This document shows, in pieces, positions 1 to 64,000 of a DNA stretch of 64,000 nucleotides. The translations under genes were made by a program, and so were the position numbers. The stretch is from the NCBI GenBank assembly GCA_911728435.2, contig OU452211.1, positions 8,476,428 to 8,540,427 on the forward strand, written 5' to 3'. The notes under the pieces were generated by a model. The model had not been told where the DNA came from. It searched no databases and saw nothing but the letters and a program-made list of their open reading frames with translations. This DNA comes from Apoderus coryli. Lineage: Eukaryota > Arthropoda > Insecta > Coleoptera > Attelabidae. Each line of letters starts with the position of its first letter. The first letter of the stretch is position 1.

Positions 1-59
1 CTCTTTATTTATTCTATGGCATTACCACGTTAAAAAATTTTACGCACAGGCGTATTCCA

Positions 60-300
60 ACGAAGGCGAAGATTTTGTGACAAGGTTTGCAAATCCTAAC
101 TGAGGTAATGAAAGAATAAATCTTGAATCATCTGCAAAAAGCAGAGAACGACACCTCAAACCACACACAATACATAAACAAAAGTGGACTCAACACTGAA
201 CCCTGAAGTTTGCACTTATAATGTCTGATCTAAAACCTCGATACTCTTTTCCCACATTGACCGACCTGGTATAACGCTAAATTTATAATCTATCTTTCCT
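60..300 (-). pseudogene. non-LTR retrotransposon RT fragment (FADD box)
   Basis: Minus-strand translation gives 'QGSVLSPLLF' and, after a one-base frame change, 'LFADDSRFI'. These are RT motifs B' and C as found in Jockey/CR1-type non-LTR elements, with the catalytic Asp pair of the FADD box. The rest of the polymerase is absent. Weak similarity upstream to about 300 may be the preceding RT segment. It is a dead fragment, and clade assignment is not possible. Confidence 0.6.
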
Positions 301-1800
301 ATCCAAGAGACCTATCGTTGTTACCACAACACAAAGATCGGTTCTGCCACATATCTAGTAGATACACGCAAACATGTACAGATAGAGCTTGAGGCGGAAG
401 TTACGAGTATATCAAAACGCGTCTAAATGCTTAATCCACCCCAATTTATTAATGACAGGTCAAAAATAAGCGGTGGTGGCCTGCGGCATAGTCTTTGTGC
501 AACCGCGCGCTTTTCCATCATCGATATGCCTGGTGTTCCTGTTCTACTCCACTCTGCAACGGTTGGTTGTTCGTTTTCGGTCCTTTGAACATTATATTTT
601 AATAAAGCAGTTAAAGGATGTCTTTGATTTGTTTTGTGTGCAAGTGACAGTTGCCGTATTAAATTATGCTGTGTACAGAACAACAACATACACATAGATG
701 TGGGATCACACAGTCTACTACCTGAATTGTATTAACATGGAGTTTTTGTTTTTTTAAAGTTCACAAAATAAAATATTAATCTTAGGCTTGTGAGACTTCA
801 AGACATATCGATAATAGGTAACCTGAGGATGACAGGGATAATGCTTAACAAATTATAGCTTAATGTTTATTAACTCTGCTAACGAGCAGCCAATATCGTC
901 CCCGGAAGGACGAATGACCTTTATAGATGTCTAGGTATAATCAGAAAATACTACGACCAACTCCATTACTACAGAAGCAACTGCTAAAATTAAATTAGTA
1001 GAAAAAACCTGGTATGTTAATCAGTAATTAATGGTAACTATATTCTATATTTATTTCAATACTTAAAATCATTTAGATAAGAAAATTTCATATTAAATTA
1101 TCCTTTTACAAACCTAGATCCGCTGGGCACCTATTCTTGAAAACCCAGGAGTAGAACAATTGTAAGGCGAGACAAAGTCTATTAAATTAGCAAAGATTAG
1201 CCTTACTTCTATATTCAGTTGAACTGCTCTGATACGATCAATTGTCGCTCATTTGCTCGTAACTATTCACTTAATTTTCAAATAATAATAAAAAAGCTGA
1301 TATTAACTTTGAAGGATAACAAAACTCAATGTCAATGTGAAGTAGAACTGTTAGGCAATAAATCTGTCGATAGTTTTTTTTTGATTCTTTAAATAATCAG
1401 CTGTGACAAAAACGTTAAGTTTAGAATATTATTTGAGATAAAATAATGGCACTGAAGGATCTGCAACTTAGTCTATTGCCCGCTTGTTGTTAATAATAAA
1501 TTTTTTTGATTTTTCCAACGGAAATTATGGAATATTTTGTCAGACTAAGGACCGGTTTAATGAAATCCTGATAAAGCTTCCGATAGTGCTATCTTGATGA
1601 TAGTGTTAAAACTGCGTTTATCAATATGCTGAAGACTATCTGAAGTATAAATTGGACATATCAGCAGGATAAGTTATTAGCACAAAATAGGTCCAGATAA
1701 ACGAGTTGCCAGCGACTTAATCTATATTTCTTTGGTATTTTTTTGTTTGATTACTGTGTTTTGCATGGTTTTCGTTCTCTTTGGCTTTCAGGAAATAAAT
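301..1800. other. AT-rich stretch, nothing recognised
   Basis: Two overlapping open frames near 423-697 face each other and show no family features. I see no RT, transposase, tRNA or repeat structure that I can name. Confidence 0.4.
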
Positions 1801-1801
1801 T

Positions 1802-2530
1802 ATGGCCGTTTTCTTTGATATTAATATTTTCTCTGATGACTCTTATTTCAAGATCGTCCAAATCATATGAACTATTGGGATGATTATGATTTTTTTAATC
1901 GGTTTCGTCTAACAAAGGAATCTGTTCAACTTGTTTTTGGGCAAATTCAGGAACGAATCATTATTATAACATAATTTTTCAAACTAAGGATTGATGCACT
2001 TGAAAATTTACGCCTTTTGTACGAATTTTATCTTTCTCGTTGAACAGTACCAGGATATTTTTTTTAAGAAAGTTCTAAGTATAAAAACAATTACAATTAC
2101 TTTAGGAGTTATATCAAATTTTTTGATTTATGGAATTTTCCAGTAAGCCCACTAGAACAGTTTTTGCTTTGTCTACGATTTTACGCCTAGGGGGATTTCA
2201 TGATATCTGTAGGAGATCCCGCAGGAGTGCATACATCGACTGTGTCAAATATTGTAATAAGAGTTACTAGATCAATTTGTGGCATAAAAAATAATGTTGT
2301 TTCTTTGCCGATTGAAACGGAAGAATTACTATCTATCTAGCAAAAGCTTTTTGGTATTGCTGGGTTTCCGAGAGTTTTATTGCTTCTAGATGGCCCACAC
2401 GTTAAAATTCAAAGCCCTGGAGGGGATCACGCTGAATAGAAAAGATATTTTGCCTTGAGGCTAGTGGCAGATCGCAAGTTTCCCTTATTTTATAGATTAA
2501 ATTCCACACCAACCTTCCCAAGCCTCATTT
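1802..2530 (+). pseudogene. PIF/Harbinger (HARBI1-like) transposase remnant
   Basis: The first part reads 'FFNRFRLTKESVQLVFGQI', the N-terminal signature of Harbinger nucleases. A later part gives 'PLEQFLLCLRFYA', then 'GVHTSTVSNIV' and 'LLLLDGPHVKIQSPGG', which holds the first catalytic Asp of the DDE nuclease (the usual form is DGTH...SP). Stop codons, frameshifts and an unrelated stretch near 1975-2140 break it. The later catalytic acidic residues are not recognisable. Harbinger elements normally need a second Myb/MADF-type protein; none is visible here. Confidence 0.8.
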
Positions 2531-2968
2531 TTCACTTTCCAGGACAGTGCGTCCGTTTTTTTTTATTCGATTATGTTGCTAAATTTTTTAATTAACTTAC
2601 ATAGCAGATCTGTATCCGAGGTCATAAAAATTGAAGACCGATTTTTTGCTTTTTCAAGGTCTTTGGTCATGGTTCACTTAAAAGGGGCACAAGGGCAAAC
2701 AAATAAAAATAAGGTTGACAAAGACAAGATATAAACAAAAATACAAAACACAACCTACAAAGTTTCTTCTTCTTATTGTTGGCCTCTACAATGCGTTGTT
2801 GCCAAGTTGTGTTTGGCTGATAGCTATTAGAAGGATAAATTTCGTTTAATAAACAGATATAAATGTATCAATACCTTTACCAGAGAGATAAAAGTTATCC
2901 TCCTGGTAGCTATTAGAGGGTTTATCAGCACATTATAAACATGCCCTAAAGTACTTATGAAGAATTTA
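2531..2968. other. no gene seen
   Basis: AT-rich sequence between the Harbinger remnant and mariner copy 1. The phrase 'TAGCTATTAGA' occurs twice (about 2820 and 2907), suggesting a small duplication. Confidence 0.4.
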
Positions 2969-4140
2969 CGAGGGTTGCCTTTTATATTTCGGGATTTGGC
3001 AACCCTGGTGTTGAAATCAGGCAACGGACAGCTCCATCGTAAAGTTGGACATTTTTGAGGTTATACGTACTCAAAATGTTTTGACATGAGCGCTATTTGT
3101 GTTGTTTACAGTAACTTAAAAGATTCATCTCGACCCAAAAATGGGATTAAATCATGAACATTTTCGTACGATTATTTTTTACAACTTTCAACCTGGATTA
3201 ACTCAGCAACAGTGCATGGATGAACTTAATTTATATTTTGGCGAATTTCGTGAAAGTCGTCCAAAACCAGTTGTTGTTCCGAAAACCATTGATGCTGTGC
3301 GCGACCTGATATTGCAAGATCCTCATATGACCTATCAAGTGATTGAGACAATCTTAGGAATTAGTGGGACCAGCATACATTCAATATTGTATAAACATTT
3401 GACTGTCAAAAAAATTGGTTCGCGTTGGATCCCACACAATATGTCAATCGCTCAAAAAAAGGCTCGTCTCGATTGGCCGAAAGAAATGCTTAAAGAATAC
3501 GATCGCGGTGCTTCGAAACACATCTATGACATCGTAAACAGCAGTCGACTGTATGGGTGTTTCAATATAAGCCAAATCCAACAACAGTTGTTCGCGCACG
3601 AAGCACTTCCAAGCAAATGGTCGCCTATTTATTCGGAAAAACTGGACATGTCGCAACCGTACCACTAGAACAACGCAGAACAGTCAATTCTGAGTGGTAC
3701 ACAACCATTTGTTTGCCAGTTGTCTTCCAAATAATCAGGAAAACCAACCTCCGAAGACGGATCACTCTCCACCACGACAATGCGAGCTCTCACACATCGG
3801 CTCAAACAACTTTTTGAGCACCAAAAACATCGATTTGATGAGTCATCCGGCGTATAGTCCTGACTTGGCACCGAATGACTTCTTTTTATTCCCGTACGTA
3901 AAAAACAAACTGAGAGGTCAACGTTTGTCGACACCTGAAGAAGCGGTTGCTGCATTAAGAATGCATGTTTTGGAGATACCTCAATCAGAGTGGCAAAAGT
4001 GCTCTGACAATTGCTTCAAATGCATGCAAAAGTGTATAGATATTCATGGGGAATATTTATAAAAAAAAAACAATACAGTGATTTTCGATGATTAATATTT
4101 GTTTTTGTTCTCTAATCCCGAAATATAAAGGGAGTTGACC
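2969..4140 (+). mobile_element. mariner element, copy 1 of 5
   Basis: The left terminal repeat begins after TA with CGAGGGTTGCCTTTTATATT, and the right end carries the inverted form (AATCCCGAAATATAAAGGGA). The same termini occur at four other places in the window. Copy 1 keeps both ends, but the right end is diverged in its last bases and the exact boundary near 4140 is uncertain. TA target duplication is as expected for mariner. Confidence 0.85.
3141..4062 (+). pseudogene. mariner transposase, inactivated (copy 1)
   Basis: The frame begins 'MGLNHEHFRTIIFYNF' and continues through a helix-turn-helix region ('ILGISGTSIHSILYKHL'). Compared with the other copies, a block of the N-terminal domain is missing after 'ELNLYFGEF', and the block holding the first catalytic Asp (TGDESW) is deleted. 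Frames then change at about 3557 and 3694. 'HHDNASSHTS' and 'YSPDLAPNDFFLF' preserve the second and third Asp. Family members in this window show 34 residues between these, the mariner DD34D spacing. No active protein can come from this copy. Confidence 0.85.
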
Positions 4141-4795
4141 TATTATCGCCAACCATCTAATGAATTGACATGGTATTAGATAATCATAAAATAAAATAAA
4201 AAAAGTGTTGATCCATTCGTCATGACTGTTGCAGAGCCATTTAGCATTTTGGTAAATTTGTAAAATGGATGTACCCAATAATAAATCAAATTGTAAATGG
4301 CATAAAAATAAACTACACTCTGTGCAATGAATACATGCAAATACATGTTGTATATACCGAAATGACAGCCCTGGCAGGCACTAGCTAGCAGTGTATAGCG
4401 GTAGCTACAAACACTCATATAATTTGACAAAACATGGCCGATTCCGAAACAACAACAAATCAAAAATATCGAATAGTTCTATCCGGTCTAATGGCAGTAA
4501 ATAACCACGTAATTTCAATAAAAAGGAAACCGTAAAAATGAAAATTTACTACCAAATCTTTGCACTTGGCTGCACGCGCCCCCACCGAACGCCCAATAAA
4601 TCCAACGCTGAAATTTAAATGACATTTTATATTTTGTGTATTGACCACTTTTTGGAGTGATCCACTATGCGGGGATGGATAGAAATGGTGAAAGAGTATA
4701 ACTGCAAGTTTTATACGAAATAGAACATTTTTTTTCTACTAATAGCAGCTGATGAAACTGAAAAGGAGTTGAAATAGTTATATAGGAACCTTCAA
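4141..4795. other. no gene seen
   Basis: Several minus-strand open frames exist but none has domain features or similarity I recognise. Confidence 0.4.
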
Positions 4796-4799
4796 TCAG

Positions 4800-5840
4800 G
4801 TTTGTTTCTTTTTTATCCTGCGACTGCGACTTCGGTTTTCTGGAAAAAGAAAAATGCACGAGAGAAAATATTTGTTTGCCATGTTTTGAGCCATTTTTTA
4901 AAATGTTGGCCACATTGCAAAAAAGTCAAAAGTTTTCGGCCAATGGGATATTGAAAAATTTCTTGAAACTGCACCGGATGAAATACATGGTAAGCAATCA
5001 TCTTATGAATCAAAAACTATAATTTTACTCTTCAAAAATATAATTTTAGGTAGTGTTGATTATAGGAGTGGCCGGTGCTTGTAGAAGTATTGAACTCACA
5101 AATATGATGATAGATCATGTGGTTAATAAAGACGATATCTTAATAATTCACATTCCAGACACAAAAACTCATAAGCGGCGAACTTTTACTGTATGCAACA
5201 CAGAACAAAAAGAAAATACTACTGACGTTGAATCAATATGCAAAAAGTATTTTAGTCTACGTCTGAAAAATATGAATTCTCGACGATTGTTTGTGAAATA
5301 CAGTGTTGGAAAATATTTACCCAAAATGTAGAACATCATACAATTGGTGCAATTTCTTCTAAGATAGCTTTTTATTTAAACCTACCAAATTTCAAAGAAT
5401 ATACTGGACATGCGTTCAGAAGAACATCTGCCACACTTCTTGCCGATTCAGGAGCTGATATATTGTCACTGAAAAGGCACGGTGGATGGAAATCAGCTAC
5501 CGTAGCTGAAGGCTACGTGGAAGACTCAATGAATAACAAAATTAGAGTAGCTAAAAAAATTTTGGATGGCAATCATCAACCTATATCAAAAACACCCTCG
5601 AACGGTTTGCCTGCTTCGACCACAACATCCCATTTATTAAAAGCACATGATGAACCTGAAACCAGTACTGAAGCTGACATCATGAAAAGCTCAGTAATTA
5701 CTGACGGTTTATCAGCTGTAGTCTCGAGCAAAAATTCATCATCAGCTTTCACAAGTAATATTACAGAGCAGCTACTAATTTATCTAAACAGGGAATCACT
5801 TTTACCAATTGTACAATTCAAAGTCCCATTTTTAACATAA
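4800..5840 (+). pseudogene. tyrosine recombinase of a Crypton-like element (one clear frameshift)
   Basis: A catalytic domain runs from about 5050. 'VAGACRSIEL' carries the first catalytic Arg. 'TGHAFRRTSATLLADSG' carries the H-x-x-R pair. 'KRHGGWKSATVAEGY' carries the Trp that replaces His and the Tyr nucleophile. So R, HxxR, W and Y are all present in order. One frameshift near 5328 separates the Arg half from the HxxR-W-Y half. Upstream sequence from about 4800 looks like a decayed N-terminal domain. The C-terminal tail (about 5590-5840) is Ser/Thr-rich without a known domain. This family differs from the DUF3504-type Crypton at 59 kb. A cellular origin is possible but less likely. Confidence 0.75.
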
Positions 5841-5989
5841 ATATATCAAACAATACAGATTAAGTTTGTTTAACTGGTTATAGTTTATATAGTTAATAAT
5901 AATACTCAGGCTGCCTTTGAATTGTGAGGTTTTTTTTGTTGCGAAGTTTGTTAAATCATTAGTAACATTACAAAAGAACGTTTGGCTAA

Positions 5990-6152
5990 TTGTTCTTTTA
6001 TCGTTATTTAGTACCTACTGATTTGTTATTTGTTTGAAATTTGTAATTTCTATTAATTGTTAGAGTTTTGTATTTTTTTTCTGTACATATGTTTTATTGC
6101 TCTGTAAAGGGATTATACTGTTGGGCAATAAATTCTATTATTATTATTATTT
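5990..6152 (+). repeat. 3' end of a non-LTR retrotransposon with (ATT)n tail
   Basis: The stretch ends in 'GGGCAATAAATTCTATTATT' followed by more ATT units. An ATAAA-type signal followed by ATT repeats is the usual 3' end of CR1/L2/Jockey-like insect elements. The same arrangement is seen at 8840-8866 and 17100-17130. No coding sequence is attached. Confidence 0.5.
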
Positions 6153-6522
6153 AGTACGTTTAATTTTTTTTCTTTTTTTTTTTGTATTACCTACAATTGT
6201 ACGGTGCCGGCAGAAAAATAATGGGTATGGCGGTAAAGTGATTTTTTCAGGCTTCAAGAAGTGTCCGCGCTCGCTAAAGCTCACCTAGGAATACAATATA
6301 CTATTTTCATAGTAATTCTAATTTTTTCGACAAGACAACTTTTTTTTGACACTGACACGACAACAACAATAAGGTAATGTAAAGGTAATAATTAAGTAAA
6401 AGTATTAAAATGCGGACATGCACACATGAAAAAAAAACATTTTTTCATAAATTTAAATATTCTTCTGTAACTCTGGAATCAGGGTCAGAATTAAATTTGG
6501 AGCATTTTTTCTATTGATCATT

Positions 6523-6969
6523 TTACGCTAAGACACCAAAATATGACTGTTTGCTCTTGTTTAATTTTCTTATAGCTTCTGTCCATTTTTCTGAATCTTC
6601 TCTTGTCAACGCATCTTCTAGATTTTGTGGGTCTGAATAATTATTTTCTTTCGCCAAACAAACAAAATCATGCAGATATCCAGGTTTTCTTCTATTTCTT
6701 TTTGGTTCTTCATCAACTTCTTGTTCTCTAATTTCTTCATTATTCTTTTGCGCACTTGCTGGTCTATCTTCTGTAGTATAACTTATTATTATTTCATTTT
6801 CTTCTGGGTTTTGATATATTTTGTTATTCGTGAAAAATTCACTTTCTTCAAAAATTACATTTGCCGAAATTATCACACGATTTTTGTTAATATCATACAA
6901 TCGAAAAGATTTTGAATTCTCTTCATATCCTAAGAAAATACATTCGATTAGAGCGTTCTGCAACACCAT
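6523..6969 (-). pseudogene. Ty1/copia polyprotein fragment
   Basis: The 148-codon open frame contains 'ECIFLGYEENSKSFRLYD', the C-terminal integrase region of copia Pol. An acidic linker follows, then 'EDALTREDSEKWTEAI', the start of the RT domain. Protease, most of integrase and the RT active site are absent, so it is an internal fragment without visible LTRs. A second copia piece from the same junction region lies at 61435-61671. Confidence 0.8.
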
Positions 6970-7740
6970 TCTGTTTTTATTTTATTCAGTTTATCAACAT
7001 AAGCTAACAAATTTTATATTTATGCCTTTTTGAGACCCCCTGTTTAATGAAAATAATTTTTTTCATTGTAGTTCTTATTTTTTCGACAAGCAAACATTTT
7101 TATCAAGAATAACTTTTTTTCGTATCTTTCAATTTTTGGTCCATTTGTCCTCTTGTTAACCGCATCCGTGGACATACTGTATATATTAGATCACCAGCCT
7201 TTAAAAACTTAATTCTCAGTTCCTAATTGTAATTATAGGTTTTGTTGAAAGATGTGTTTGTCTATATTTTATCGCATTAACTGGTCTTCGCCACACCCGG
7301 TATATATTTTATAATAATTAACTAAATAAGTCAATTCCACGTTATCGAACTAACGAACGAACGAATTGAGCGTCTAATTATAAAAGTTGGTCATAAATTT
7401 GGAAACAATAGTGCACATTCTGAAAATAAACGACATACAACATCTGTCCCTAATTGATGGAGAATTAGTGGTGTGTGACTGATGGACGACGCCTGACAAT
7501 ACCGTGCATTTTTTGAAACGTTTTTTTCTTTTTATTATATCCCAGATTATATCTACTTCATTTACTCAACAAAGTAAATAGAGAATTAATGTGACAACAT
7601 TTTTGAGCTCCTTTGAGTCTAAACAAGAAATCGTCTAATCATGCAGCAATTTGTTCCCAGTAGGTATTATTTCAAATTATTATTAGAGGTAGAGGGACAT
7701 CGTTAGTTTAGCTATAATTTTTACATATTTAGGTACTATT
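6970..7740. other. no gene seen
   Basis: AT-rich. A short sequence with 'TTTTTTCGACAAG' occurs on both sides of the copia fragment (about 6316 and 7079), possibly a shared flank or an older repeat. Confidence 0.35.
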
Positions 7741-7783
7741 ATACAGGGTGTCTCACGATGAACCGCGCCCATCGATTTCGATT

Positions 7784-9579
7784 ATGAGGGTTGCCTTTTA
7801 TATTCGGGATTTGGCAACCCTGGTGTCGCAATCGGGCAACTGAGAGCTTTATCGTAAAGTTGGACATTTTTGAGGTTATACGTGCTCAGAACGTTTTGAT
7901 TTAAAAGATTCATCTCGGCCCAAAAATGGAATTAAATCGTGCGATTATTTTTTACAACTTTCGACGTGGATTAACTCAACAACATGTGCATGGATGACCT
8001 GTTTGGCGATGAAGTTCCATCAAGGACGAGTGTTTATCGATGGTATGGTGAATGCAATCGTGGTCGTAGTTCACTCCAAGACGAATTTCGTGAAGGTCGT
8101 CCAAAATCAGTTGTTGTTCCGAAAACCATGTGATGTTGTGCGCGTACTGATATTGCAAGATGGTCGTGTGACCTATTTTCTCAGGGGTAAGTTGTCTTCT
8201 AGTATTTACGTTATTAGGAGGCTCAGACATTGTCTGAGTCAGCAAGCTCTGAGAACTGTTTATTTCTCACTGTTCCATTCTCATATTTCTTATGGAGTGA
8301 GTCTCTGGGGTAACTCATCATCGGCTATTCAAATATTTAGAGTGCAAAAAAAGGTGGTTCGCATTCTGGCAAATGCTGGATATCTGGAGCATTGCAAGCC
8401 CATTTTCAAATCTCTCAATATAATGCCTCTCCCGTCTTTATATATATATTATCAACTGCTTGAGATTCACAGATGTAAGCCCGATTTGTGTATTAACTCA
8501 ACTTGTCATGAGTACGGTACGAGATCTGCGGACTTGGTACGGGCTCGGCGATGGAGATTGACTAAGTCTGCAAAGAATTCCCTACAGATTCGGTTGTATA
8601 ATGTACTTCCTCGTAGGGTCCGGGAGTACAGTTCAGAAATGTTCAAAAGAACTATAAAATCATACTTGCTCAAGCATGCTTTTTATTCTGTGGAAGAATA
8701 TTCCCAGGAAGTTGTACATTTTAGCAATTAGTCGCTTTTAATTTGTTTGTACCTATGTTACTTACACTTTCATGTTTTTTGTTGTAGATATAGTTTTTGT
8801 ATTTTGACGTACTGCAATTGTTTTGTACAAAACGTAGTTAATAAAGATTATTATTATTATTATTATCAAGAGATTGAGACAACCTTAGGCATTAGTGCGA
8901 CCAGCATACATTCGATATTGCATAAACATTTGACTGTCAAAAAAATTTGTTCGCGTTGGATCCCTCACAATTTGTCAATCGCTCAAAAAAAGGTTCGAAA
9001 CACGTCTATGACATCGTGACAGGTGATGAATCGTGGATTTATGCGTATGAGCCCGAAAGTAAACAGCTATCGATTGTATGGGTGTTTCAAGATGAGCCAA
9101 ATCCAACAAAAGTTGTTCGCGCACGAAACACTTCCAAGCAAATGGTCGCCTGTTTTTTCGGAAAAACTGGACATGTCGCAACCGTAACACTAGAACAACG
9201 CAGAGCAGTCAATTGTGAGTGGTACACAATCATTTGCTTCCCAGTTGTCTTCCAAGAAATCAGGAAAACCAACCGCCGAAGACGGATCACTCTTCACCAC
9301 GACAATGCGAGCTCTCACACATCGGCTCAAACAACTGCATTTTTGAGCACCCAAAACATCGATTTGATGAGTCATCCGCCGTATAGTCCTGACTTGGCAC
9401 CGAATGACTTCTTTTTATTCCTGTACGTAAAAAACAAACGTTTTTCGACACCTGAAGAAGCGGTTGCTGCATTCAGAATGCATGATTTGGAGATACCTCA
9501 CTCAGAGTGGCAAAAGTGTATAGATCTTCATGGGGAATATTTTGAAAAACAATAAAGTGATATTCGATACCCCTCGTAT
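7784..9579 (+). mobile_element. mariner element, copy 2, interrupted by a non-LTR fragment
   Basis: The left terminus is TA-TGAGGGTTGCCTTTTATATT and the right terminus is a shortened CCCTCGTA. The transposase frame opens at about 7926 ('MELNRAIIFYNFRRGLTQQ'), is broken by a non-LTR insertion at 8177-8866, and resumes at 8867. After the break, 'VTGDESWIYAYEPE' (first Asp), 'LHHDNASSHTSAQT' (second) and 'YSPDLAPNDFFLF' (third) are all in one frame from 8947 to 9555, with small deletions elsewhere. It is the only copy keeping all three catalytic Asp motifs in one continuous frame. Confidence 0.85.
8177..8866 (+). mobile_element. non-LTR retrotransposon 3' end, 5' truncated, inside mariner copy 2
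   Basis: Translation gives 'LRTVYFSLFHSHISYGVSLW', the thumb/C-terminal region of Jockey/CR1-like RT, then a basic tail ending 'TIKSYLLKHAFYSVEEYS'. An AT-rich 3' UTR ends in AATAAAGATTATTATTATT. The mariner sequence 'GTGACCTAT' stops at 8176 and resumes with 'CAAGAGATTGAG' at 8867, so the insert boundaries are clear. It is a 5'-truncated insertion, typical of target-primed reverse transcription. No long target-site duplication is obvious. Confidence 0.85.
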
Positions 9580-9699
9580 TATAGTTAGTTTAGCATGAGA
9601 TTCTCAAAAAATGCATCGCTGCAGTTCATCGTGGCACAACTTGTATAGGAATTCTGATCTAAAGTCACGTTCTAATTAGTGCACTTCATTGAATGTTGT

Positions 9700-9790
9700 G
9701 CAGTACTGTGGTGTGCCATAAGGAACAGTGTTGGGTCCTGTATTTTTTAATCTCTACGTCAACGAGCCTGTTCATACTATTCGTACACAT
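9700..9790 (+). pseudogene. non-LTR RT scrap
   Basis: One frame reads 'CGVP', a stop, then 'GTVLGPVFFNLYVNEPVHTI', matching the conserved GVPQGTVLGP block (RT motif B') of Jockey/R1-like elements. Nothing else of the polymerase is attached. Confidence 0.65.
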
Positions 9791-11385
9791 ACAAGGTGTT
9801 TCTAAAATAGGTGATCAAAATTTGTGAGCGAATTGAGCACGTGTAATCATGACAAAAACCTAAATTGTAATTTTTCGAAAAGTCCTTATTTACAAAGATA
9901 CAGGGTGTTAAAGATGACTGCCTGAGGACGATTTTTTTTGGAATATTTTCGAAACGAGTAAAGATGAGTTAATCAAATGTAGCATATTTATTCACCTAGT
10001 TAAACGTCGTAAACTGACATGAATTGGAATAAAAAAGGATGATCATAGGCGGATACACGGGGGGTACCCTTGCCTTAATTATAACTTTCTTCTGACTTTT
10101 ATTCCATTTCTGTCAAAAACGTGATAAAATAAAGTTTTCTACATAAAAAAGAGATATTTGTTTTTTATCGAAAAACTTAAAGGATTTCGCACAAGACGAC
10201 TTGCGTAACAAACTCAAATTTCGAATTGAGTTGTATGGCGGAATGCGAAAGAACAACAACTGTACCCTTATCACTACCGTCAAGCCCAGGATCTTTTAGC
10301 AACAGATTTTCCGCAGCGTCTAAAGTTTTGTCAGTGGAGAAACACCTTTTATATTACGAAAACGTCTTGTGGTGTGATTTGAAGGTTGAGGTAGAGCAGA
10401 ATAGGATTCTGCTGAAGGATTGGTTTCATTCTATATTATTCAGGATATTGAGGACAAAAATAATGTTGATCCAGTTAGGGCCATATAAGCTCCCTATCCC
10501 TAACAACAACGCTGCCATATTTCTTTTTAAAACACTCCGCATATGAATAATTTTGTTCAAAACAGTATCGAATAACAAATAATACAGTAACCAACATGTC
10601 CATTCCGATTATACTTGGATGTTGGTTCGGTAGAATTACAATGTCTCTGTGAAGTTCTATTGTGGATTCAACATGATTGTATGTTGTTATTATTTTCCAC
10701 ATCAAAACGTTAAATAATATAATGTGGGCAATTATTAATTCGTATTTTAATATTACCTGCCCAGCCAAAAACCAGAAACTGCACATGCAGACTGGAAATC
10801 ACAATCATTTAACGCATCACATAACGGTGCATCGCACACAGAAGAGAACGATTTTCAAAATAATATTATAATCATTTTGCAATTGGTGGTGCATCTATTT
10901 AGAATTTCAGTTTGATCGTTCACGTATAAAATTACTTCGTTTAAATTGTTACGAGTTTGTTTGGTGTCTACCAGTGACGTACGCTCTTGAAAAGAGAAAA
11001 CAGGCCAGTGCTGATTACCTTCCGGATCATGCCCAAGTAGCATGGTTAGTGTTAAAAACTAAACAAATTGATACAGCAACTTTAATACGTAATAACCACT
11101 AAATAAATCCCTATATAGTCAGAGTAACTTCATATTACATTTAGATAGTTGTAGTCACGTAAATCTTTCTACTGAAAACCACGTCGTAGTTTCATAACTT
11201 TTCGGTGTGATGGAGTGTGTTTAAGACGTCAGGATAACTAATGATTATCACTTCAAATCAACTAACGTGGCAACCCAGCTACATCACTTAAATATCACTT
11301 AGAAGTGGCAGCGGCTTTGAAGTGATTATTAAAGTTATGGCGACATGTTCGTGATTTCTGATATACCTACAAAGTGGAGGCACTT
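9791..11385. other. no gene recognised
   Basis: Two ATACAAGGTG/ATACAGGGTG-type ends lie at about 9790 and 9900. An open frame at 10226-10546 has no domain features and poor start context. The segment 'ACTTTTATTCCATTT' with its flank (10094-10125) recurs at 40086-40116, a short unexplained shared repeat. Confidence 0.4.
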
Positions 11386-11387
11386 GA

Positions 11388-11718
11388 TTATATGAGTCTG
11401 GTAATGAGTGCCAGGTTCTTATTACTTCTGAAAGTGATTTTCACAATTCCCAAACAATAAAAGTCATCTTTACTTTCAAAATTCACTATAAAGTAATGGT
11501 GGAGTTTAAGTTCTAACAGGTTAAACGCCGCCATCGACATTCCAAAATATTGGTAAAATTTGGTCTCGCCATCCAATAGATGAGGTAAAAGTGTAGAATA
11601 CTGTCCTTCTGCGGATATTCTTTTCCAAGCAGGATGTACGCAAAATCTGGGTTTTTCTCTGTTCTAAATGAAATCTCTCCGATTTTCTCCATCTTCGTCT
11701 TCTAAACAGTGCCATCAT
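11388..11718 (-). pseudogene. PIF/Harbinger transposase N-terminal fragment
   Basis: Minus-strand frames give 'RFCVHPAWKRISAEGQ' and then 'LLDGETKFYQYFGMSMAAF', the typical N-terminus of Harbinger nucleases (basic start, WVHP, then a KFxxYFRMS motif). Frames change at least twice. The DDE core is missing. It lies inside a stretch rich in AAGTG/CACTT words (11.2-12.3 kb), which may be the non-coding part of the same old element. Confidence 0.7.
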
Positions 11719-11719
11719 G

Positions 11720-12415
11720 GCTAAATCGCAGTTGCTATGCTAAAGTTTTTGAACATTTTGCGTACAGTACCTTCTGCGATTTTATTTGAATCAAAACTGG
11801 TGAGAGTAGCGAATGTATCGACCCGGAGCTGAAATTCCGAAAGAACTCGGAAGCGTGTGCTTACCCTTGCCGATCCCGCACCGACCCGCTTTTTTAGGGC
11901 AACATCGGACCAGAGTCGGCTCGGAGTGATGTATGCCAAATAGGCCATTAAGATTGCAAATAAGTTAGTGGCAACTTTGTAATGCTTCTATACTATTAGT
12001 ATTAAAATAGTTTCAGATTATGTTTTTATTTTTTTTAATTTAAAGGCTTTATTGCTGTTACATTGTGGCTACAATCGATTGTTAAAGTGGCAAAATACAA
12101 TAGCTGCCACCTGCCACTTCAAAGTGGCGGGTCGAAGGTGATGTTACCATAATTTCACTATCAAGTGATGTAGAAATTGTCTAGGATAGTTATATTTGCC
12201 ACTTGTTTGTTTAAACTTATAATAGAGTGGGATTTTTTAGTGGAACCCACTTTAAAATGCCACTGTTTGAAGGTCACGTAGAGCTTAATCTTTAATGTCG
12301 CCATCCATCTTGCCATAATAATTTTGATCATTTTTTTTTGGTTTAGTAACCCTTTATGGAATAATAACTCAATACGATTTTAAGTAACCAATATCGATAA
12401 AATGATTTATGTAAA
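11720..12415. other. no gene seen; AAGTGGC-rich sequence
   Basis: Repeated words GCCACTT/AAGTGGC occur at about 12084, 12113-12125, 12197 and 12247. I read this as old transposon DNA around the Harbinger remnant. Confidence 0.35.
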
Positions 12416-12417
12416 AA

Positions 12418-13165
12418 ATATTACTTTACTTACTTTACTCCATGGCTCTACAACCCGGGGTGGGTCTTGGCCGACTGTACTATTCGCCTCCATTATTGTC
12501 GATCTTCCAACAATGCTGGGTCGTACTCTATCCCAATGGTCCTTAGGTCCGTTTTGATATTGTCCCGCCATCTCATTCGGGGGCGCCCCAAAGGTCTTCG
12601 TCCCACTGGTACTCCCTCCCAAGCCAATTTTATCATCCGTGTGTCAGGCTGTCTTTGTACGTGACCCGCCCATTGCAGTCTTCTTGTCTTTATCTCCTTC
12701 ACAATATCTGGATCCTTGTATAATTCTGCTATTTCTTGGTTGGTTCTTATTCGGTACTGTTGGGTTTCTGGGCTTCGCAGTGGTCCAAAAATCTTGTGCA
12801 GAACCTTCCTCTCAAAGATTCTCAATTTTCGTTCGTTGTCTTTGGTCAGGGTCCAGGTTTCGCTAGCATACATAACAGTCGGTCGTATAATGGTCTTATA
12901 AACTGTAATTTTTGTTCTTCGCGAGATACTAGTACTGACTTTAGCGTATAGAGACATTTGGTTCCACTTTGAATTCGGACTTTAATTTCATCAGGTTGTT
13001 ATCTTGTGTAATTGTGGCTTCCAAATACTTAAAGGTTGCGACCCTCTCGAAATTGTAATCCCCCACAGTAACATTTTGGCCCACCCTATCTCTACGTCCT
13101 GTTCTACTGGTGTGCATATACTTGGTTTTGTCCTCGTTTATTCTGTGTCCCACTTGCTCATCTTG
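12418..13165 (-). pseudogene. RTE-clade non-LTR retrotransposon, C-terminal end
   Basis: Two minus-strand frames (13153-12941 and 12957-12493) give 'ERVATFKYLEATITQDN', then 'YKTIIRPTVMYASETWTLTK' and 'RRLQWAGHVQRQPDTR', ending 'GRPRMRWRDNIKTDL'. This is the conserved C-terminus of RTE/BovB-like RTs. The element ends in AGTAAGTAAAGTAA, a short-repeat tail typical of RTE. One frameshift joins the pieces and the polymerase core is missing. The insertion is oriented leftward. Confidence 0.85.
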
Positions 13166-13269
13166 TGTTATAAAACCGTCTAGTTTACGTGGAAATAATT
13201 TTGGCGATATCAGATAAAGTTACCAATATCGTAACGGCTGCGTGCTGATCACTTAAAATGCTACTTGGG

Positions 13270-13540
13270 TACACATGATAGGTTATTCAATAAGTATTTT
13301 GACAAAACTCAATTTTATTATTCAACATAGTCGCCTTCGAAAGCAATACAACGAGTATAGCGAATTTCCAACTTTTCGATACCACTTTTATAGTGCGATT
13401 TCTCTTTCTCGTCAAAATAGGCCTCAGTTTCAGCGATTACTTCATCATTGGACTTAAATTTCTTTCCAGCAAGATCTGAAAACAGGAAAAAGTCGCTGGA
13501 GGCTAAATCTGGAAAATACGGTGGATGAAATATGCGGTGA
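13270..13540 (-). pseudogene. mariner transposase C-terminus (a second family)
   Basis: Minus-strand reading gives 'HPPYFPDLASSDFFLFSDL', with the third catalytic Asp, then 'AYFDEKEKSHYKSGIEKLE', ending 'EGDYVE' and a stop. The downstream sequence AGGTTATTCAATAAGTATTT looks like the terminal repeat. Sequence and terminus differ from the five-copy family, so this is a separate mariner lineage. The N-terminal two thirds is absent. Confidence 0.8.
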
Positions 13541-13943
13541 AAAAAACTGTTCTTAAATATTCTGATATAAAAGTCAAGGGGTATTAGTATGAAAATAAAT
13601 CAATATCCCACCACAATATGGAGGATATATTGACGACATTGTCTCCACATTTATCTCTTTTCAACAGTAGCACATATATGAGCATGTATGGTCTGAACTA
13701 TTGTTTTATTTGATATTTTTAGAAAATGTACTAACTGATTTTTCCATACGAGTCGTTTTCAGTGTTATGTCATTGTTTTTGTAGGCACTGTTTTGTTTTC
13801 TATCTCCAACATGCCGTGCTGGATGCAAAAGAAGTTTCGTGATGGGTTATGTGCTATTTTAGTTCATCATGTCTGTTTTATAAATACAGAAAAAAAACTG
13901 TTGTGTTGAACTAATGTAAAAGTTCCATGAATCCTTATGGGTA

Positions 13944-15187
13944 CAAGGGTTGCCTTTGATATTTCGACATTGGAGAACAAAAACAAATATTAATCATCGA
14001 AAATCACTTTATTGTTTTTCAAAATATTCCCCATGAATATCTATACACTTTTGCATGCGTTTGAACCAATTGTCGAAGCACTTTTGCCACTCTGATTGAG
14101 GTATCTCCAAAACATTCATTCTGAATGCAGCAACCGCTTCTTCAAGTGTCGAAAAACGTTGACCTCTCAGTTTGTTTTTTACGTACCGGAATAAAAAGAA
14201 GTCATTCGGTGCCAAGTCAGGACTATACGGCGGTTGACTCATCAAATCGATGTTTTGGGTGCTCAAAAATGCAGTTGTTTGAGCCGATGTGTTAGAGCTC
14301 GCATTGTCGTGGTGAAGAGTGATCCGTCTTCGGCGGTTGGTTTTCCTGATTTCTTGGAAGACAACTGGTAAACAAATAGTTGTGTACCACTCAAAATTGA
14401 CTGTTCTGCGTTGTTCTAGTGGTACGGTTGCGACATGTCCAGTTTCTCTGGAAAAACTAACGACCATTTGCTTGGAAGTGCTTCGTGCGCGAACAACTTT
14501 TGTTGGATTTGGCTCTTCTTGAAACATCCATACAGTCGACTGCTGTTTACTTTCGGGTAAATCACCTGTCACGATGTCATAGACGTGCTTCGAAGCACCG
14601 CGATCGTATTTTTTGAGCATTTCTTTCGACGAATCGACATGAGCCTTTTTTTGAGCGATTGACAAATTGTGTGGGATCCAACGCGAACAAATTTTTTTGT
14701 TAGTCAAATGTTTATGCAATATTGAATGTATGCTGGTCCCACTAATGCCTAAGGTTCTCTCAATCTCTCGATAGGTCACATGACGGTCTTGCAATATCAG
14801 TTCGCGCACAGCATCAATGGTTTTCGGAACAACAACTGATTTTGGACGACTTTCACTAAATTCGTCTTGGAGTGAACTATGACCACGATTGAATTCACCA
14901 TACCATCGATAAACACTGGTCCTTGACCAAAAATTGAATTAAGTTGCTGAGTTAATCCACGTCGAAAGTTGTAAAAAATAATCGCACGAAAATGTTCACG
15001 ATTTAATTCCATTTTTGGGCCGAGATGAATCTTTTAAGTTATTGTAAACAACACAAATAGCGCTCGTATGTCAAAACGTTCTGAGTACGTATAACCTCAA
15101 AAATGTCCAACTTTACGATAGAGCTGTCAGTTGCCAGATTGCAACACCAGGGATGCCAAATCCCGAAATATAAAAGGCAACCCCTGT
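13944..15187 (-). mobile_element. mariner element, copy 3 (reverse orientation)
   Basis: Both terminal repeats are present: CAAGGGTTGCCTTTGATATT at the left and the complement near 15150-15187. At about 1.24 kb it is close to the usual mariner length of 1.2-1.3 kb. Confidence 0.85.
14009..15012 (-). pseudogene. mariner transposase, inactivated (copy 3)
   Basis: The N-terminal piece (15012-14797) begins 'MELNREHFRAIIFYNFRRGL' but shifts frame within the DNA-binding domain. The longer piece (14809-14009, 266 codons) contains the second helix-turn-helix region and 'DIVTGD' with the first Asp, followed by a deletion that removes the usual ESWIYAYE. 'LHHDNASSNTSAQT' (second Asp) and 'YSPDLAPNDFFLF' (third Asp, DD34D) follow, then the normal C-terminus 'IDIHGEYFEKQ'. 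It is the longest single frame of the family here but is inactive. Confidence 0.85.
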
Positions 15188-15189
15188 GA

Positions 15190-16115
15190 AAACAATTATG
15201 CCAATTTTTCGTTTTTGGGTTGAATCTATCCCTGTTCTAACAACCCTAGTTGAAGAGAAACATTTTCGATAAAATAATTTAAAATTCCAAATTCACATTA
15301 ACGTGGGTTCAAAAATGCTTTGTATGCAGGGTGATAAGGGTGATAAAAGCACCATTCCGATGGCTGATGGTAGTTTTATTATTTTTTTTTCAGGAACGTT
15401 GACCTATTGCGCAAAAAATATTAATATTACTCCGACTCTCACATAAAAAATATCTACAATCATTTTTGTAATAAACTGAATACAGTACCATGGTGTAAGT
15501 AGTAGTAGGTAACCATATAATATTTTATTCAAATTGCCAGCGAGCGAGCGACCGAACGAACGACCGAACCAAGCAAGCAACCAGTCAGCCAACATTTAAA
15601 ATTTTCTGGGTAATTAATTTCCAACACTGTTTCCGCTCAGTGTCAACAAATTTGTTTTAATACTTTTCACACGCAACGATTAAATTTGCTCTTATATAAA
15701 GAGAAATTTATAGGTAAACTCAGTTGAACAAACGCAAATATTTATTTGGCATTGGAACTTATAGAGCGAACCAATTTTAGAAAGACATTTACATGTTATT
15801 TTTATTTGGAACATCTTCAGTTATGTGAAAAATTAAGAATTTTTTAGTATACAGTGACAACCAAAAGTAAGACATAAATTTTATAAAATAAAAAATATGT
15901 ACGCCACTGTCGTTTTTGTGTTTTTATTAATAATAATTACGTAACAACAAGAACAGTTTAAAATTTCAGCTAAACTAAAATAGTTTATTTAATTCTCACT
16001 TTGAAGGTCATTAACTCCTTATACTCACTAGACAAAAATTTTATATGACGAACTAAAATTCTTTTGTCGTGTTCTAAGCTCCTTCATTTACGACTTGACC
16101 TTTCCGGACACCCTG
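15190..16115. other. no gene seen; degenerate tetranucleotide run
   Basis: A run of CGAG/CGAA/CAAG units lies at about 15537-15590 (for example CGAGCGAGCGACCGAACGAA). The rest is AT-rich with nothing recognised. Confidence 0.4.
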
Positions 16116-16318
16116 TATACAGAGTGTCCCGAATTTCATCTGACAAAATTGAACAGGAGGTAGAACTTTCCAAAATAAGAAAAACAAAGTATATCGGAAA
16201 AAGCTAAAAAAAAAAAAAATCACTATCCGGATGTAACTGACCTTTTCTTTATATTTTTGATAGTTCTAGGTACCTGCTGTTCAATTTTAGCATATGCAAT
16301 TCGGGACACCCTATATGT
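16116..16318. mobile_element. miniature inverted-repeat element, about 200 bp
   Basis: Left end TACAGAGTGTCCCGAATTTC and the reverse complement of the right end, TATAGGGTGTCCCGAATTGC, match. The match continues inward through an AAAATTGAACAG block for about 45 bases per arm. TA lies at both outer edges. There is no coding capacity. A second ACACCCTGTA end abuts it at 16108, so two elements may lie back to back. Confidence 0.75.
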
Positions 16319-17777
16319 ATTTTAGTTTCTTTGGAATTCCACCACCTAAAACCTGTCATTGAAAGTTCACCCCTTCCCCGCAAGGAAAATAAAAAACTAA
16401 AAATAAGTAAAACTTTCGCAACCTTCATTCGGCAAACCCGCTACCTTGATTTATGTGATTCCGGGAATCATGGCTCTCCTATATAGTAGTGGCGCATAGC
16501 ATATACACATTTCTACCTAAGAACGCAACGCAACGGGTCTCTGATATTTATTTTATACATCTGTTCCCCTTGACGTAATGTCCCTCCATATGTATTGCTA
16601 GCGTGTGCATGCTTTTAAGAGTGAAGGTTGTTAAGGAGCGAGAAAGGCGCTACTGTTACTGACGAATTACGACCCTGATGCATTACCATTTACAGGACCG
16701 GCTTCGTAAATAAATTAGCCAGAAACGAGCAAGAGAGTGCTATTGTTTTGGAGCATTATAAGGGTGGTGTTTCAGAAAACATTGACTATCGCTACCACAT
16801 GTGAAAATTAGACTTTTTTTCATATCAGCTTCAATTCACACCTTCCTGTTTAACCACGTTTGTTGTTCTGTAGTAATTTCGTGTTTGTTCGGCTGATCAA
16901 TGACATGTTACGAATCATACCTCCATACCATTCAAAGTATATTTTCTAGAATTGTATTTATATAATTTTTCGGGTTAAAATCTTAAAAACAGTTTATAAC
17001 TGCCTTTTAACCCTTTTTGCGACCACAGACAAATCAAGAATCTGTTGTTGTCATTGTAATAATATTTCTTTTATGTTTGTAAAAGTGTTCTGTATTTTTG
17101 GTTGCAAATAAACTGATTATTATTATTTGCTTATCAAGCCCTAAGAAACTAACCATAATGATGAATATTTGAATATTTTGCATAGTTTGCATATTTCTTT
17201 CAACATTTTTCGTAACTTATATCAAATATTGTCCGTTATAGTTAATACTATTTCTAAAGTGTGTTTAGTGAAAAATGTATAAACGAAAATTTCAGATGAC
17301 ACTTCGAAATTAATGTGACAACTAAAATTTCAAGAATATACGAGTCGCATCCGAGTTGTGGTACATTCAATAAAATTAATGAAAAAAAAAAAAAACGATT
17401 GCGCACACAGTCTCCTAAAAATGTACCCAGTCGTCACAGAAATGACTGTAGTAGAATTTAAAATTGGTTTTATGCCCATCTAATACACGTAGACAGGTAA
17501 TTTCTCTCAAAGTAATAGTAGCATTTTGTGTAATTTTTGTTTCGGAAATTCCCTATAGAAAACAGTCACCTCTGCGTCACACACCAAAAGTTGTAAAATT
17601 CATAGTTTTGTCGCATTCGTACACCGTTGAAAAGTACCCGTTACACAATTGAATGAAATAAATTATGCACATAGCTGTTGCGCCTTGTGGCGCAATTTGT
17701 GTCAAATTGTTCGTACTTTTGTCCTTTTGTAGCAGTCATCGCAAATAAATATAAATAAACAAACAAGATATTCAACG

Positions 17778-17780
<3 letters not shown>
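16319..17780. other. no gene seen; one non-LTR 3' tail
   Basis: At 17050-17130 an AT-rich stretch ends 'TTGCAAATAAACTGATTATT' plus ATT units, like the tails at 6.1 and 8.86 kb. Nothing else is recognised. Confidence 0.4.

Positions 17781-17823
<43 letters not shown>
17781..17823. repeat. (TA)n microsatellite, left flank of the PLE palindrome
   Basis: About 21 TA units run directly into the left arm of the Penelope palindrome. A matching (TA)n lies on the right side. Confidence 0.9.
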
Positions 17824-17826
<3 letters not shown>

Positions 17827-17869
17827 GGTATAGGCTAATGTGGTGTAGTGTAAAAAAAACTCTTTTTTA

Positions 17870-17916
17870 CTATGCCAAGCTTTCGAAATTTTTTAATTTC
17901 TTCTTCAGGGCTGCAA
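17870..17916 (-). ncRNA. hammerhead-ribozyme-like core near the PLE 3' end (left arm)
   Basis: This is the mirror copy of the right-arm core, with CTGAAGA at 17902-17908 on the minus strand. It sits about 55 bases from the end of the left arm, as in the right arm. Confidence 0.6.
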
Positions 17917-18550
17917 ATTACAAGAACAACGGTTTATGTTTTATATAAAAAGTACAATTCGCAAGTAATATTACCTTTGGTATGTAAAGGTGAGTTACAT
18001 TAATGTTAAAACTGACATATTTTTTTATATTTTATTGTATATAGTTGTATATAATTGTAGGAAAACAACCAAAATAATGTTTAAAATGTGAGAATTAATA
18101 ATATTATTAAGCAGAAAACGTGGTGCCTATTCCAAGATCTAATCTACAATTTGATCAAGAGAACGATTTGCAAAAACTTATAGTGATAGGTATCAAATAT
18201 AAAAAGTATAAACGGCGAGCGTTTCATTTATTTCATAGATGGTAACATGGGCGGACCTATAAATAGTTCTCGCTAATTTTGAAGGAAAAGCTGTCACTCT
18301 TTTCCCCGAATAACCGCGAGATCAATGAGGTGGATATATTAAAATATAATATATTGTGTATTTCTTTGTTCGGCAATCCTAATGTTCCATCAATCATTTC
18401 TCTGATTTATATAATTAGTCTCACTAAAATAAGATTTCCTTTTTGTGAGCAGACTCCAAAACGGCGTTGGGAACTGTCACTTCCCCCACCATCCCGAAGC
18501 CCCCACTTCTAAACAACGTGAACGGAGACTAATTTGTTTTTTCGTAATGA

Positions 18551-18794
18551 GAAAACAGGCTGTCACCACTGTTTTCAGTTGTCCTGATAAGTGCAACGCA
18601 GGCTGCCACTACTGCGTTACAAAAACATTGTAATTAATGGATTGATATCTATGAGCCTTCTGACAAAATTTGACTAATCAACGTCTATGTAGACGTTAAT
18701 CCATCAACTGTCGTCAAACAAATCGGGAAACAGGCTCTCACCACTGCTAACGAACTGTGTTAAAACAGAAAACAGGCTCTCACCACTGTTTTCC
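18551..18794 (-). ncRNA. the same four hairpins in the left PLE arm
   Basis: This is the mirror copy of the right-arm hairpin set, in the 3' region of the left (minus-strand) PLE. H4 is at 18551-18576, H3 around 18593-18621, H2 around 18727-18748 and H1 near 18769-18794. Confidence 0.75.
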
Positions 18795-18817
18795 TATTCA
18801 ATTGGTACTGACAAGGG

Positions 18818-20233
18818 CTAAATTGATCCTTGTGAGTCATCCGGCTCAGAATTGCGTGAATCACCCAATTGGCAAATATATGTGTACATCGCGCTAGTCG
18901 TGTCTATATCTCTTCGTTTGTTTAAACAGTTTTCGTCTCTATTAGTCTCAAACATCTCCAAGAACAGTCTCTTTGTTAAGTTAGGTTCAATGTGTAAGGC
19001 TTTTGTGTTTTCGTAACTTGGAAGGTGTCCAGTGTCCAGATGATGTTCTGACAGGGCACATGATCTCTTATTGAGACGACAATCACTTTTATGTGATGTT
19101 AACCTGTCTCTTAACACTCGAGACGTCTGTCCAATATAAGTTAGATTACAGGACTTGCAGGGAATGCTATATACCACATTCGAAGTCCTCATTGCATCAT
19201 CTCTATCTTTAAGCTTTGAGAAAATATTGCCAACTGTTTTTGTATATTTCTGTGCTACTTTTATGGAATCAAATTTGCTAAAAACTTTTGCTATTTTTTT
19301 GTGATACATCCTTTATATACGGAATAGCATAATAAAAGGTTCTTGTTGCCTCACTGTTGTTGTGTGTATTGGTGTGCTCATGTTCGTTATTGACTGAAGA
19401 TCTATTGGTACTAGTGTTGTAAATTAGTTTTCTTAACAGCTGTTTGGGGTACGAATTTTCAATAAGTACATCGAACAAGATTTTTTTATTTTTTTCCAAT
19501 AAACTGTGGTGACAAAGGTTTTCTATTCGTTTTTTTAATCCCAAGACGGAATTGATTTTTATCTTCTCAGTGTGGAAAGAATTATAATTTATATATCTTC
19601 CAGAATTGGTGGGTTTTACATACCAATCAACGAAAATTTTATTGTCAGGCATTCTAATTAACTTAGTGTCTAGGAAAGGTACACTTCTATCCTTCTCCTC
19701 CTCCATAGTGAACTGAATGTATTCATTGTAGTTGTTGAACACTTCTAGAATTACTTCTTTTTTGTTGTGTGGTATAGCACAAATTAGATCATCAACATAT
19801 TTCTTCAGAAAGGGCAAATCAAAATCCAGCAGTGGTAGGACACAGTCCAATAAGTCATCCATGACATATTGGGCTAAAATCGGTGATAAAGTAGCACCCA
19901 TAGGTGTACCTAAGATTTGTTTATAAAAATAGTTCTCAAAAGAAAAGTATGTGGAGTCGAAAATGAACTCTATTATATTCAAAAATTCTTTTTTGGGGAT
20001 GTTGGTAATCTCTGAAATTAGGTTCCACCTTTTCTCAACGCTACGAAAGACCAGATTTTTGGGGATATTACTATACAAAGAAACCACATCAAGGCTCACC
20101 AACACATAGTCTTGAGGTAGCTGTTTTTCATTAATATAACTTGCAAATTTAAAGGAATCTGTTGTGAAATATGGGTTGTCCTTATTGTAGGCATTGGTCA
20201 AAATGTCCGTAATAAATTTTGATAACTTGCTGG
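18818..20233 (-). pseudogene. Penelope-like RT plus GIY-YIG endonuclease, left copy (truncated, frameshifted)
   Basis: From its 5' end the frame holds 'VSLDVVSLYSNIP' (RT motif A), 'GTPMGATLSPILAQYVMDD' (motif B region) and 'FLKKYVDDLICAIP' (motif C, YVDD). The C-terminus has the GIY-YIG endonuclease: 'VVYSIPCKSCNLTYIGQTSR', then 'SEHHLDTGH'. An extra A at about 19292 shifts the frame between RT and endonuclease. The open frame continues upstream to 20378, but those first 48 or so codons are antisense sequence of the right arm, an artefact of the palindrome. The true N-terminus is absent. Confidence 0.9.
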
Positions 20234-20235
20234 TA

Positions 20236-21291
20236 GCCCAATATGTCATGGATGACTTATTGGACTGTGTCCTACCACTGCTGGATTTTGATTTGCCCTT
20301 TCTGAAGAAATATGTTGATGATCTAATTTGTGCTATACCACACAACAAAAAAGAAGTAATTCTAGAAGTGTTCAACAACTACAATGAATACATTCAGTTC
20401 ACTATGGAGGAGGAGAAGGATAGAAGTGTACCTTTCCTAGACACTAAGTTAATTAGAATGCCTGACAATAAAATTTTCGTTGATTGGTATGTAAAACCCA
20501 CCAATTCTGGAAGATATATAAATTATAATTCTTTCCACACTGAGAAGATAAAAATCAATTCCGTCTTGGGATTAAAAAAACGAATAGAAAACCTTTGTCA
20601 CCACAGTTTATTGGAAAAAAATAAAAAAATCTTGTTCGATGTACTTATTGAAAATTCGTACCCCAAACAGCTGTTAAGAAAACTAATTTACAACACTAGT
20701 ACCAATAGATCTTCAGTCAATAACGAACATGAGCACACCAATACACACAACAACAGTGAGGCAACAAGAACCTTTTATTATGCTATTCCGTATATAAAGG
20801 ATGTATCACAAAAAATAGCAAAAGTTTTTAGCAAATTTGATTCCATAAAAGTAGCACAGAAATATACAAAAACAGTTGGCAATATTTTCTCAAAGCTTAA
20901 AGATAGAGATGATGCAATGAGGACTTCGAATGTGGTATATAGCATTCCCTGCAAGTCCTGTAATCTAACTTATATTGGACAGACGTCTCGAGTGTTAAGA
21001 GACAGGTTAACATCACATAAAAGTGATTGTCGTCTCAATAAGAGATCATGTGCCCTGTCAGAACATCATCTGGACACTGGACACCTTCCAAGTTACGAAA
21101 ACACAAAAGCCTTACACATTGAACCTAACTTAACAAAGAGACTGTTCTTGGAGATGTTTGAGACTAATAGAGACGAAAACTGTTTAAACAAACGAAGAGA
21201 TATAGACACGACTAGCGCGATGTACACATATATTTGCCAATTGGGTGATTCACGCAATTCTGAGCCGGATGACTCACAAGGATCAATTTAG
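20236..21291 (+). CDS. Penelope-like RT (C-terminal part) plus GIY-YIG endonuclease, right copy
   Basis: The frame is open from the arm junction, beginning 'AQYVMDDLLDCVLP', with YVDD at about codon 28, then the thumb region and an intact GIY-YIG domain ('TYIGQTSRVLRDRL'; 'CALSEHHLDTGH'), and a stop at 21291. The open frame technically starts at an ATG at 20194, but those 14 codons are antisense PLE sequence, so any product would be chimeric. RT motifs A and B are missing, so polymerase activity is not expected. The endonuclease half is undamaged. It lacks the left copy's frameshift. Confidence 0.88.
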   Translation, partial: AQYVMDDLLDCVLPLLDFDLPFLKKYVDDLICAIPHNKKEVILEVFNNYNEYIQFTMEEEKDRSVPFLDTKLIRMPDNKIFVDWYVKPTNSGRYINYNSFHTEKIKINSVLGLKKRIENLCHHSLLEKNKKILFDVLIENSYPKQLLRKLIYNTSTNRSSVNNEHEHTNTHNNSEATRTFYYAIPYIKDVSQKIAKVFSKFDSIKVAQKYTKTVGNIFSKLKDRDDAMRTSNVVYSIPCKSCNLTYIGQTSRVLRDRLTSHKSDCRLNKRSCALSEHHLDTGHLPSYENTKALHIEPNLTKRLFLEMFETNRDENCLNKRRDIDTTSAMYTYICQLGDSRNSEPDDSQGSI

Positions 21292-21315
21292 CCCTTGTCA
21301 GTACCAATTGAATAG

Positions 21316-21558
21316 GAAAACAGTGGTGAGAGCCTGTTTTCTGTTTTAACACAGTTCGTTAGCAGTGGTGAGAGCCTGTTTCCCGATTTGTTTGACGACA
21401 GTTGATGGATTAACGTCTACATAGACGTTGATTAGTCAAATTTTGTCAGAAGGCTCATAGATATCAATCCATTAATTACAATGTTTTTGTAACGCAGTAG
21501 TGGCAGCCTGCGTTGCACTTATCAGGACAACTGAAAACAGTGGTGACAGCCTGTTTTC
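21316..21558 (+). ncRNA. four covarying hairpins in the PLE 3' region (right arm)
   Basis: H1 21316-21341: stem GAAAACAG/CTGTTTTC, loop TGGTGAGAGC. H2 21361-21380: stem AGCAG/CTGTT with one G-T pair, same loop. H3 21489-21516: stem GTAACGCAG/CTGCGTTGC with one T-G pair, loop TAGTGGCAGC. H4 21533-21558: stem GAAAACAG/CTGTTTTC, loop TGGTGACAGC. Stem bases change on both sides while pairing is kept, and the 10-nt loop is conserved. H1-H2 and H3-H4 are each 44-45 nt apart. A fifth hairpin, ACGTCTA-CA-TAGACGT, lies near 21413-21428. They lie just after the ORF stop. Function is unknown. Confidence 0.75.
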
Positions 21559-22194
21559 TCATTACGAAAAAACAAATTAGTCTCCGTTCACGTTGTTTAG
21601 AAGTGGGGGCTTCGGGATGGTGGGGGAAGTGACAGTTCCCAACGCCGTTTTGGAGTCTGCTCACAAAAAGGAAATCTTATTTTAGTGAGACTAATTATAT
21701 AAATCAGAGAAAGGATTGATGGAACATTAGGATTGCCGAACAAAGAAATACACAATATATTATATTTTAATATATCCACCTCATTGATCTCGCGGTTATT
21801 CGGGGAAAAGAGTGACAGCTTTTCCTTCAAAATTAGCGAGAACTATTTATAGGTCCGCCCATGTTACCATCTATGAAATAAATGAAACGCTCGCCGTTTA
21901 TACTTTTTATATTTGATACCTATCACTATAAGTTTTTGCAAATCGTTCTCTTGATCAAATTGTAGATTAGATCTTGGAATAGGCACCACGTTTTCTGCTT
22001 AATAATATTATTAATTCTCACATTTTAAACATTATTTTGGTTGTTTTCCTACAATTATATACAACTATATACAATAAAATATAAAAAAATATGTCAGTTT
22101 TAACATTAATGTAACTCACCTTTACATACCAAAGGTAATATTACTTGCGAATTGTACTTTTTATATAAAACATAAACCGTTGTTCTTGTAATTT

Positions 22195-22245
22195 GCAGCC
22201 CTGAAGAAGAAATTAAAAAATTTCGAAAGCTTGGCATAGTAAAAA
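22195..22245 (+). ncRNA. hammerhead-ribozyme-like core near the PLE 3' end (right arm)
   Basis: CTGAAGA at 22201-22207 fits the core CTGANGA. Then come one extra A, stem II GAAATT/AATTTC with loop AAAA (22209-22224), GAAA at 22225-22228, and GCTT at 22229-22232. The last can form a two-pair, loop-less stem III (A-T, G-C) followed by cleavage-site T. GCC before and GGC after the core can start stem I. PLEs are known to carry minimal type I hammerheads of this form. The extra base before stem II is non-standard and activity is unproven. Confidence 0.6.
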
Positions 22246-22334
22246 AGAGTTTTTTTTACACTACACCACATTAGCCTATACCCCAATATATTGAACATAT
22301 TTGATATTCAAACAGTAGGCTACGAAAATACTGA

Positions 22335-22336
<2 letters not shown>

Positions 22337-22372
<36 letters not shown>
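22337..22372. repeat. (TA)n microsatellite, right flank of the PLE palindrome
   Basis: About 17 TA units lie 40 bases beyond the right arm and directly abut the tRNA-like fold-back element. Confidence 0.9.
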
Positions 22373-22375
<3 letters not shown>

Positions 22376-22626
22376 CGATATACAAAGAAGAATGAAATAA
22401 ACTAACTTGTACGAATTAAAAAATCTCCTGACACAAGCTGGATTTAAACCAACATCTCCCAATTGCCGGACAGGTGTTTTAACCATTCATGTGCCACGAT
22501 AGTTTAATTGGTTAAAACAGCTGACCGGCAATTGGGAGATGTGGGTTCAAATCCAGCTTATGTCACGAGATTTTTTTGATTCGTACAAGTTGGTTTATTT
22601 AATTTTTCTTTGTATATCGGTGATAT
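22371..22626. mobile_element. fold-back element with a tRNA-like core
   Basis: Arms 22371-22485 and 22509-22626 are reverse complements over about 115 bases with a 23-nt loop. Ends read ATCACCGATATACAAAG and its complement. The inner part of each arm resembles a tRNA. On the plus strand TAGTTTAATTGGTTAAAAC gives a D-arm-like GTTT/AAAC stem and box A, and GGTTCAAATCC is close to a box B. On the minus strand the T-arm GTTGG-TTTAAAT-CCAGC pairs perfectly. Acceptor and anticodon stems do not pair well. It is best read as two tRNA-derived (SINE-like) units head to head. Confidence 0.6.
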
Positions 22627-22675
22627 ACTATACTCTGTCAACTTAGTTAAATATCTTTGTTTGTTTATTTATATA

Positions 22676-23674
22676 TATACAGGGTGTTAGTAAATAAGTG
22701 CAGGAGATAATTCTGCATGAAAAAATAATGACAGTTTGCTATATAAACATATGTCCGCAAATGCTTCGTTTTCTGAGATACGGGGTGTTTTTTTTCTTAA
22801 AAACTGAAGATTCATTGATTGCTCTGAAACCGGTGGAGATATGCAAATGAAATTTAGTGGATTTTAAGAGGCAGTTATTGCGCATTTTTTGGCATGCAAT
22901 TAAGAATTTTATGTTCATCAGTGGCGCGCATACGGGTAATAATCTCAATTTTTTAAAGAAAAAAATGGTACGCCACCGGAATTTTTCAAATTGAAAATCA
23001 TTTTGGAAATCCTCGTTCAATTTGTGATAAAAACCTCTCTTGCTTTTTTATCGTAGGGGGCATCGTTTTTGTGCAAAAAAATAAAACATCTTACCCCGTA
23101 TTTTTCATTTCTTTAATACATTATCAAGAACTATCTAATACAATAAACATTAAACCAAAACAATAAGAGAAAATAACACTAATAATAAAGAAACGCTAAT
23201 TTGACATTTCGTTGATATATTTGTATTTAACAGAATATTGACAGTAGCCTACTAGCGTCGCCGCGAGATGTTTTATTTTTTTGCACAAATGCCCCCTACG
23301 ATAAAAAAGCAAGATAGATTTTTTATCACAAATTGAACGAGGAATTCGAAAATGATTTTTAATTTGAAAAATTCCAGTGGCGGATAATTGAGATCATTAC
23401 CCGTATGCGCGCCACTGATGAACATAAAATTCTTAATTGCATGTCAAAAAATTCGCAATAACTACCTCTTAAACCCCACTAAATTTCATTTGCATATCTC
23501 CACCGGTTTCAGAGCAATCAATAAATCTTCAGTTTTTAAGAAAAACTTTAACTGTATCTCCGCAGAAAACGAAGCATTTGCGGACATGTGTTTATATAGC
23601 AAACTGTCATTATTTTTTCATGCAGAATTACCCCCTGAAGTTTGTCGCACTTATTTACTAACACCCTGTATATC
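22676..23674. mobile_element. fold-back element, about 1 kb, ACAGGGTGTTAG ends
   Basis: The left arm (22676-23095) begins ATACAGGGTGTTAGTAAATA. The right arm (about 23255-23674) ends with the complement. Arms are about 410 bases and clearly diverged from each other, with a spacer of about 160 bases. No transposase is inside. Apparent frames at 22739-23020 and 23388-23699 are the same arm sequence read from opposite strands, not genes. Confidence 0.75.
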
Positions 23675-23699
23675 TATTATAACACCAAACCCAGCATGA

Positions 23700-24580
23700 A
23701 GTAGAACTCCGGTCTTTTTAACGCCTACTTACAGCAATCAAGTGCAATAATGTATGTGTGTTATGTATAGAGATATTTATACATTGATATTTTCTAAGGC
23801 TTTTCCTCCAGCTTTACACTCCCAATCATTCATTCAGATAAGAATCTCATTTACTTCTATCTATCGCGTTACAGAATAAATGATGGAATTTATGTTGACA
23901 GTAAAAGCCTACAATGTAAAACAGCAGCTTATTCAGTTTTAATAATGTCTAACTACATTGTCATTATTACTAATACAATACAAGGTGTCCCAACAGAACA
24001 GTTAGCCGCATCTTCAGCTAATTGTTTGGCGACGAGCTTAAAGATTTTTTATTTAATTTTGTCAATAATACAGCGACTAAACTTGCTGGTTTCTTCAGCT
24101 CATCTTTCTTCTACAGTTTAAATCACCATACTATAGGTTCACTTACATGCACCCCTGCTCTGTGTCGGTTCCTATGCAAACTACCCGGTATATACTACAA
24201 CAACGAAGCTAAATCTACAAAAGTGAAACGTGTTCTGTTAAATAGCGAATAATTTATGTTGAAAATAGCGAAAATATCAAAGATACAGATTCAGACCAAC
24301 ATTGTACCTTGGGAAGAGGACGTAAATCACTCAAGGTAGAGAACAGAATGTATTTGTGTCAGACGTTTTGGTAGAAATAGCTCTAAGCGCTGACTGTGGA
24401 AGATTTGTGTGACACAAAAGATCGAGACTGTGCACAGAAAAAAAAAGGAAAAGTTTTCATGCAAATATTAGTTGAATCGGTATTAGCAATGGATTTTATT
24501 TTATTTATAAATAAAAATTTATATTTATACAGGGTGATTTATGGAAATACTCTTCAGTGTATATTATGTTGAAAGTTAAA
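23700..24580. other. no gene recognised
   Basis: ATACAGGGTG-type ends occur at about 23980 and 24530. The frame at 24022-24252 has no recognisable features. Confidence 0.35.
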
Positions 24581-24584
24581 ATTC

Positions 24585-24790
24585 TATTATAATTCCTCTG
24601 CACAAGGGCGGCGATAAGCATCAAGCTTCAAACTATCGTCCAATTGCACTTCTATCTACTCTATCCAAGATCATTGAAAGACTGCTTAAAAGGAGACTTC
24701 TATCATTTCTGCACAAATATGAAGTATTAACTAATAATGATGCTATATTCTCCGTCTTCAACAATATTTACTCCAACATGAAACATTGAC
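24585..24790 (+). pseudogene. Jockey-like RT fragment
   Basis: Reads 'IIPLHKGGDKHQASNYRPIA' and 'LSTLSKIIERLLKRRLLSFL', RT motifs 1-2 of the same element as at 43.8 kb. A short deletion follows 'EVLT' relative to that copy, then 'NDAIFSVFNN'. The two copies are nearly identical at the DNA level. Confidence 0.85.
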
Positions 24791-24799
24791 TGTCTTGCA

Positions 24800-25910
24800 C
24801 GAGTTTGCTCCTGATTCCTTATTTGGTGACCACAATTAGCCGCCACATTTACAGTTTATGGTAATAAACCCGCGACTACAGAAGCATTTAAGGCTGTATC
24901 AATGAAATACCGCCACAGTTATACAAACTGTGGCCTTTTTTATTTTTAAAATGATGTTTTTTTTGGCAGAGCCACTGTTGCTGGAATCATGTTTGCATAT
25001 TTTTTTAAAACTGACAAGGGTCAAGAAAATAAAGGTATAGTGAGGGTTTTTTTGGTCAACTCTAAATCGAAAGATTCACTCTGTATGTTACCTTATACAA
25101 TATTTTCCAGAACTGTAGCGCATGTAGATTGTCAACTATCCCCATAGTATAACTAATATTCCAACCGGCTTCACGCCACATCACAATGACTGACACGAAT
25201 CAAGATTTATGGTGGCATTTCAGCTTTCCATACTAATTCATTTTTACTCTGTTATATTATTTGTACAAAAAAAAAGAAATAAAACATATATTTGACATCA
25301 GAAATGGCAATGCACCGGAAAAAATGCATGAGGGACAAATGGCACTAAATAACTTTTATTTTGCAACGGTCTTTTGTTATTTATTACTTTGAATATTTGT
25401 CTGTAAGTTTTTTAAGTGTTTTTTTTTTTGGCTAGTCTCTAATAGATAAAAAGATTTTTGACGAATATTACAATTTAAATTAATTATTTTTTCATTTTCT
25501 TTTTCGGATCGTTTTCGCTACCAGACCTATTTAAATGGGATCTACAAGCTAACCTTGATTCCTCGCCGTAGACGACATAGTTTTGTCCAATATATAGCCT
25601 TTCCAAATTTAAACATTTCGCTACTCTGTAAATGGTACAATTTTTCTTAACATAAATTACAAAAAATCTAAAGAATCGGTTTTAGGAGCAATGATAGTCA
25701 GATATTTGATGCACCTTAATTATAATAGCAAAGGCGTTTAGTGTTTAGTGGCGAGTTTTAGTTCAATTAAGGCCTAAAGGCTATAGTATTATATGCAAAA
25801 CATGGCGAATTTTAAGGCTTCTGTACTGGAACTGAAATAATTTAAACTCTGCTTCTTATAAGCATAGCTTTTTAGAACTCTTAGAAAAAGATAATTGTTA
25901 GTATATAGTG
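24800..25910. other. no gene seen
   Basis: AT-rich. GCCACAGTT/ACTGTGGC words near 24850-24930 form a weak inverted repeat. Nothing else is named. Confidence 0.35.
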
Positions 25911-25916
25911 CAAAAC

Positions 25917-25990
25917 CTGTATACAGGGCGAGTCCAAACTAAAATTTGCGTTTTACTCGGATTTTCCAAATGAGACACCCTGTATATAAT
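25917..25990. mobile_element. very short inverted-repeat element
   Basis: About 70 bp, bounded by ATACAGGGCGAGTCCAAA and the complement of ATACAGGGTGTCTCATTTGG. One of several tiny elements with these ends. Confidence 0.5.
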
Positions 25991-26039
25991 ATCAAAAACT
26001 GAAAGGAAAATTAATAAGCTTTTATTCTTATATAGTCTT

Positions 26040-26450
26040 ATACCTAAAGCTATTAGTTTTTAAGATATTTTTCATTTATGAAATGTGGCTTCATCTCCAA
26101 ACAACACAAAGTCAAAAAAATCTACCTAATTGTGAATTTGTTGTTTCGCCCATTGGCAGAACATAATTCGCCGGAGATAGTCATTGTCATTTTGTTTTAA
26201 TGCAGAATTATTTTAACTGAGCTTTGGCTTACCGATTGTGCCCGAGCAATTTCACGCGTGCTGATATGTGGATTTTCTACCACTTTTAACATTACATTCA
26301 ATTAATTTTCATCATTCAAAACAGTTTTGGTCCTAGTTTGTTTCGGGTATTTTACAGATCCCGTGTTTCCAAAACGATTCATTAAGAAAGCTTTCCATTG
26401 TTATCTTTTCTGGTTGCCTTCGAGCAGGATATCTTTCTTGGTAAATTCTT
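26040..26450 (-). pseudogene. Tc1/mariner-type transposase N-terminal remnant
   Basis: Minus-strand reading gives 'RIYQERYPARRQPEK' and 'VVENPHISTREIARAQSVSQ' followed by 'SSVKIIL', the helix-turn-helix pair of the insect DUF4817-like mariner group, then 'LFGDEATFH', the first catalytic Asp. Several frameshifts and stops are present. The C-terminal half is missing. Confidence 0.75.
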
Positions 26451-26459
26451 TGCGCAAGT

Positions 26460-27110
26460 AAAAAATTTTGCATACATTCTCCTTATATCCACATCATATC
26501 TATTAACTCATTTTTGGGAAAATTCATTTCAACCAAAATTTAATTTAGTAATTATTAATAAACTAATTGTTATAGGTAGGTACTTAATAGAATACACTTT
26601 TGTAATAAATCGCTAATGATTAAATGTCACTGTCATTCGATCAAATCCTTGTTGATTTAGTTGATAAATATTGCAATACCGGTTTTGATTACGATTATGA
26701 TAAATAAATAATTATTAAAAAATAGGTTCAATTTGAAAAATATTATTTTGGTGATTTTGTGTAATGTTTTCGATAACAAATATCAAAAAAATGAAATTAG
26801 GTATACCTATGCAAAATGATCACGTAAAGTCCAAACTTTCTAATATTTTAACAAATATTACAATTTTGAAAAATTCTTCCTTTTACTACCAATATGTGGT
26901 TTTTCTATGCAAAATTAAAAATATACATATACATAGGAAAACCTTATAGTGATTAATAGATAATTAATTTCATCATCATCAAATACAGGGTGGTCAATTA
27001 AAAATTCGCCTAATATTATGATTTTGTACATTTTCCACGAAAACGTCAAGAGTTATCCACAGGAAAGTATTATAATATTTGACAGATAATTTCTTTGTGC
27101 ATCTAATTTT
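26460..27110. other. no gene seen
   Basis: AT-rich. A further ATACAGGGTGGTCAATTA end lies at 26985. The open frames near 26398-26949 are low-complexity translations without domain features. Confidence 0.35.
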
Positions 27111-27114
27111 GACC

Positions 27115-27205
27115 TCATATACCAGGTGTTCCATTTGAAATAAATAAGTTATTTAGAATTAAACTTAACGTTCATATAACTTATATTATTGGACACCCTG
27201 TATTT
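27115..27205. mobile_element. very short inverted-repeat element
   Basis: Bounded by ATACCAGGTGTTCCATTTG and, reverse-complemented, ATACAGGGTGTCCAATAATA, about 88 bp in all. Confidence 0.55.
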
Positions 27206-27428
27206 AGTATTGGGATTTTTTTATATTTGGCGTAACAAGTGATGAGGGGGTATATTTACCAGCCCAGATTGGCTTAAAAAGAACAAACAAATGGGTGTGA
27301 ATTTTTTCATTAAAATTATGTCTATATTTTTATAAAAAGTAAAATATTTAAAAAACTGTCAGGTTTAGTTGAGATGTACTTTAATGAAAGTTAAGTTTAT
27401 TTTGGACGGGGAATCCAAAAATATATTC

Positions 27429-27502
27429 ATATACAGGGCATTCCATTAAAAAAAAACACAACTATGGTTCATTTCTTATATTTGGGACACCCTGTATAGA
27501 TT
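27429..27502. mobile_element. very short inverted-repeat element
   Basis: Bounded by ATACAGGGCATTCCATTAAA and, reverse-complemented, ATACAGGGTGTCCCAAATAT, about 72 bp in all. Confidence 0.55.
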
Positions 27503-27509
27503 TACAATA

Positions 27510-28180
27510 TTTTTAAAATGCAGTCATAACTCATTTTTATCGAACCCATGAATAAAACTCTTAGGAAATTACATGTGTCCTGTAGTATGGCGTGAATATC
27601 CTTGTAGTATTGTGAATTACCCTGTATAGTATAAATAATTGAAGTAGTCATAAAAAGCGTATGGTAGGTAGCATTTGCACATTAAACAAAATTAACTCAA
27701 TTCACAAAAAAAAAAATTGATGGCATTTGTCGTCGATATTTTTCTGGCACATTTATTTATTTATGATGCATGTGTCCCGTATACTATATTGAACAGTTGC
27801 TATACGCCAAAAAATTGTATAATGTAGCCCCAGTTTTGTTGTTTGAGAAGAGAGCATGCTACACCTAGAGAAGTCGAATGATGAATGTTTAGCTATTGTA
27901 GCCCTTTTTGCGACTGTCGAAGACTATCGAACAATATCGTGGCTATAAATCAAAAAGTAGTAGTGGTAGCATTGCAAATAAATAATAAATCCCCGTGGTA
28001 TATTAGTCTAAAGCTGGCCTGACATTCGGCATCGTTCAATTCGGAGTAGGCGACAATTACCCCGGTATAGGGATATTTATTTATGCCGTACAGGTCTGGA
28101 CTAGCTCTAATTAATTGGTAATTGAAATCAGAACCAAATCTGAAATATAAACGTGAGGTTTAGCCCGTTTAAAATGTATT
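27510..28180. other. no gene seen
   Basis: AT-rich. One ACCCTGTATA end occurs at about 27615. No coding similarity was recognised. Confidence 0.35.
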
Positions 28181-28185
28181 AATAT

Positions 28186-28700
28186 ACAGTGTGTCCACTG
28201 AAGTGATGATGATTACATTTTGAGAACAATTACAATTTAGATTTTTTATTTTTGGGACAAGGTGTAGAGAAAGTGTAGGAAAAAAGGTTAAGCGGCAAAG
28301 ATTATCTTGTCGAAATGTTGAAAATCGCGCTGCTGGCACTCCTCTAACCGAACACGGAAATTAGCCGCCACGCGTCTAGACATCTCTTTGGAAATGGCGC
28401 TCATTTCAGCAGTAGAGGTCGTGGTTTTTATGTATACTGTTCTGTTTAAGGTAATAAACAATCAAGGGGTGTAAGATCGCGGCTTCTAGAATAACAGTTG
28501 ATGATGCCCTGACGAGAGATTCCCTTTTCTGAAAAAAGTTGATTGATAACCGCAAGCGATAGGTTGGAGGTGTGGCAAGTGATCCCATCTTGTTAAAACC
28601 AAAAAGTTCCTTAACATATCGCAAAACCGTTCATTGTTTACGCTCTCATGGTTACTAAATCTCCCAAGAGCATCGCAACAGACCATTCTAACTCAACCCC
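28186..28700 (-). pseudogene. Tc1/mariner-type transposase C-terminal half with its terminal repeat
   Basis: Minus strand: 'VNNERFCDMLRNFL', then 'QDGITCHTSNLSLAVINQLF' (second catalytic Asp), 'SRSRDLTPP' (third acidic region) and 'RRVAANFRVRLEECQQRD', followed by a stop. This is the typical C-terminus of an insect mariner-like family. About 85 bases downstream the element ends with GGACACACTGTAT, the ATACAGTGTGTCC-type terminus. Coding decay includes a stop and frame changes. It ties one ATACAG-N-GTGTCC end to a transposase family. Confidence 0.75.
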
Positions 28701-29840
28701 TCCCAACCGCGCAGTTACATAGACAGCGCACTAGACACCTTGGATCATTTTCCATGATTACTTAGCTTTGAGATGAGTAAATACCAAAGGTGTAGCAGCG
28801 TGGTAATATTCCTTAAAAGTGACGAGAAAATTTGATGACGAGCATGAGAAATGGAAGCCCTTATCAGGATAAGGGAGTTTTTAGACTTTTTTTTTATTCA
28901 TTAAGTAATTTACCCTTATACAAGTCAACCTGAATTAAGTTACTACCGATTGAATTCGATATAACATAGCTTTAAGTATGTTTTTCATAAGATCGAATAT
29001 GAATATTTATTGTATAAATAGTGTAACTAGTTAAATCAATTTGACGCTGGCAAAGGCTAAATCGCTAAATAACCTCTTCGATTGATAATCCACGTCGCAA
29101 TTCGTAATAAATCATCACACAATTTAAATCTATGTTTACGCTGACAAACAATTTTTCATTAATTGTACACATCACAAGCGTAACCGTTTACCCCTGCCAG
29201 GCCGACTCCATAACCGCTGAATTTGCAAAACAAACATTTCAAACGTAATTTTTAATTTGTCCTCGAATGAATTATAAGTACTAGTTTTCTCCTAAGTGCG
29301 GTCCTGAATGTAACCCCTCGCCGCGTCACCAGAGGTAACGTTAGTCATTTACTTGATTGACAGCTGGCAAATGCACATAAATTTTAAACAAAATAATAGC
29401 CCGTAGGACAAAAGAATGATTGGGTATGAAAATTTGAAACGATTACATATGCATGATTTTGAACTATAATTTATTTATTGAAGGTATGCTTATAGGACCC
29501 TATAACTATCAATTTATACAATGAAACGTACGAGAACACGAACTAGATATCCTTTATAATAATGTTTAATATTTTTAGCGTCAAAGGAAAATGGTGCGAC
29601 TTACAGGTTAACCACCAACACCGTGGGGAACTTGAGTCCTTAGCAACATAACCTGCAGCTAAAAACTTATGAATAACTTAGAGCCCATGAACTGGTTCAC
29701 TTAACGCCTTTATTTAAGAATGGGATAGGGATGAAGGTCAACAGTAGCTTTAGATTTCTATCTCAGAATATTTAGTCGGAGGATTCATTTGATAGCCGAA
29801 GGCTTCAACATACCGAGGACTTTGCAAAACAATTAGTTTT
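28701..29840. other. no gene seen
   Basis: No coding family, RNA gene or clear repeat recognised. Confidence 0.35.
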
Positions 29841-29844
29841 TTTT

Positions 29845-29933
29845 TCTTATAAAATGAGTGCTCGTTCTTTTTTTGTTTTTGGGTTGAGTTGGGTTCTTAT
29901 AAATCGAGTTCTCGTTCTTTTTTGTTTTTGAGT
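29845..29933. repeat. two-copy tandem duplication
   Basis: Units of 40-50 bases beginning TCTTATAAA and containing CTCGTTCTTTTTTTGTTTTT are repeated twice with small changes. Confidence 0.7.
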
Positions 29934-29934
29934 C

Positions 29935-31225
29935 ATACGATGGGGCACAACTGTCTCTTAAACCGTCCGGAACATCGATGTATGGTTTTCCGCCATCGAT
30001 TTCTCGAAACTTATCGGCTAGAAATATGTCTGTCCTATTTGATTTTATTGTTTCCTTGTTTCCCAAGTATATCTCCTGTTTTAGGTCTATTATGAAAACT
30101 ACAATCTACCTAATGCACTTTTATGTTGTAAAACCAATCACAATAAATAGCATAATATATTTGATACAGTGGTTTCATTTTAAAACTTGCCACTCTGAAT
30201 AACTCATGTCATATGAAGTTGACACGACCTTCGGCAAAAACACGTTGATTTTTTTTTTGATGGGGAACTTCCAAACTTTGTTGATTGAATTTTATGTTTT
30301 ATCCCTAAACAAACACACACACACAAAATACAAACCAGGACGTTGTATTTTTGGCCTACGCTTAAACAGATCTCTTGATTTAACCCCACTGGGCGTCTTT
30401 CTTTGAGGGTACTTCATAAAATGAAAACACTGTAGGTATATGATAAATAATATTGTTCAACTAAAATTATACCTATTACACCGCAATATAATATGTAATT
30501 TGTAATATTTTTTCTCAATCACACCGCCAAGTTAGTTCATTAGGTAATTATTAATTGTAAAAAATATCGTGTTACACCTAAGTCAAATGTCTAATGTGCA
30601 TAAATAACCATTTCCAATGTATATAGAAAATTCGACATAAATCAAGTCAAGATTTTTCTCATTAAATTATGATTTATACAAATCATAATAGGTAACGAAT
30701 GGTATTAAAACTGCTAACGGATTCTGTGTGACCACTGAAACGCAATACGGTCAAATGATTCGAGAGCATTGATGCACGAAGCGATTTTAAGTTCTTATTT
30801 AGATATACAGGGTATTCCAACAACTTGCCCCGTCGTTTTTTGTTCTTCAGGGGAGTCAAACCAACTCGATATGTTCCTCCTAATCCCTAGCAACCCCAAC
30901 TTCTTTCAAATTTCAAAAGGAACTAGGTACCCCACTTGTGGAACATTAGTTTTAAGCCACTTGCATTGCAAATACAGAAATGCATTGACAGAACTATTGG
31001 TTAAAAACGAAAAGTGGCAAATCTCCTTTGGACTTTTATCCATGTTGTTTGTCAGCTCTCTGTCGTGGTTATATTATTATAGGAGTCTTACCTCCCCCGT
31101 GATATACGCTAGTAAACTTCTCGTTGCAGTATTAGTGGTATACGTCACAACATAGTTGGTCGACCTTGAGCCGACCAATGGCAATTGTGAATTAATTTTC
31201 AAGCTGAGACATTGTTTTGGTTGTG
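29935..31225. other. no convincing gene
   Basis: A 128-codon frame at 30769-31155 begins inside an ATACAGGGTATTCC element end and has no domain signature apart from one hydrophobic stretch. I treat it as chance. A short (CA)n run lies near 30311. Confidence 0.4.
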
Positions 31226-31229
31226 TTAA

Positions 31230-31500
31230 TAGTAATTATTAACAAATAGTTTTTCAGACAGCCAATTCACAAACGTTCAACGCGAACAATGGTCGGTCGG
31301 CTTTAATTCCTGAACAAGTTGATCTTTATAAGCGTGAAGATGAAGATCTTTATGCAAAATGTTGGGCAAATTGCCTCTGGTGACGCCCAATTGTTGCGAA
31401 TGTCAACGAGTTGATGTTCTAGGATCATTCTCAACACTTTTTTGGACAGCGGCTATGTTTGCATCACTACGGCCACTACGAGCGTATTGTTTTGGTCTAT
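31230..31500 (-). pseudogene. Tc1/mariner-type transposase N-terminal remnant
   Basis: Minus strand: 'ARSGRSDANIAAVQKSVEND', 'QQLGVTRGNLPNILHKDLHL' and 'QLVQELKPTDH', then 'FVNWLSEK'. This is the DNA-binding domain and linker of the insect mariner-like group. Two in-frame stops are present. The catalytic domain is missing. Confidence 0.8.
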
Positions 31501-31542
31501 TGTCAGTAGTAATACCCTTAGAGTCTTAATAATACCGAGATA

Positions 31543-31652
31543 ATTTTGTCATAGAGAATGCCGAAAGCGTGTTGCTTGATAATAGCCCAAGGCCGCAGGC
31601 CGAGGTCTATTATCCTTGAGCAACTCGCTTGAAGGATTCTCTATGACAAAAT
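31543..31652. repeat. 110 bp palindrome at the Crypton 3' end
   Basis: Arms of about 53 bases (31543-31594 and 31598-31652) flank a 3-base centre GCA (31595-31597). Outer bases ATTTTGTCATAGAGAAT pair perfectly; inner parts AATAGCCCAAGGCC and GGCCGAGGTCTATT pair with a few mismatches. The right half overlaps the last codons of Crypton copy B ('SFKRVAQG'). Copy A at 60.1 kb ends at the same centre ('GGCCTGCGG'). Inverted half-sites around a short centre are what tyrosine recombinases bind. Confidence 0.75.
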
Positions 31653-32600
31653 TTTGAGTATTTATCAAGGCCCGAGGAGTATTCGATAAGATAATTTTTT
31701 ACTTTGTAGATATCAAACATTTGATTGTCAATCTGACGTTTAATAATTTTCAATACAAAATGTATAATGTTAATTGTGTTTTTGCCTACCGGTATATTCT
31801 CAAACCATATGTCACTTTCGGATTTCCAGAAACGATTTGGTCTCAAGAATAGGCGACTGGAAGTAACATTTTTCCCCCTTTTGGACAATAATTTATGGAA
31901 TAACCGAACAGGGCATGCACTTTCGTTTGCAATATTAGGAACAAGCCACTTTTGTAAACCTTACTATTCGTACAATTTTTCGATCCTCCTTGGCATGTTT
32001 TACTGAATATTGGATTATATTCAATTCTGTTGGTTGGCGGTCCATCATTATTTTTCTCAATCGTGAAATAATCTAGGTATAAGGCAATCAGCTGGTTCAC
32101 CACTTCGCCAAGCTAACTCAACAGCTACAATATGGTAAAAAAAATTTTGTAAACCTTCTGGTGTACATTCCAATAATCCAATGATTCTAGCCAAATCACT
32201 TGAACTCAAATTTGATGAACTGCATTTCCGTTTGTTTGGATCCTGCTGTAATCTTTTACGTTTTGTATTTCTTTCACCTCCCGCATTTTTGAATATCACA
32301 CTGGTAAACGGGTCGAATACAATTTTGAAGTCATTGAAGTATTTTTCCTGGAGTAGCCTAGTCGTAGTATTCCAAATTGTTTTTACAGTTGCTTCTTTAT
32401 ATTCAGTTGCGTCAGCTTTTCTCATATTTACCGCATATACTTTCAATATATTAGCCAAATTATGCAAACCCGTTTCAGCATTCAATTCGTATTCTCTGGT
32501 CACACAAAACTCGAGAAATATTTTCCATCCATATTTTTTTGATTTGATTATATTTTTTGGTTCTTTACATTTCATCATTTGGATTTTAATATAGACAAGC
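31613..32600 (-). pseudogene. Crypton tyrosine recombinase (DUF3504-like), copy B
   Basis: Minus strand from 32578: 'GWKIFLEFCVTREYELNAET' and 'LHNLANILKVYAVNMRKAD' (N-terminal SAM-like domain), 'KRKRLQQDPNKRKCSSSNLS', then 'FYHIVAVELAWRSGEPADC' with the first catalytic Arg. After a frame change the reading continues to 'KNTIN' near 31770. The HxxR-H-Y part is missing: a segment like the Crypton 5' leader (31685-31765) and unrelated DNA follow, then the last codons 'SFKRVAQG'. It is a rearranged dead copy. Confidence 0.85.
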
Positions 32601-33315
32601 TGCTTTCAATGTAAGAAAATTTAATAAAAACATACAACGTACGTGTTCCCACAAAAAGAAAACTGACTCCCCCTGTACATCTATTTAACTTTCCAGAGAA
32701 ATGACCACCATTAAATTGATACTACACTCTTTGAGAAAACGACAGTTGATTAGAGCGAAATGAAACAAAATTAATGCCTTCAACGTGCTTAGAAATATTT
32801 CATTAGCGACTCACCAATTTATAATCAAAACGGCTTAATTGCTCATTTGACTTTTAGGTAGCTTTCGTGTCTGTCGTGTATACCCACTAAGATCAATTGG
32901 TAGAGAAGAAGAAAGATATCCCATCTATTTTCTAAAAATACCTTTGATGTTAATTATGTAAGAACACCACACCGTATATCGCGGTATCTTTTCTCGTCGT
33001 CAAGAGTAGTCACTGGTATAAATTTCACTTAATGATGGATACTGTCAACTGTTTTTAATATTGTTCCATTAATTTGAGATGCAATTATTATTTGTTTGTG
33101 TGGTATTAAAATTAAATTAGTTTCAACATTTAAAAATGTTTCTATAATCATCATAGAGAAGTTCCTCGAAAATGCGTGCAAAATTAGAATACTCGCCTCA
33201 AAAAAATTAAAAGAACTCTTTTGGATAACCCTGCAACTTATTAAGAAACAACACAGAAAGACACATATTTTCTCCTAATAAATTGATTAGTAGCCTTTCA
33301 AGTAAACTAAGATTT
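32601..33315. other. no gene seen
   Basis: Sequence between two Crypton fragments. Nothing recognised. Confidence 0.35.
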
Positions 33316-33317
33316 AC

Positions 33318-33890
33318 AAATTTTTTACTTTGTAGATATTAAAAATTTGATTGTCAATCTGACGTTTAATAATTTTCAATACAAAATGTATTAGTTTTAA
33401 TCAAACAGATATTATTCATTTTTATTTAAAACTACAGTTGTGAAAACTACAATTGGTAAATGTTAAATTGGAAGAAGAGTTTGCTGAAGTTGACGGAATG
33501 TTAATTTCCACTGTTGAAGAAATTCCTCGCATGGTGTTGATTATTTCACCATGGCGTTCTTGGTTAATATTCAAGTACGGTTTAATTGAATTAGAGCCGC
33601 TATGTCTTGTTCTTTTTATTAATTGCTGTTCAGGAATTCCTTTATTTGCCAAATGGCTAACTGCAGTTGATCTGTTCGAATGATTGGATATTCCAATAGC
33701 TTGCGCCAATGATTTGGTCCACATATTAATTGTGTTCTTGCCTACCGGTATATTGTCAAACCATGTGTCACTTTCGGATTTCAAGAAACGATTTGATCTC
33801 AAGAATTGGCGAAAGTAATATTTTCCCCCCTTTTGGACAATAATTTATGGAATAACCGAACAGGGCATGCACTTTCGTTTGGAATTTTTA
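33318..33890 (-). pseudogene. Crypton tyrosine recombinase, C-terminal fragment (copy C) plus leader segment
   Basis: Minus strand 33890-33422 reads the C-terminal catalytic part: 'ISNHSNRSTAVSHLANKGIP' (H-x-x-R), 'KRTRHSGSNSIKPYLNINQ' (His and Tyr nucleophile), then the 'NLTFTNCSFHNCSFK' tail. Directly downstream (33392-33318) lies a segment also found inside copy B (31685-31765) and related to the sequence just upstream of the ATG of copy A (58937-58965). So leader sequence follows C-terminal coding sequence here. Confidence 0.8.
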
Positions 33891-33894
33891 GCAA

Positions 33895-34535
33895 CGCTAC
33901 ACAAGGCGGAGGTTAGTTAGAAATAATGTCATTCGACTATAGATACAAGCGGAAAAGTCGACCTAACCAATAAGATAACAAAATTGACTATCCAAAGTTT
34001 ACGTGCAACAGCTGCCTCTCCAAATTGGCAAAAGAGGGTATTAGTATAAGTGCTAAATACTTAACACTTTAAATTCAAATGCAAATAGCATTGATTGCGG
34101 GATATATAAGGAAGATATGCTAACATTGATCGAATGTGTTTCATGATGGGGTATATTTTTCTCTGTGTATCTTGAATATAAATATCTTATATCAAAACCA
34201 ATCATCCAGTGCCTTTATTTCAAAGTCCTTTATATTTTTTCCTGGATATTTACATCTTTGAAAACATTCGCAAAGAAAATACACACACACATACATATAT
34301 ATTATATTTAGGGGATATTTGTAGCATTTGGTTTGGACCATTTGGCGCACAATTGGATCATTTAAATGCTGATATTTTTCAATATATTGCAGGAACAATA
34401 TTGGTACACGATATACCTGAAAGCTTATATTACTTTTTTTTTGTGGATATCTCCAACAGCATCATATATTTCTGCATTAATTCTAACAATTTATGTCCGC
34501 CTCACAAATGTCAGTGAGATCGTGGATGAGATTCT
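33895..34535. other. no gene seen
   Basis: AT-rich, with a short (CA)n/(TA)n run near 34280-34310. No coding similarity. Confidence 0.35.
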
Positions 34536-34538
34536 GAT

Positions 34539-34679
34539 ACCATCTACATACACATAGTAATGCATATCCCACCATACAGAGGCCGAAACAATACAATGTA
34601 TAGGCTAGCGTTTTCGGATTACACTACTTTTATTTTCTATTTCGGCCTCTGTATGGTGGGATATGTGTATGTAGATGGT
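34539..34679. repeat. near-perfect short inverted duplication
   Basis: The left arm (34539-34588) and right arm (34640-34679) are reverse complements. They differ mainly by about 10 bases (CATTACTA region) present only in the left arm. The loop is about 50 bases. It does not have the terminal sequences of the miniature elements here. Confidence 0.8.
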
Positions 34680-34817
34680 ACGGTTTACATATATATCTAC
34701 TGTTATATATATATAAGAGCGAAACGAATTCGTCAGTATCTGTCGACCCATGCCTCGGTCTGGTTCTACTGAATAAGACTGAGGCCCTGCTAAATTAATA
34801 ATGTCATTTTTTTTGGC

Positions 34818-34870
34818 TACATACATGACGTTTTGATACGAATTTGAACTTTCTTCAGGTAGCTTTATTA
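34818..34870 (-). ncRNA. degenerate hammerhead-like core
   Basis: Minus strand: CTGAAGA, one extra A, an unpaired stem II region, then AAAACGTC in place of GAAACGTC. GCTAC before and GTAGC after can pair as part of stem I. Probably a decayed relative of the PLE-associated cores. Confidence 0.35.
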
Positions 34871-34879
34871 AACAAATGG

Positions 34880-37285
34880 TTTTTTAAATTGTACTAAATT
34901 TAATTAACAATTTACATTCATACAAAAACAAATACAAATCAAATACCGTTCTCCGGTACTAGGGTACAAAAAAAAGCGGTTTCCATTTGAAAATGTTGAG
35001 TTTTGGCACTTTTTTAAACAATTATTATTTAAAAAATTTTTTATGACGACTATATAAAATCGAAAACTTTATGGAATTTCTCTGTGCTAAGTTTTAAGCA
35101 GCCGTTATGGAAAAACTAATTAAGTACGGGTCTGCATCTGTCATTTTTTCCACAAAATTGCAGATACATGGTTGAAGTTACTCAGGGCACATGACACATT
35201 AAATGTACCGAGAGGGTTTTTAACCCCTTTTTACACTCTTTTCGAACGCCAATGTGATCTATATTTTTATAGTTAATCTTTTAGGTTATAAAAATGAAAA
35301 ATTATTCAATATTCCGGATTAGTTTAAGAAGTATGAATATTTTAAATTTTTAAAACCTTTTTTGCACCAAATTTGGTTAAAATATGTTCAGTGGTTTTTG
35401 AACTTTTTATCTCTTTTTATGATTATAGCAAATTGTAATTCCACTAATTGATGTTGTTGATAGTTTTCTTTGGCACACTCTGTATTATTCTAATATCAAC
35501 ACACACTTAAAGATGCAGCCTGTCAATAGCACTAGATATCTCCGATAGAACTAAATTAATTCGGGCAGTCGCTCACAAATCAAGACATGTCCTGACAGTG
35601 TACAAGATGCATAAGGCACATAACAATGAAAGTTCTTACCAGATCCGGCTTTTGTTATTTCCAGTACTTATGTCTTAAGTATTTTAAGGGTGCATATTTA
35701 CCTCATCAGCTTATACTTGTAAAAAGCAAAGAGCTCTTTCACTTTTTATTCCCAATATTTTGGCGGCCGATGTAAGATTTAAAACAAGTGAGAATCTATT
35801 TCCAGGATAGTTATGCCAAAAGCCTTTCTAAAACAAGACCAAGAATATAGGGGAAGTCAGACTATTTTCTTGAACTTAGATAACCTCAGCACATAAACTA
35901 TTTTCGGAAAATAAAGCCCCTAGTTAGCAACAGCTAACGCAAAGAATGCTTAGGGATATGACTTTATACGAGAAGCGTACGATTTCTGAAACCAACCCAG
36001 TAAATGGAGTTCATCAGAGCTCTAGAACTGAATGGGGAGTTGTAACTTCAAACAAACTTCAAGGATCAGATCTCCCAAATTATTATTAATATCTTACGTT
36101 ATTAATCTTATCTTGATCAGATTGTACCAGAGCTATTATTGAAAGTATCTGCATATTATTTTTCTTATCTTTCGTTCACGCAAACCAAAGTCCAAATCAT
36201 GTTTGACAGCTTACCATTTCTTTATTATATGGTTGGATGTTTATTCTTCTTTTTTTTTTCTTCATTGAAATATGGTTCGGACATTAAAGTCCGGCTCTGT
36301 ATAATAATAATTCGAACAAGGCGACGTCGGTCGTCCTATTTGTCCACAGGCCATCACTCACCAAGCAAAGCGTTGTAACGTCAAATCCGACATCTACGGC
36401 CAGGCAAGCCCAAGAACCGACTGAACGACAGACGGACTCGTTGTCAGTAAATCAGTCGCACCTGAGACAGCCAACAAGGACCAAACTGTCCCGATAATAG
36501 AGACATATGCGGCATAATTGCCCCGGACTGATTACCATAGTACATAAGCTATATATACATCATGCCCTACAGCATATATTAAAGGTCTTAGTTTTAATAT
36601 ACAGGGTGAATGATAATAAAAATGTTTTTATAAATGATCAAATGATCGGTATTGTTGTGCAATATTTTTAGTCGTCTTCTTCTTCTCAGAATTGAAACTC
36701 AGCTAGTAGATTATTGCCCAGAAAACAGCACGAATCTCGATAAACTACAGCTCTTCAGACCAACAAACTCAGCCGTCATATTCAAATTAATCACACTATC
36801 CTTGCAGTATAACTGATATTGGAAGAAGATATAATCTTTGAAGAGTTCAGGCACCTTGGAAATCTCTTCACTCTAGACACTCAACCCGTGTGTTAAATAG
36901 CACCCAACTCGTACGCCCATTCTCCCTTGTGCCTCGAACATATCTCACAACTGTTAAAATGATTTCTAAATATCGATGGCGCATCAGGCCAACCGGCGTT
37001 GTAATTTTTCGGAGCCCGCAACGTAGACCTATTACTTAGAATTTTGCAGATACGGTCGGAGCCCGCAACGTGTTAGCCGTATCCCCAGACGTGCGACACT
37101 AGCGCTTTTAATATACGCTCGAACTAAATTTTTTCCCAGTATATACCTTATGGCCTTTGGTATATGAATCCTTAGACCGTCCTCTATCCAAATATGTAAA
37201 AAAATCAAATCAAATGAAATAAGAACCCCTCTGCATATTATGTTAACAGCATTACCGCAAAGTAACCTTAGGAAGAAAATAAGTT
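34880..37285. other. no gene recognised; GC-richer block near 36.3-36.5 kb
   Basis: The block at 36310-36550, with a TATA-like GCTATATATAC at about 36549, could be an LTR or promoter remnant, but I cannot show a second LTR. 'TCGGAGCCCGCAACGT' is repeated 42 bases apart at 37013 and 37055. Confidence 0.3.
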
Positions 37286-37289
37286 TTCA

Positions 37290-37870
37290 CTAGCCGTAGC
37301 CAAAATTGAAAAGAAGTCCCTCTGAGTTTCTAATAATTGACCAAATATTTGCTGGCGAAAAAAGACCAGTTCTACACATACTGTTTAACGGAATAGAAGT
37401 ACAGACAGACGGTTTTCAAGGGCCTTCCATCAGGGATCTCCTACAAGGAGATCGAAAAGGACCTGACATCTCAATTCAATTGGAGTTATCAGGATGATGT
37501 TCCAAAACCAAATTGCAGTTTCCTTTTGTTTTGGTTTAAGTGCCAATGGAGGAGAATCGTCTCCCGAAGATTAATCGGCTCGTCAACTTGGTGGTAAGAG
37601 CAGAAGGCAGAAGAAAAAGCGGAGGTCTCACTCAGTGTTTTAGGTGCCAACATCACTGCAACCTCATAACGTCCCTGTGTGAAATGCACTGAAGCGCACT
37701 CAGTAAACTAATGTCCAAAGTCCAAAGATGAAAAGCCAACGTGTGCAAACTGCGGAGCTGAGCACACTGCATAAATAAAGGATGCAGACAATTCTCGAGC
37801 ATCCTTACCAGGGAGCCAAAAGATTCAAGAGTCCAAGAAGTCAACTTTAACAAGAATGAAGATAGGAATA
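37290..37870 (+). pseudogene. gag-like (ORF1) zinc-knuckle protein of a Jockey-type retrotransposon
   Basis: One frame gives 'LTQCFRCQHHCN' at 37627-37662. After a frame shift 'CVKCTEAHSVN' and 'CPKSKDEKPTCANCGAEHTA' follow at 37676-37772. Such successive Cys/His knuckles are typical of the nucleic-acid-binding ORF1 protein of Jockey/X-element-like non-LTR retrotransposons. The frame upstream (37306-37497) contains 'HILFNGIEVQT', also typical of that protein. Several stops and frameshifts are present, and no RT is attached. Confidence 0.6.
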
Positions 37871-37879
37871 AAGGATAGA

Positions 37880-39845
37880 AAGGGCATCAACAAATCCTGC
37901 AAATGATTCAAATCAAAAAGACAAGGGGACTTAGTCTCGAATCTTTTGAATTCGAACAGAGAGGCTCCGGAGTAATACGATCTGGGCATCTGCGAAATAG
38001 CGACTATTAGTTTGGCGATCTTCCCAAGTTTGTGTCCCACATTATCACTCAAATGCAGTTTCTATCAGATAATTCGTAATGAAGTGCAGCAAAATTTTAA
38101 ATAATGCTCTTTGTGAGGACGGCAAAGTAAAAAAAAACTGGTTTACGAACCGTTCCACTAAGGCCAAACGTTGAAAATGACGAACATCCCTCCTATATCT
38201 TTATCCATTATTATGGTTTAAGCAATTCCTATTTAATGATGATTGTCACAAGAGAAAAAGGATATAATCCTATCCCATAATACAGAATGTCTGAAGTTCT
38301 ATAGTACATTGTGAGGAATATATACTGCATATTGAGGTATTAACATTTATCGAGTCCCCAGCTATCACCGTCAAACATGCCGACGATGTCTATACCTAGC
38401 GAGAATGATGGGTTTCACTTTCCCTCTATCACATTTTCAACGACTGCTATGGGAGATGAATTAGAGACAGACATAGCCGGAGACTAAATAGGTAGCAACA
38501 AAGGATAAGGATAACAATTAACATATTATTTCGAGTGCAAAAATTATGATATCTATGGGTCAAATATTACTATTGCAGTATTTTGTATAGTTGATAGACG
38601 AAACTCCTTTGTTCTACGTGAAAGAGACTGAGACCAATGACTTCATCTTCTTCTGGGTCAGCTTGTGGTTTGCCATAGATTGCCTTCATTTCCCTTTACC
38701 TCTCGTGTAGCTTGATGGTTTCATCTGCCACAGGATGGGTGCTTACAACAATTAATTAGAAGCGTGATATTTCTAAATATATAATTAGATCTTCAGAGTC
38801 ACTTCTATTCCTACAACACTCCATAGGCATTTTCATAGTTCTAAATCGTCTTAAAGGTTTTCTGTCTTCTTGTTAAGTCCTTTAAGACTTCTTCCCTTTG
38901 ACAGCAATAAACACTAAGTGAGTACAGTAAGATTGGAGCGGTTTTTTCGGCAGCACAATAAGCCACTAATCAACGGTGAATTCATGAAGGTCCAATAACT
39001 GAGTTGGAGCATGAAAATCGTAAAGCAGAAAAAGCCAATTCGCACGGTTTCTTCTATAACGCTATAAGCTTGTCAAAGCCACTAATCTTATCCATCCTTT
39101 TTAAAGTCAGAGAAGACACAGAAGCAATTACCTTCATTGGAATCTCAATACATTTAGTTCTTAAAATATTTATTCTTGTGTGTTTGCCTACGCATATGAA
39201 TCTAGGAATTGCACTTGAAAGCGGAATTTCTGTTTTATTTTTTCCTTTCTTTGTGTCCTTTATTATGAAGAAACTCAATAAGGACACGAAAAAAATAAAA
39301 TAAAACGACAGTAACAAGAGCAGCTCACGTCGCACAGTTATTGTTACGATTGTTCGGGCAAATTATACTCCAGATAGGGTTGTTTTTTGGAATTACCCTT
39401 TTACCTTATCATGTTAGAAGGGAAGATAAAAAATATTGTAGTAGCAGTGGAATTGCTTGTTGTTACAATAGATAACTCTATTAGAATTAAGCAAGTTTTA
39501 ACTGTAATTAAAAGAAAAACGTGAGCAATGTTTTGAAGAGAGTATATGCTAAACCAATCAAGTGATCATTGATTTTGGAACTGTTGCAGATTTTGAGCAA
39601 ATATCATTTTCTCGATTGCTCCAAGGAGGTGTGCTAAGGCAGGCTAAGGCATTCCTAAGATTCCGCATTTTCGTAATCAGGGCGAATGGGAATATGTCCA
39701 GCAATCTGCTTGTTTTGAGTGGGATTTTAAAGGGTCTGTATTATTATTTTTGATCAGATCTATAGACATATAAGCTGATCTATAAACACTTTAAATTTGT
39801 ATAATCATAATAAAAGAGTTAGATTTGATGAACTGTTACGTTAGT
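37880..39845. other. no gene recognised
   Basis: Several short open frames without recognisable features, including a hydrophobic frame at 39004-39303. Confidence 0.35.
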
Positions 39846-39849
39846 TGTT

Positions 39850-40085
39850 CAGGATACTACTAAGGACCATTTACTATCACTCAAAACCAATGCAATAGGT
39901 CCCGATCAATTAAATACTGAAATTTTATTCCTGTGTAGTCCTCGTATGGTGCCATGTTAATAATTGTCTTCTTACTAATACCTTCCCCGATCCCTGGAAG
40001 ATCTCATATTTCTCTTATTCCCATTCCCAAAAGTAGAAATATTACAAAGCATAGTCTCGATTTCAATTTTCTCTCCTTAATTTAA
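39850..40085 (+). pseudogene. non-LTR RT fragment
   Basis: Reads 'DTTKDHLLSLKTNAIGPDQL', 'TEILFLCSPRMVP', then 'NCLLTNTFPDPWK' and 'LIPIPKSRNITKHS' across frame changes. This is RT motif 1-2 sequence of a Jockey/CR1-like element (xAxGPDxI ... FPxxWK ... PIPK). No catalytic box remains. Confidence 0.65.
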
Positions 40086-40735
40086 CTTTTATTCCATTTG
40101 TGTCAAAAATGTGATTATTAAGCTGTGCCAATATATTTTAATGTATAATGTTTGTTCTGTATGTAACAAATTTTGTCTTTACTTTGTGTACTGTATTTTT
40201 TGTTGTAGGTTATTTACTAAGCATAATATGTTTGACTTGTGTAAAGCAAGAATATGTTGTGGGGCAGCTGGGCAACATTCTGGACCTAACCTTTAATTAA
40301 TCAATTAAAAAATAATTATTTACTCTTACTTAATATTGTCTGTAACTGTTGACATAAAATTTCCCAAGGAATACGACCTTAAACTAAGGCCATCGAAGCA
40401 TGGGCCGCCCTGCATAAATGAACAAAAAACAAACAAAATAGCGAAAAATATACAATGACGTTTTATCATAGCCGTGAATCTCACTTTGCATGTATCAATA
40501 TCGTCAATCACATGTCACAGTCACAGCCACATATAAATGTGGGATATGTTGGTTTATGGCTATTGTCGGCATAATAATACGGTATAAATACAATACGGCT
40601 ATTGCTCGCTTGGTTTATAATCCCGCATAGGCTTTAATAATGGCAACGAAACATTGACGTAACATCAACATATTAGTTTATGTTTGTTATTGTGTATAAA
40701 TATAGATAGTTCATTATTTTGTGCCTTTGCTTACC
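40086..40735. other. no gene seen
   Basis: It begins with a short repeat (40086-40116) shared with 10094-10125. Otherwise AT-rich without features. Confidence 0.35.
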
Positions 40736-40739
40736 TATA

Positions 40740-41218
40740 CGAGGGTTGCCTTTTATATTTCAGGATTAAAGAACAAACACAAATATTAATCATCGACAAT
40801 CACTTTTCAAAATATTCCCCATGAAGATCTATACAATTTTGCCTGCGTTTGAACCAATTGGCGAAGCACTTTTGCCACTCTGCTTGAGGTATCTCCAAAA
40901 CATGCATTTTGAATGCAGCAACCGCTTCTTCAGTTGTCGAAAAACGTTGACCTCAGTCTGTTTTTTATGTAAGAAGTCATTCAGTGCCAAGTCAGGACTA
41001 TACGGCGGATGACTCATCAAATCGATGTTTTGGGTGCTCAAAAATGCAGTTGTTTGAGCCGATGTGTGAGAGCTCGCATTGTCGTGGTGAAGAGTGATCC
41101 GTCTACGGCAGTTGGTTTTCCTGATTTCTTGGAAGACAACTGACAATCAAATGGTTGTGCATCACTCAGAATTGACTGTTCTGCGATGTTCTAGTAGTGG
41201 TAGGGTTGCGACATGTCT
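40740..41218 (-). mobile_element. mariner element, copy 4 (truncated, reverse orientation)
   Basis: The 3' terminal repeat (CGAGGGTTGCCTTTTATATT) is intact at 40740, with TA before it. Coding covers only the C-terminal half: 'LHHDNASSHTSAQT' (second Asp) and 'YSPDLALND' (third Asp), then a deletion replacing the FFLF segment. Homology stops at about 41218, so the N-terminal half and 5' terminus are gone. Confidence 0.85.
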
Positions 41219-41289
41219 AGTTGATCATCAGGCAGTGTGACCCAAATTTCCAACATTTACGAAGAGCTTATAGGGTGAGGTTGCACATA

Positions 41290-41990
41290 TTGAACCGTCT
41301 TCAAAATTGAAAACACGTTGGATCAATACTACGTACTGACCGATCAATATTCAGGACCATGGAAGCTTATTGCACCCAAGCTTTGGAAAAGTGGCTAAGG
41401 AGTAACGTCGGCCGCACCGTTACTCAATATCAGGTAGCGGCTCTTTTAAATGAAGCATATACTACTCTACTCTAGAAAACGCTGCTAATGGTTTTAGGGC
41501 TTCCGGAGTTTGGCCTGTAAATAGACATGTTTTTCATGAAAGTGATTTTGTTGCAGCTGAAATTGTACTTGCAGCCAACAAGAAAGTTGAAACCTCACAT
41601 TCAACAAGGTGTCGTCTACGATAAAGATAGTGACGAAGCATCACAAGCTGGCGATAGCATTCCGCTCTCCAAATTGCAGAATTCTTTGTTACCGCAAGCA
41701 AATTCCTCAGAGTTTGTGATGGATACGGTTATGGTTTGCCCAAATAAGAATCACGATAAGCCGTCCACCAGCAAAGATTTTCTATCCGTGAGTCTAGATG
41801 AAATAGTTCCTTTGCCATCGGTAAAAGAAAGCAACAACCGAAAGTCCAGAGGGATTCAGAAAGCGCCTATAATTACCAGTTCACCGTATAAGGACGAATT
41901 AATTGAACAATATAAATCCAAACAAAAGAAAACAGTACCACTGAAGAGATTCGCCAGCGAAAACTGATTTACGCTTAATGAAGGCTGGTG
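41290..41990 (+). pseudogene. pogo/Tigger-like transposase C-terminal region
   Basis: Translation gives 'ALEKWLRSNVGRTVTQYQVA', 'ALLNEAYT', then, after a frame change, 'ENAANGFRASGVWPVNRHVF' and 'HESDFVAAEI'. This is the C-terminal end of the DDE domain and the following segment in pogo-like insect transposases. A Ser/Lys-rich tail (41527-41967) has no known domain; 'FWFCSEC' just after may be a remnant of the PHD-like Cys motif often found at the end of such proteins. The DNA-binding domain and catalytic acidic residues are not present. Confidence 0.7.
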
Positions 41991-42443
41991 TTTCTGACAC
42001 TTTTTGGTTTTGCAGTGAATGCAAGACTGTGTTTCTTGTAGGACAAGCATTTAAACTATTGCCCTTTAATTGTTTTTACTTACTTTTGGAACCATATTTA
42101 AGTTTATTTGTTTTAATATTTTGCGATAATAGCATGTTTGTTTTGTTATTAAACGTTATTTATTTCTAGCTTTCATTAAATAAATAATTACAAAATATTG
42201 TGCGGTAGTTTGCTTTTCTTATAGTGTTTTATGAATAATTTCGGGCAGGTTCAACCACGAGTTCAATTTGAACACCTTGTTATCTTTATTGAACCATTAG
42301 CAATCAACTTTTAGTTTTGCTTCCGTCACGTTGATTACCAATATTAGAATGTGATATTGAACCAAAATGTTCATGAAATATGTTGGCCAATTTTCCAAAA
42401 AATGGTTCAATATGAGCAACTACACCCTACTAGCACGAAAGTT

Positions 42444-42643
42444 GATATTTTTGGCGACATCTAGTGTAAGCAAGCATAGTGTGAAACAAATATCCAACAA
42501 AACTTAAAGCCTTCCGCCAGGGAAATCGGGCGTGTCTAGGAAAATAATATGATGGAGTTGTTGCTTCTGGTCCGGCCATCGTTTGTGAACTGTGTTTCAC
42601 CGGGCATATTGCCTGCTCACACTAGATGTCGCCAAAAACATCT
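42444..42643. mobile_element. miniature inverted-repeat element, about 200 bp
   Basis: Inverted ends: TTTTTGGCGACATCTAGTGT at the left and its complement at the right (42617-42638), extending to about 33 bases per arm. The right-hand 80 bases recur at 49012-49092. No coding capacity. Confidence 0.7.
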
Positions 42644-42649
42644 TTTTGT

Positions 42650-43325
42650 CTTTGGTATGAAGTCCGGTATCATTTATCGTGGTATTGAGGCGAAATTGCA
42701 CTTTCGCTTTCATCTCTCGCACTGCAATGGAAAAATTGTTGCACCCACCAACCTCTACCATCATAAACAGTCTCCAGTTTGTGTAACAATATCCAAACGA
42801 ACGGTACCTATTGGAAATAATAGCCAGTTTCATATCGATTCTACATTATAATCAAAAAACGGGGCTCCAAACACAAAGAACAGTTTCCAAAAATTATAAT
42901 CCAATTGTACGTTTCAATAAATAACGTTAAATAAATTTTTAAAAATGCGATATTAATAATTTATTATGGCCTCCGCACATTACACGCTATTACAATATAT
43001 AATGACATTATTATTCCATAAAATTTTATTGTTTTCCAGATCAGTGTGACACACACTTTTCCTGGCGCATTATCAAAAATTGTACTGAGCGAGCGAGCGT
43101 TTATTTTGTAAGGTCTAGTCGAGGCGGAATTACATGTGAGATTTGTGTTTTGGATTTTGTAATCGAGATGTAAAATTTGCATAACTCGTTCCAACATTTC
43201 TGCTCCAATATTATTAATTTGTACTGCAATACGAATGTTAAGTTATTGGATTAATTGGTTAGGAAAAAATCAACAGTTGTCAAATCCGTGGAATTACCGG
43301 CCCATGTTATGTCACCAAATTTTGA
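42650..43325. other. no gene seen
   Basis: The frame at 42549-42851 overlaps the miniature element and is not a gene. A short GAGCGAGCGAGCG run lies at 43086. Confidence 0.35.
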
Positions 43326-43329
43326 TATC

Positions 43330-43640
43330 AAGCGACTGGGGAACAACAAATATGATCTTCACAATTCAGGCCGTGAAAATACCCGTGAAAACATAACGTT
43401 CGGAGTTTATTGTAACAGTTTGGTTTTTCTCTACCATACATTGAAAAGCCACACCATAAGGTGACTTGTTCGTCATGGAGAAGTCTTTCATTAAGCTGTC
43501 GCCGATGTGCGTCGGACCAGTAACGATAATTTTGTTTATTCACATGTCCGCTTAAATCAAAGTTCGCTTCATCTGATATCATCAAGAAATTTAATTGGTT
43601 TTCATCATCTTCATTGTCAACGATCTGAGAAATAGGGCTT
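43330..43640 (-). pseudogene. Tc1/mariner-type transposase fragment (first Asp region)
   Basis: Minus strand: 'MISDEANFDLSGHVNKQNYR' then 'YWSDAHRRQLNERLLHDEQV' and 'TLWCGFSMYG', the first catalytic Asp region of the insect mariner-like group. The frame runs on into unrelated sequence after 'FSMYG'. Confidence 0.8.
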
Positions 43641-43789
43641 CTCCGTCCAGTATAATCTCCACTTCACCTGAGATCTTGAACGATTATTTTGTTAATGTGG
43701 CAAAAAATTTAATGAATACTTAATATAGTCCCCTCCCAGGATCCGCTCTCATATCTTTCAAATACCAATGAGAATATACATAGTTTCTT

Positions 43790-45120
43790 CCTAACACCCG
43801 TTGCAACTCCAGAGCTTTGCAGTACAATTCAAGACATCAAAAACAAGGTGTCATCTGGAACTGATGGAATCACTTTGAAAATGTTGTCTAATCTACCGGT
43901 ATGTACATTAATCGTTTTCACAGATTTAATTAACAAGGCATTCCAAAATGGAATTTTTCCACAATGCCTTAAGACATATATAATAATTCCTCTGCACAAG
44001 GGTGGCGATAAGGATCAAGCTTCAAACTATGGTCCAATTGCGCTTCTATCTACTCTATCCAAGATCATTGAAAGACTGGTTAAAAGGAGACTTCTATCAT
44101 TTCTGCACAAATATGAAGTATTAACTAGCCACCAATTTGGATTTTTAGCTAACAAATGCACTAATGATGCTATATTCTCCGTCTTCAACAATGTTTACTC
44201 CAACTTGAACAATCTCCACTTTACAGCATCAATTTTCTGTGATTTCTCCAAAGCATTCAGCAGTGTGTGAGGGTCAATCCGGCTGTGTCTTCTTGCAGGC
44301 CGATGGATTGTGGAGTTCCACAGGCTTCACGAATCAGGTGCGGCCCGGATAGTGTGGCTCTTCATAGTACCATATCCAAAGACTTAATCACCATCAAATC
44401 ATGGTGTGACTCTAACCTGTTGTGCTTGAACACAGCGAAAACTAAATCTGTGTCATATAAAGGTGCGCTGCAGTCTTTTGAACTTAATAATTCCAGTATT
44501 GACGTCGTTTCTTCCGTGAAGTTTCTGGGCCTTGTTGTTGACAGCTCCCTGAAGTGGAAGTTGCACATTGATGCGTTATCAAAAAAATTAAGCTCTGTCT
44601 GTTTTGCGTTAAGATCAGTTTCCAAAGAACTTAACTTGTCAACTTATATAACAGTCTACTTTTCACTCTTCGAATTCCATCTTCGATACGCGCTCCCATT
44701 CTGGGGTACATGCTGTGCAACGTAATTTGGGCGTATTTTTAGATTACAAAAAAGAGCTATTCGATACTCTCTGAGATTGCCAGGACTTCTTCAGAAAATT
44801 TAAAATATTAACACTACCTTCCTTATTCATATTGTAATCGGTCGGAACACCTGTCAGATGTCTCTGAAAGACGATTCCATAACTATCTCCTTAGAAACGC
44901 CGAACATGATCTTTATCTGCCAGCCCCATCCTCCGAATTAATCAAAAGCTCGATCTTATACAATGAAAAAAAAATGCACAACCATCTGCCAATGGAAATC
45001 AAATTGCTATCATCCCTTCCTCGATTTCGTAAAGCTCTAAAGACGTATTTGTTAGAAAAAGCTTTTTATACAGTAGGTGACTTTTTTAATGTGCATTAAT
45101 TTTTGAGCGATTTACACACT
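43790..45120 (+). pseudogene. Jockey-like non-LTR RT with internal deletions, 3' end included
   Basis: 'VSSGTDGITLKMLSNLP' and 'IIPLHKGGDKDQASNYGPIA' (RT motifs 1-2) lead to 'FTASIFCDFSKAF', the motif A Asp. The sequence then jumps to 'RVNPAVSSCRPMDCGVPQAS': about 110 bases present in the copy at 55.7-56.0 kb are missing. A second gap removes the FADD box, so polymerase activity is impossible. 'LCLNTAKTKSVSY', 'VKFLGLVVDSSLKWKLHI' and 'VYFSLFEFHLRYALPFWGT' follow, then a decayed tail to 'YLLEKAFYTVGDFF'. Related pieces lie at 24.6 and 55.7 kb. Confidence 0.9.
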
Positions 45121-46365
45121 GGATAGTAGTTTGTATTGTAACTGTAGAATATTTACTTAATTAATTAATTGATTTATTTATTTATTTGACGATGTACCTG
45201 TATGTATTAATTATTATTCTTATGTTTTATATGTTTTGTTTACCTGACTACAAATTATTTTTAATTGTTTGACAAATATATATATTTTATTGTATTTATA
45301 AAATTTGGCAATACGAAGTGGTGGACATTTAATATTTAGGTATTAATTTTCGACTATTATGCCCGAAAATTCAATTTCTATAATAAGTAAGTATATTATG
45401 TAGAAACAATGTTTACTACTATACCTTTAAGAAGTCTATTCCTCTCTTTCCACTAACTCATTTATATTTATACACCGATGTCGTAATTAACGGAATAATT
45501 CAACGAAAAGGTCGTATGCAAATTATATGCTATAATTTTTGATGAAATGTCGCCTGTCATATTGACTACGATAATTTCTACTAATGGCATGACCACAAAA
45601 TTCCGAAAATGATAATAATAATTTGCAGATAATAGTATATTATACGGTGGTAGACAAAAGTCTCCTCAACCATACTATTTTTTTTTTTTTGTTTTGGCTG
45701 CTTTTCATCGATAAATTGAATTAATTACTAAAATTATCTAATTAATAACGACTCTAAGTTCCGCCCGTGGTTGTTTGTCAAAAAGTTGATGTTTTTTATT
45801 TTTGATATTGACAAGTATTTGCTCCCGCTTGGATTGCTGATAGAGCCACGGAAATGGTGTGTTGAATTTTCTGCAGCGATATTATCAATAGCACAGCACT
45901 GGTTCTATTTGTACTATAAATGCTTCAAGGATTAATTGGTGTGATGAAATAGATGTAATATAGATAGAATGTTGTGTTTGAGATAATTTAAAATTATTAC
46001 TTGTATAGAAAATTATAAATTACCGTAATCTTAACAGAAAACCATATGCTCTAAAAGTTGTTTCGTTGATAATTTATCAACAATTCATAATTTATGAAGA
46101 CGGGATGGAGAAGGGAAGAAACTAAACAGATTTTTAACACTGGAACATTGGAATTGGCACATTAAAATCGCATAAACTAGAATCCAACTTAAGCCAATTA
46201 AATTAGACAAAGAAAGAAACTCTTACCTATTAGGGAGGAGAGATAAGAGGTTCTAGGTGGGGGCGTGGGGAGGCTATGCTTCCCCAAATGAAAATATCCC
46301 ATCATTAATCTTTAAAACCTTAAATTTTGGCTACCAGATACGTATTAGTGGCGATTCGTATCCAC
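45121..46365. other. no gene seen; AT-rich
   Basis: The first part to about 45300 may be the 3' UTR of the preceding element; it has TTAATTAATTAATTGATTTA and TATTTATTTATT runs. Nothing else is recognised. Confidence 0.4.
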
Positions 46366-46369
46366 AATA

Positions 46370-46600
46370 TCGATTGTATTCGAATAGCTCTCTTAATTTG
46401 GAAGATGCCATTTTTCTATATTCGTCCGGGTATCTTAGCGGCCACTGAAAAACAGGACTATTTCGTCCCTTTCAACGATTAGGTAAATTTTCATTTAACC
46501 ACTGTCTCACATTGACAGCATTACGGATAGGTGGCTCCAACAAGTTGTAAGTGTAAATTGCATATTTAGAACAGTAATAATACGCACACCGCCAAAATTC
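46370..46600 (-). pseudogene. Tc1/mariner-type transposase fragment
   Basis: Minus strand: 'IRNAVNVRQWLNENLPNR', a stop, then 'GRNSPVFQWPLRYPD', the segment between the second and third catalytic residues in the insect mariner-like group (NVRxWLN...RW-GR...WPPRSPD). Strongly decayed on both sides. Confidence 0.65.
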
Positions 46601-46779
46601 TTGAACCCTCTCGTAAATTTTAAAACAAATATATTTATCATGGCTGCTTTTTTGTTTGTACATTTAATCTTCATTTATTTCACCGTTGCTGGGCATCTAA
46701 AAGTGGTTTGATGATTGTTGAAATTGCAATTATTTCGGCAATAGAATTTCGGTGTTTAATAAAGCAAGAATACTTGTTT

Positions 46780-47430
46780 TGCATGATGAGGGTCTGCCGA
46801 ATCATTGAATCGCGGAAATACTAATGATTCACCGCGCTTCAGTTATCAGAACTGGAAACTAACAGGGTTGACTGTAGACGTGGAACTGGGCGTGCTAGGT
46901 CGATTCATTTCTAGTTCCACAGTACGGCGGAGATTAGCTGGAGCCAATTTGCGATCTAGGAGACCATTAAGAGTAGCTAGGTTACATCACAGACATATAG
47001 CCACTCGTCTACATTGGGCAGGGGAACACTAAGACTGGCTTTTAACTCAGTGACGAAATGTCAATTTTTCGGACGAAACCAGATTTGGTTTAATTAGTGA
47101 TGGTCGGCGACACAGAGTTTGGAGAGGGCCAGGATGACCAGAAAGGCTTTTGCCAGATAAGTCGTTCCATACCAAGGAGGAACAGTAATTTTTTGGGGAG
47201 GCATAATGCATGATCGTCGTGCGCAGCTTATTCCCATTCTAGACACTATGACAGGGGATAGATATATGTTCGAAACATTATTGAACCCATTATTTATCCT
47301 CTCAGAAATGAAATTGGAGCCTCCAGGACCTCACACTCGCCAAAAAGAATGGAAGAACATCCCAATGGATACCATAACACCCTTATTGTTTCCATGTACA
47401 GGCGAGTTAACACCTTACTACAGAACGGGG
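46780..47430 (+). pseudogene. Tc1-like transposase remnant
   Basis: 'STVRRRLAGANLRSRRPLRV' is the end of the DNA-binding domain. 'ATRLHWAGEH', a stop, then 'NFSDETRFGLISDGRRHRVW' includes the first catalytic Asp. 'MHDRRAQLIPILDTMTGDRY' is the following Tc1 segment. Frames change several times. The region of the second and third acidic residues is not recognisable. Confidence 0.85.
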
Positions 47431-47528
47431 AGAACACATCGAATATTAGTGCATTTTTGATTTCGAGTAAAATACAAACGAAAAATATTGCACAATATAA
47501 TCTTCTTCTAATAATTCATTCAAAAATC

Positions 47529-47577
47529 AGCCGTACATGTTTCGAGAGTAGATACTCTCATCATCAGTGCGGACTAA
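47529..47577 (-). ncRNA. hammerhead-ribozyme-like core
   Basis: Minus strand: CTGATGA, extra T, stem II GAGAGTA/TACTCTC (seven perfect pairs, loop TC), GAAA, then CATGTA, which can form a two-pair stem III (A-T, C-G) with loop AT and cleavage A. AG-CCG before and CGG-CT after can pair as stem I with bulges. All helices can form. The inserted T before stem II is the one departure from the classical core. Confidence 0.55.
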
Positions 47578-47599
47578 TGAGATGAATAGAAAGCTAACA

Positions 47600-48475
47600 G
47601 GACAAGGGTTTCTATCAATTACCAAAATAACACTGTGGTCTTTAAAGAATCAAATTAAATTATATGATTTGGGTACTAAGATTAAGCTGATGCTACTTAC
47701 ATAATAGCAACACATTTAATAATAACCTTAATGGACACTACTATATACTTTTACAGTCTTAGTGAATGATATAAAAATTAAAAATAAATTAATTCTAATA
47801 TATTCAATCACCACTATTATAAAGATACCAATATATTTTAAGAAAATCATAAACACATCAAACAACTTCCACAAAATAACAAAATATACTCATAAATTAG
47901 TTTTATTACCACATTTCTCACGCTCATAAATATTTGATTAAAAGAAAATATAAAATACGGTGTTATAGGCACCAGGTTTCTAAAATATTATGCTGTATTA
48001 GTCACTCGGATTTCACAAGGATGAAGATGAAAGATGCACAGGGACATATCAGTTTATGAATGATAGTGAATCAAATGAAATATTGGAAAAACCACAGTAT
48101 TTCGGATTACTTCATACGAGAGTCAATATACAGGGTGTCGCATAATTAATGGTACACAGTAAAACTGCAGATTCCTTGGGTGAAAATATTCAGATTTGAC
48201 CAAAATTTCCTTAAGTTTTTGGATATCATTCTTGGGGTTTTTGGTTCGCATTAATAAACAATAGTGAGATCAAAAACTTTTATTTCATGTCAACTTTACA
48301 CAATGTTCAATATTCATCAATTTTCAATAAAAAATCGTCAAAATAATAGAATGAAAAAAGTACAATGACACCTAGGTACTCGAAAACAGCACAGTAAAAA
48401 GTTAAACATATCAAAAATACAATATAAGTAAAAATAACAAAAATTTGATATGAAGTTCAGAATATATTCTAATTA
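47600..48475. other. no gene seen; one ATACAGGGTG end
   Basis: An ATACAGGGTGTCGCATAATT element end lies at 48128. No coding similarity. Confidence 0.4.
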
Positions 48476-48479
48476 AAAT

Positions 48480-49045
48480 TCATCATTATTCAAAATATCA
48501 ACTGCGAGTGCTAAGATATCTTTTAAACTATCACAATAAATATCACAGCCCATCAGGTGCACATAACATAAATGGGTGACTTTAAGTCGACATTTGTTCG
48601 TGGTCTACTATTATAAAATGTGTTGAAGCATCGAGTGCTCTGTCGTGGTAACAGGAAAATCACTTGGCCCAAAAGATCTGGACAATCAATGTTATTGTGC
48701 AACAACTTATATAAAAAAGCAAGTGATGCACATTTACGCCTGAGTATTAAGCTGTCGATATTGAACCTATTGTGTACTTCCCGTTCCGGCTAAATCCCAT
48801 CCTCCTTATAACAAAAATATTTTAGAAATTTTCTTTGAACTTTTTCAATTATGAACTGATGGCATTGATAATAGGGTGACCACTCTACCGAACAATATTT
48901 CAGTTTAGGTCTTACTAATGTAAAATACAACGTCTTCAAGGCTTGAACATCAGAAAATGAATGACAAGTTCTCACCAAAAAACCAAAGGTCTGTGAAACC
49001 TCCGATGACTTTGTCCGGCCATGGTTTGTGAACTGTGTTTCAGCG
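48480..49045 (-). pseudogene. non-LTR RT C-terminal end (CR1/Jockey-like)
   Basis: Minus strand: 'SQTFGFLVRTCHSFSDVQAL', 'KTLYFTLVRPKLKYCSVEWS' and 'IEKVQRKFLKYFCYKEDGI'. After a frame change 'YNIDSLILRRKCASLAFLYK' and 'LLHNNIDCPDLL' follow, then a decayed end 'RPRTNVDLKSPIY'. This is the usual C-terminus of an insect non-LTR element. The RT core is missing. Its 5' break joins a copy of the 42.6 kb miniature element. Confidence 0.85.
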
Positions 49046-49092
49046 GGCATATTGCCGGCTCACACTAGATGTCGCCAAAAACATCTCGTTGT
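49012..49092. repeat. partial copy of the 42.4 kb miniature element
   Basis: About 80 bases (for example TTTGTGAACTGTGTTTCA and CACACTAGATGTCGCCAAAA) match 42569-42650 closely. Confidence 0.75.
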
Positions 49093-49125
49093 CAGTCCTA
49101 TATCGTACTTGAATAATTATTGTTT

Positions 49126-49178
49126 GTATCCTGTGACGACGGGAACAGAGACTGGTTTCCGAAACGTTAGGACTATAT
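49126..49178 (+). ncRNA. hammerhead-ribozyme-like core
   Basis: GTGACGA (first core base C replaced by G) at 49133-49139, extra C, stem II GGGAAC/GTTTCC (six pairs, one G-T), GAAA at 49161-49164, and CGTT giving a two-pair loop-less stem III and cleavage T. TCCT (49129-49132) and AGGA (49169-49172) pair as stem I. The replaced core C would be expected to reduce activity. Confidence 0.5.
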
Positions 49179-49251
49179 AAAGAGAGGATTTTTACGTTAC
49201 GTTTAGTCCCGAAATACTCAAAACAATGAGCTATAAGGATTGATATTATTA

Positions 49252-50494
49252 CGAGGGTTGCCTTTCATATTTCGGGATTTGGCAACCCTGGTGTTGCAAT
49301 CTGGCAGCTGACAGCTCTATCGTAAAGTTCGACATTTTTGAGGTTATACGTACTCAGAACGTTTTCACATACGAGCGCTATTTGTGTTGATTACAGTAAC
49401 TTAAAAGATTCATCTCGGCCCAAAAATGGAATTAAATCGTGAACATTTTCGTGCGATTATTTTTTCCAACTTTCGACGTGGATGAACTCAGCAACAGTGC
49501 AACTTAATTCAATTTTTGGCGATGAAGCTCCATCAAGAACCAGTGTTTATCGATGGTATGGTGAATTCAATCGTGGTCGTAGTTCACTGCAAGACGAATT
49601 TCGTGTAGTTCGTCCAAAATCAGTTGTTGTTCCGAAAACCATTGATGCTGTGCGCGAACTGATATTGCAAGATCGTCATGTGACCTATCAAGAGATTGGG
49701 ACAACCTTACCAGCAGCCTAACCAGCATACAGTCAATATTGCATAAACATTTGACTGTCAAAAAAATTTGTTCGCGTTGGATCCTACACAATTTGTCAAT
49801 TGCTCAAAAAAGGCTCGTGTCGATTGGTCGAAAGAAATGCTCAAAAAGTACGATCGCGGTGCTTCGAAATACGTCTATGACATCGTGACAGGTGATGAAT
49901 CGTGGATTTACGCGTTGAGCCCGAAAGTAAACAGCAGTTGACTGTATGGACGTTTCAAGATGAGCCAAATCCAACAAAAGTTGTTCGCTCACGAAGCACT
50001 TCCAAGCAAATGGTCACCTGTTTTTTCGGAAAAACTGGACATATCGCTACCGTACCACTAGAACAACGCAGAACAGTCAATTCTGAGTGGTACACAACCA
50101 TTTGTTTGCCAGTTGTCTTCCAAGAAATCAGGAAAACCAACTGCCGAAGACGGATCACTCTTCACCACGACAATGCGAGCTCTCACACATCGGTTCAAAC
50201 ATCTGCATTTTTGAGAACCCAAAACATCGATTTGATGAGTCATCCGCCGTATAGTCTTCACTTGGCACCGAATGACTTCTTTTATTCCCGTACGTAAAAA
50301 ACAAACTGAGAGGTCAACGTTTTTCGACACCTGAAGAAGCGGTTGCTGCATTCAGAATAGATGTTTTGGAGATACCTCACTCAGAGTGGCAAAAGTGCTT
50401 CGACAATTGGTTCAAACGCATGCAAAAGTGTATAGATCTTCATGGGGAATATTTTGAAAAACAAACAAACAAAGTGATTGTCGATGATTAATAT
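49252..50494 (+). mobile_element. mariner element, copy 5
   Basis: The left terminus CGAGGGTTGCCTTTCATATT follows TA. Homology ends at about 50494, inside the 3' non-coding part, so the right terminal repeat is missing. Confidence 0.85.
49425..50460 (+). pseudogene. mariner transposase, inactivated (copy 5)
   Basis: The N-terminal region keeps the most complete DNA-binding domain of the family here: 'LNSIFGDEAPSRTSVYRWYG' and 'EFNRGRSSLQDEF'. The frame breaks after 'YQEIGTTL' and again near the first Asp ('TGDESWIYA'). From 49902 the frame runs 'PNPTKVVRSRSTSKQM' to 'HHDNASSHTSVQT' (second Asp) and 'SLHLAPNDFF', where D of SPD is replaced by H. A deletion within FFLF shifts the end. Inactive. 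Confidence 0.85.
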
Positions 50495-50499
50495 TATAT

Positions 50500-53080
50500 T
50501 ACATATAATGTCAAGTTTTATACACCAATATTTAAAAGAAGTGCATAATGAAATAATATGTTAATTACCTTTGACATTCCTAACAAACAATTTTTGTTAG
50601 ATCAACAATGACTTAAATTCGCCTCTTGTCAAAATTTGCCGCAACCAAAGGGAAACTTTGGGAACACCCTGTATAATATGCTACACATAATTTTTCGCCA
50701 CAGACCCAGCATTTGCTTGTAAATTTTAATGTAGTCTTGCACCCCACGTAGCTACACTAAATTATGGTTATATGTCGATGGACGACGACAATAGATGTCT
50801 TTCTCCATCTCTATGTTTTCCACCATGATGCAGTCTCGGGGGCGATATGGTCGACCAAAGTGACAACGACAATGTCGTAAATACCATATTCTTATTGCAC
50901 CATCCGCTACTTCTGCCCCGCACATTGACAACATTAATGTAACTTTAGCAGAGAACGGACAACGGCAGGATTGCCGGATGTACGAAAATTTGCTAGCATG
51001 CAAAAATATCATTAAAGGCCACATCAAGTTGAAGGGCACGGTACGATTGCTGCGTTCCAAATTCATATTCTGGAGCCACCCCATCTGCCAAACCTCGGAG
51101 TATTTAGTTTATAAGATAGTAATGACTCGTGGAGGCTCAAAATTTTGATTAACAGCCATTAAAAATCAAAAATACAAACATTATTTAACTTCCCCCAAGG
51201 TTCACCAAAACTATTATTTAAAACCCTCTGATACTATGAAAAACTTGTCCCTGTATTTCTTGACCTATATAGGGACTTGGTTCAATAACTTTTGCACTCT
51301 AAAATCCCAAAGAATACTGAATACTATTAGAATTTGATCCTGTTCTTCCCGATTTGGAAAACTACTGTTAAGTTCACTATGCAACCCTACACGATTTATT
51401 GTCATCGTTATTTTGAGTCGTTGTCAAATCACTAAGTCTGGAATAACTTCATGATCACATAGTTTAGCTAGCCCACCTCATAAACTATGGAAACAGAAGA
51501 TTTTTACTAAATTCGGTATTTTTTAAGATCCAAGGAAAGAGAGACAGGGCACGAATCTTTCATTTGCAATTCAGGTTTTGGAAGATAGCAGAATGTATCA
51601 CAATCCCATAACAGATCTTTAAGTGACTTAAAAACCTTGAATATGAATATGAAAAACTCCACCCAGGTTTTCAAAATAGTTAAAACATCAACTCGCTGAT
51701 TAATTTAAAACCAAAAGCTTCTATAAATGACTCAAAAATATAGGAAAATATGTAAAATATTCGTGCAAACGTAGTATTCAATTGAGGGTGGCTGGTTGAA
51801 GATTCATTTTGTCTCTCTATCTTGAGATCCTCGAATTTTTTTTAGGCCTCACCATCCAATTTCAGAGTTATGATTCAAATTAAAACCTTCAAATCGCTTT
51901 CACTTCTGAATCTGCATTCGTCCCATTGGTCTAGACTCACTATTGCTGGCATATTATGTTCTCACTTACTAAGCTTCTAAGCTTTCCAGACTGTTGTGTC
52001 CTCAAACGTGTGCAATATCTAATATATCTATCTAAGATAAAGATGACATTAGAAAACCTTTGGCTTAAAGTTTCAAGAGGAGGAACTCTTCCAAAGGTCA
52101 TCGGATACGGGAAAACTTCATAACACTGTTGAATAAAATTTGCGATCAAACAGTGAACATCCGAGAGGGTCACTTCGGATATGCAGCTCGTCCATAATGG
52201 TTTGAACAAACTTTTATCCATGCCTTTACTTGTGGATTTGTTTGATCAACGATAGTTTAAAGATCAATGATCGATCCAATTAAGATAAAGCTCGTAGCTC
52301 TTTAAAGCTGATTGAAATGTTTAAAAATTGCATCTGGCAACTCTGCCTTAGTATTGGCGACAAACGTATTATATGGAACGTTATCACCCATTCTGTCGAA
52401 TACGAAAAGCAGTTACAAGCGAAAAATATGATTGTTTCCAAAAGTGGATTGAGTAAAAGGAATAATATACATAAATTTACAGATATTGCTACGAACGTTT
52501 CAATCTAGTATCTCTTGTTTTGTAAATGTACCAGAAAAAGAATTAAATGACTGTATCTTGTGTCTGTTAAAACAACTTGGTTAATAAAGACATTATTTTA
52601 TTTATTTTATCTGGGAAATTGAACAATCAAAGACGTCAATACAGAAGACACAACAACAAAAGACAACGGCTATGGTGTGAAAAAGTGATTTTTTTTCGCA
52701 GTTTTCAAGTAACACATCACTTTATGAAGTGACAAAGTTTAAATTCGGATTCAGTACCCCAAAAATCATAAAGAACGAAGAAGACAACCAACCAAGCAAC
52801 GAGTTCGAGTTGATAATAGCGTTGCAGACATTGGGCGCTATTTCTGAGATTGATTGCTTTCAAATTCGTAATGTGATCATCAAACTGGTAAATGAATCTC
52901 TACTTGCCAATAAGTATCTCAGAGTTATTGTTAGCCGAATTGACTGCTCTATATTTTATGTCTTGTTCGCCAACACGAGAGACATTCATATCAATTAAAA
53001 TCTCAAAATCAATTAAACTTTCTGAATCCAGATCTGCCATTTATTCTGAAACGAAATAAAATATCCATCATCAAAGTCAG
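50500..53080. other. no gene recognised
   Basis: An ACACCCTGTATA end lies at 50667. Open frames at 50752-51084, 51940-52221 and 52729-52998 have no domain signatures that I recognise. Confidence 0.4.
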
Positions 53081-53084
53081 TGTC

Positions 53085-53705
53085 AAATAAAACAAAAACA
53101 AACAAAAACTCCAACTCCATACACAATATTTAATTCAATTATGAAAACGGAAACTAGTTTCGGCTTAACAAACCATCATCAGTCCTACACTAAAGATAAA
53201 ACGAACGCATAAGAGAAAACAAAACGAAAAATGGACAACAAATTTGATAAGTTTATAAGGCAAAAACTTACCAGATGACAAAACATCTATCAAACTCTAA
53301 ACACACCAAAACAACTCACAAACACGAAAAAAATCTTGTGGTGAGGAAATAAAAATCAGAAATCAAAAAAGGAAAAAGGGAGAAAAAAGGAAAAAAAAAG
53401 AAGAGAATTAAATATTTTGATTTTTATTTACTCACCACAAGATGTTTACGTGTTTGTGAGTTGTTTTGGTGTGTTGTTTAGAGTTTGATGTTTTCTGTAC
53501 ACAGGTGTTTTGTCAACTGGTAAGTTTTTTGCCTTATAAACTTATGTACAAATGTGTTGTCCATTTTACGTTTTATTTTCATTATACGTTGGTTTATTTT
53601 AGGACTATAATTTTTTGACTTGTTACGCCGAAACTAGTTTCCATTTTCATAATTGAATTAAATATTGTGTGGAGTTGACTTTGAAAGTTTTTGTTTGTTT
53701 TCTTT
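53085..53705. mobile_element. fold-back element with hammerhead-like core in one arm
   Basis: Arms of about 280 bases (53085-53365 and 53419-53705) are diverged reverse complements around a purine-rich spacer. Left-arm TTGTTTTGGTGTGTT complements are easily seen in the right arm. Both arms contain GAAACTAGTTTCC near their outer ends. There is no coding sequence. Confidence 0.75.
53148..53186 (-). ncRNA. hammerhead-ribozyme-like core in the fold-back arm
   Basis: Minus strand: CTGATGA, extra T, stem II GGTTT/AAGCC (one T-G pair, loop GTT), GAAA, then CTAGTT, which can form a two-pair stem III with loop TA. GGA before and TCC after pair as stem I. In the opposite arm the GAAAC half is kept but CTGATGA is lost. 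Confidence 0.5.
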
Positions 53706-53709
53706 TATT

Positions 53710-55320
53710 TATTCTGAAGTTTGTTAACAACTTTGAGGAATGTTCAATTCTATTTTGCAACAGTTCGCGTACCTACTGCTTCACTAGTTACCGATATGTT
53801 TCTCGACTGGCCGCAAATTTAAGCCTGTAGCAGTCGAAATACTTCTGGGCACAAGTTTGTTGTAAAGTATATTTTTGGTTGTGGGCAAATGTTAGGTCAG
53901 GACTGCCCTTAAGCATCTTATGCTACTATACAAACCGGTTAGTTACCAATCCATCTATAGGTACCTACCGATATCTGATGGTTGTAACAACCTGAATGCA
54001 TATTCTTTACTAAAACTTACTTTATTAAGTATATCTTCGGGTATATATCGGTATAATCATTAAATCTGCAAGAACGAGTAATGCACATAATGAGTCAATA
54101 TCCCACTTTAATCGCCAAATTAATCCTTTTCTTCTATATTATAGAAAACCAGCGTAATCCTTAATTATTTTTATTTTCCTCCTAATTAAGCATGCCAGTA
54201 ACCAATGAACTTTTATTACATATTAGATTTTGTTCAATTACTAATTATTATTTTATGTTAACATACAGATGCTGTCTTATTGGATTAGGCAGATGTTATA
54301 TGAATAAACTTCGTTAAAATAAATAATATTACGAGGGCCACTATTAATATTTTCATCTTCGATATGTTTTCAGTTTTATATTCTATTGTTACATTGTTAG
54401 AATAATTGAAGTTGTCTAATAATATAAAAGATTGTCACTGAATTAATATTGATCTTGATGAATTAGATTACTGTCGCGTAATTTAACTACAATATTTTCT
54501 GATCCTTAGAGCCGGATTCTAATACTTTTTGCCATGATGAAGGCGATTTAAGCTCATTTTCTCCATGCCAGGCGTGTGTTTGGCAACAATAAGTCAGCTA
54601 TATGTCTTTATTTTTATTTTAGCCTTCATTCTTAAGCCTCATACAATTCTTTCTTTCTTTTTTTTTTGTTGTTAGAAATATCAAATCAGCATTATCAGAA
54701 TTCACTTATTTCCGTTCTAATTTTGGATGCCAAAGTCTATGTGTTTCCTTGTTAACTTAAAAATGGATTTACGTTTTTTCTATAATTTTTTGATACTGCT
54801 GCCATAGTGGGCGAATATTTAATTGAAATACTTTTAAAAATACTACAAAGAAAGTCAGCAGGTGATCAAAAATTCGGAATAGCACTAATAATTATCAATT
54901 TTTATTAGCACGCCACTGTACAGCATATCATTTAGGTATTCGATATTTTTTATCACAATAAACAGGTTTACTGAAAATTTCTAACAAAATCTACTAATAA
55001 GAACAATTCAGGATGGTTTAGGTGCTTAAAAGTTGAAAAAATTGGAAGTTATGAAAAAAAAACAGTATTTTTCAAAGTACAACAGGTATAAAAAATTTGA
55101 GAAATAACTGTTTTTGCAGAAGATCATAGAATCAAAAGGCGCATGTAAATAAAATTAAAAAACTTTCCTTGGAAAGTTAGGCACATTCAAAATTGGGATA
55201 AACTATGGCGATTTTTCTTGAACAATTTTAAATAACAGCTAAAAACACTGAAAATTTGTTTGAACTATTAACTATTTTCCAATCCAAAATTTATCAATAA
55301 AAAATCCAGTGCCGTAATAA
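53710..55320. other. no gene seen
   Basis: AT-rich. No coding similarity, RNA gene or terminal repeats recognised. Confidence 0.35.
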
Positions 55321-55325
55321 AAAAA

Positions 55326-55368
55326 ACTAGTTGATGATGGTTTTTCGAAAACGAAACGTCGCAGTGAA
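55326..55368 (+). ncRNA. hammerhead-ribozyme-like core
   Basis: TTGATGA (first C changed to T) at 55331-55337, two extra bases, stem II GTTTT/AAAAC (loop TCG), GAAA at 55353-55356 and CGTC giving a two-pair loop-less stem III and the classical GTC cleavage triplet. Stem I pairing is partial. Confidence 0.45.
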
Positions 55369-55639
55369 AATTTGTAAACACTATCTTATTCTCCTTAAAA
55401 AGTAACAATGATAAAGTGATTTTAATTTTTTTATATCTGTAAAAATAATGTCAGAAATAAATAAAAACTAAAATCGTAAAAAGTTGTTTATTCAAAAATG
55501 CTCGGCTAAAGTTAGTTTCATTTTGAAAACAGCATTTAAAAGATGTTTAAATTGTACAACTGTTCTCTAATTTAACCGTTTTCAAGATTCCAGTGCTATC
55601 CCATTCTTATCTTGGACACGGTGTATATTTAGCAGGGTT

Positions 55640-56035
55640 GGGCCAAGTTATTTTTAATTTTTTTTGAAGATCTTATATAAAAATACTATCCGGGCCCCAC
55701 CAAGTGAAACTAGTATCATCAGCAAAGAGACATACTTTACCGCTGATGTCTAGGCACGTAATGTCGTTGATAAATAGCAAAAACAAAATAGGACCCAACA
55801 CCGAACCCTGTGGAACTTCACAATCCATCGGCCTGCAAGAAGACACAGCCGCATTGACCCTCACACACTGACTTCTGTTGCTAAGGTACGACTTCAACCA
55901 TCCCAGTGGAACCCTCCGAATTCCGTAGTGCTGTATCTTGTTAATTAGGATGTTATGACTTACACAGTCGAATGCTTTGGAGATATCACAGAAAATTGAT
56001 GCTGTAAAGTGGAGATTGTTCAAGTTGGAGTAATA
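55640..56035 (-). pseudogene. Jockey-like RT fragment with FADD box
   Basis: Minus strand: 'NNLHFTASIFCDISKAFDCV' (motif A), 'GVRVPLGWLKSYLSNRSQ'-like segment, 'CEVPQGSVLGPILFLLFIND' (motif B') and 'VCLFADDTSF' (motif C). It is one uninterrupted frame of 116 codons, with both catalytic Asp sites intact but the rest of the protein missing. It preserves exactly the blocks deleted from the copy at 43.8-45.1 kb. Confidence 0.9.
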
Positions 56036-56039
56036 AAAT

Positions 56040-56755
56040 ACCTATTTAACAACCCATACCGTGTATTATCCAAAAGCTTATTTCGTATGTACATCCTGTA
56101 TGAAAATAATTATCTTCACACTGTTCATATGCCTAAAAGTAAGTATATCAAATTTTTATCCATTTGTAACAGTGAAGAATGATAATGTAATAAAAGCCCA
56201 TAACTCAAACATCTGGCAGATGGTCGATTTTCATATTGTGTCACTTACCCGATAATTAAGCAACATCTATCATCAGCACTCCGAGTCCATATTTAATTTT
56301 CGTTTTATGCCTTTTGTTTCTGCATTTGGATTTGCAGTGTATAAATATATCTTTCTCCGTATGACGACGGACTGTACCTGTCTGTCGGCCAGGCCGGCCT
56401 GGGTCCCGTATACTTTATTATATATAGAATGCAATATGGCGATTGAGAAGATCTTCCTGATAACTATAATAAATCTACCACAAGGCTCGAATGCGTGCGG
56501 TTTTTTTTTTACTTATTTCAATTTAAACCAGTTTACTTAGGTTCATAATATTATGCTGGTCTATATATTTATCAGAAATTGTAACATATCAAGAGTCTAA
56601 TAATTGTTAATTTTAACTAAGTTTTAATTAAAATATTAATCAAGCATTGGACTGGCAATATAACAGTTAGCTCCAATGCGATGTTTCGACCTTTGATTAA
56701 AGGCTATTGAAACTATACAAATAAGCTTCTAGTTGTTATAATTGTAGATTGTAGA
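56040..56755. other. no gene seen
   Basis: AT-rich. At 56683-56715 a CCTTT...AAAGG hairpin followed on the minus strand by CGAAAC resembles half of a hammerhead-like core without CTGANGA. Confidence 0.35.
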
Positions 56756-56759
56756 TTCT

Positions 56760-57205
56760 TTCATCGGAGTCGTTTAAGCGGTTTGGCCTCCCCTCACTTC
56801 GACCTGCAGAAGATCTTTTGTGAATGACTCTAATCGATGAATTGCCCAGCTGTCCCACACTTTTCATAAAGTTGCTGATTTCTCTGGGGGCTAAATTCCT
56901 TGCCTAGTCGGGTGTTAGGGTCACCCCTCCAAGGTGTTTTAGCCTTTTGCAGAAAAGTGCCATGCATTCACAGAACATGTGTTCTGTTGTCTCTGTTGCG
57001 TCTTCGCAAAACCGACAAGTGTCGTCCTCGGTTAGGCCCATCTTTTTGAGATGGTATTTCACTGGGTGGTGTCCCGTAAAAAGGCCTGTAATTCGCCTTA
57101 GGTCGCTTCTCTCCAGTTGGATAAGCTTCCCTGCGTTGGCCTCTGAAGGTTTGATAAACCTTTTTGATTGTCTTAGCCCTGGAGTGTTTCTCCAGTAGAA
57201 CTTAA
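56760..57205 (-). pseudogene. RNase H / Cys-His C-terminal end of a Jockey- or R1-like retrotransposon
   Basis: Minus strand gives about 100 codons in one frame: 'YWRNTPGLRQSKRFIKPS', 'LIQLERSDLRRITGLFTGHH', 'LKKMGLTEDDTCRFCEDATE' and 'TTEHMFCECMALF'. This is the region after RNase H with a C-x2-C...H-x3-C motif found at the end of insect Jockey/R1-group RTs. A stop follows 'GGVTLTPD', close to the natural end. The open reading on the opposite strand is a shadow. Confidence 0.85.
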
Positions 57206-57209
57206 GTTG

Positions 57210-58965
57210 TTATAGCCACAAATCATTAATAAAACTTTTAGGAAATAAAATAGTTTAGCCGTATTCCGGGTCGTGTATATAAAGTTTAACTGACGGATCG
57301 ATATTATTCCTTAAAATTTGAATCGCGCCATAAACCTCCGTGTGTGTAGGTATAGGTAATAAGCAAATAAAGTGGACAAAGATCTCTGCCGCTAAAAACG
57401 TGTTACCTCTGCTCAGCTAAATGCATATTATACCATCTCGCATACATTAAAAAACTGTTCAAGTTCCTATATGGCAGGTAATAAACAAACACGTTCGTTC
57501 CTATACTATACATAAGTAGGTAGATATATACACACATTTACTTATTTATTATGGTGCTTACACACTTATGCAAATAAACAAATATTGGTTTAAATGCCGA
57601 CTAACAAAAAAATAATGAAAATGGATAGATAAAGAGGTAGTTTGACATGGAACAAGTGTCGGGGCTTCTATTTAGAACCATTAGCTAGCGGTCCTTTCAA
57701 AATTTTAAAGTAACAGGCAGCGATGGAGCTTTGAGGGGTTTTCAGCCTTTAGGACTCCTTCATGTGTTTCTGTTTATTGAGTTAAAAACGTCTTCACACG
57801 GAGAAAATCGTTGACCTATTATTGGAAATAATATTATCACCAAAAGTATTTCTTCTCTCAAGAGTAGCAAAAATATTAAAGCGTAGTATTATCTAGTTAT
57901 CCTCATAACCAACCAATAGAATTCCTTCCCCAATTTTTTAAAGCTACTTATTTATGTATAAAATGCCCAAAAACAAGTATTTGTATACGCGAGTATTTTC
58001 TGCGACCCCAAAAACATTATATGAAAAAACTGAGACCCTTATTTCTAATAAATAATTCATAGTAAGTTAGAAAAAATAGTAAAAAAAATATTTTTCTTAA
58101 CTGCCTGTATCTCGAAAAGGAAGGCTCCTTCGGCTCTAGCAATTTGGCCATGTCCTTCTGAAACACCCTGTATATCAGACCCCAAAAACCGAAAGAATAT
58201 CACATGGAGATTATTGTAAAAAACAGTAAAGCCATTATTTCGATTATCACGTATAATACAGCAAAAGCAAAAGAGCGAAAAGCAAAACATTGACCAACTG
58301 CAGGAATGTTGAATTTAAATAGGCCTACCTATATGGTGCACCATGCCAGCATATATGCGACAAGATTTGCATGCCCAAAAACTGGTTTCCAATGGTAAAA
58401 ATAATAATAATAATAATATGACAGAGATGTACATAAAATGGGACATCGTATACCACCCAGAGATTGGATGACAGACGACATTCACTACGGATATATTTCT
58501 CTCCATGTTTTTCTTTTTTCAGATTCTCAGTCTTTATCAAGTACATTTTAACTGTGCTCATATACCCACGATATGCGTTGCGTTTAATTTTTTTTTCTAA
58601 AAGTTGTAATATTTGTTAACAACATGTGGAATTAATAACACCAATTCTCCGCAACTTCCTATTCAAATGGAATTCCCATTATGCCGTTGGGCTTTTTGAT
58701 GATGCCGGTCTTATGCTCGCTTCCCACATCGCGTAATATCACGGGTCGCGCCGCGTCATCTCGCGCCAACAAGCCGTGGGAGGGGTGTACATTTGTATGA
58801 TATTTTTTTACTAAATATAGTAACCAATCAAATTACTTAATTTTAAGTCATGTGTCAAATTTCATCCAATCACCTCTGGATTACAGCGATAATACCCTAC
58901 ATGTGGTGTTTTCAGTTTGGTGTTTTTTTTATTAAAAATTAATTAAACGTCAAACTGACAACTAG
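57210..58965. other. no gene seen; one ACACCCTGTATA end
   Basis: An element end lies at 58165. A short (AAT)n run lies at 58402. Sequence at 58680-58790 is GC-richer with no coding signature. The last 30 bases are the leader of Crypton copy A. Confidence 0.35.
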
Positions 58966-58972
58966 TTTAAAA

Positions 58973-60160
58973 ATGTCGCGAAGATTTGGTATTGCATCTA
59001 ACAATGCAATTAATGATATTATATCAAATAATATACCAAAAAATACAATCAAATCAAAAGAATATGTATGGAAAATATTTCTCAAGTTTTGTGCGACCGG
59101 AGAATACGAACTGAATGCTGAAACGAGTTTGCATAATTTGGCTAATATATTGAAAGATTATGCGGTAAATATGAGAAGAGCTGACGGAACTGAATATAAA
59201 GAAGCAACTGTAAAAGCACTTTGGAATACTACGAGTAGGCTATCCAGGAAAAATACTTCAGTGACTTCAAAATTGTATTCGACCCGTTTACCAGTGTGAT
59301 ATTCAAAAATGCGCGAGATGCAAGAAAAGCAAAACGTAAAAGATTACAGCAAGATCCAAACAAACGAAAATGCAGTTCATTAAATTTGAGTTCAAGTGAT
59401 TTGGCTAGAATCATTGGATTATGGGATGAATGTACACCAGAAGGTTTACAAAATTTTTTTTTACCATATTGTAGCTGTTGAGTTAGCTTGGCGAGGTGGT
59501 GAACCAGCTGATTGCCTTATAGATTATTTCACGATTGAAAAAAATAATGATGGAACGCCAACCAACAGAATTGAATACAATCCAATATTCAGTAAAACAT
59601 GCCAAGGAGGATCGAAAAGTTGTACAAATAATGTTGTATAAGTAGTAAGTGGCTTGTTCCAAATATTGCAAACGAAAGTGCATGTCCTGTTCGGTTATTC
59701 CATAAACTATTGTCCAAAAGGGGGAAAAATATTACTTCCAGTCGCCTATTCTTGAGACCACATCGTTTCTAGAAATCCGAAAGTGACACATGGTGTGGAC
59801 CAAATCATCCGCGCAAGCTCTTGGTTTGAACACTAAGTGTAAAAAGATATCCAATCATTCGAAAAGATCAACTGCAGTTAGCCATTTGGCAAATAAAGGA
59901 ATTCCTGAACAGCAATTGATAAAAACAATAGGACACAACAGCTCTAATTCAATTAAACCGTACTTGAATATTAACCAAGAACGCCATGAAATAATCAACA
60001 CCATGCGAGGAATTTCTTCAACAGTGGAAATTAACAATCTGTCAACTTCAGCAAACTCTTCTTCCAATTTAACATTTACCAATTGTACTTTTCACAACTG
60101 TAGTTTTAAATTAAAATCCTTCAAGCGAGTTGCTCAAGGATAATAGCCCTCGGCCTGCGG
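58973..60160 (+). pseudogene. Crypton tyrosine recombinase (DUF3504-like), near full length, copy A
   Basis: It starts 'MSRRFGIASNNAINDIISNN'. 'LHNLANILKDYAVNMRRAD' is the N-terminal domain, 'KRKRLQQDPNKRKCSSLNLS' the linker, and 'VAVELAWRGGEPADC' carries the first Arg. 'ISNHSKRSTAVSHLANKGIP' carries HxxR, and 'KTIGHNSSNSIKPYLNIN' the His and the Tyr nucleophile. It ends 'SFKRVAQG'. All catalytic residues remain, but frameshifts at about 59265, 59460 and 59640-59820 inactivate it. Related domains occur in vertebrate ZMYM and QRICH1 proteins derived from Cryptons. The element ends at the centre of the palindromic motif known from copy B. Confidence 0.9.
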
Positions 60161-60179
60161 ATAAGCAGAAGTTTTGGCA

Positions 60180-60465
60180 CGCTATGAGGACAACGGAATG
60201 CTCGCAAGGCTTATGCTGATAGCCCGTCAACAATAAAGAGAAGAATGCTGGCCACCGTCTGCCAGAATATTCTACTCTATACGGCTCCGATCTGGATCGA
60301 TGTGCTTCGATATGACAGGTTCAGATGTATGATCGAGAGCGTCCATCGAAGAATGGCCTTAAAGCTCTGCTGTGTCCCCGGTGTTCTGTACTGCTCCAGA
60401 TTCGAACATGAGCGCGAATGTTATGCTACTATCCCGTTAATGTTCGGTGATTTTACCTCTTGACT
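60180..60465 (+). pseudogene. R1-clade non-LTR RT fragment
   Basis: One frame reads 'NARKAYADSPSTIKRRMLAT', then 'VCQNILLYTAPIWIDVL' and 'HRRMALKLCCVPG', ending near 'ECYATIPLMFGDF'. This is the C-terminal RT segment of R1-like elements. It lies about 20 bases after the Crypton 3' end. No rDNA target sequence is visible. Confidence 0.75.
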
Positions 60466-60639
60466 CAATCGAATATTCAGGAAATTATTGCTTGCGTTTG
60501 TTATTTTAAATTGCAACACACTTTGCATTTTATAACATTTTTAAACCACAAAAATATCAATAAAATCCACAACAATTCCAACGAAACAAGCCTTTAAAAC
60601 TCCATGTGCCTTTGACCTTTCGAACGGTGGCGCAAAGAC

Positions 60640-61040
60640 GACAACGTACAAACAGAATAGACGTCCGTCCGTCCATCATATCCGTCCGTGTCACATCGGT
60701 GGGCCCCATCATAGACGGGGAGAGAGAAGGTGATGTGTGTCACCCACCGTTACCTCCACTCACCCACTTTAAGGGGGTTTTTGACACACAAAACAAACGA
60801 AAAAAAAAACAAGAAACGCTCAACTACGGTATATAAGGGGTTGACATAGGGGAGACGAACGGACGGGTTGAATAAGTGTTGTGAGTTGCCCGGGCAGGCA
60901 GGCAGACGTCTTTTGACCTGAGCCGTGCATTGCTTTGAGCCACAGACTGATCGATCGACGGCCGTGACGCTGACGGGAGACGGACAGCTCAGAAGTGGGA
61001 TACAAAAACGGGAGGGCGATATACACGGAGAAAAATCGCA
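60640..61040 (+). promoter_or_regulatory. GC-richer island with TATA box (possible promoter)
   Basis: TATATAAG at 60830-60837 sits in a block much richer in G+C and CpG than its surroundings. The spelling GGTATATAAGGGGTTGACA resembles GGTATAAAGGGGATTATAC at 62304. No coding exon is recognisable downstream, so it may be a host promoter with a distant first intron, a transposon promoter, or chance. Confidence 0.35.
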
Positions 61041-61119
61041 CAACTATTATCTTTGAAACTTTTGTAACTGTCTTAGTTATTATTTCGCTGACTTTTCTTA
61101 AACCAAAAGTTTCAGGGAG

Positions 61120-61230
61120 CTTTAAGCTTTATTTACATACAATCGCTCCAAACAAAAGTCCATAGAGGTTAGGTCAGGCGACATAGCAGAATTCGCTCGA
61201 TCCAGTGGAGGTGGACTATCTTATTGAATG
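61120..61230 (-). pseudogene. Tc1/mariner-type transposase scrap (third acidic residue)
   Basis: Minus strand: 'RANSAMSPDLTSMDFCL' and 'ERLYVNKA', resembling the SPDLTxLDFFLW motif of the insect mariner-like group. Too short for a firm call. Confidence 0.45.
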
Positions 61231-61434
61231 TTGAATTTGGAAATATACGACAATCATTTCTTCAAAATAACGTTTACATGTTAAAATGCCATCCAAAAAA
61301 TATGGTCTTATCATTCACAATAGAGACCCAAACATTGACAGACTGAAAATGTTGTATGTGAGCTTTGAACAACTTGATCGGATTTCTAATTACTAGATGG
61401 AGAGTAATCGAAGCAGTCGAGGTTTTATGAATCT

Positions 61435-61671
61435 TTAATTGTCCACTAATTTCCAGGTTTTATGATCGCTTAAGGCTTGCATTTCTTCCTCCATTGCTTT
61501 TAACCAATCTGCTTTATTCTCGCCATATAGAGCTTCTTCTAACGGACTTACTTCTTTAACTTTATTTATTATTTCGTTAGCTTCATATCTTTTTGGTGGT
61601 CTACCTTTATTTATTCTGTTTGATCTTACAAGCTTCAACAGAATCTGTGGCTGACCAGTAGTGACAGACAA
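61435..61671 (-). pseudogene. Ty1/copia polyprotein fragment
   Basis: Minus strand: 'NRINKGRPPKRYEANEI', 'SPLEEALYGENKADWLKAME' and 'EEMQALSDHKTWKLVD'. This is the linker before RT and the first conserved RT block (ExxAL...W..AM..E...L..N.TW) of copia elements. Only this block remains, and it lies between two pieces of a mariner-like transposase. Confidence 0.85.
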
Positions 61672-61699
61672 AATGTCAATTTAACAAATAATGGATCAT

Positions 61700-61925
61700 T
61701 ATTTTGCTCTATTCATTAAAATTAAAATTTCGCAAAACTCAATTCGACGATCTGGGTAATCTTAAGTCGATTTATGAGGATTTTCATGAATGGATAAAAG
61801 TACGCGACGCGACGAAATTGGAGGTAGACCAGCTCTAGGAAGACCTCGTACGTGTTCAACTGCTCTAAATTCCTCTTCAATTTTCCTTACCGCAGACTGA
61901 GATATCATATAACGAGGGGTGTCGA
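61700..61925 (-). pseudogene. Tc1/mariner-type transposase DNA-binding domain remnant
   Basis: Minus strand: 'ISQSAVRKIEEEFRAVEHVR', 'GLPRAGLPPISSRRVLLSIH' and 'ENPHKST', then a stop. It resembles the first helix-turn-helix and the GRP-type linker of insect mariner-like transposases. With 61120-61230 it may be the two ends of one element split by copia DNA. Confidence 0.65.
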
Positions 61926-62299
61926 TCGATATCCAATAATTTTATTATCACTTTTGTGGCTATACTCTAGTAGAGTTATCTGCGTGCCAAACGATATTCG
62001 TGGATAGTTTCTTAGGTCTTTAATGATAGCGTCCTATACCAAACAAAAGCATAAAAATTGAAGCCTGTTCCTCACCTGATCGGGTGGTGAAATTTAAGCA
62101 GGACAATGATATTATGAAGGGCTATCTGCATAGAGAACAAAAGTATTAAAATTGAAACCTCTACAATCTACAATTTAGCGATTTTTTCCCGTGTATCTGA
62201 GATGAAAGGGGGTTTTGGTAACTTTGAGAGTGAGGCAAGAAAACGGGAAAAGTGAGAGAGAGAGAGAAAAGGAGAAATTGGGGGTTATAGCGGGTGGGT

Positions 62300-62345
62300 A
62301 ATAGGTATAAAGGGGATTATACGACACCGTTGTCGTTCTCGTCAC
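62300..62345 (+). promoter_or_regulatory. TATA box in a second GC-richer island (possible promoter)
   Basis: TATAAAG at 62306-62312, with GC-rich sequence around and after it (to about 62410), including GCGGCCGC at 62396. It follows a GA-repeat (GTGAGAGAGAGAGAAAAG at about 62252), as near GAGA-type insect promoters. No downstream exon was identified. Confidence 0.35.
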
Positions 62346-62574
62346 GCTACTGACTGACCTGGGAGAAAATGCATTTGGCGGCGTGCGATGGAATGCGGCC
62401 GCTATGCGGCGTAATAGATTAAGAGCTGCTGCTAGATTTTGTGACATATTTACTTTATATAGGACTTAAAAAGATTGAGGGAAATTAGAAAAGTTTGAAG
62501 TGTATTTGGAAAATTATTCAGGAATTATATTGTTCTAAATAAAAAATTGATATTTGGATGTTACTGTTTTTTAT

Positions 62575-62596
62575 GAATCAATCAATCAATCAATCC
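62575..62596. repeat. (AATC)n microsatellite
   Basis: Five consecutive ATCA units. Confidence 0.8.
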
Positions 62597-62599
62597 ACT

Positions 62600-63255
62600 G
62601 GAGGCAGGTGAGACAGGACTCTGGAACTCCACACGGAAATTATAACGAAATATTAGACCACCTTTGTCAAAGGCATCGATATCTATTAATTTGTAAGTAC
62701 AGAGCTACTTGGTTGTTAAAAAATAAACAAAGGCCGCGTATTATTTTTATTATTTCTTGGTAAATATTGAAATTTCAAAAATAGCCCACCCTGTATATAG
62801 ATATGTATAAAAATTAGAAAACAGTCCATATTCTCAAGGAGTATGTAGGAGATTATTGTGAATAAAATACGTCCACTCCACAATTGAAAACGTTAGAATT
62901 CTACAAAACTCAACAATAAATACAACTATATACGTTTCTAGAACCTCAAATTCTCATCATCAGTGGTTTTAATTGATTGAATTATATCACACATCAGAAG
63001 TGGGATAACTAAAAATTCCTCTCACTAATAGTGAAAAAAAAACTTTATATAATTATTATCTACCATTAAACAACATGTGGTTTTGTACTATTTTACAGTT
63101 TCTTTGTTTCATACTTATTATAAGTTTTTGATTTGTAAGAATTATGTTTTCTAATTGAATGAACCTAAAAAATGTTAGGTAACGTGTTCTTCGAATATCT
63201 TCACTGATAATGAGAATAATGAAATTAGACAAATCTTTCACTTGGAATTAATAAT
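62600..63255. other. no gene seen apart from one ribozyme-like core
   Basis: An ACCCTGTATATA element end lies at 62789, and the hammerhead-like core at 62928-62977 is listed separately. The remainder is AT-rich. Confidence 0.35.
62928..62977 (-). ncRNA. hammerhead-ribozyme-like core
   Basis: Minus strand: CTGATGA, extra T, stem II AGAA/TTCT closed by a G-A mismatch, GAAA, and CGTA giving a two-pair loop-less stem III and cleavage A. Stem I pairing is partial (AAC/GTT). Likely decayed. Confidence 0.4.
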
Positions 63256-63259
63256 TTAA

Positions 63260-63955
63260 ATCTGGTCATCCTTGATTCCTGCAAAGAGAAAATCTGCATC
63301 CTTATCATATAAAGCCGATTCAAGAATTGCATCCTGGGGATACTGAGTTGCGCTTATGATTTTGTAGATTTTTTTTAAATTGCCTGGACGCAAATGAAGA
63401 CATTTTTAAACAAGTACTGTAGAGTGATGATGCCCATTTTAACCAGCAAGGAGTGTTCAATCAGCACAACTTGCATTGTTGGAATTACGAAAATCAGCAC
63501 CAAATTAGAGAATCACATAAGCAAGCCCGCTGGAGCTTAAATGTGTGGCTTTGTCTGTTGGGAAATAGGATAATAGAACCACAGTCTCTACCTAGGATAC
63601 CAAACGCCGAAAACTATGCCAATTTTTGCGATAACAGATTACCAACTCTTCTGGAAGAAGTTCCTTTAGTACAGCGGCCAAATATTGTATTTCAACATGA
63701 TGGTGCACCTGCCCGTTATTCTCAAAATCGACGTTTTTCTCAACCAATTGATCGATCGTGGAGGACCTATTTCTTGGCCTCCTAGGTCCCCATATCTCAA
63801 CCCAATAGACTTTTGGCTTTGGGGTTATCAAAAAAATACGGTTTACCATGTCCTACCCAACAGTGAAGATGAGGTTATTGTTCGCATTTATGGAGCTTTA
63901 GCACAAATTACAAACGAAGCAATAGGCCTTGTAGAAAACAATTATTGAATAAAAT
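63260..63955 (+). pseudogene. Tc1/mariner-type transposase, catalytic region
   Basis: 'LHPYHIKPIQELHPGD', 'SDDAHFNQQGVFNQHNLHCW' (first Asp), 'QARWSLNVWLCLLGNRIIEP', 'NIVFQHDGAPARYSQN' (second Asp), then after a frame change 'GGPISWPPRSPYLNPIDFWL' (third acidic region; the usual SPD is SPY) and 'WGYQKNTVYHVL'. The frame ends at 63948. At least two frameshifts are present, so it is inactive. Smaller pieces of the same broad group lie at 26.0, 28.3, 31.2, 43.4, 46.4 and 61 kb. The element may extend past the window. Confidence 0.85.
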
Positions 63956-64000
63956 AGTGAGGATTTCGAACACTTGCCTTTGTAAATTGAAATGTTTTTG

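Follow-up and report, generated by a model that had tools for sequence, protein, structure and literature searches.

Penelope-like elements (PLEs) share an ancestor with telomerase RTs. In stringent LINEs, including ZfL2-1, ZfL2-2, and UnaL2, the 3' tail contains a stem-loop, which is present once per LINE and close to the 3' end. Two other loops that invite comparison are the CAGUGN loop of the iron-responsive element and the GNRA-like protein-binding loop of lambda boxB. In the LINE 3'-tail hairpin, the loop is recognized specifically and the stem only generally, and the element's protein needs the hairpin for recognition; the ZfL2-2 protein needs its own loop plus a formed stem (accessible sections of PMC4176376). 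For PLEs, the RNA features given in the accessible sections of PMC11167929 are a hammerhead ribozyme at the junction of the pseudo-LTR (pLTR) and the ORF and an AC-rich stem-loop at the RT start, and an optional 3' “tail” of 30-40 nt is a known PLE signature. The Anolis element is the first PLE active in vitro. Its minimal RNA was mapped, the first 172 nt of the ORF sufficed for insertion in vitro, and the place of a binding motif was only hypothesized (same sections of PMC11167929). Pseudo-LTRs, inverted or partial-tandem copies, and palindromes at the pLTR ends are described in PMC3846280, and the accessible part of that paper contains neither “hairpin” nor “stem”. The hairpin motif described here bears on how PLE proteins may recognize their own RNA.

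The window, a stretch of 64,000 nt from the genome of the beetle Apoderus coryli, contains a PLE that spans 17818-22340. It consists of two head-to-head, 5'-truncated copies with their 3' ends pointing outward. The right copy (20234..21291, plus strand) has a 5'-truncated ORF for the RT end and the GIY-YIG endonuclease, which stops at 21291. The left copy (17818..20233, minus strand) lies head to head with it, and the two arms are identical at 2057 of 2059 aligned positions. The left copy differs from the right by one base in length, which divides its coding sequence into two frames, one for the RT (19278-20378) and one for GIY-YIG (18818-19312). Pfam matches were found in the left copy for RVT_1 (5.7e-09) and GIY-YIG (4.6e-05); the right-copy piece matched GIY-YIG (0.00014) and had no match to RVT_1. 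With its RT and C-terminal GIY-YIG, the element is a Penelope-like element (EN+), and the pseudo-LTR and the inverted or partial-tandem copies of that group are found here as well. Its protein has 144 homologues at E<=0.001, and the named ones among the 120 listed are mostly from beetles. Both ends of the pair adjoin (TA)n microsatellites (17780-17823 and 22338-22372), in line with the AT-rich targets that PLEs are reported to prefer.

A sequence-only reading of this DNA had reported four hairpins, H1-H4, straight after the ORF stop, with all loops fitting TRGTGRSAGC. All four are present with the stems described, and H1 begins 23 nt past the stop. On the plus strand, H1 (GGAAAACAG-TGGTGAGAGC-CTGTTTTCT, 21315..21342) has 9 bp, H2 (AGCAG-TGGTGAGAGC-CTGTT, 21361..21380) has 5 bp and is weak alone, H3 (TGTAACGCAG-TAGTGGCAGC-CTGCGTTGCA, 21488..21517) has 10 bp, and H4 (GAAAACAG-TGGTGACAGC-CTGTTTTC, 21533..21558) has 8 bp. 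The spacing within the two pairs, given earlier as 44-45 nt, was measured as 42 and 43 nt from start to start. The set of four proved to be incomplete in that H5, H6, and the left-arm set had been missed; in total, six hairpins downstream of the stop have the heptaloop GUGRSAG. H5 (21603..21664, plus strand) is a long, G.U-rich hairpin with a 20-bp stem, and its apical part is GGGAA-GTGACAG-TTCCC (21624-21640). H6 (GGGGAAAAG-AGTGACAG-CTTTTCCTT, 21802..21827, plus strand) has an outer stem at about 21788-21841. The same six hairpins occur in the left inverted arm (18282..18794, minus strand), where the first positions of the core loops, read on that strand, are 18783, 18741, 18609, 18566, 18480, and 18297. 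Between the two pairs lies a long, stable hairpin (21391..21450, plus strand, z -4.85) with the loop ACAU and without the shared loop. A seventh hairpin at about 21601-21613 (GAA-GTGGGGG-CTTC) was rejected, as it competes with the better H5 fold. Measured from the tail-less 3' end (22291), H1 starts 976 nt before and H6 ends 464 nt before.

When CAGTRGTGRSAGCCTG was searched with up to two mismatches, eight matches were found in the window, four per arm and all exact, where the chance mean is 0.05. In the 3' region of each arm, all six GTGRSAG words lie in the apical loop of a stem with 5 bp or more, and of the 21 other GTGRSAG words in the window one lies in such a stem (Fisher 2.4e-5 for 6/6 against 1/21). 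A motif-free scan of five-of-seven loop words over 21292-22291 found GTG..AG in six hairpins, and 1000 shuffles gave four at most. The covariance model built from H1-H4 recovered H6 in the window (E 0.021) and nothing else new, and it scored H5 weakly (E 0.94). Folded alone and compared with shuffles, H1, H3, and H4 have z of -2.04, -2.24, and -1.42, and H2 folds no better than shuffles (z +0.21). At the Rfam gathering score, no family matched over the hairpins. A weak match to a lncRNA model, SOX2OT_exon2, that overlaps H6 at E<=5-10 reached 18.4 bits against 45 and was taken as chance.

All of the evidence on conservation of the motif comes from this one genome (428 Mb, 129 contigs). A protein search of the genome gave at least 116 PLE matches, 55-100% identical and many with long open frames, and the 3' sides of 48 of these were examined. 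From their UTRs and their identity with the protein of the window, PLEs were sorted into 14 ad hoc families, each represented by one copy. The compared region runs from the ORF stop to the tail motif, and two representatives in which no tail was found (M59 and N55) were cut at 900 nt. By blastn of the window UTR against 20 loci (L045-L064), the final 100 nt or so match in families B, C, and D, and family B alone matches at the hairpin as well. GUGRSAG occurs 38 times on the sense strand of the 14 representatives. Of these 38, 28 are in the apical loop of a stem with 5 bp or more, and they are spread over 12 of the 14 families. In a permuted-heptamer control, only 24 of 167 lie in such stems (Fisher 1.9e-12). 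For the non-A families, 22 of 32 are in stems, where the local backgrounds are 6-12%. The hairpin pattern first led to families B-D; families E-N were found by protein search alone, and they have 17 of 23 in stems, in nine of ten families. On the antisense strand the motif occurs once and not in a stem (0/1), and coding pieces from 15 families (six of ~90-110 residues, four under 35) have none. A motif-free scan of the 13 non-A families placed GTGNNAG first, with 20 hairpins in 11 families, counting stems of 6 bp or longer. Over 60 shuffles, the top word among those containing at least two G/C reached five families, and GTGNNAG reached two at most. The representatives of these 12 families have one to six GUGRSAG hairpins per element, and the loop is unchanged between families that are just 55-67% identical in protein.

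The motif is weak or missing in some PLEs. Among the 14 families the exceptions are D and J58. Family D has only weak versions, two hairpins with 4 bp beside the loop. In family J58 the motif is absent in all three copies examined (L097, L106, and L114, taken as one family by identity). The J58 representative groups with the carriers E and G (95/98) in a protein tree of 115 columns, which holds 11 of 15 families, the protein piece of the other four being too short, and in which one of eight inner branches is well supported. Judged from these sequences, the absence in J58 looks like a loss. Because J58 is without the motif and yet is grouped with carriers, the motif is not strictly essential. 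It is also absent in two copies of the 52% family (L066) and in L090, which has a short 3' region.

A search of the whole genome with the hairpin pattern at two mismatches stayed near background, with 540 matches against 448 for the reversed control; among the matches listed, the signal lies in the exact ones. One exact match without a PLE ORF (L056) is probably due to chance. Searches of viral_contigs, genome_contigs, and plasmids gave no DNA relatives outside this genome. A 16-nt pattern had 36 matches among viral contigs, but these look like chance, and none has more than three further flanking pairs. The read-through C-termini of 120 proteins contained no hairpin traces and one unrelated pattern match.

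The stems change and pairing is kept. Compensating changes had been proposed for H1-H4, and among these hairpins three of nine pairs do change on both sides. The 28 hairpins of the family comparison have 26 distinct inner arms, 38 of their 220 stem pairs are G.U, and each of the six positions nearest the loop has five or six pair types. Selection for stems of at least 5 bp makes the listed pairing complete by construction, and the unselected test is the 28 of 38. In an alignment of the CAG/CTG-type hairpins of families A-D (seven rows), 88.9% of cells pair, nine cells are changed on both sides, and the covariation score is 0.439, values that were each reached in 0 of 500 shuffles. Slid versions of the alignment are at most 55% paired. 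Two of the five covariation measures are unremarkable (double-change pairs, 23 of 500 shuffles; further pair types, 140 of 500), and the three loop-adjacent pairs are invariant. The proposal of a selected structure withstood the comparison that could have undone it, in that related PLEs keep the loop and their changed stems still pair. The GUGRSAG hairpins thus constitute an RNA motif of the sense strand that is under selection and whose stems covary, as seen in 12 of 14 family representatives of one genome.

It had been left open whether the structure forms in RNA or in ssDNA. RNA is favored over ssDNA because of the many G.U pairs and the better folds of the sense strand. The region 21292-21840 has a z of -4.26 in sense and -2.28 in antisense, and for the long H5 hairpin these values are -4.08 and -0.44. 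By comparison, 150-nt windows of the coding part that start at 20300-21100 have sense z of -1.72 to +1.06. The long hairpin in families A, B (two copies), C, and D (L057) has sense z of -2.5 to -3.7 and antisense z of -1.5 to +0.65; in the second D copy (L049) z is only -1.64. The short hairpins in an 83-nt context have z of -1.6 to +0.5, and in the minimum-energy fold of that context H1, H4, and the short hairpins of B and D are not formed. A protein-binding DNA palindrome was also considered and is disfavored by the G.U pairs and the strand bias.

As in ZfL2-1 and ZfL2-2, the PLE hairpins are in the 3' UTR and consist of a conserved loop on a stem whose pairing is conserved. Unlike the LINE 3'-tail stem-loop, the hairpins in the window are not at the very 3' end and lie several hundred nt from it. 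The LINE loop is element-specific, whereas PLEs have one loop across families, on one to six hairpins. The hairpins are separate from the PLE features in the accessible sections of PMC11167929 and PMC3846280. The sequence-only reading knew of no described PLE like this one, and none was found in the literature searched, of which few subscription papers were part. Likeness to the iron-responsive element is limited to CAGUGG in H1, H2, and H4; there is no matching stem or C bulge here, other families are without the CAG, and there is no Rfam match. A GNR(NN)A fold, which would resemble lambda boxB and other GNRA-like loops, is conceivable for the consensus GUG(RS)A. However, the PLE loop has seven nt and an invariant final G.

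The loop is a putative protein-binding element. The reader proposed here, with a probability of about 0.47, is the PLE's own RT/GIY-YIG protein. In 12 of 14 family representatives, the non-coding region of the PLE, its 3' UTR and pseudo-LTR, displays GUG(A/G)(C/G)AG heptaloops on one to six hairpins whose stem sequence is largely free as long as pairing is kept. The RT/GIY-YIG protein could pick and hold its own RNA through the loop, for template selection and RNP assembly, and several hairpin copies could give multivalent binding. The loop would be read specifically and the stem generally, as in the 3'-tail stem-loops of stringent LINEs, and loop-specific binding by a retroelement protein has a precedent (accessible sections of PMC4176376). 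The invariant G-U-G..A could possibly form a GNRA-like fold with two flipped-out bases, which is a guess from the consensus. Since the minimal RNA of the Anolis PLE lies in the ORF start, the UTR hairpins may have their role outside insertion itself, either ahead of it or alongside it, in RNP assembly or cis preference. That minimal RNA counts against reading by the PLE protein, and so do the single loop of divergent PLE families where LINE loops are element-specific, the lack of the motif in J58 and the 52% family, the weak folds in 83-nt context and of the L049 long hairpin, and the two unremarkable covariation measures. A broader proposal, held more tentatively, is that the multivalent GUGRSAG array may be a recognition code common to many PLE families, for which the PLE protein would have a conserved surface that binds RNA. 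If true, a shared PLE code would contrast with the element-specific loops of the two LINEs tested. The motif is short and defined, with up to six per element on stems that turn over, and it can be made as an oligonucleotide. It could also help to locate the UTRs of PLEs in the genomes of other insects, along with non-autonomous partners that may exist there.

Binding by a host RNA-binding protein is somewhat unlikely, and it stays a serious rival because the loop is common to divergent families and absent in J58. The hairpins would then be candidate sites that the PLE exploits (stability, export, germline localization) or suffers (silencing). The same loop in families with divergent proteins, the variable copy number and position of the hairpins, and the lack of the motif in one family that groups with carriers are consistent with a host protein. 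However, only one of the 21 other GTGRSAG words in the window is in a stem of at least 5 bp, so that on this scale nothing points to a use beyond the PLE.

A role in translation or processing is improbable, and it bears on how the UTR is arranged. The right copy extends to about 22340, and the left copy ends at 17818, which corresponds to 22291 in the right arm. An optional 3' tail, the start of the next ORF (22291..22340, plus strand), is thus present in the right arm, and the left arm ends before it. The 3' ends of the family-A copies examined cluster at query positions 674-691 and 716-736, with modes 33-39 nt apart, for loci that partly overlap and with ends in (AT)n blurred. Alternative 3' ends with an optional tail of 30-40 nt are therefore present here as in known PLEs. 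The L115 locus has a long open frame that is immediately preceded by the UTR, from UTR position 322 onward, with the UTR reading straight into the frame, and so the PLE UTR is also a pseudo-LTR. Hairpins in such a UTR, upstream of the next ORF copy, could control that copy's translation or processing. The UTR upstream of the L115 frame (positions 322-1000) includes H5 and H6 together with the hammerhead-like motif. In L062, the ORF follows a complete UTR copy in which H1-H4 are present, and in the UTRs displayed the ORF-start motif comes after T-rich sequence that ends in AG. All of this would suit such control. Against it, the upstream copy in L115 is without H1-H4.

The hammerhead-like motif (CCTGAAGA - stem II - CGAAAGC, 22200..22230, plus strand) is near the 3' end. 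Its core, CCTGANGA - stem II - CGAAAGCTTGGCATA, sits at the pLTR/ORF junction in the window, L060, L059, L057, and other families, and 12 of the 14 representatives have the pattern, family A being counted by its own sequence. Between families, stem II shows covariation; an additional A is present at stem II, stem I is not clear, and the Rfam hammerhead models gave no match to the motif. The T-rich stretch ending in AG lies just before the ORF-start motif at 22180-22199 in the window and is also found in L060, L059, L057, and L058. By its letters it resembles the 3' splice site of a pLTR intron.

Pairing of the loops with other RNA parts, by kissing or at long range, is very improbable. The H4 loop has a 9-nt complement, TGTCACCAC, in the ORF (20596-20604), but this was reached by 2 of 300 shuffled loops with six loops tested and is probably due to chance. 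The other five loops are without an unusual complement, and by inspection the loop cannot pair with itself. An origin by recent duplication in place, or by chance, with no selection is highly improbable. Although H1 and H4 are 93% identical, the 12-nt flanks of H1-H4 pairs are only 17-42% identical, the same loop stands on different stems in 12 of 14 families, and the single recent duplication that the sequence-only reading had named as a counter-explanation is insufficient because similarity among H1-H4 stops at the stem ends and the stems differ across families.

Several other repeats are found near the PLE copies or elsewhere in the window. In six of 20 loci (L046, L047, L048, L054, L058, and L061), tRNA-like repeats lie beside the PLE copy; by ARAGORN these are tRNA-Ala GGC-like units of ~327 bp and tRNA-Ser GGA-like units of ~365 bp. 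In the window, a tRNA-like inverted pair at 22429-22565 is about 90 bp past the PLE end. One half of this pair is above the Rfam gathering score, and ARAGORN finds none in it. The window also contains diverged copies of related transposons in both orientations (2966-4099, 7781-9518, 14009-15192, 40804-41198, and 49249-50495), which, from their translations, we take to be mariner-type.
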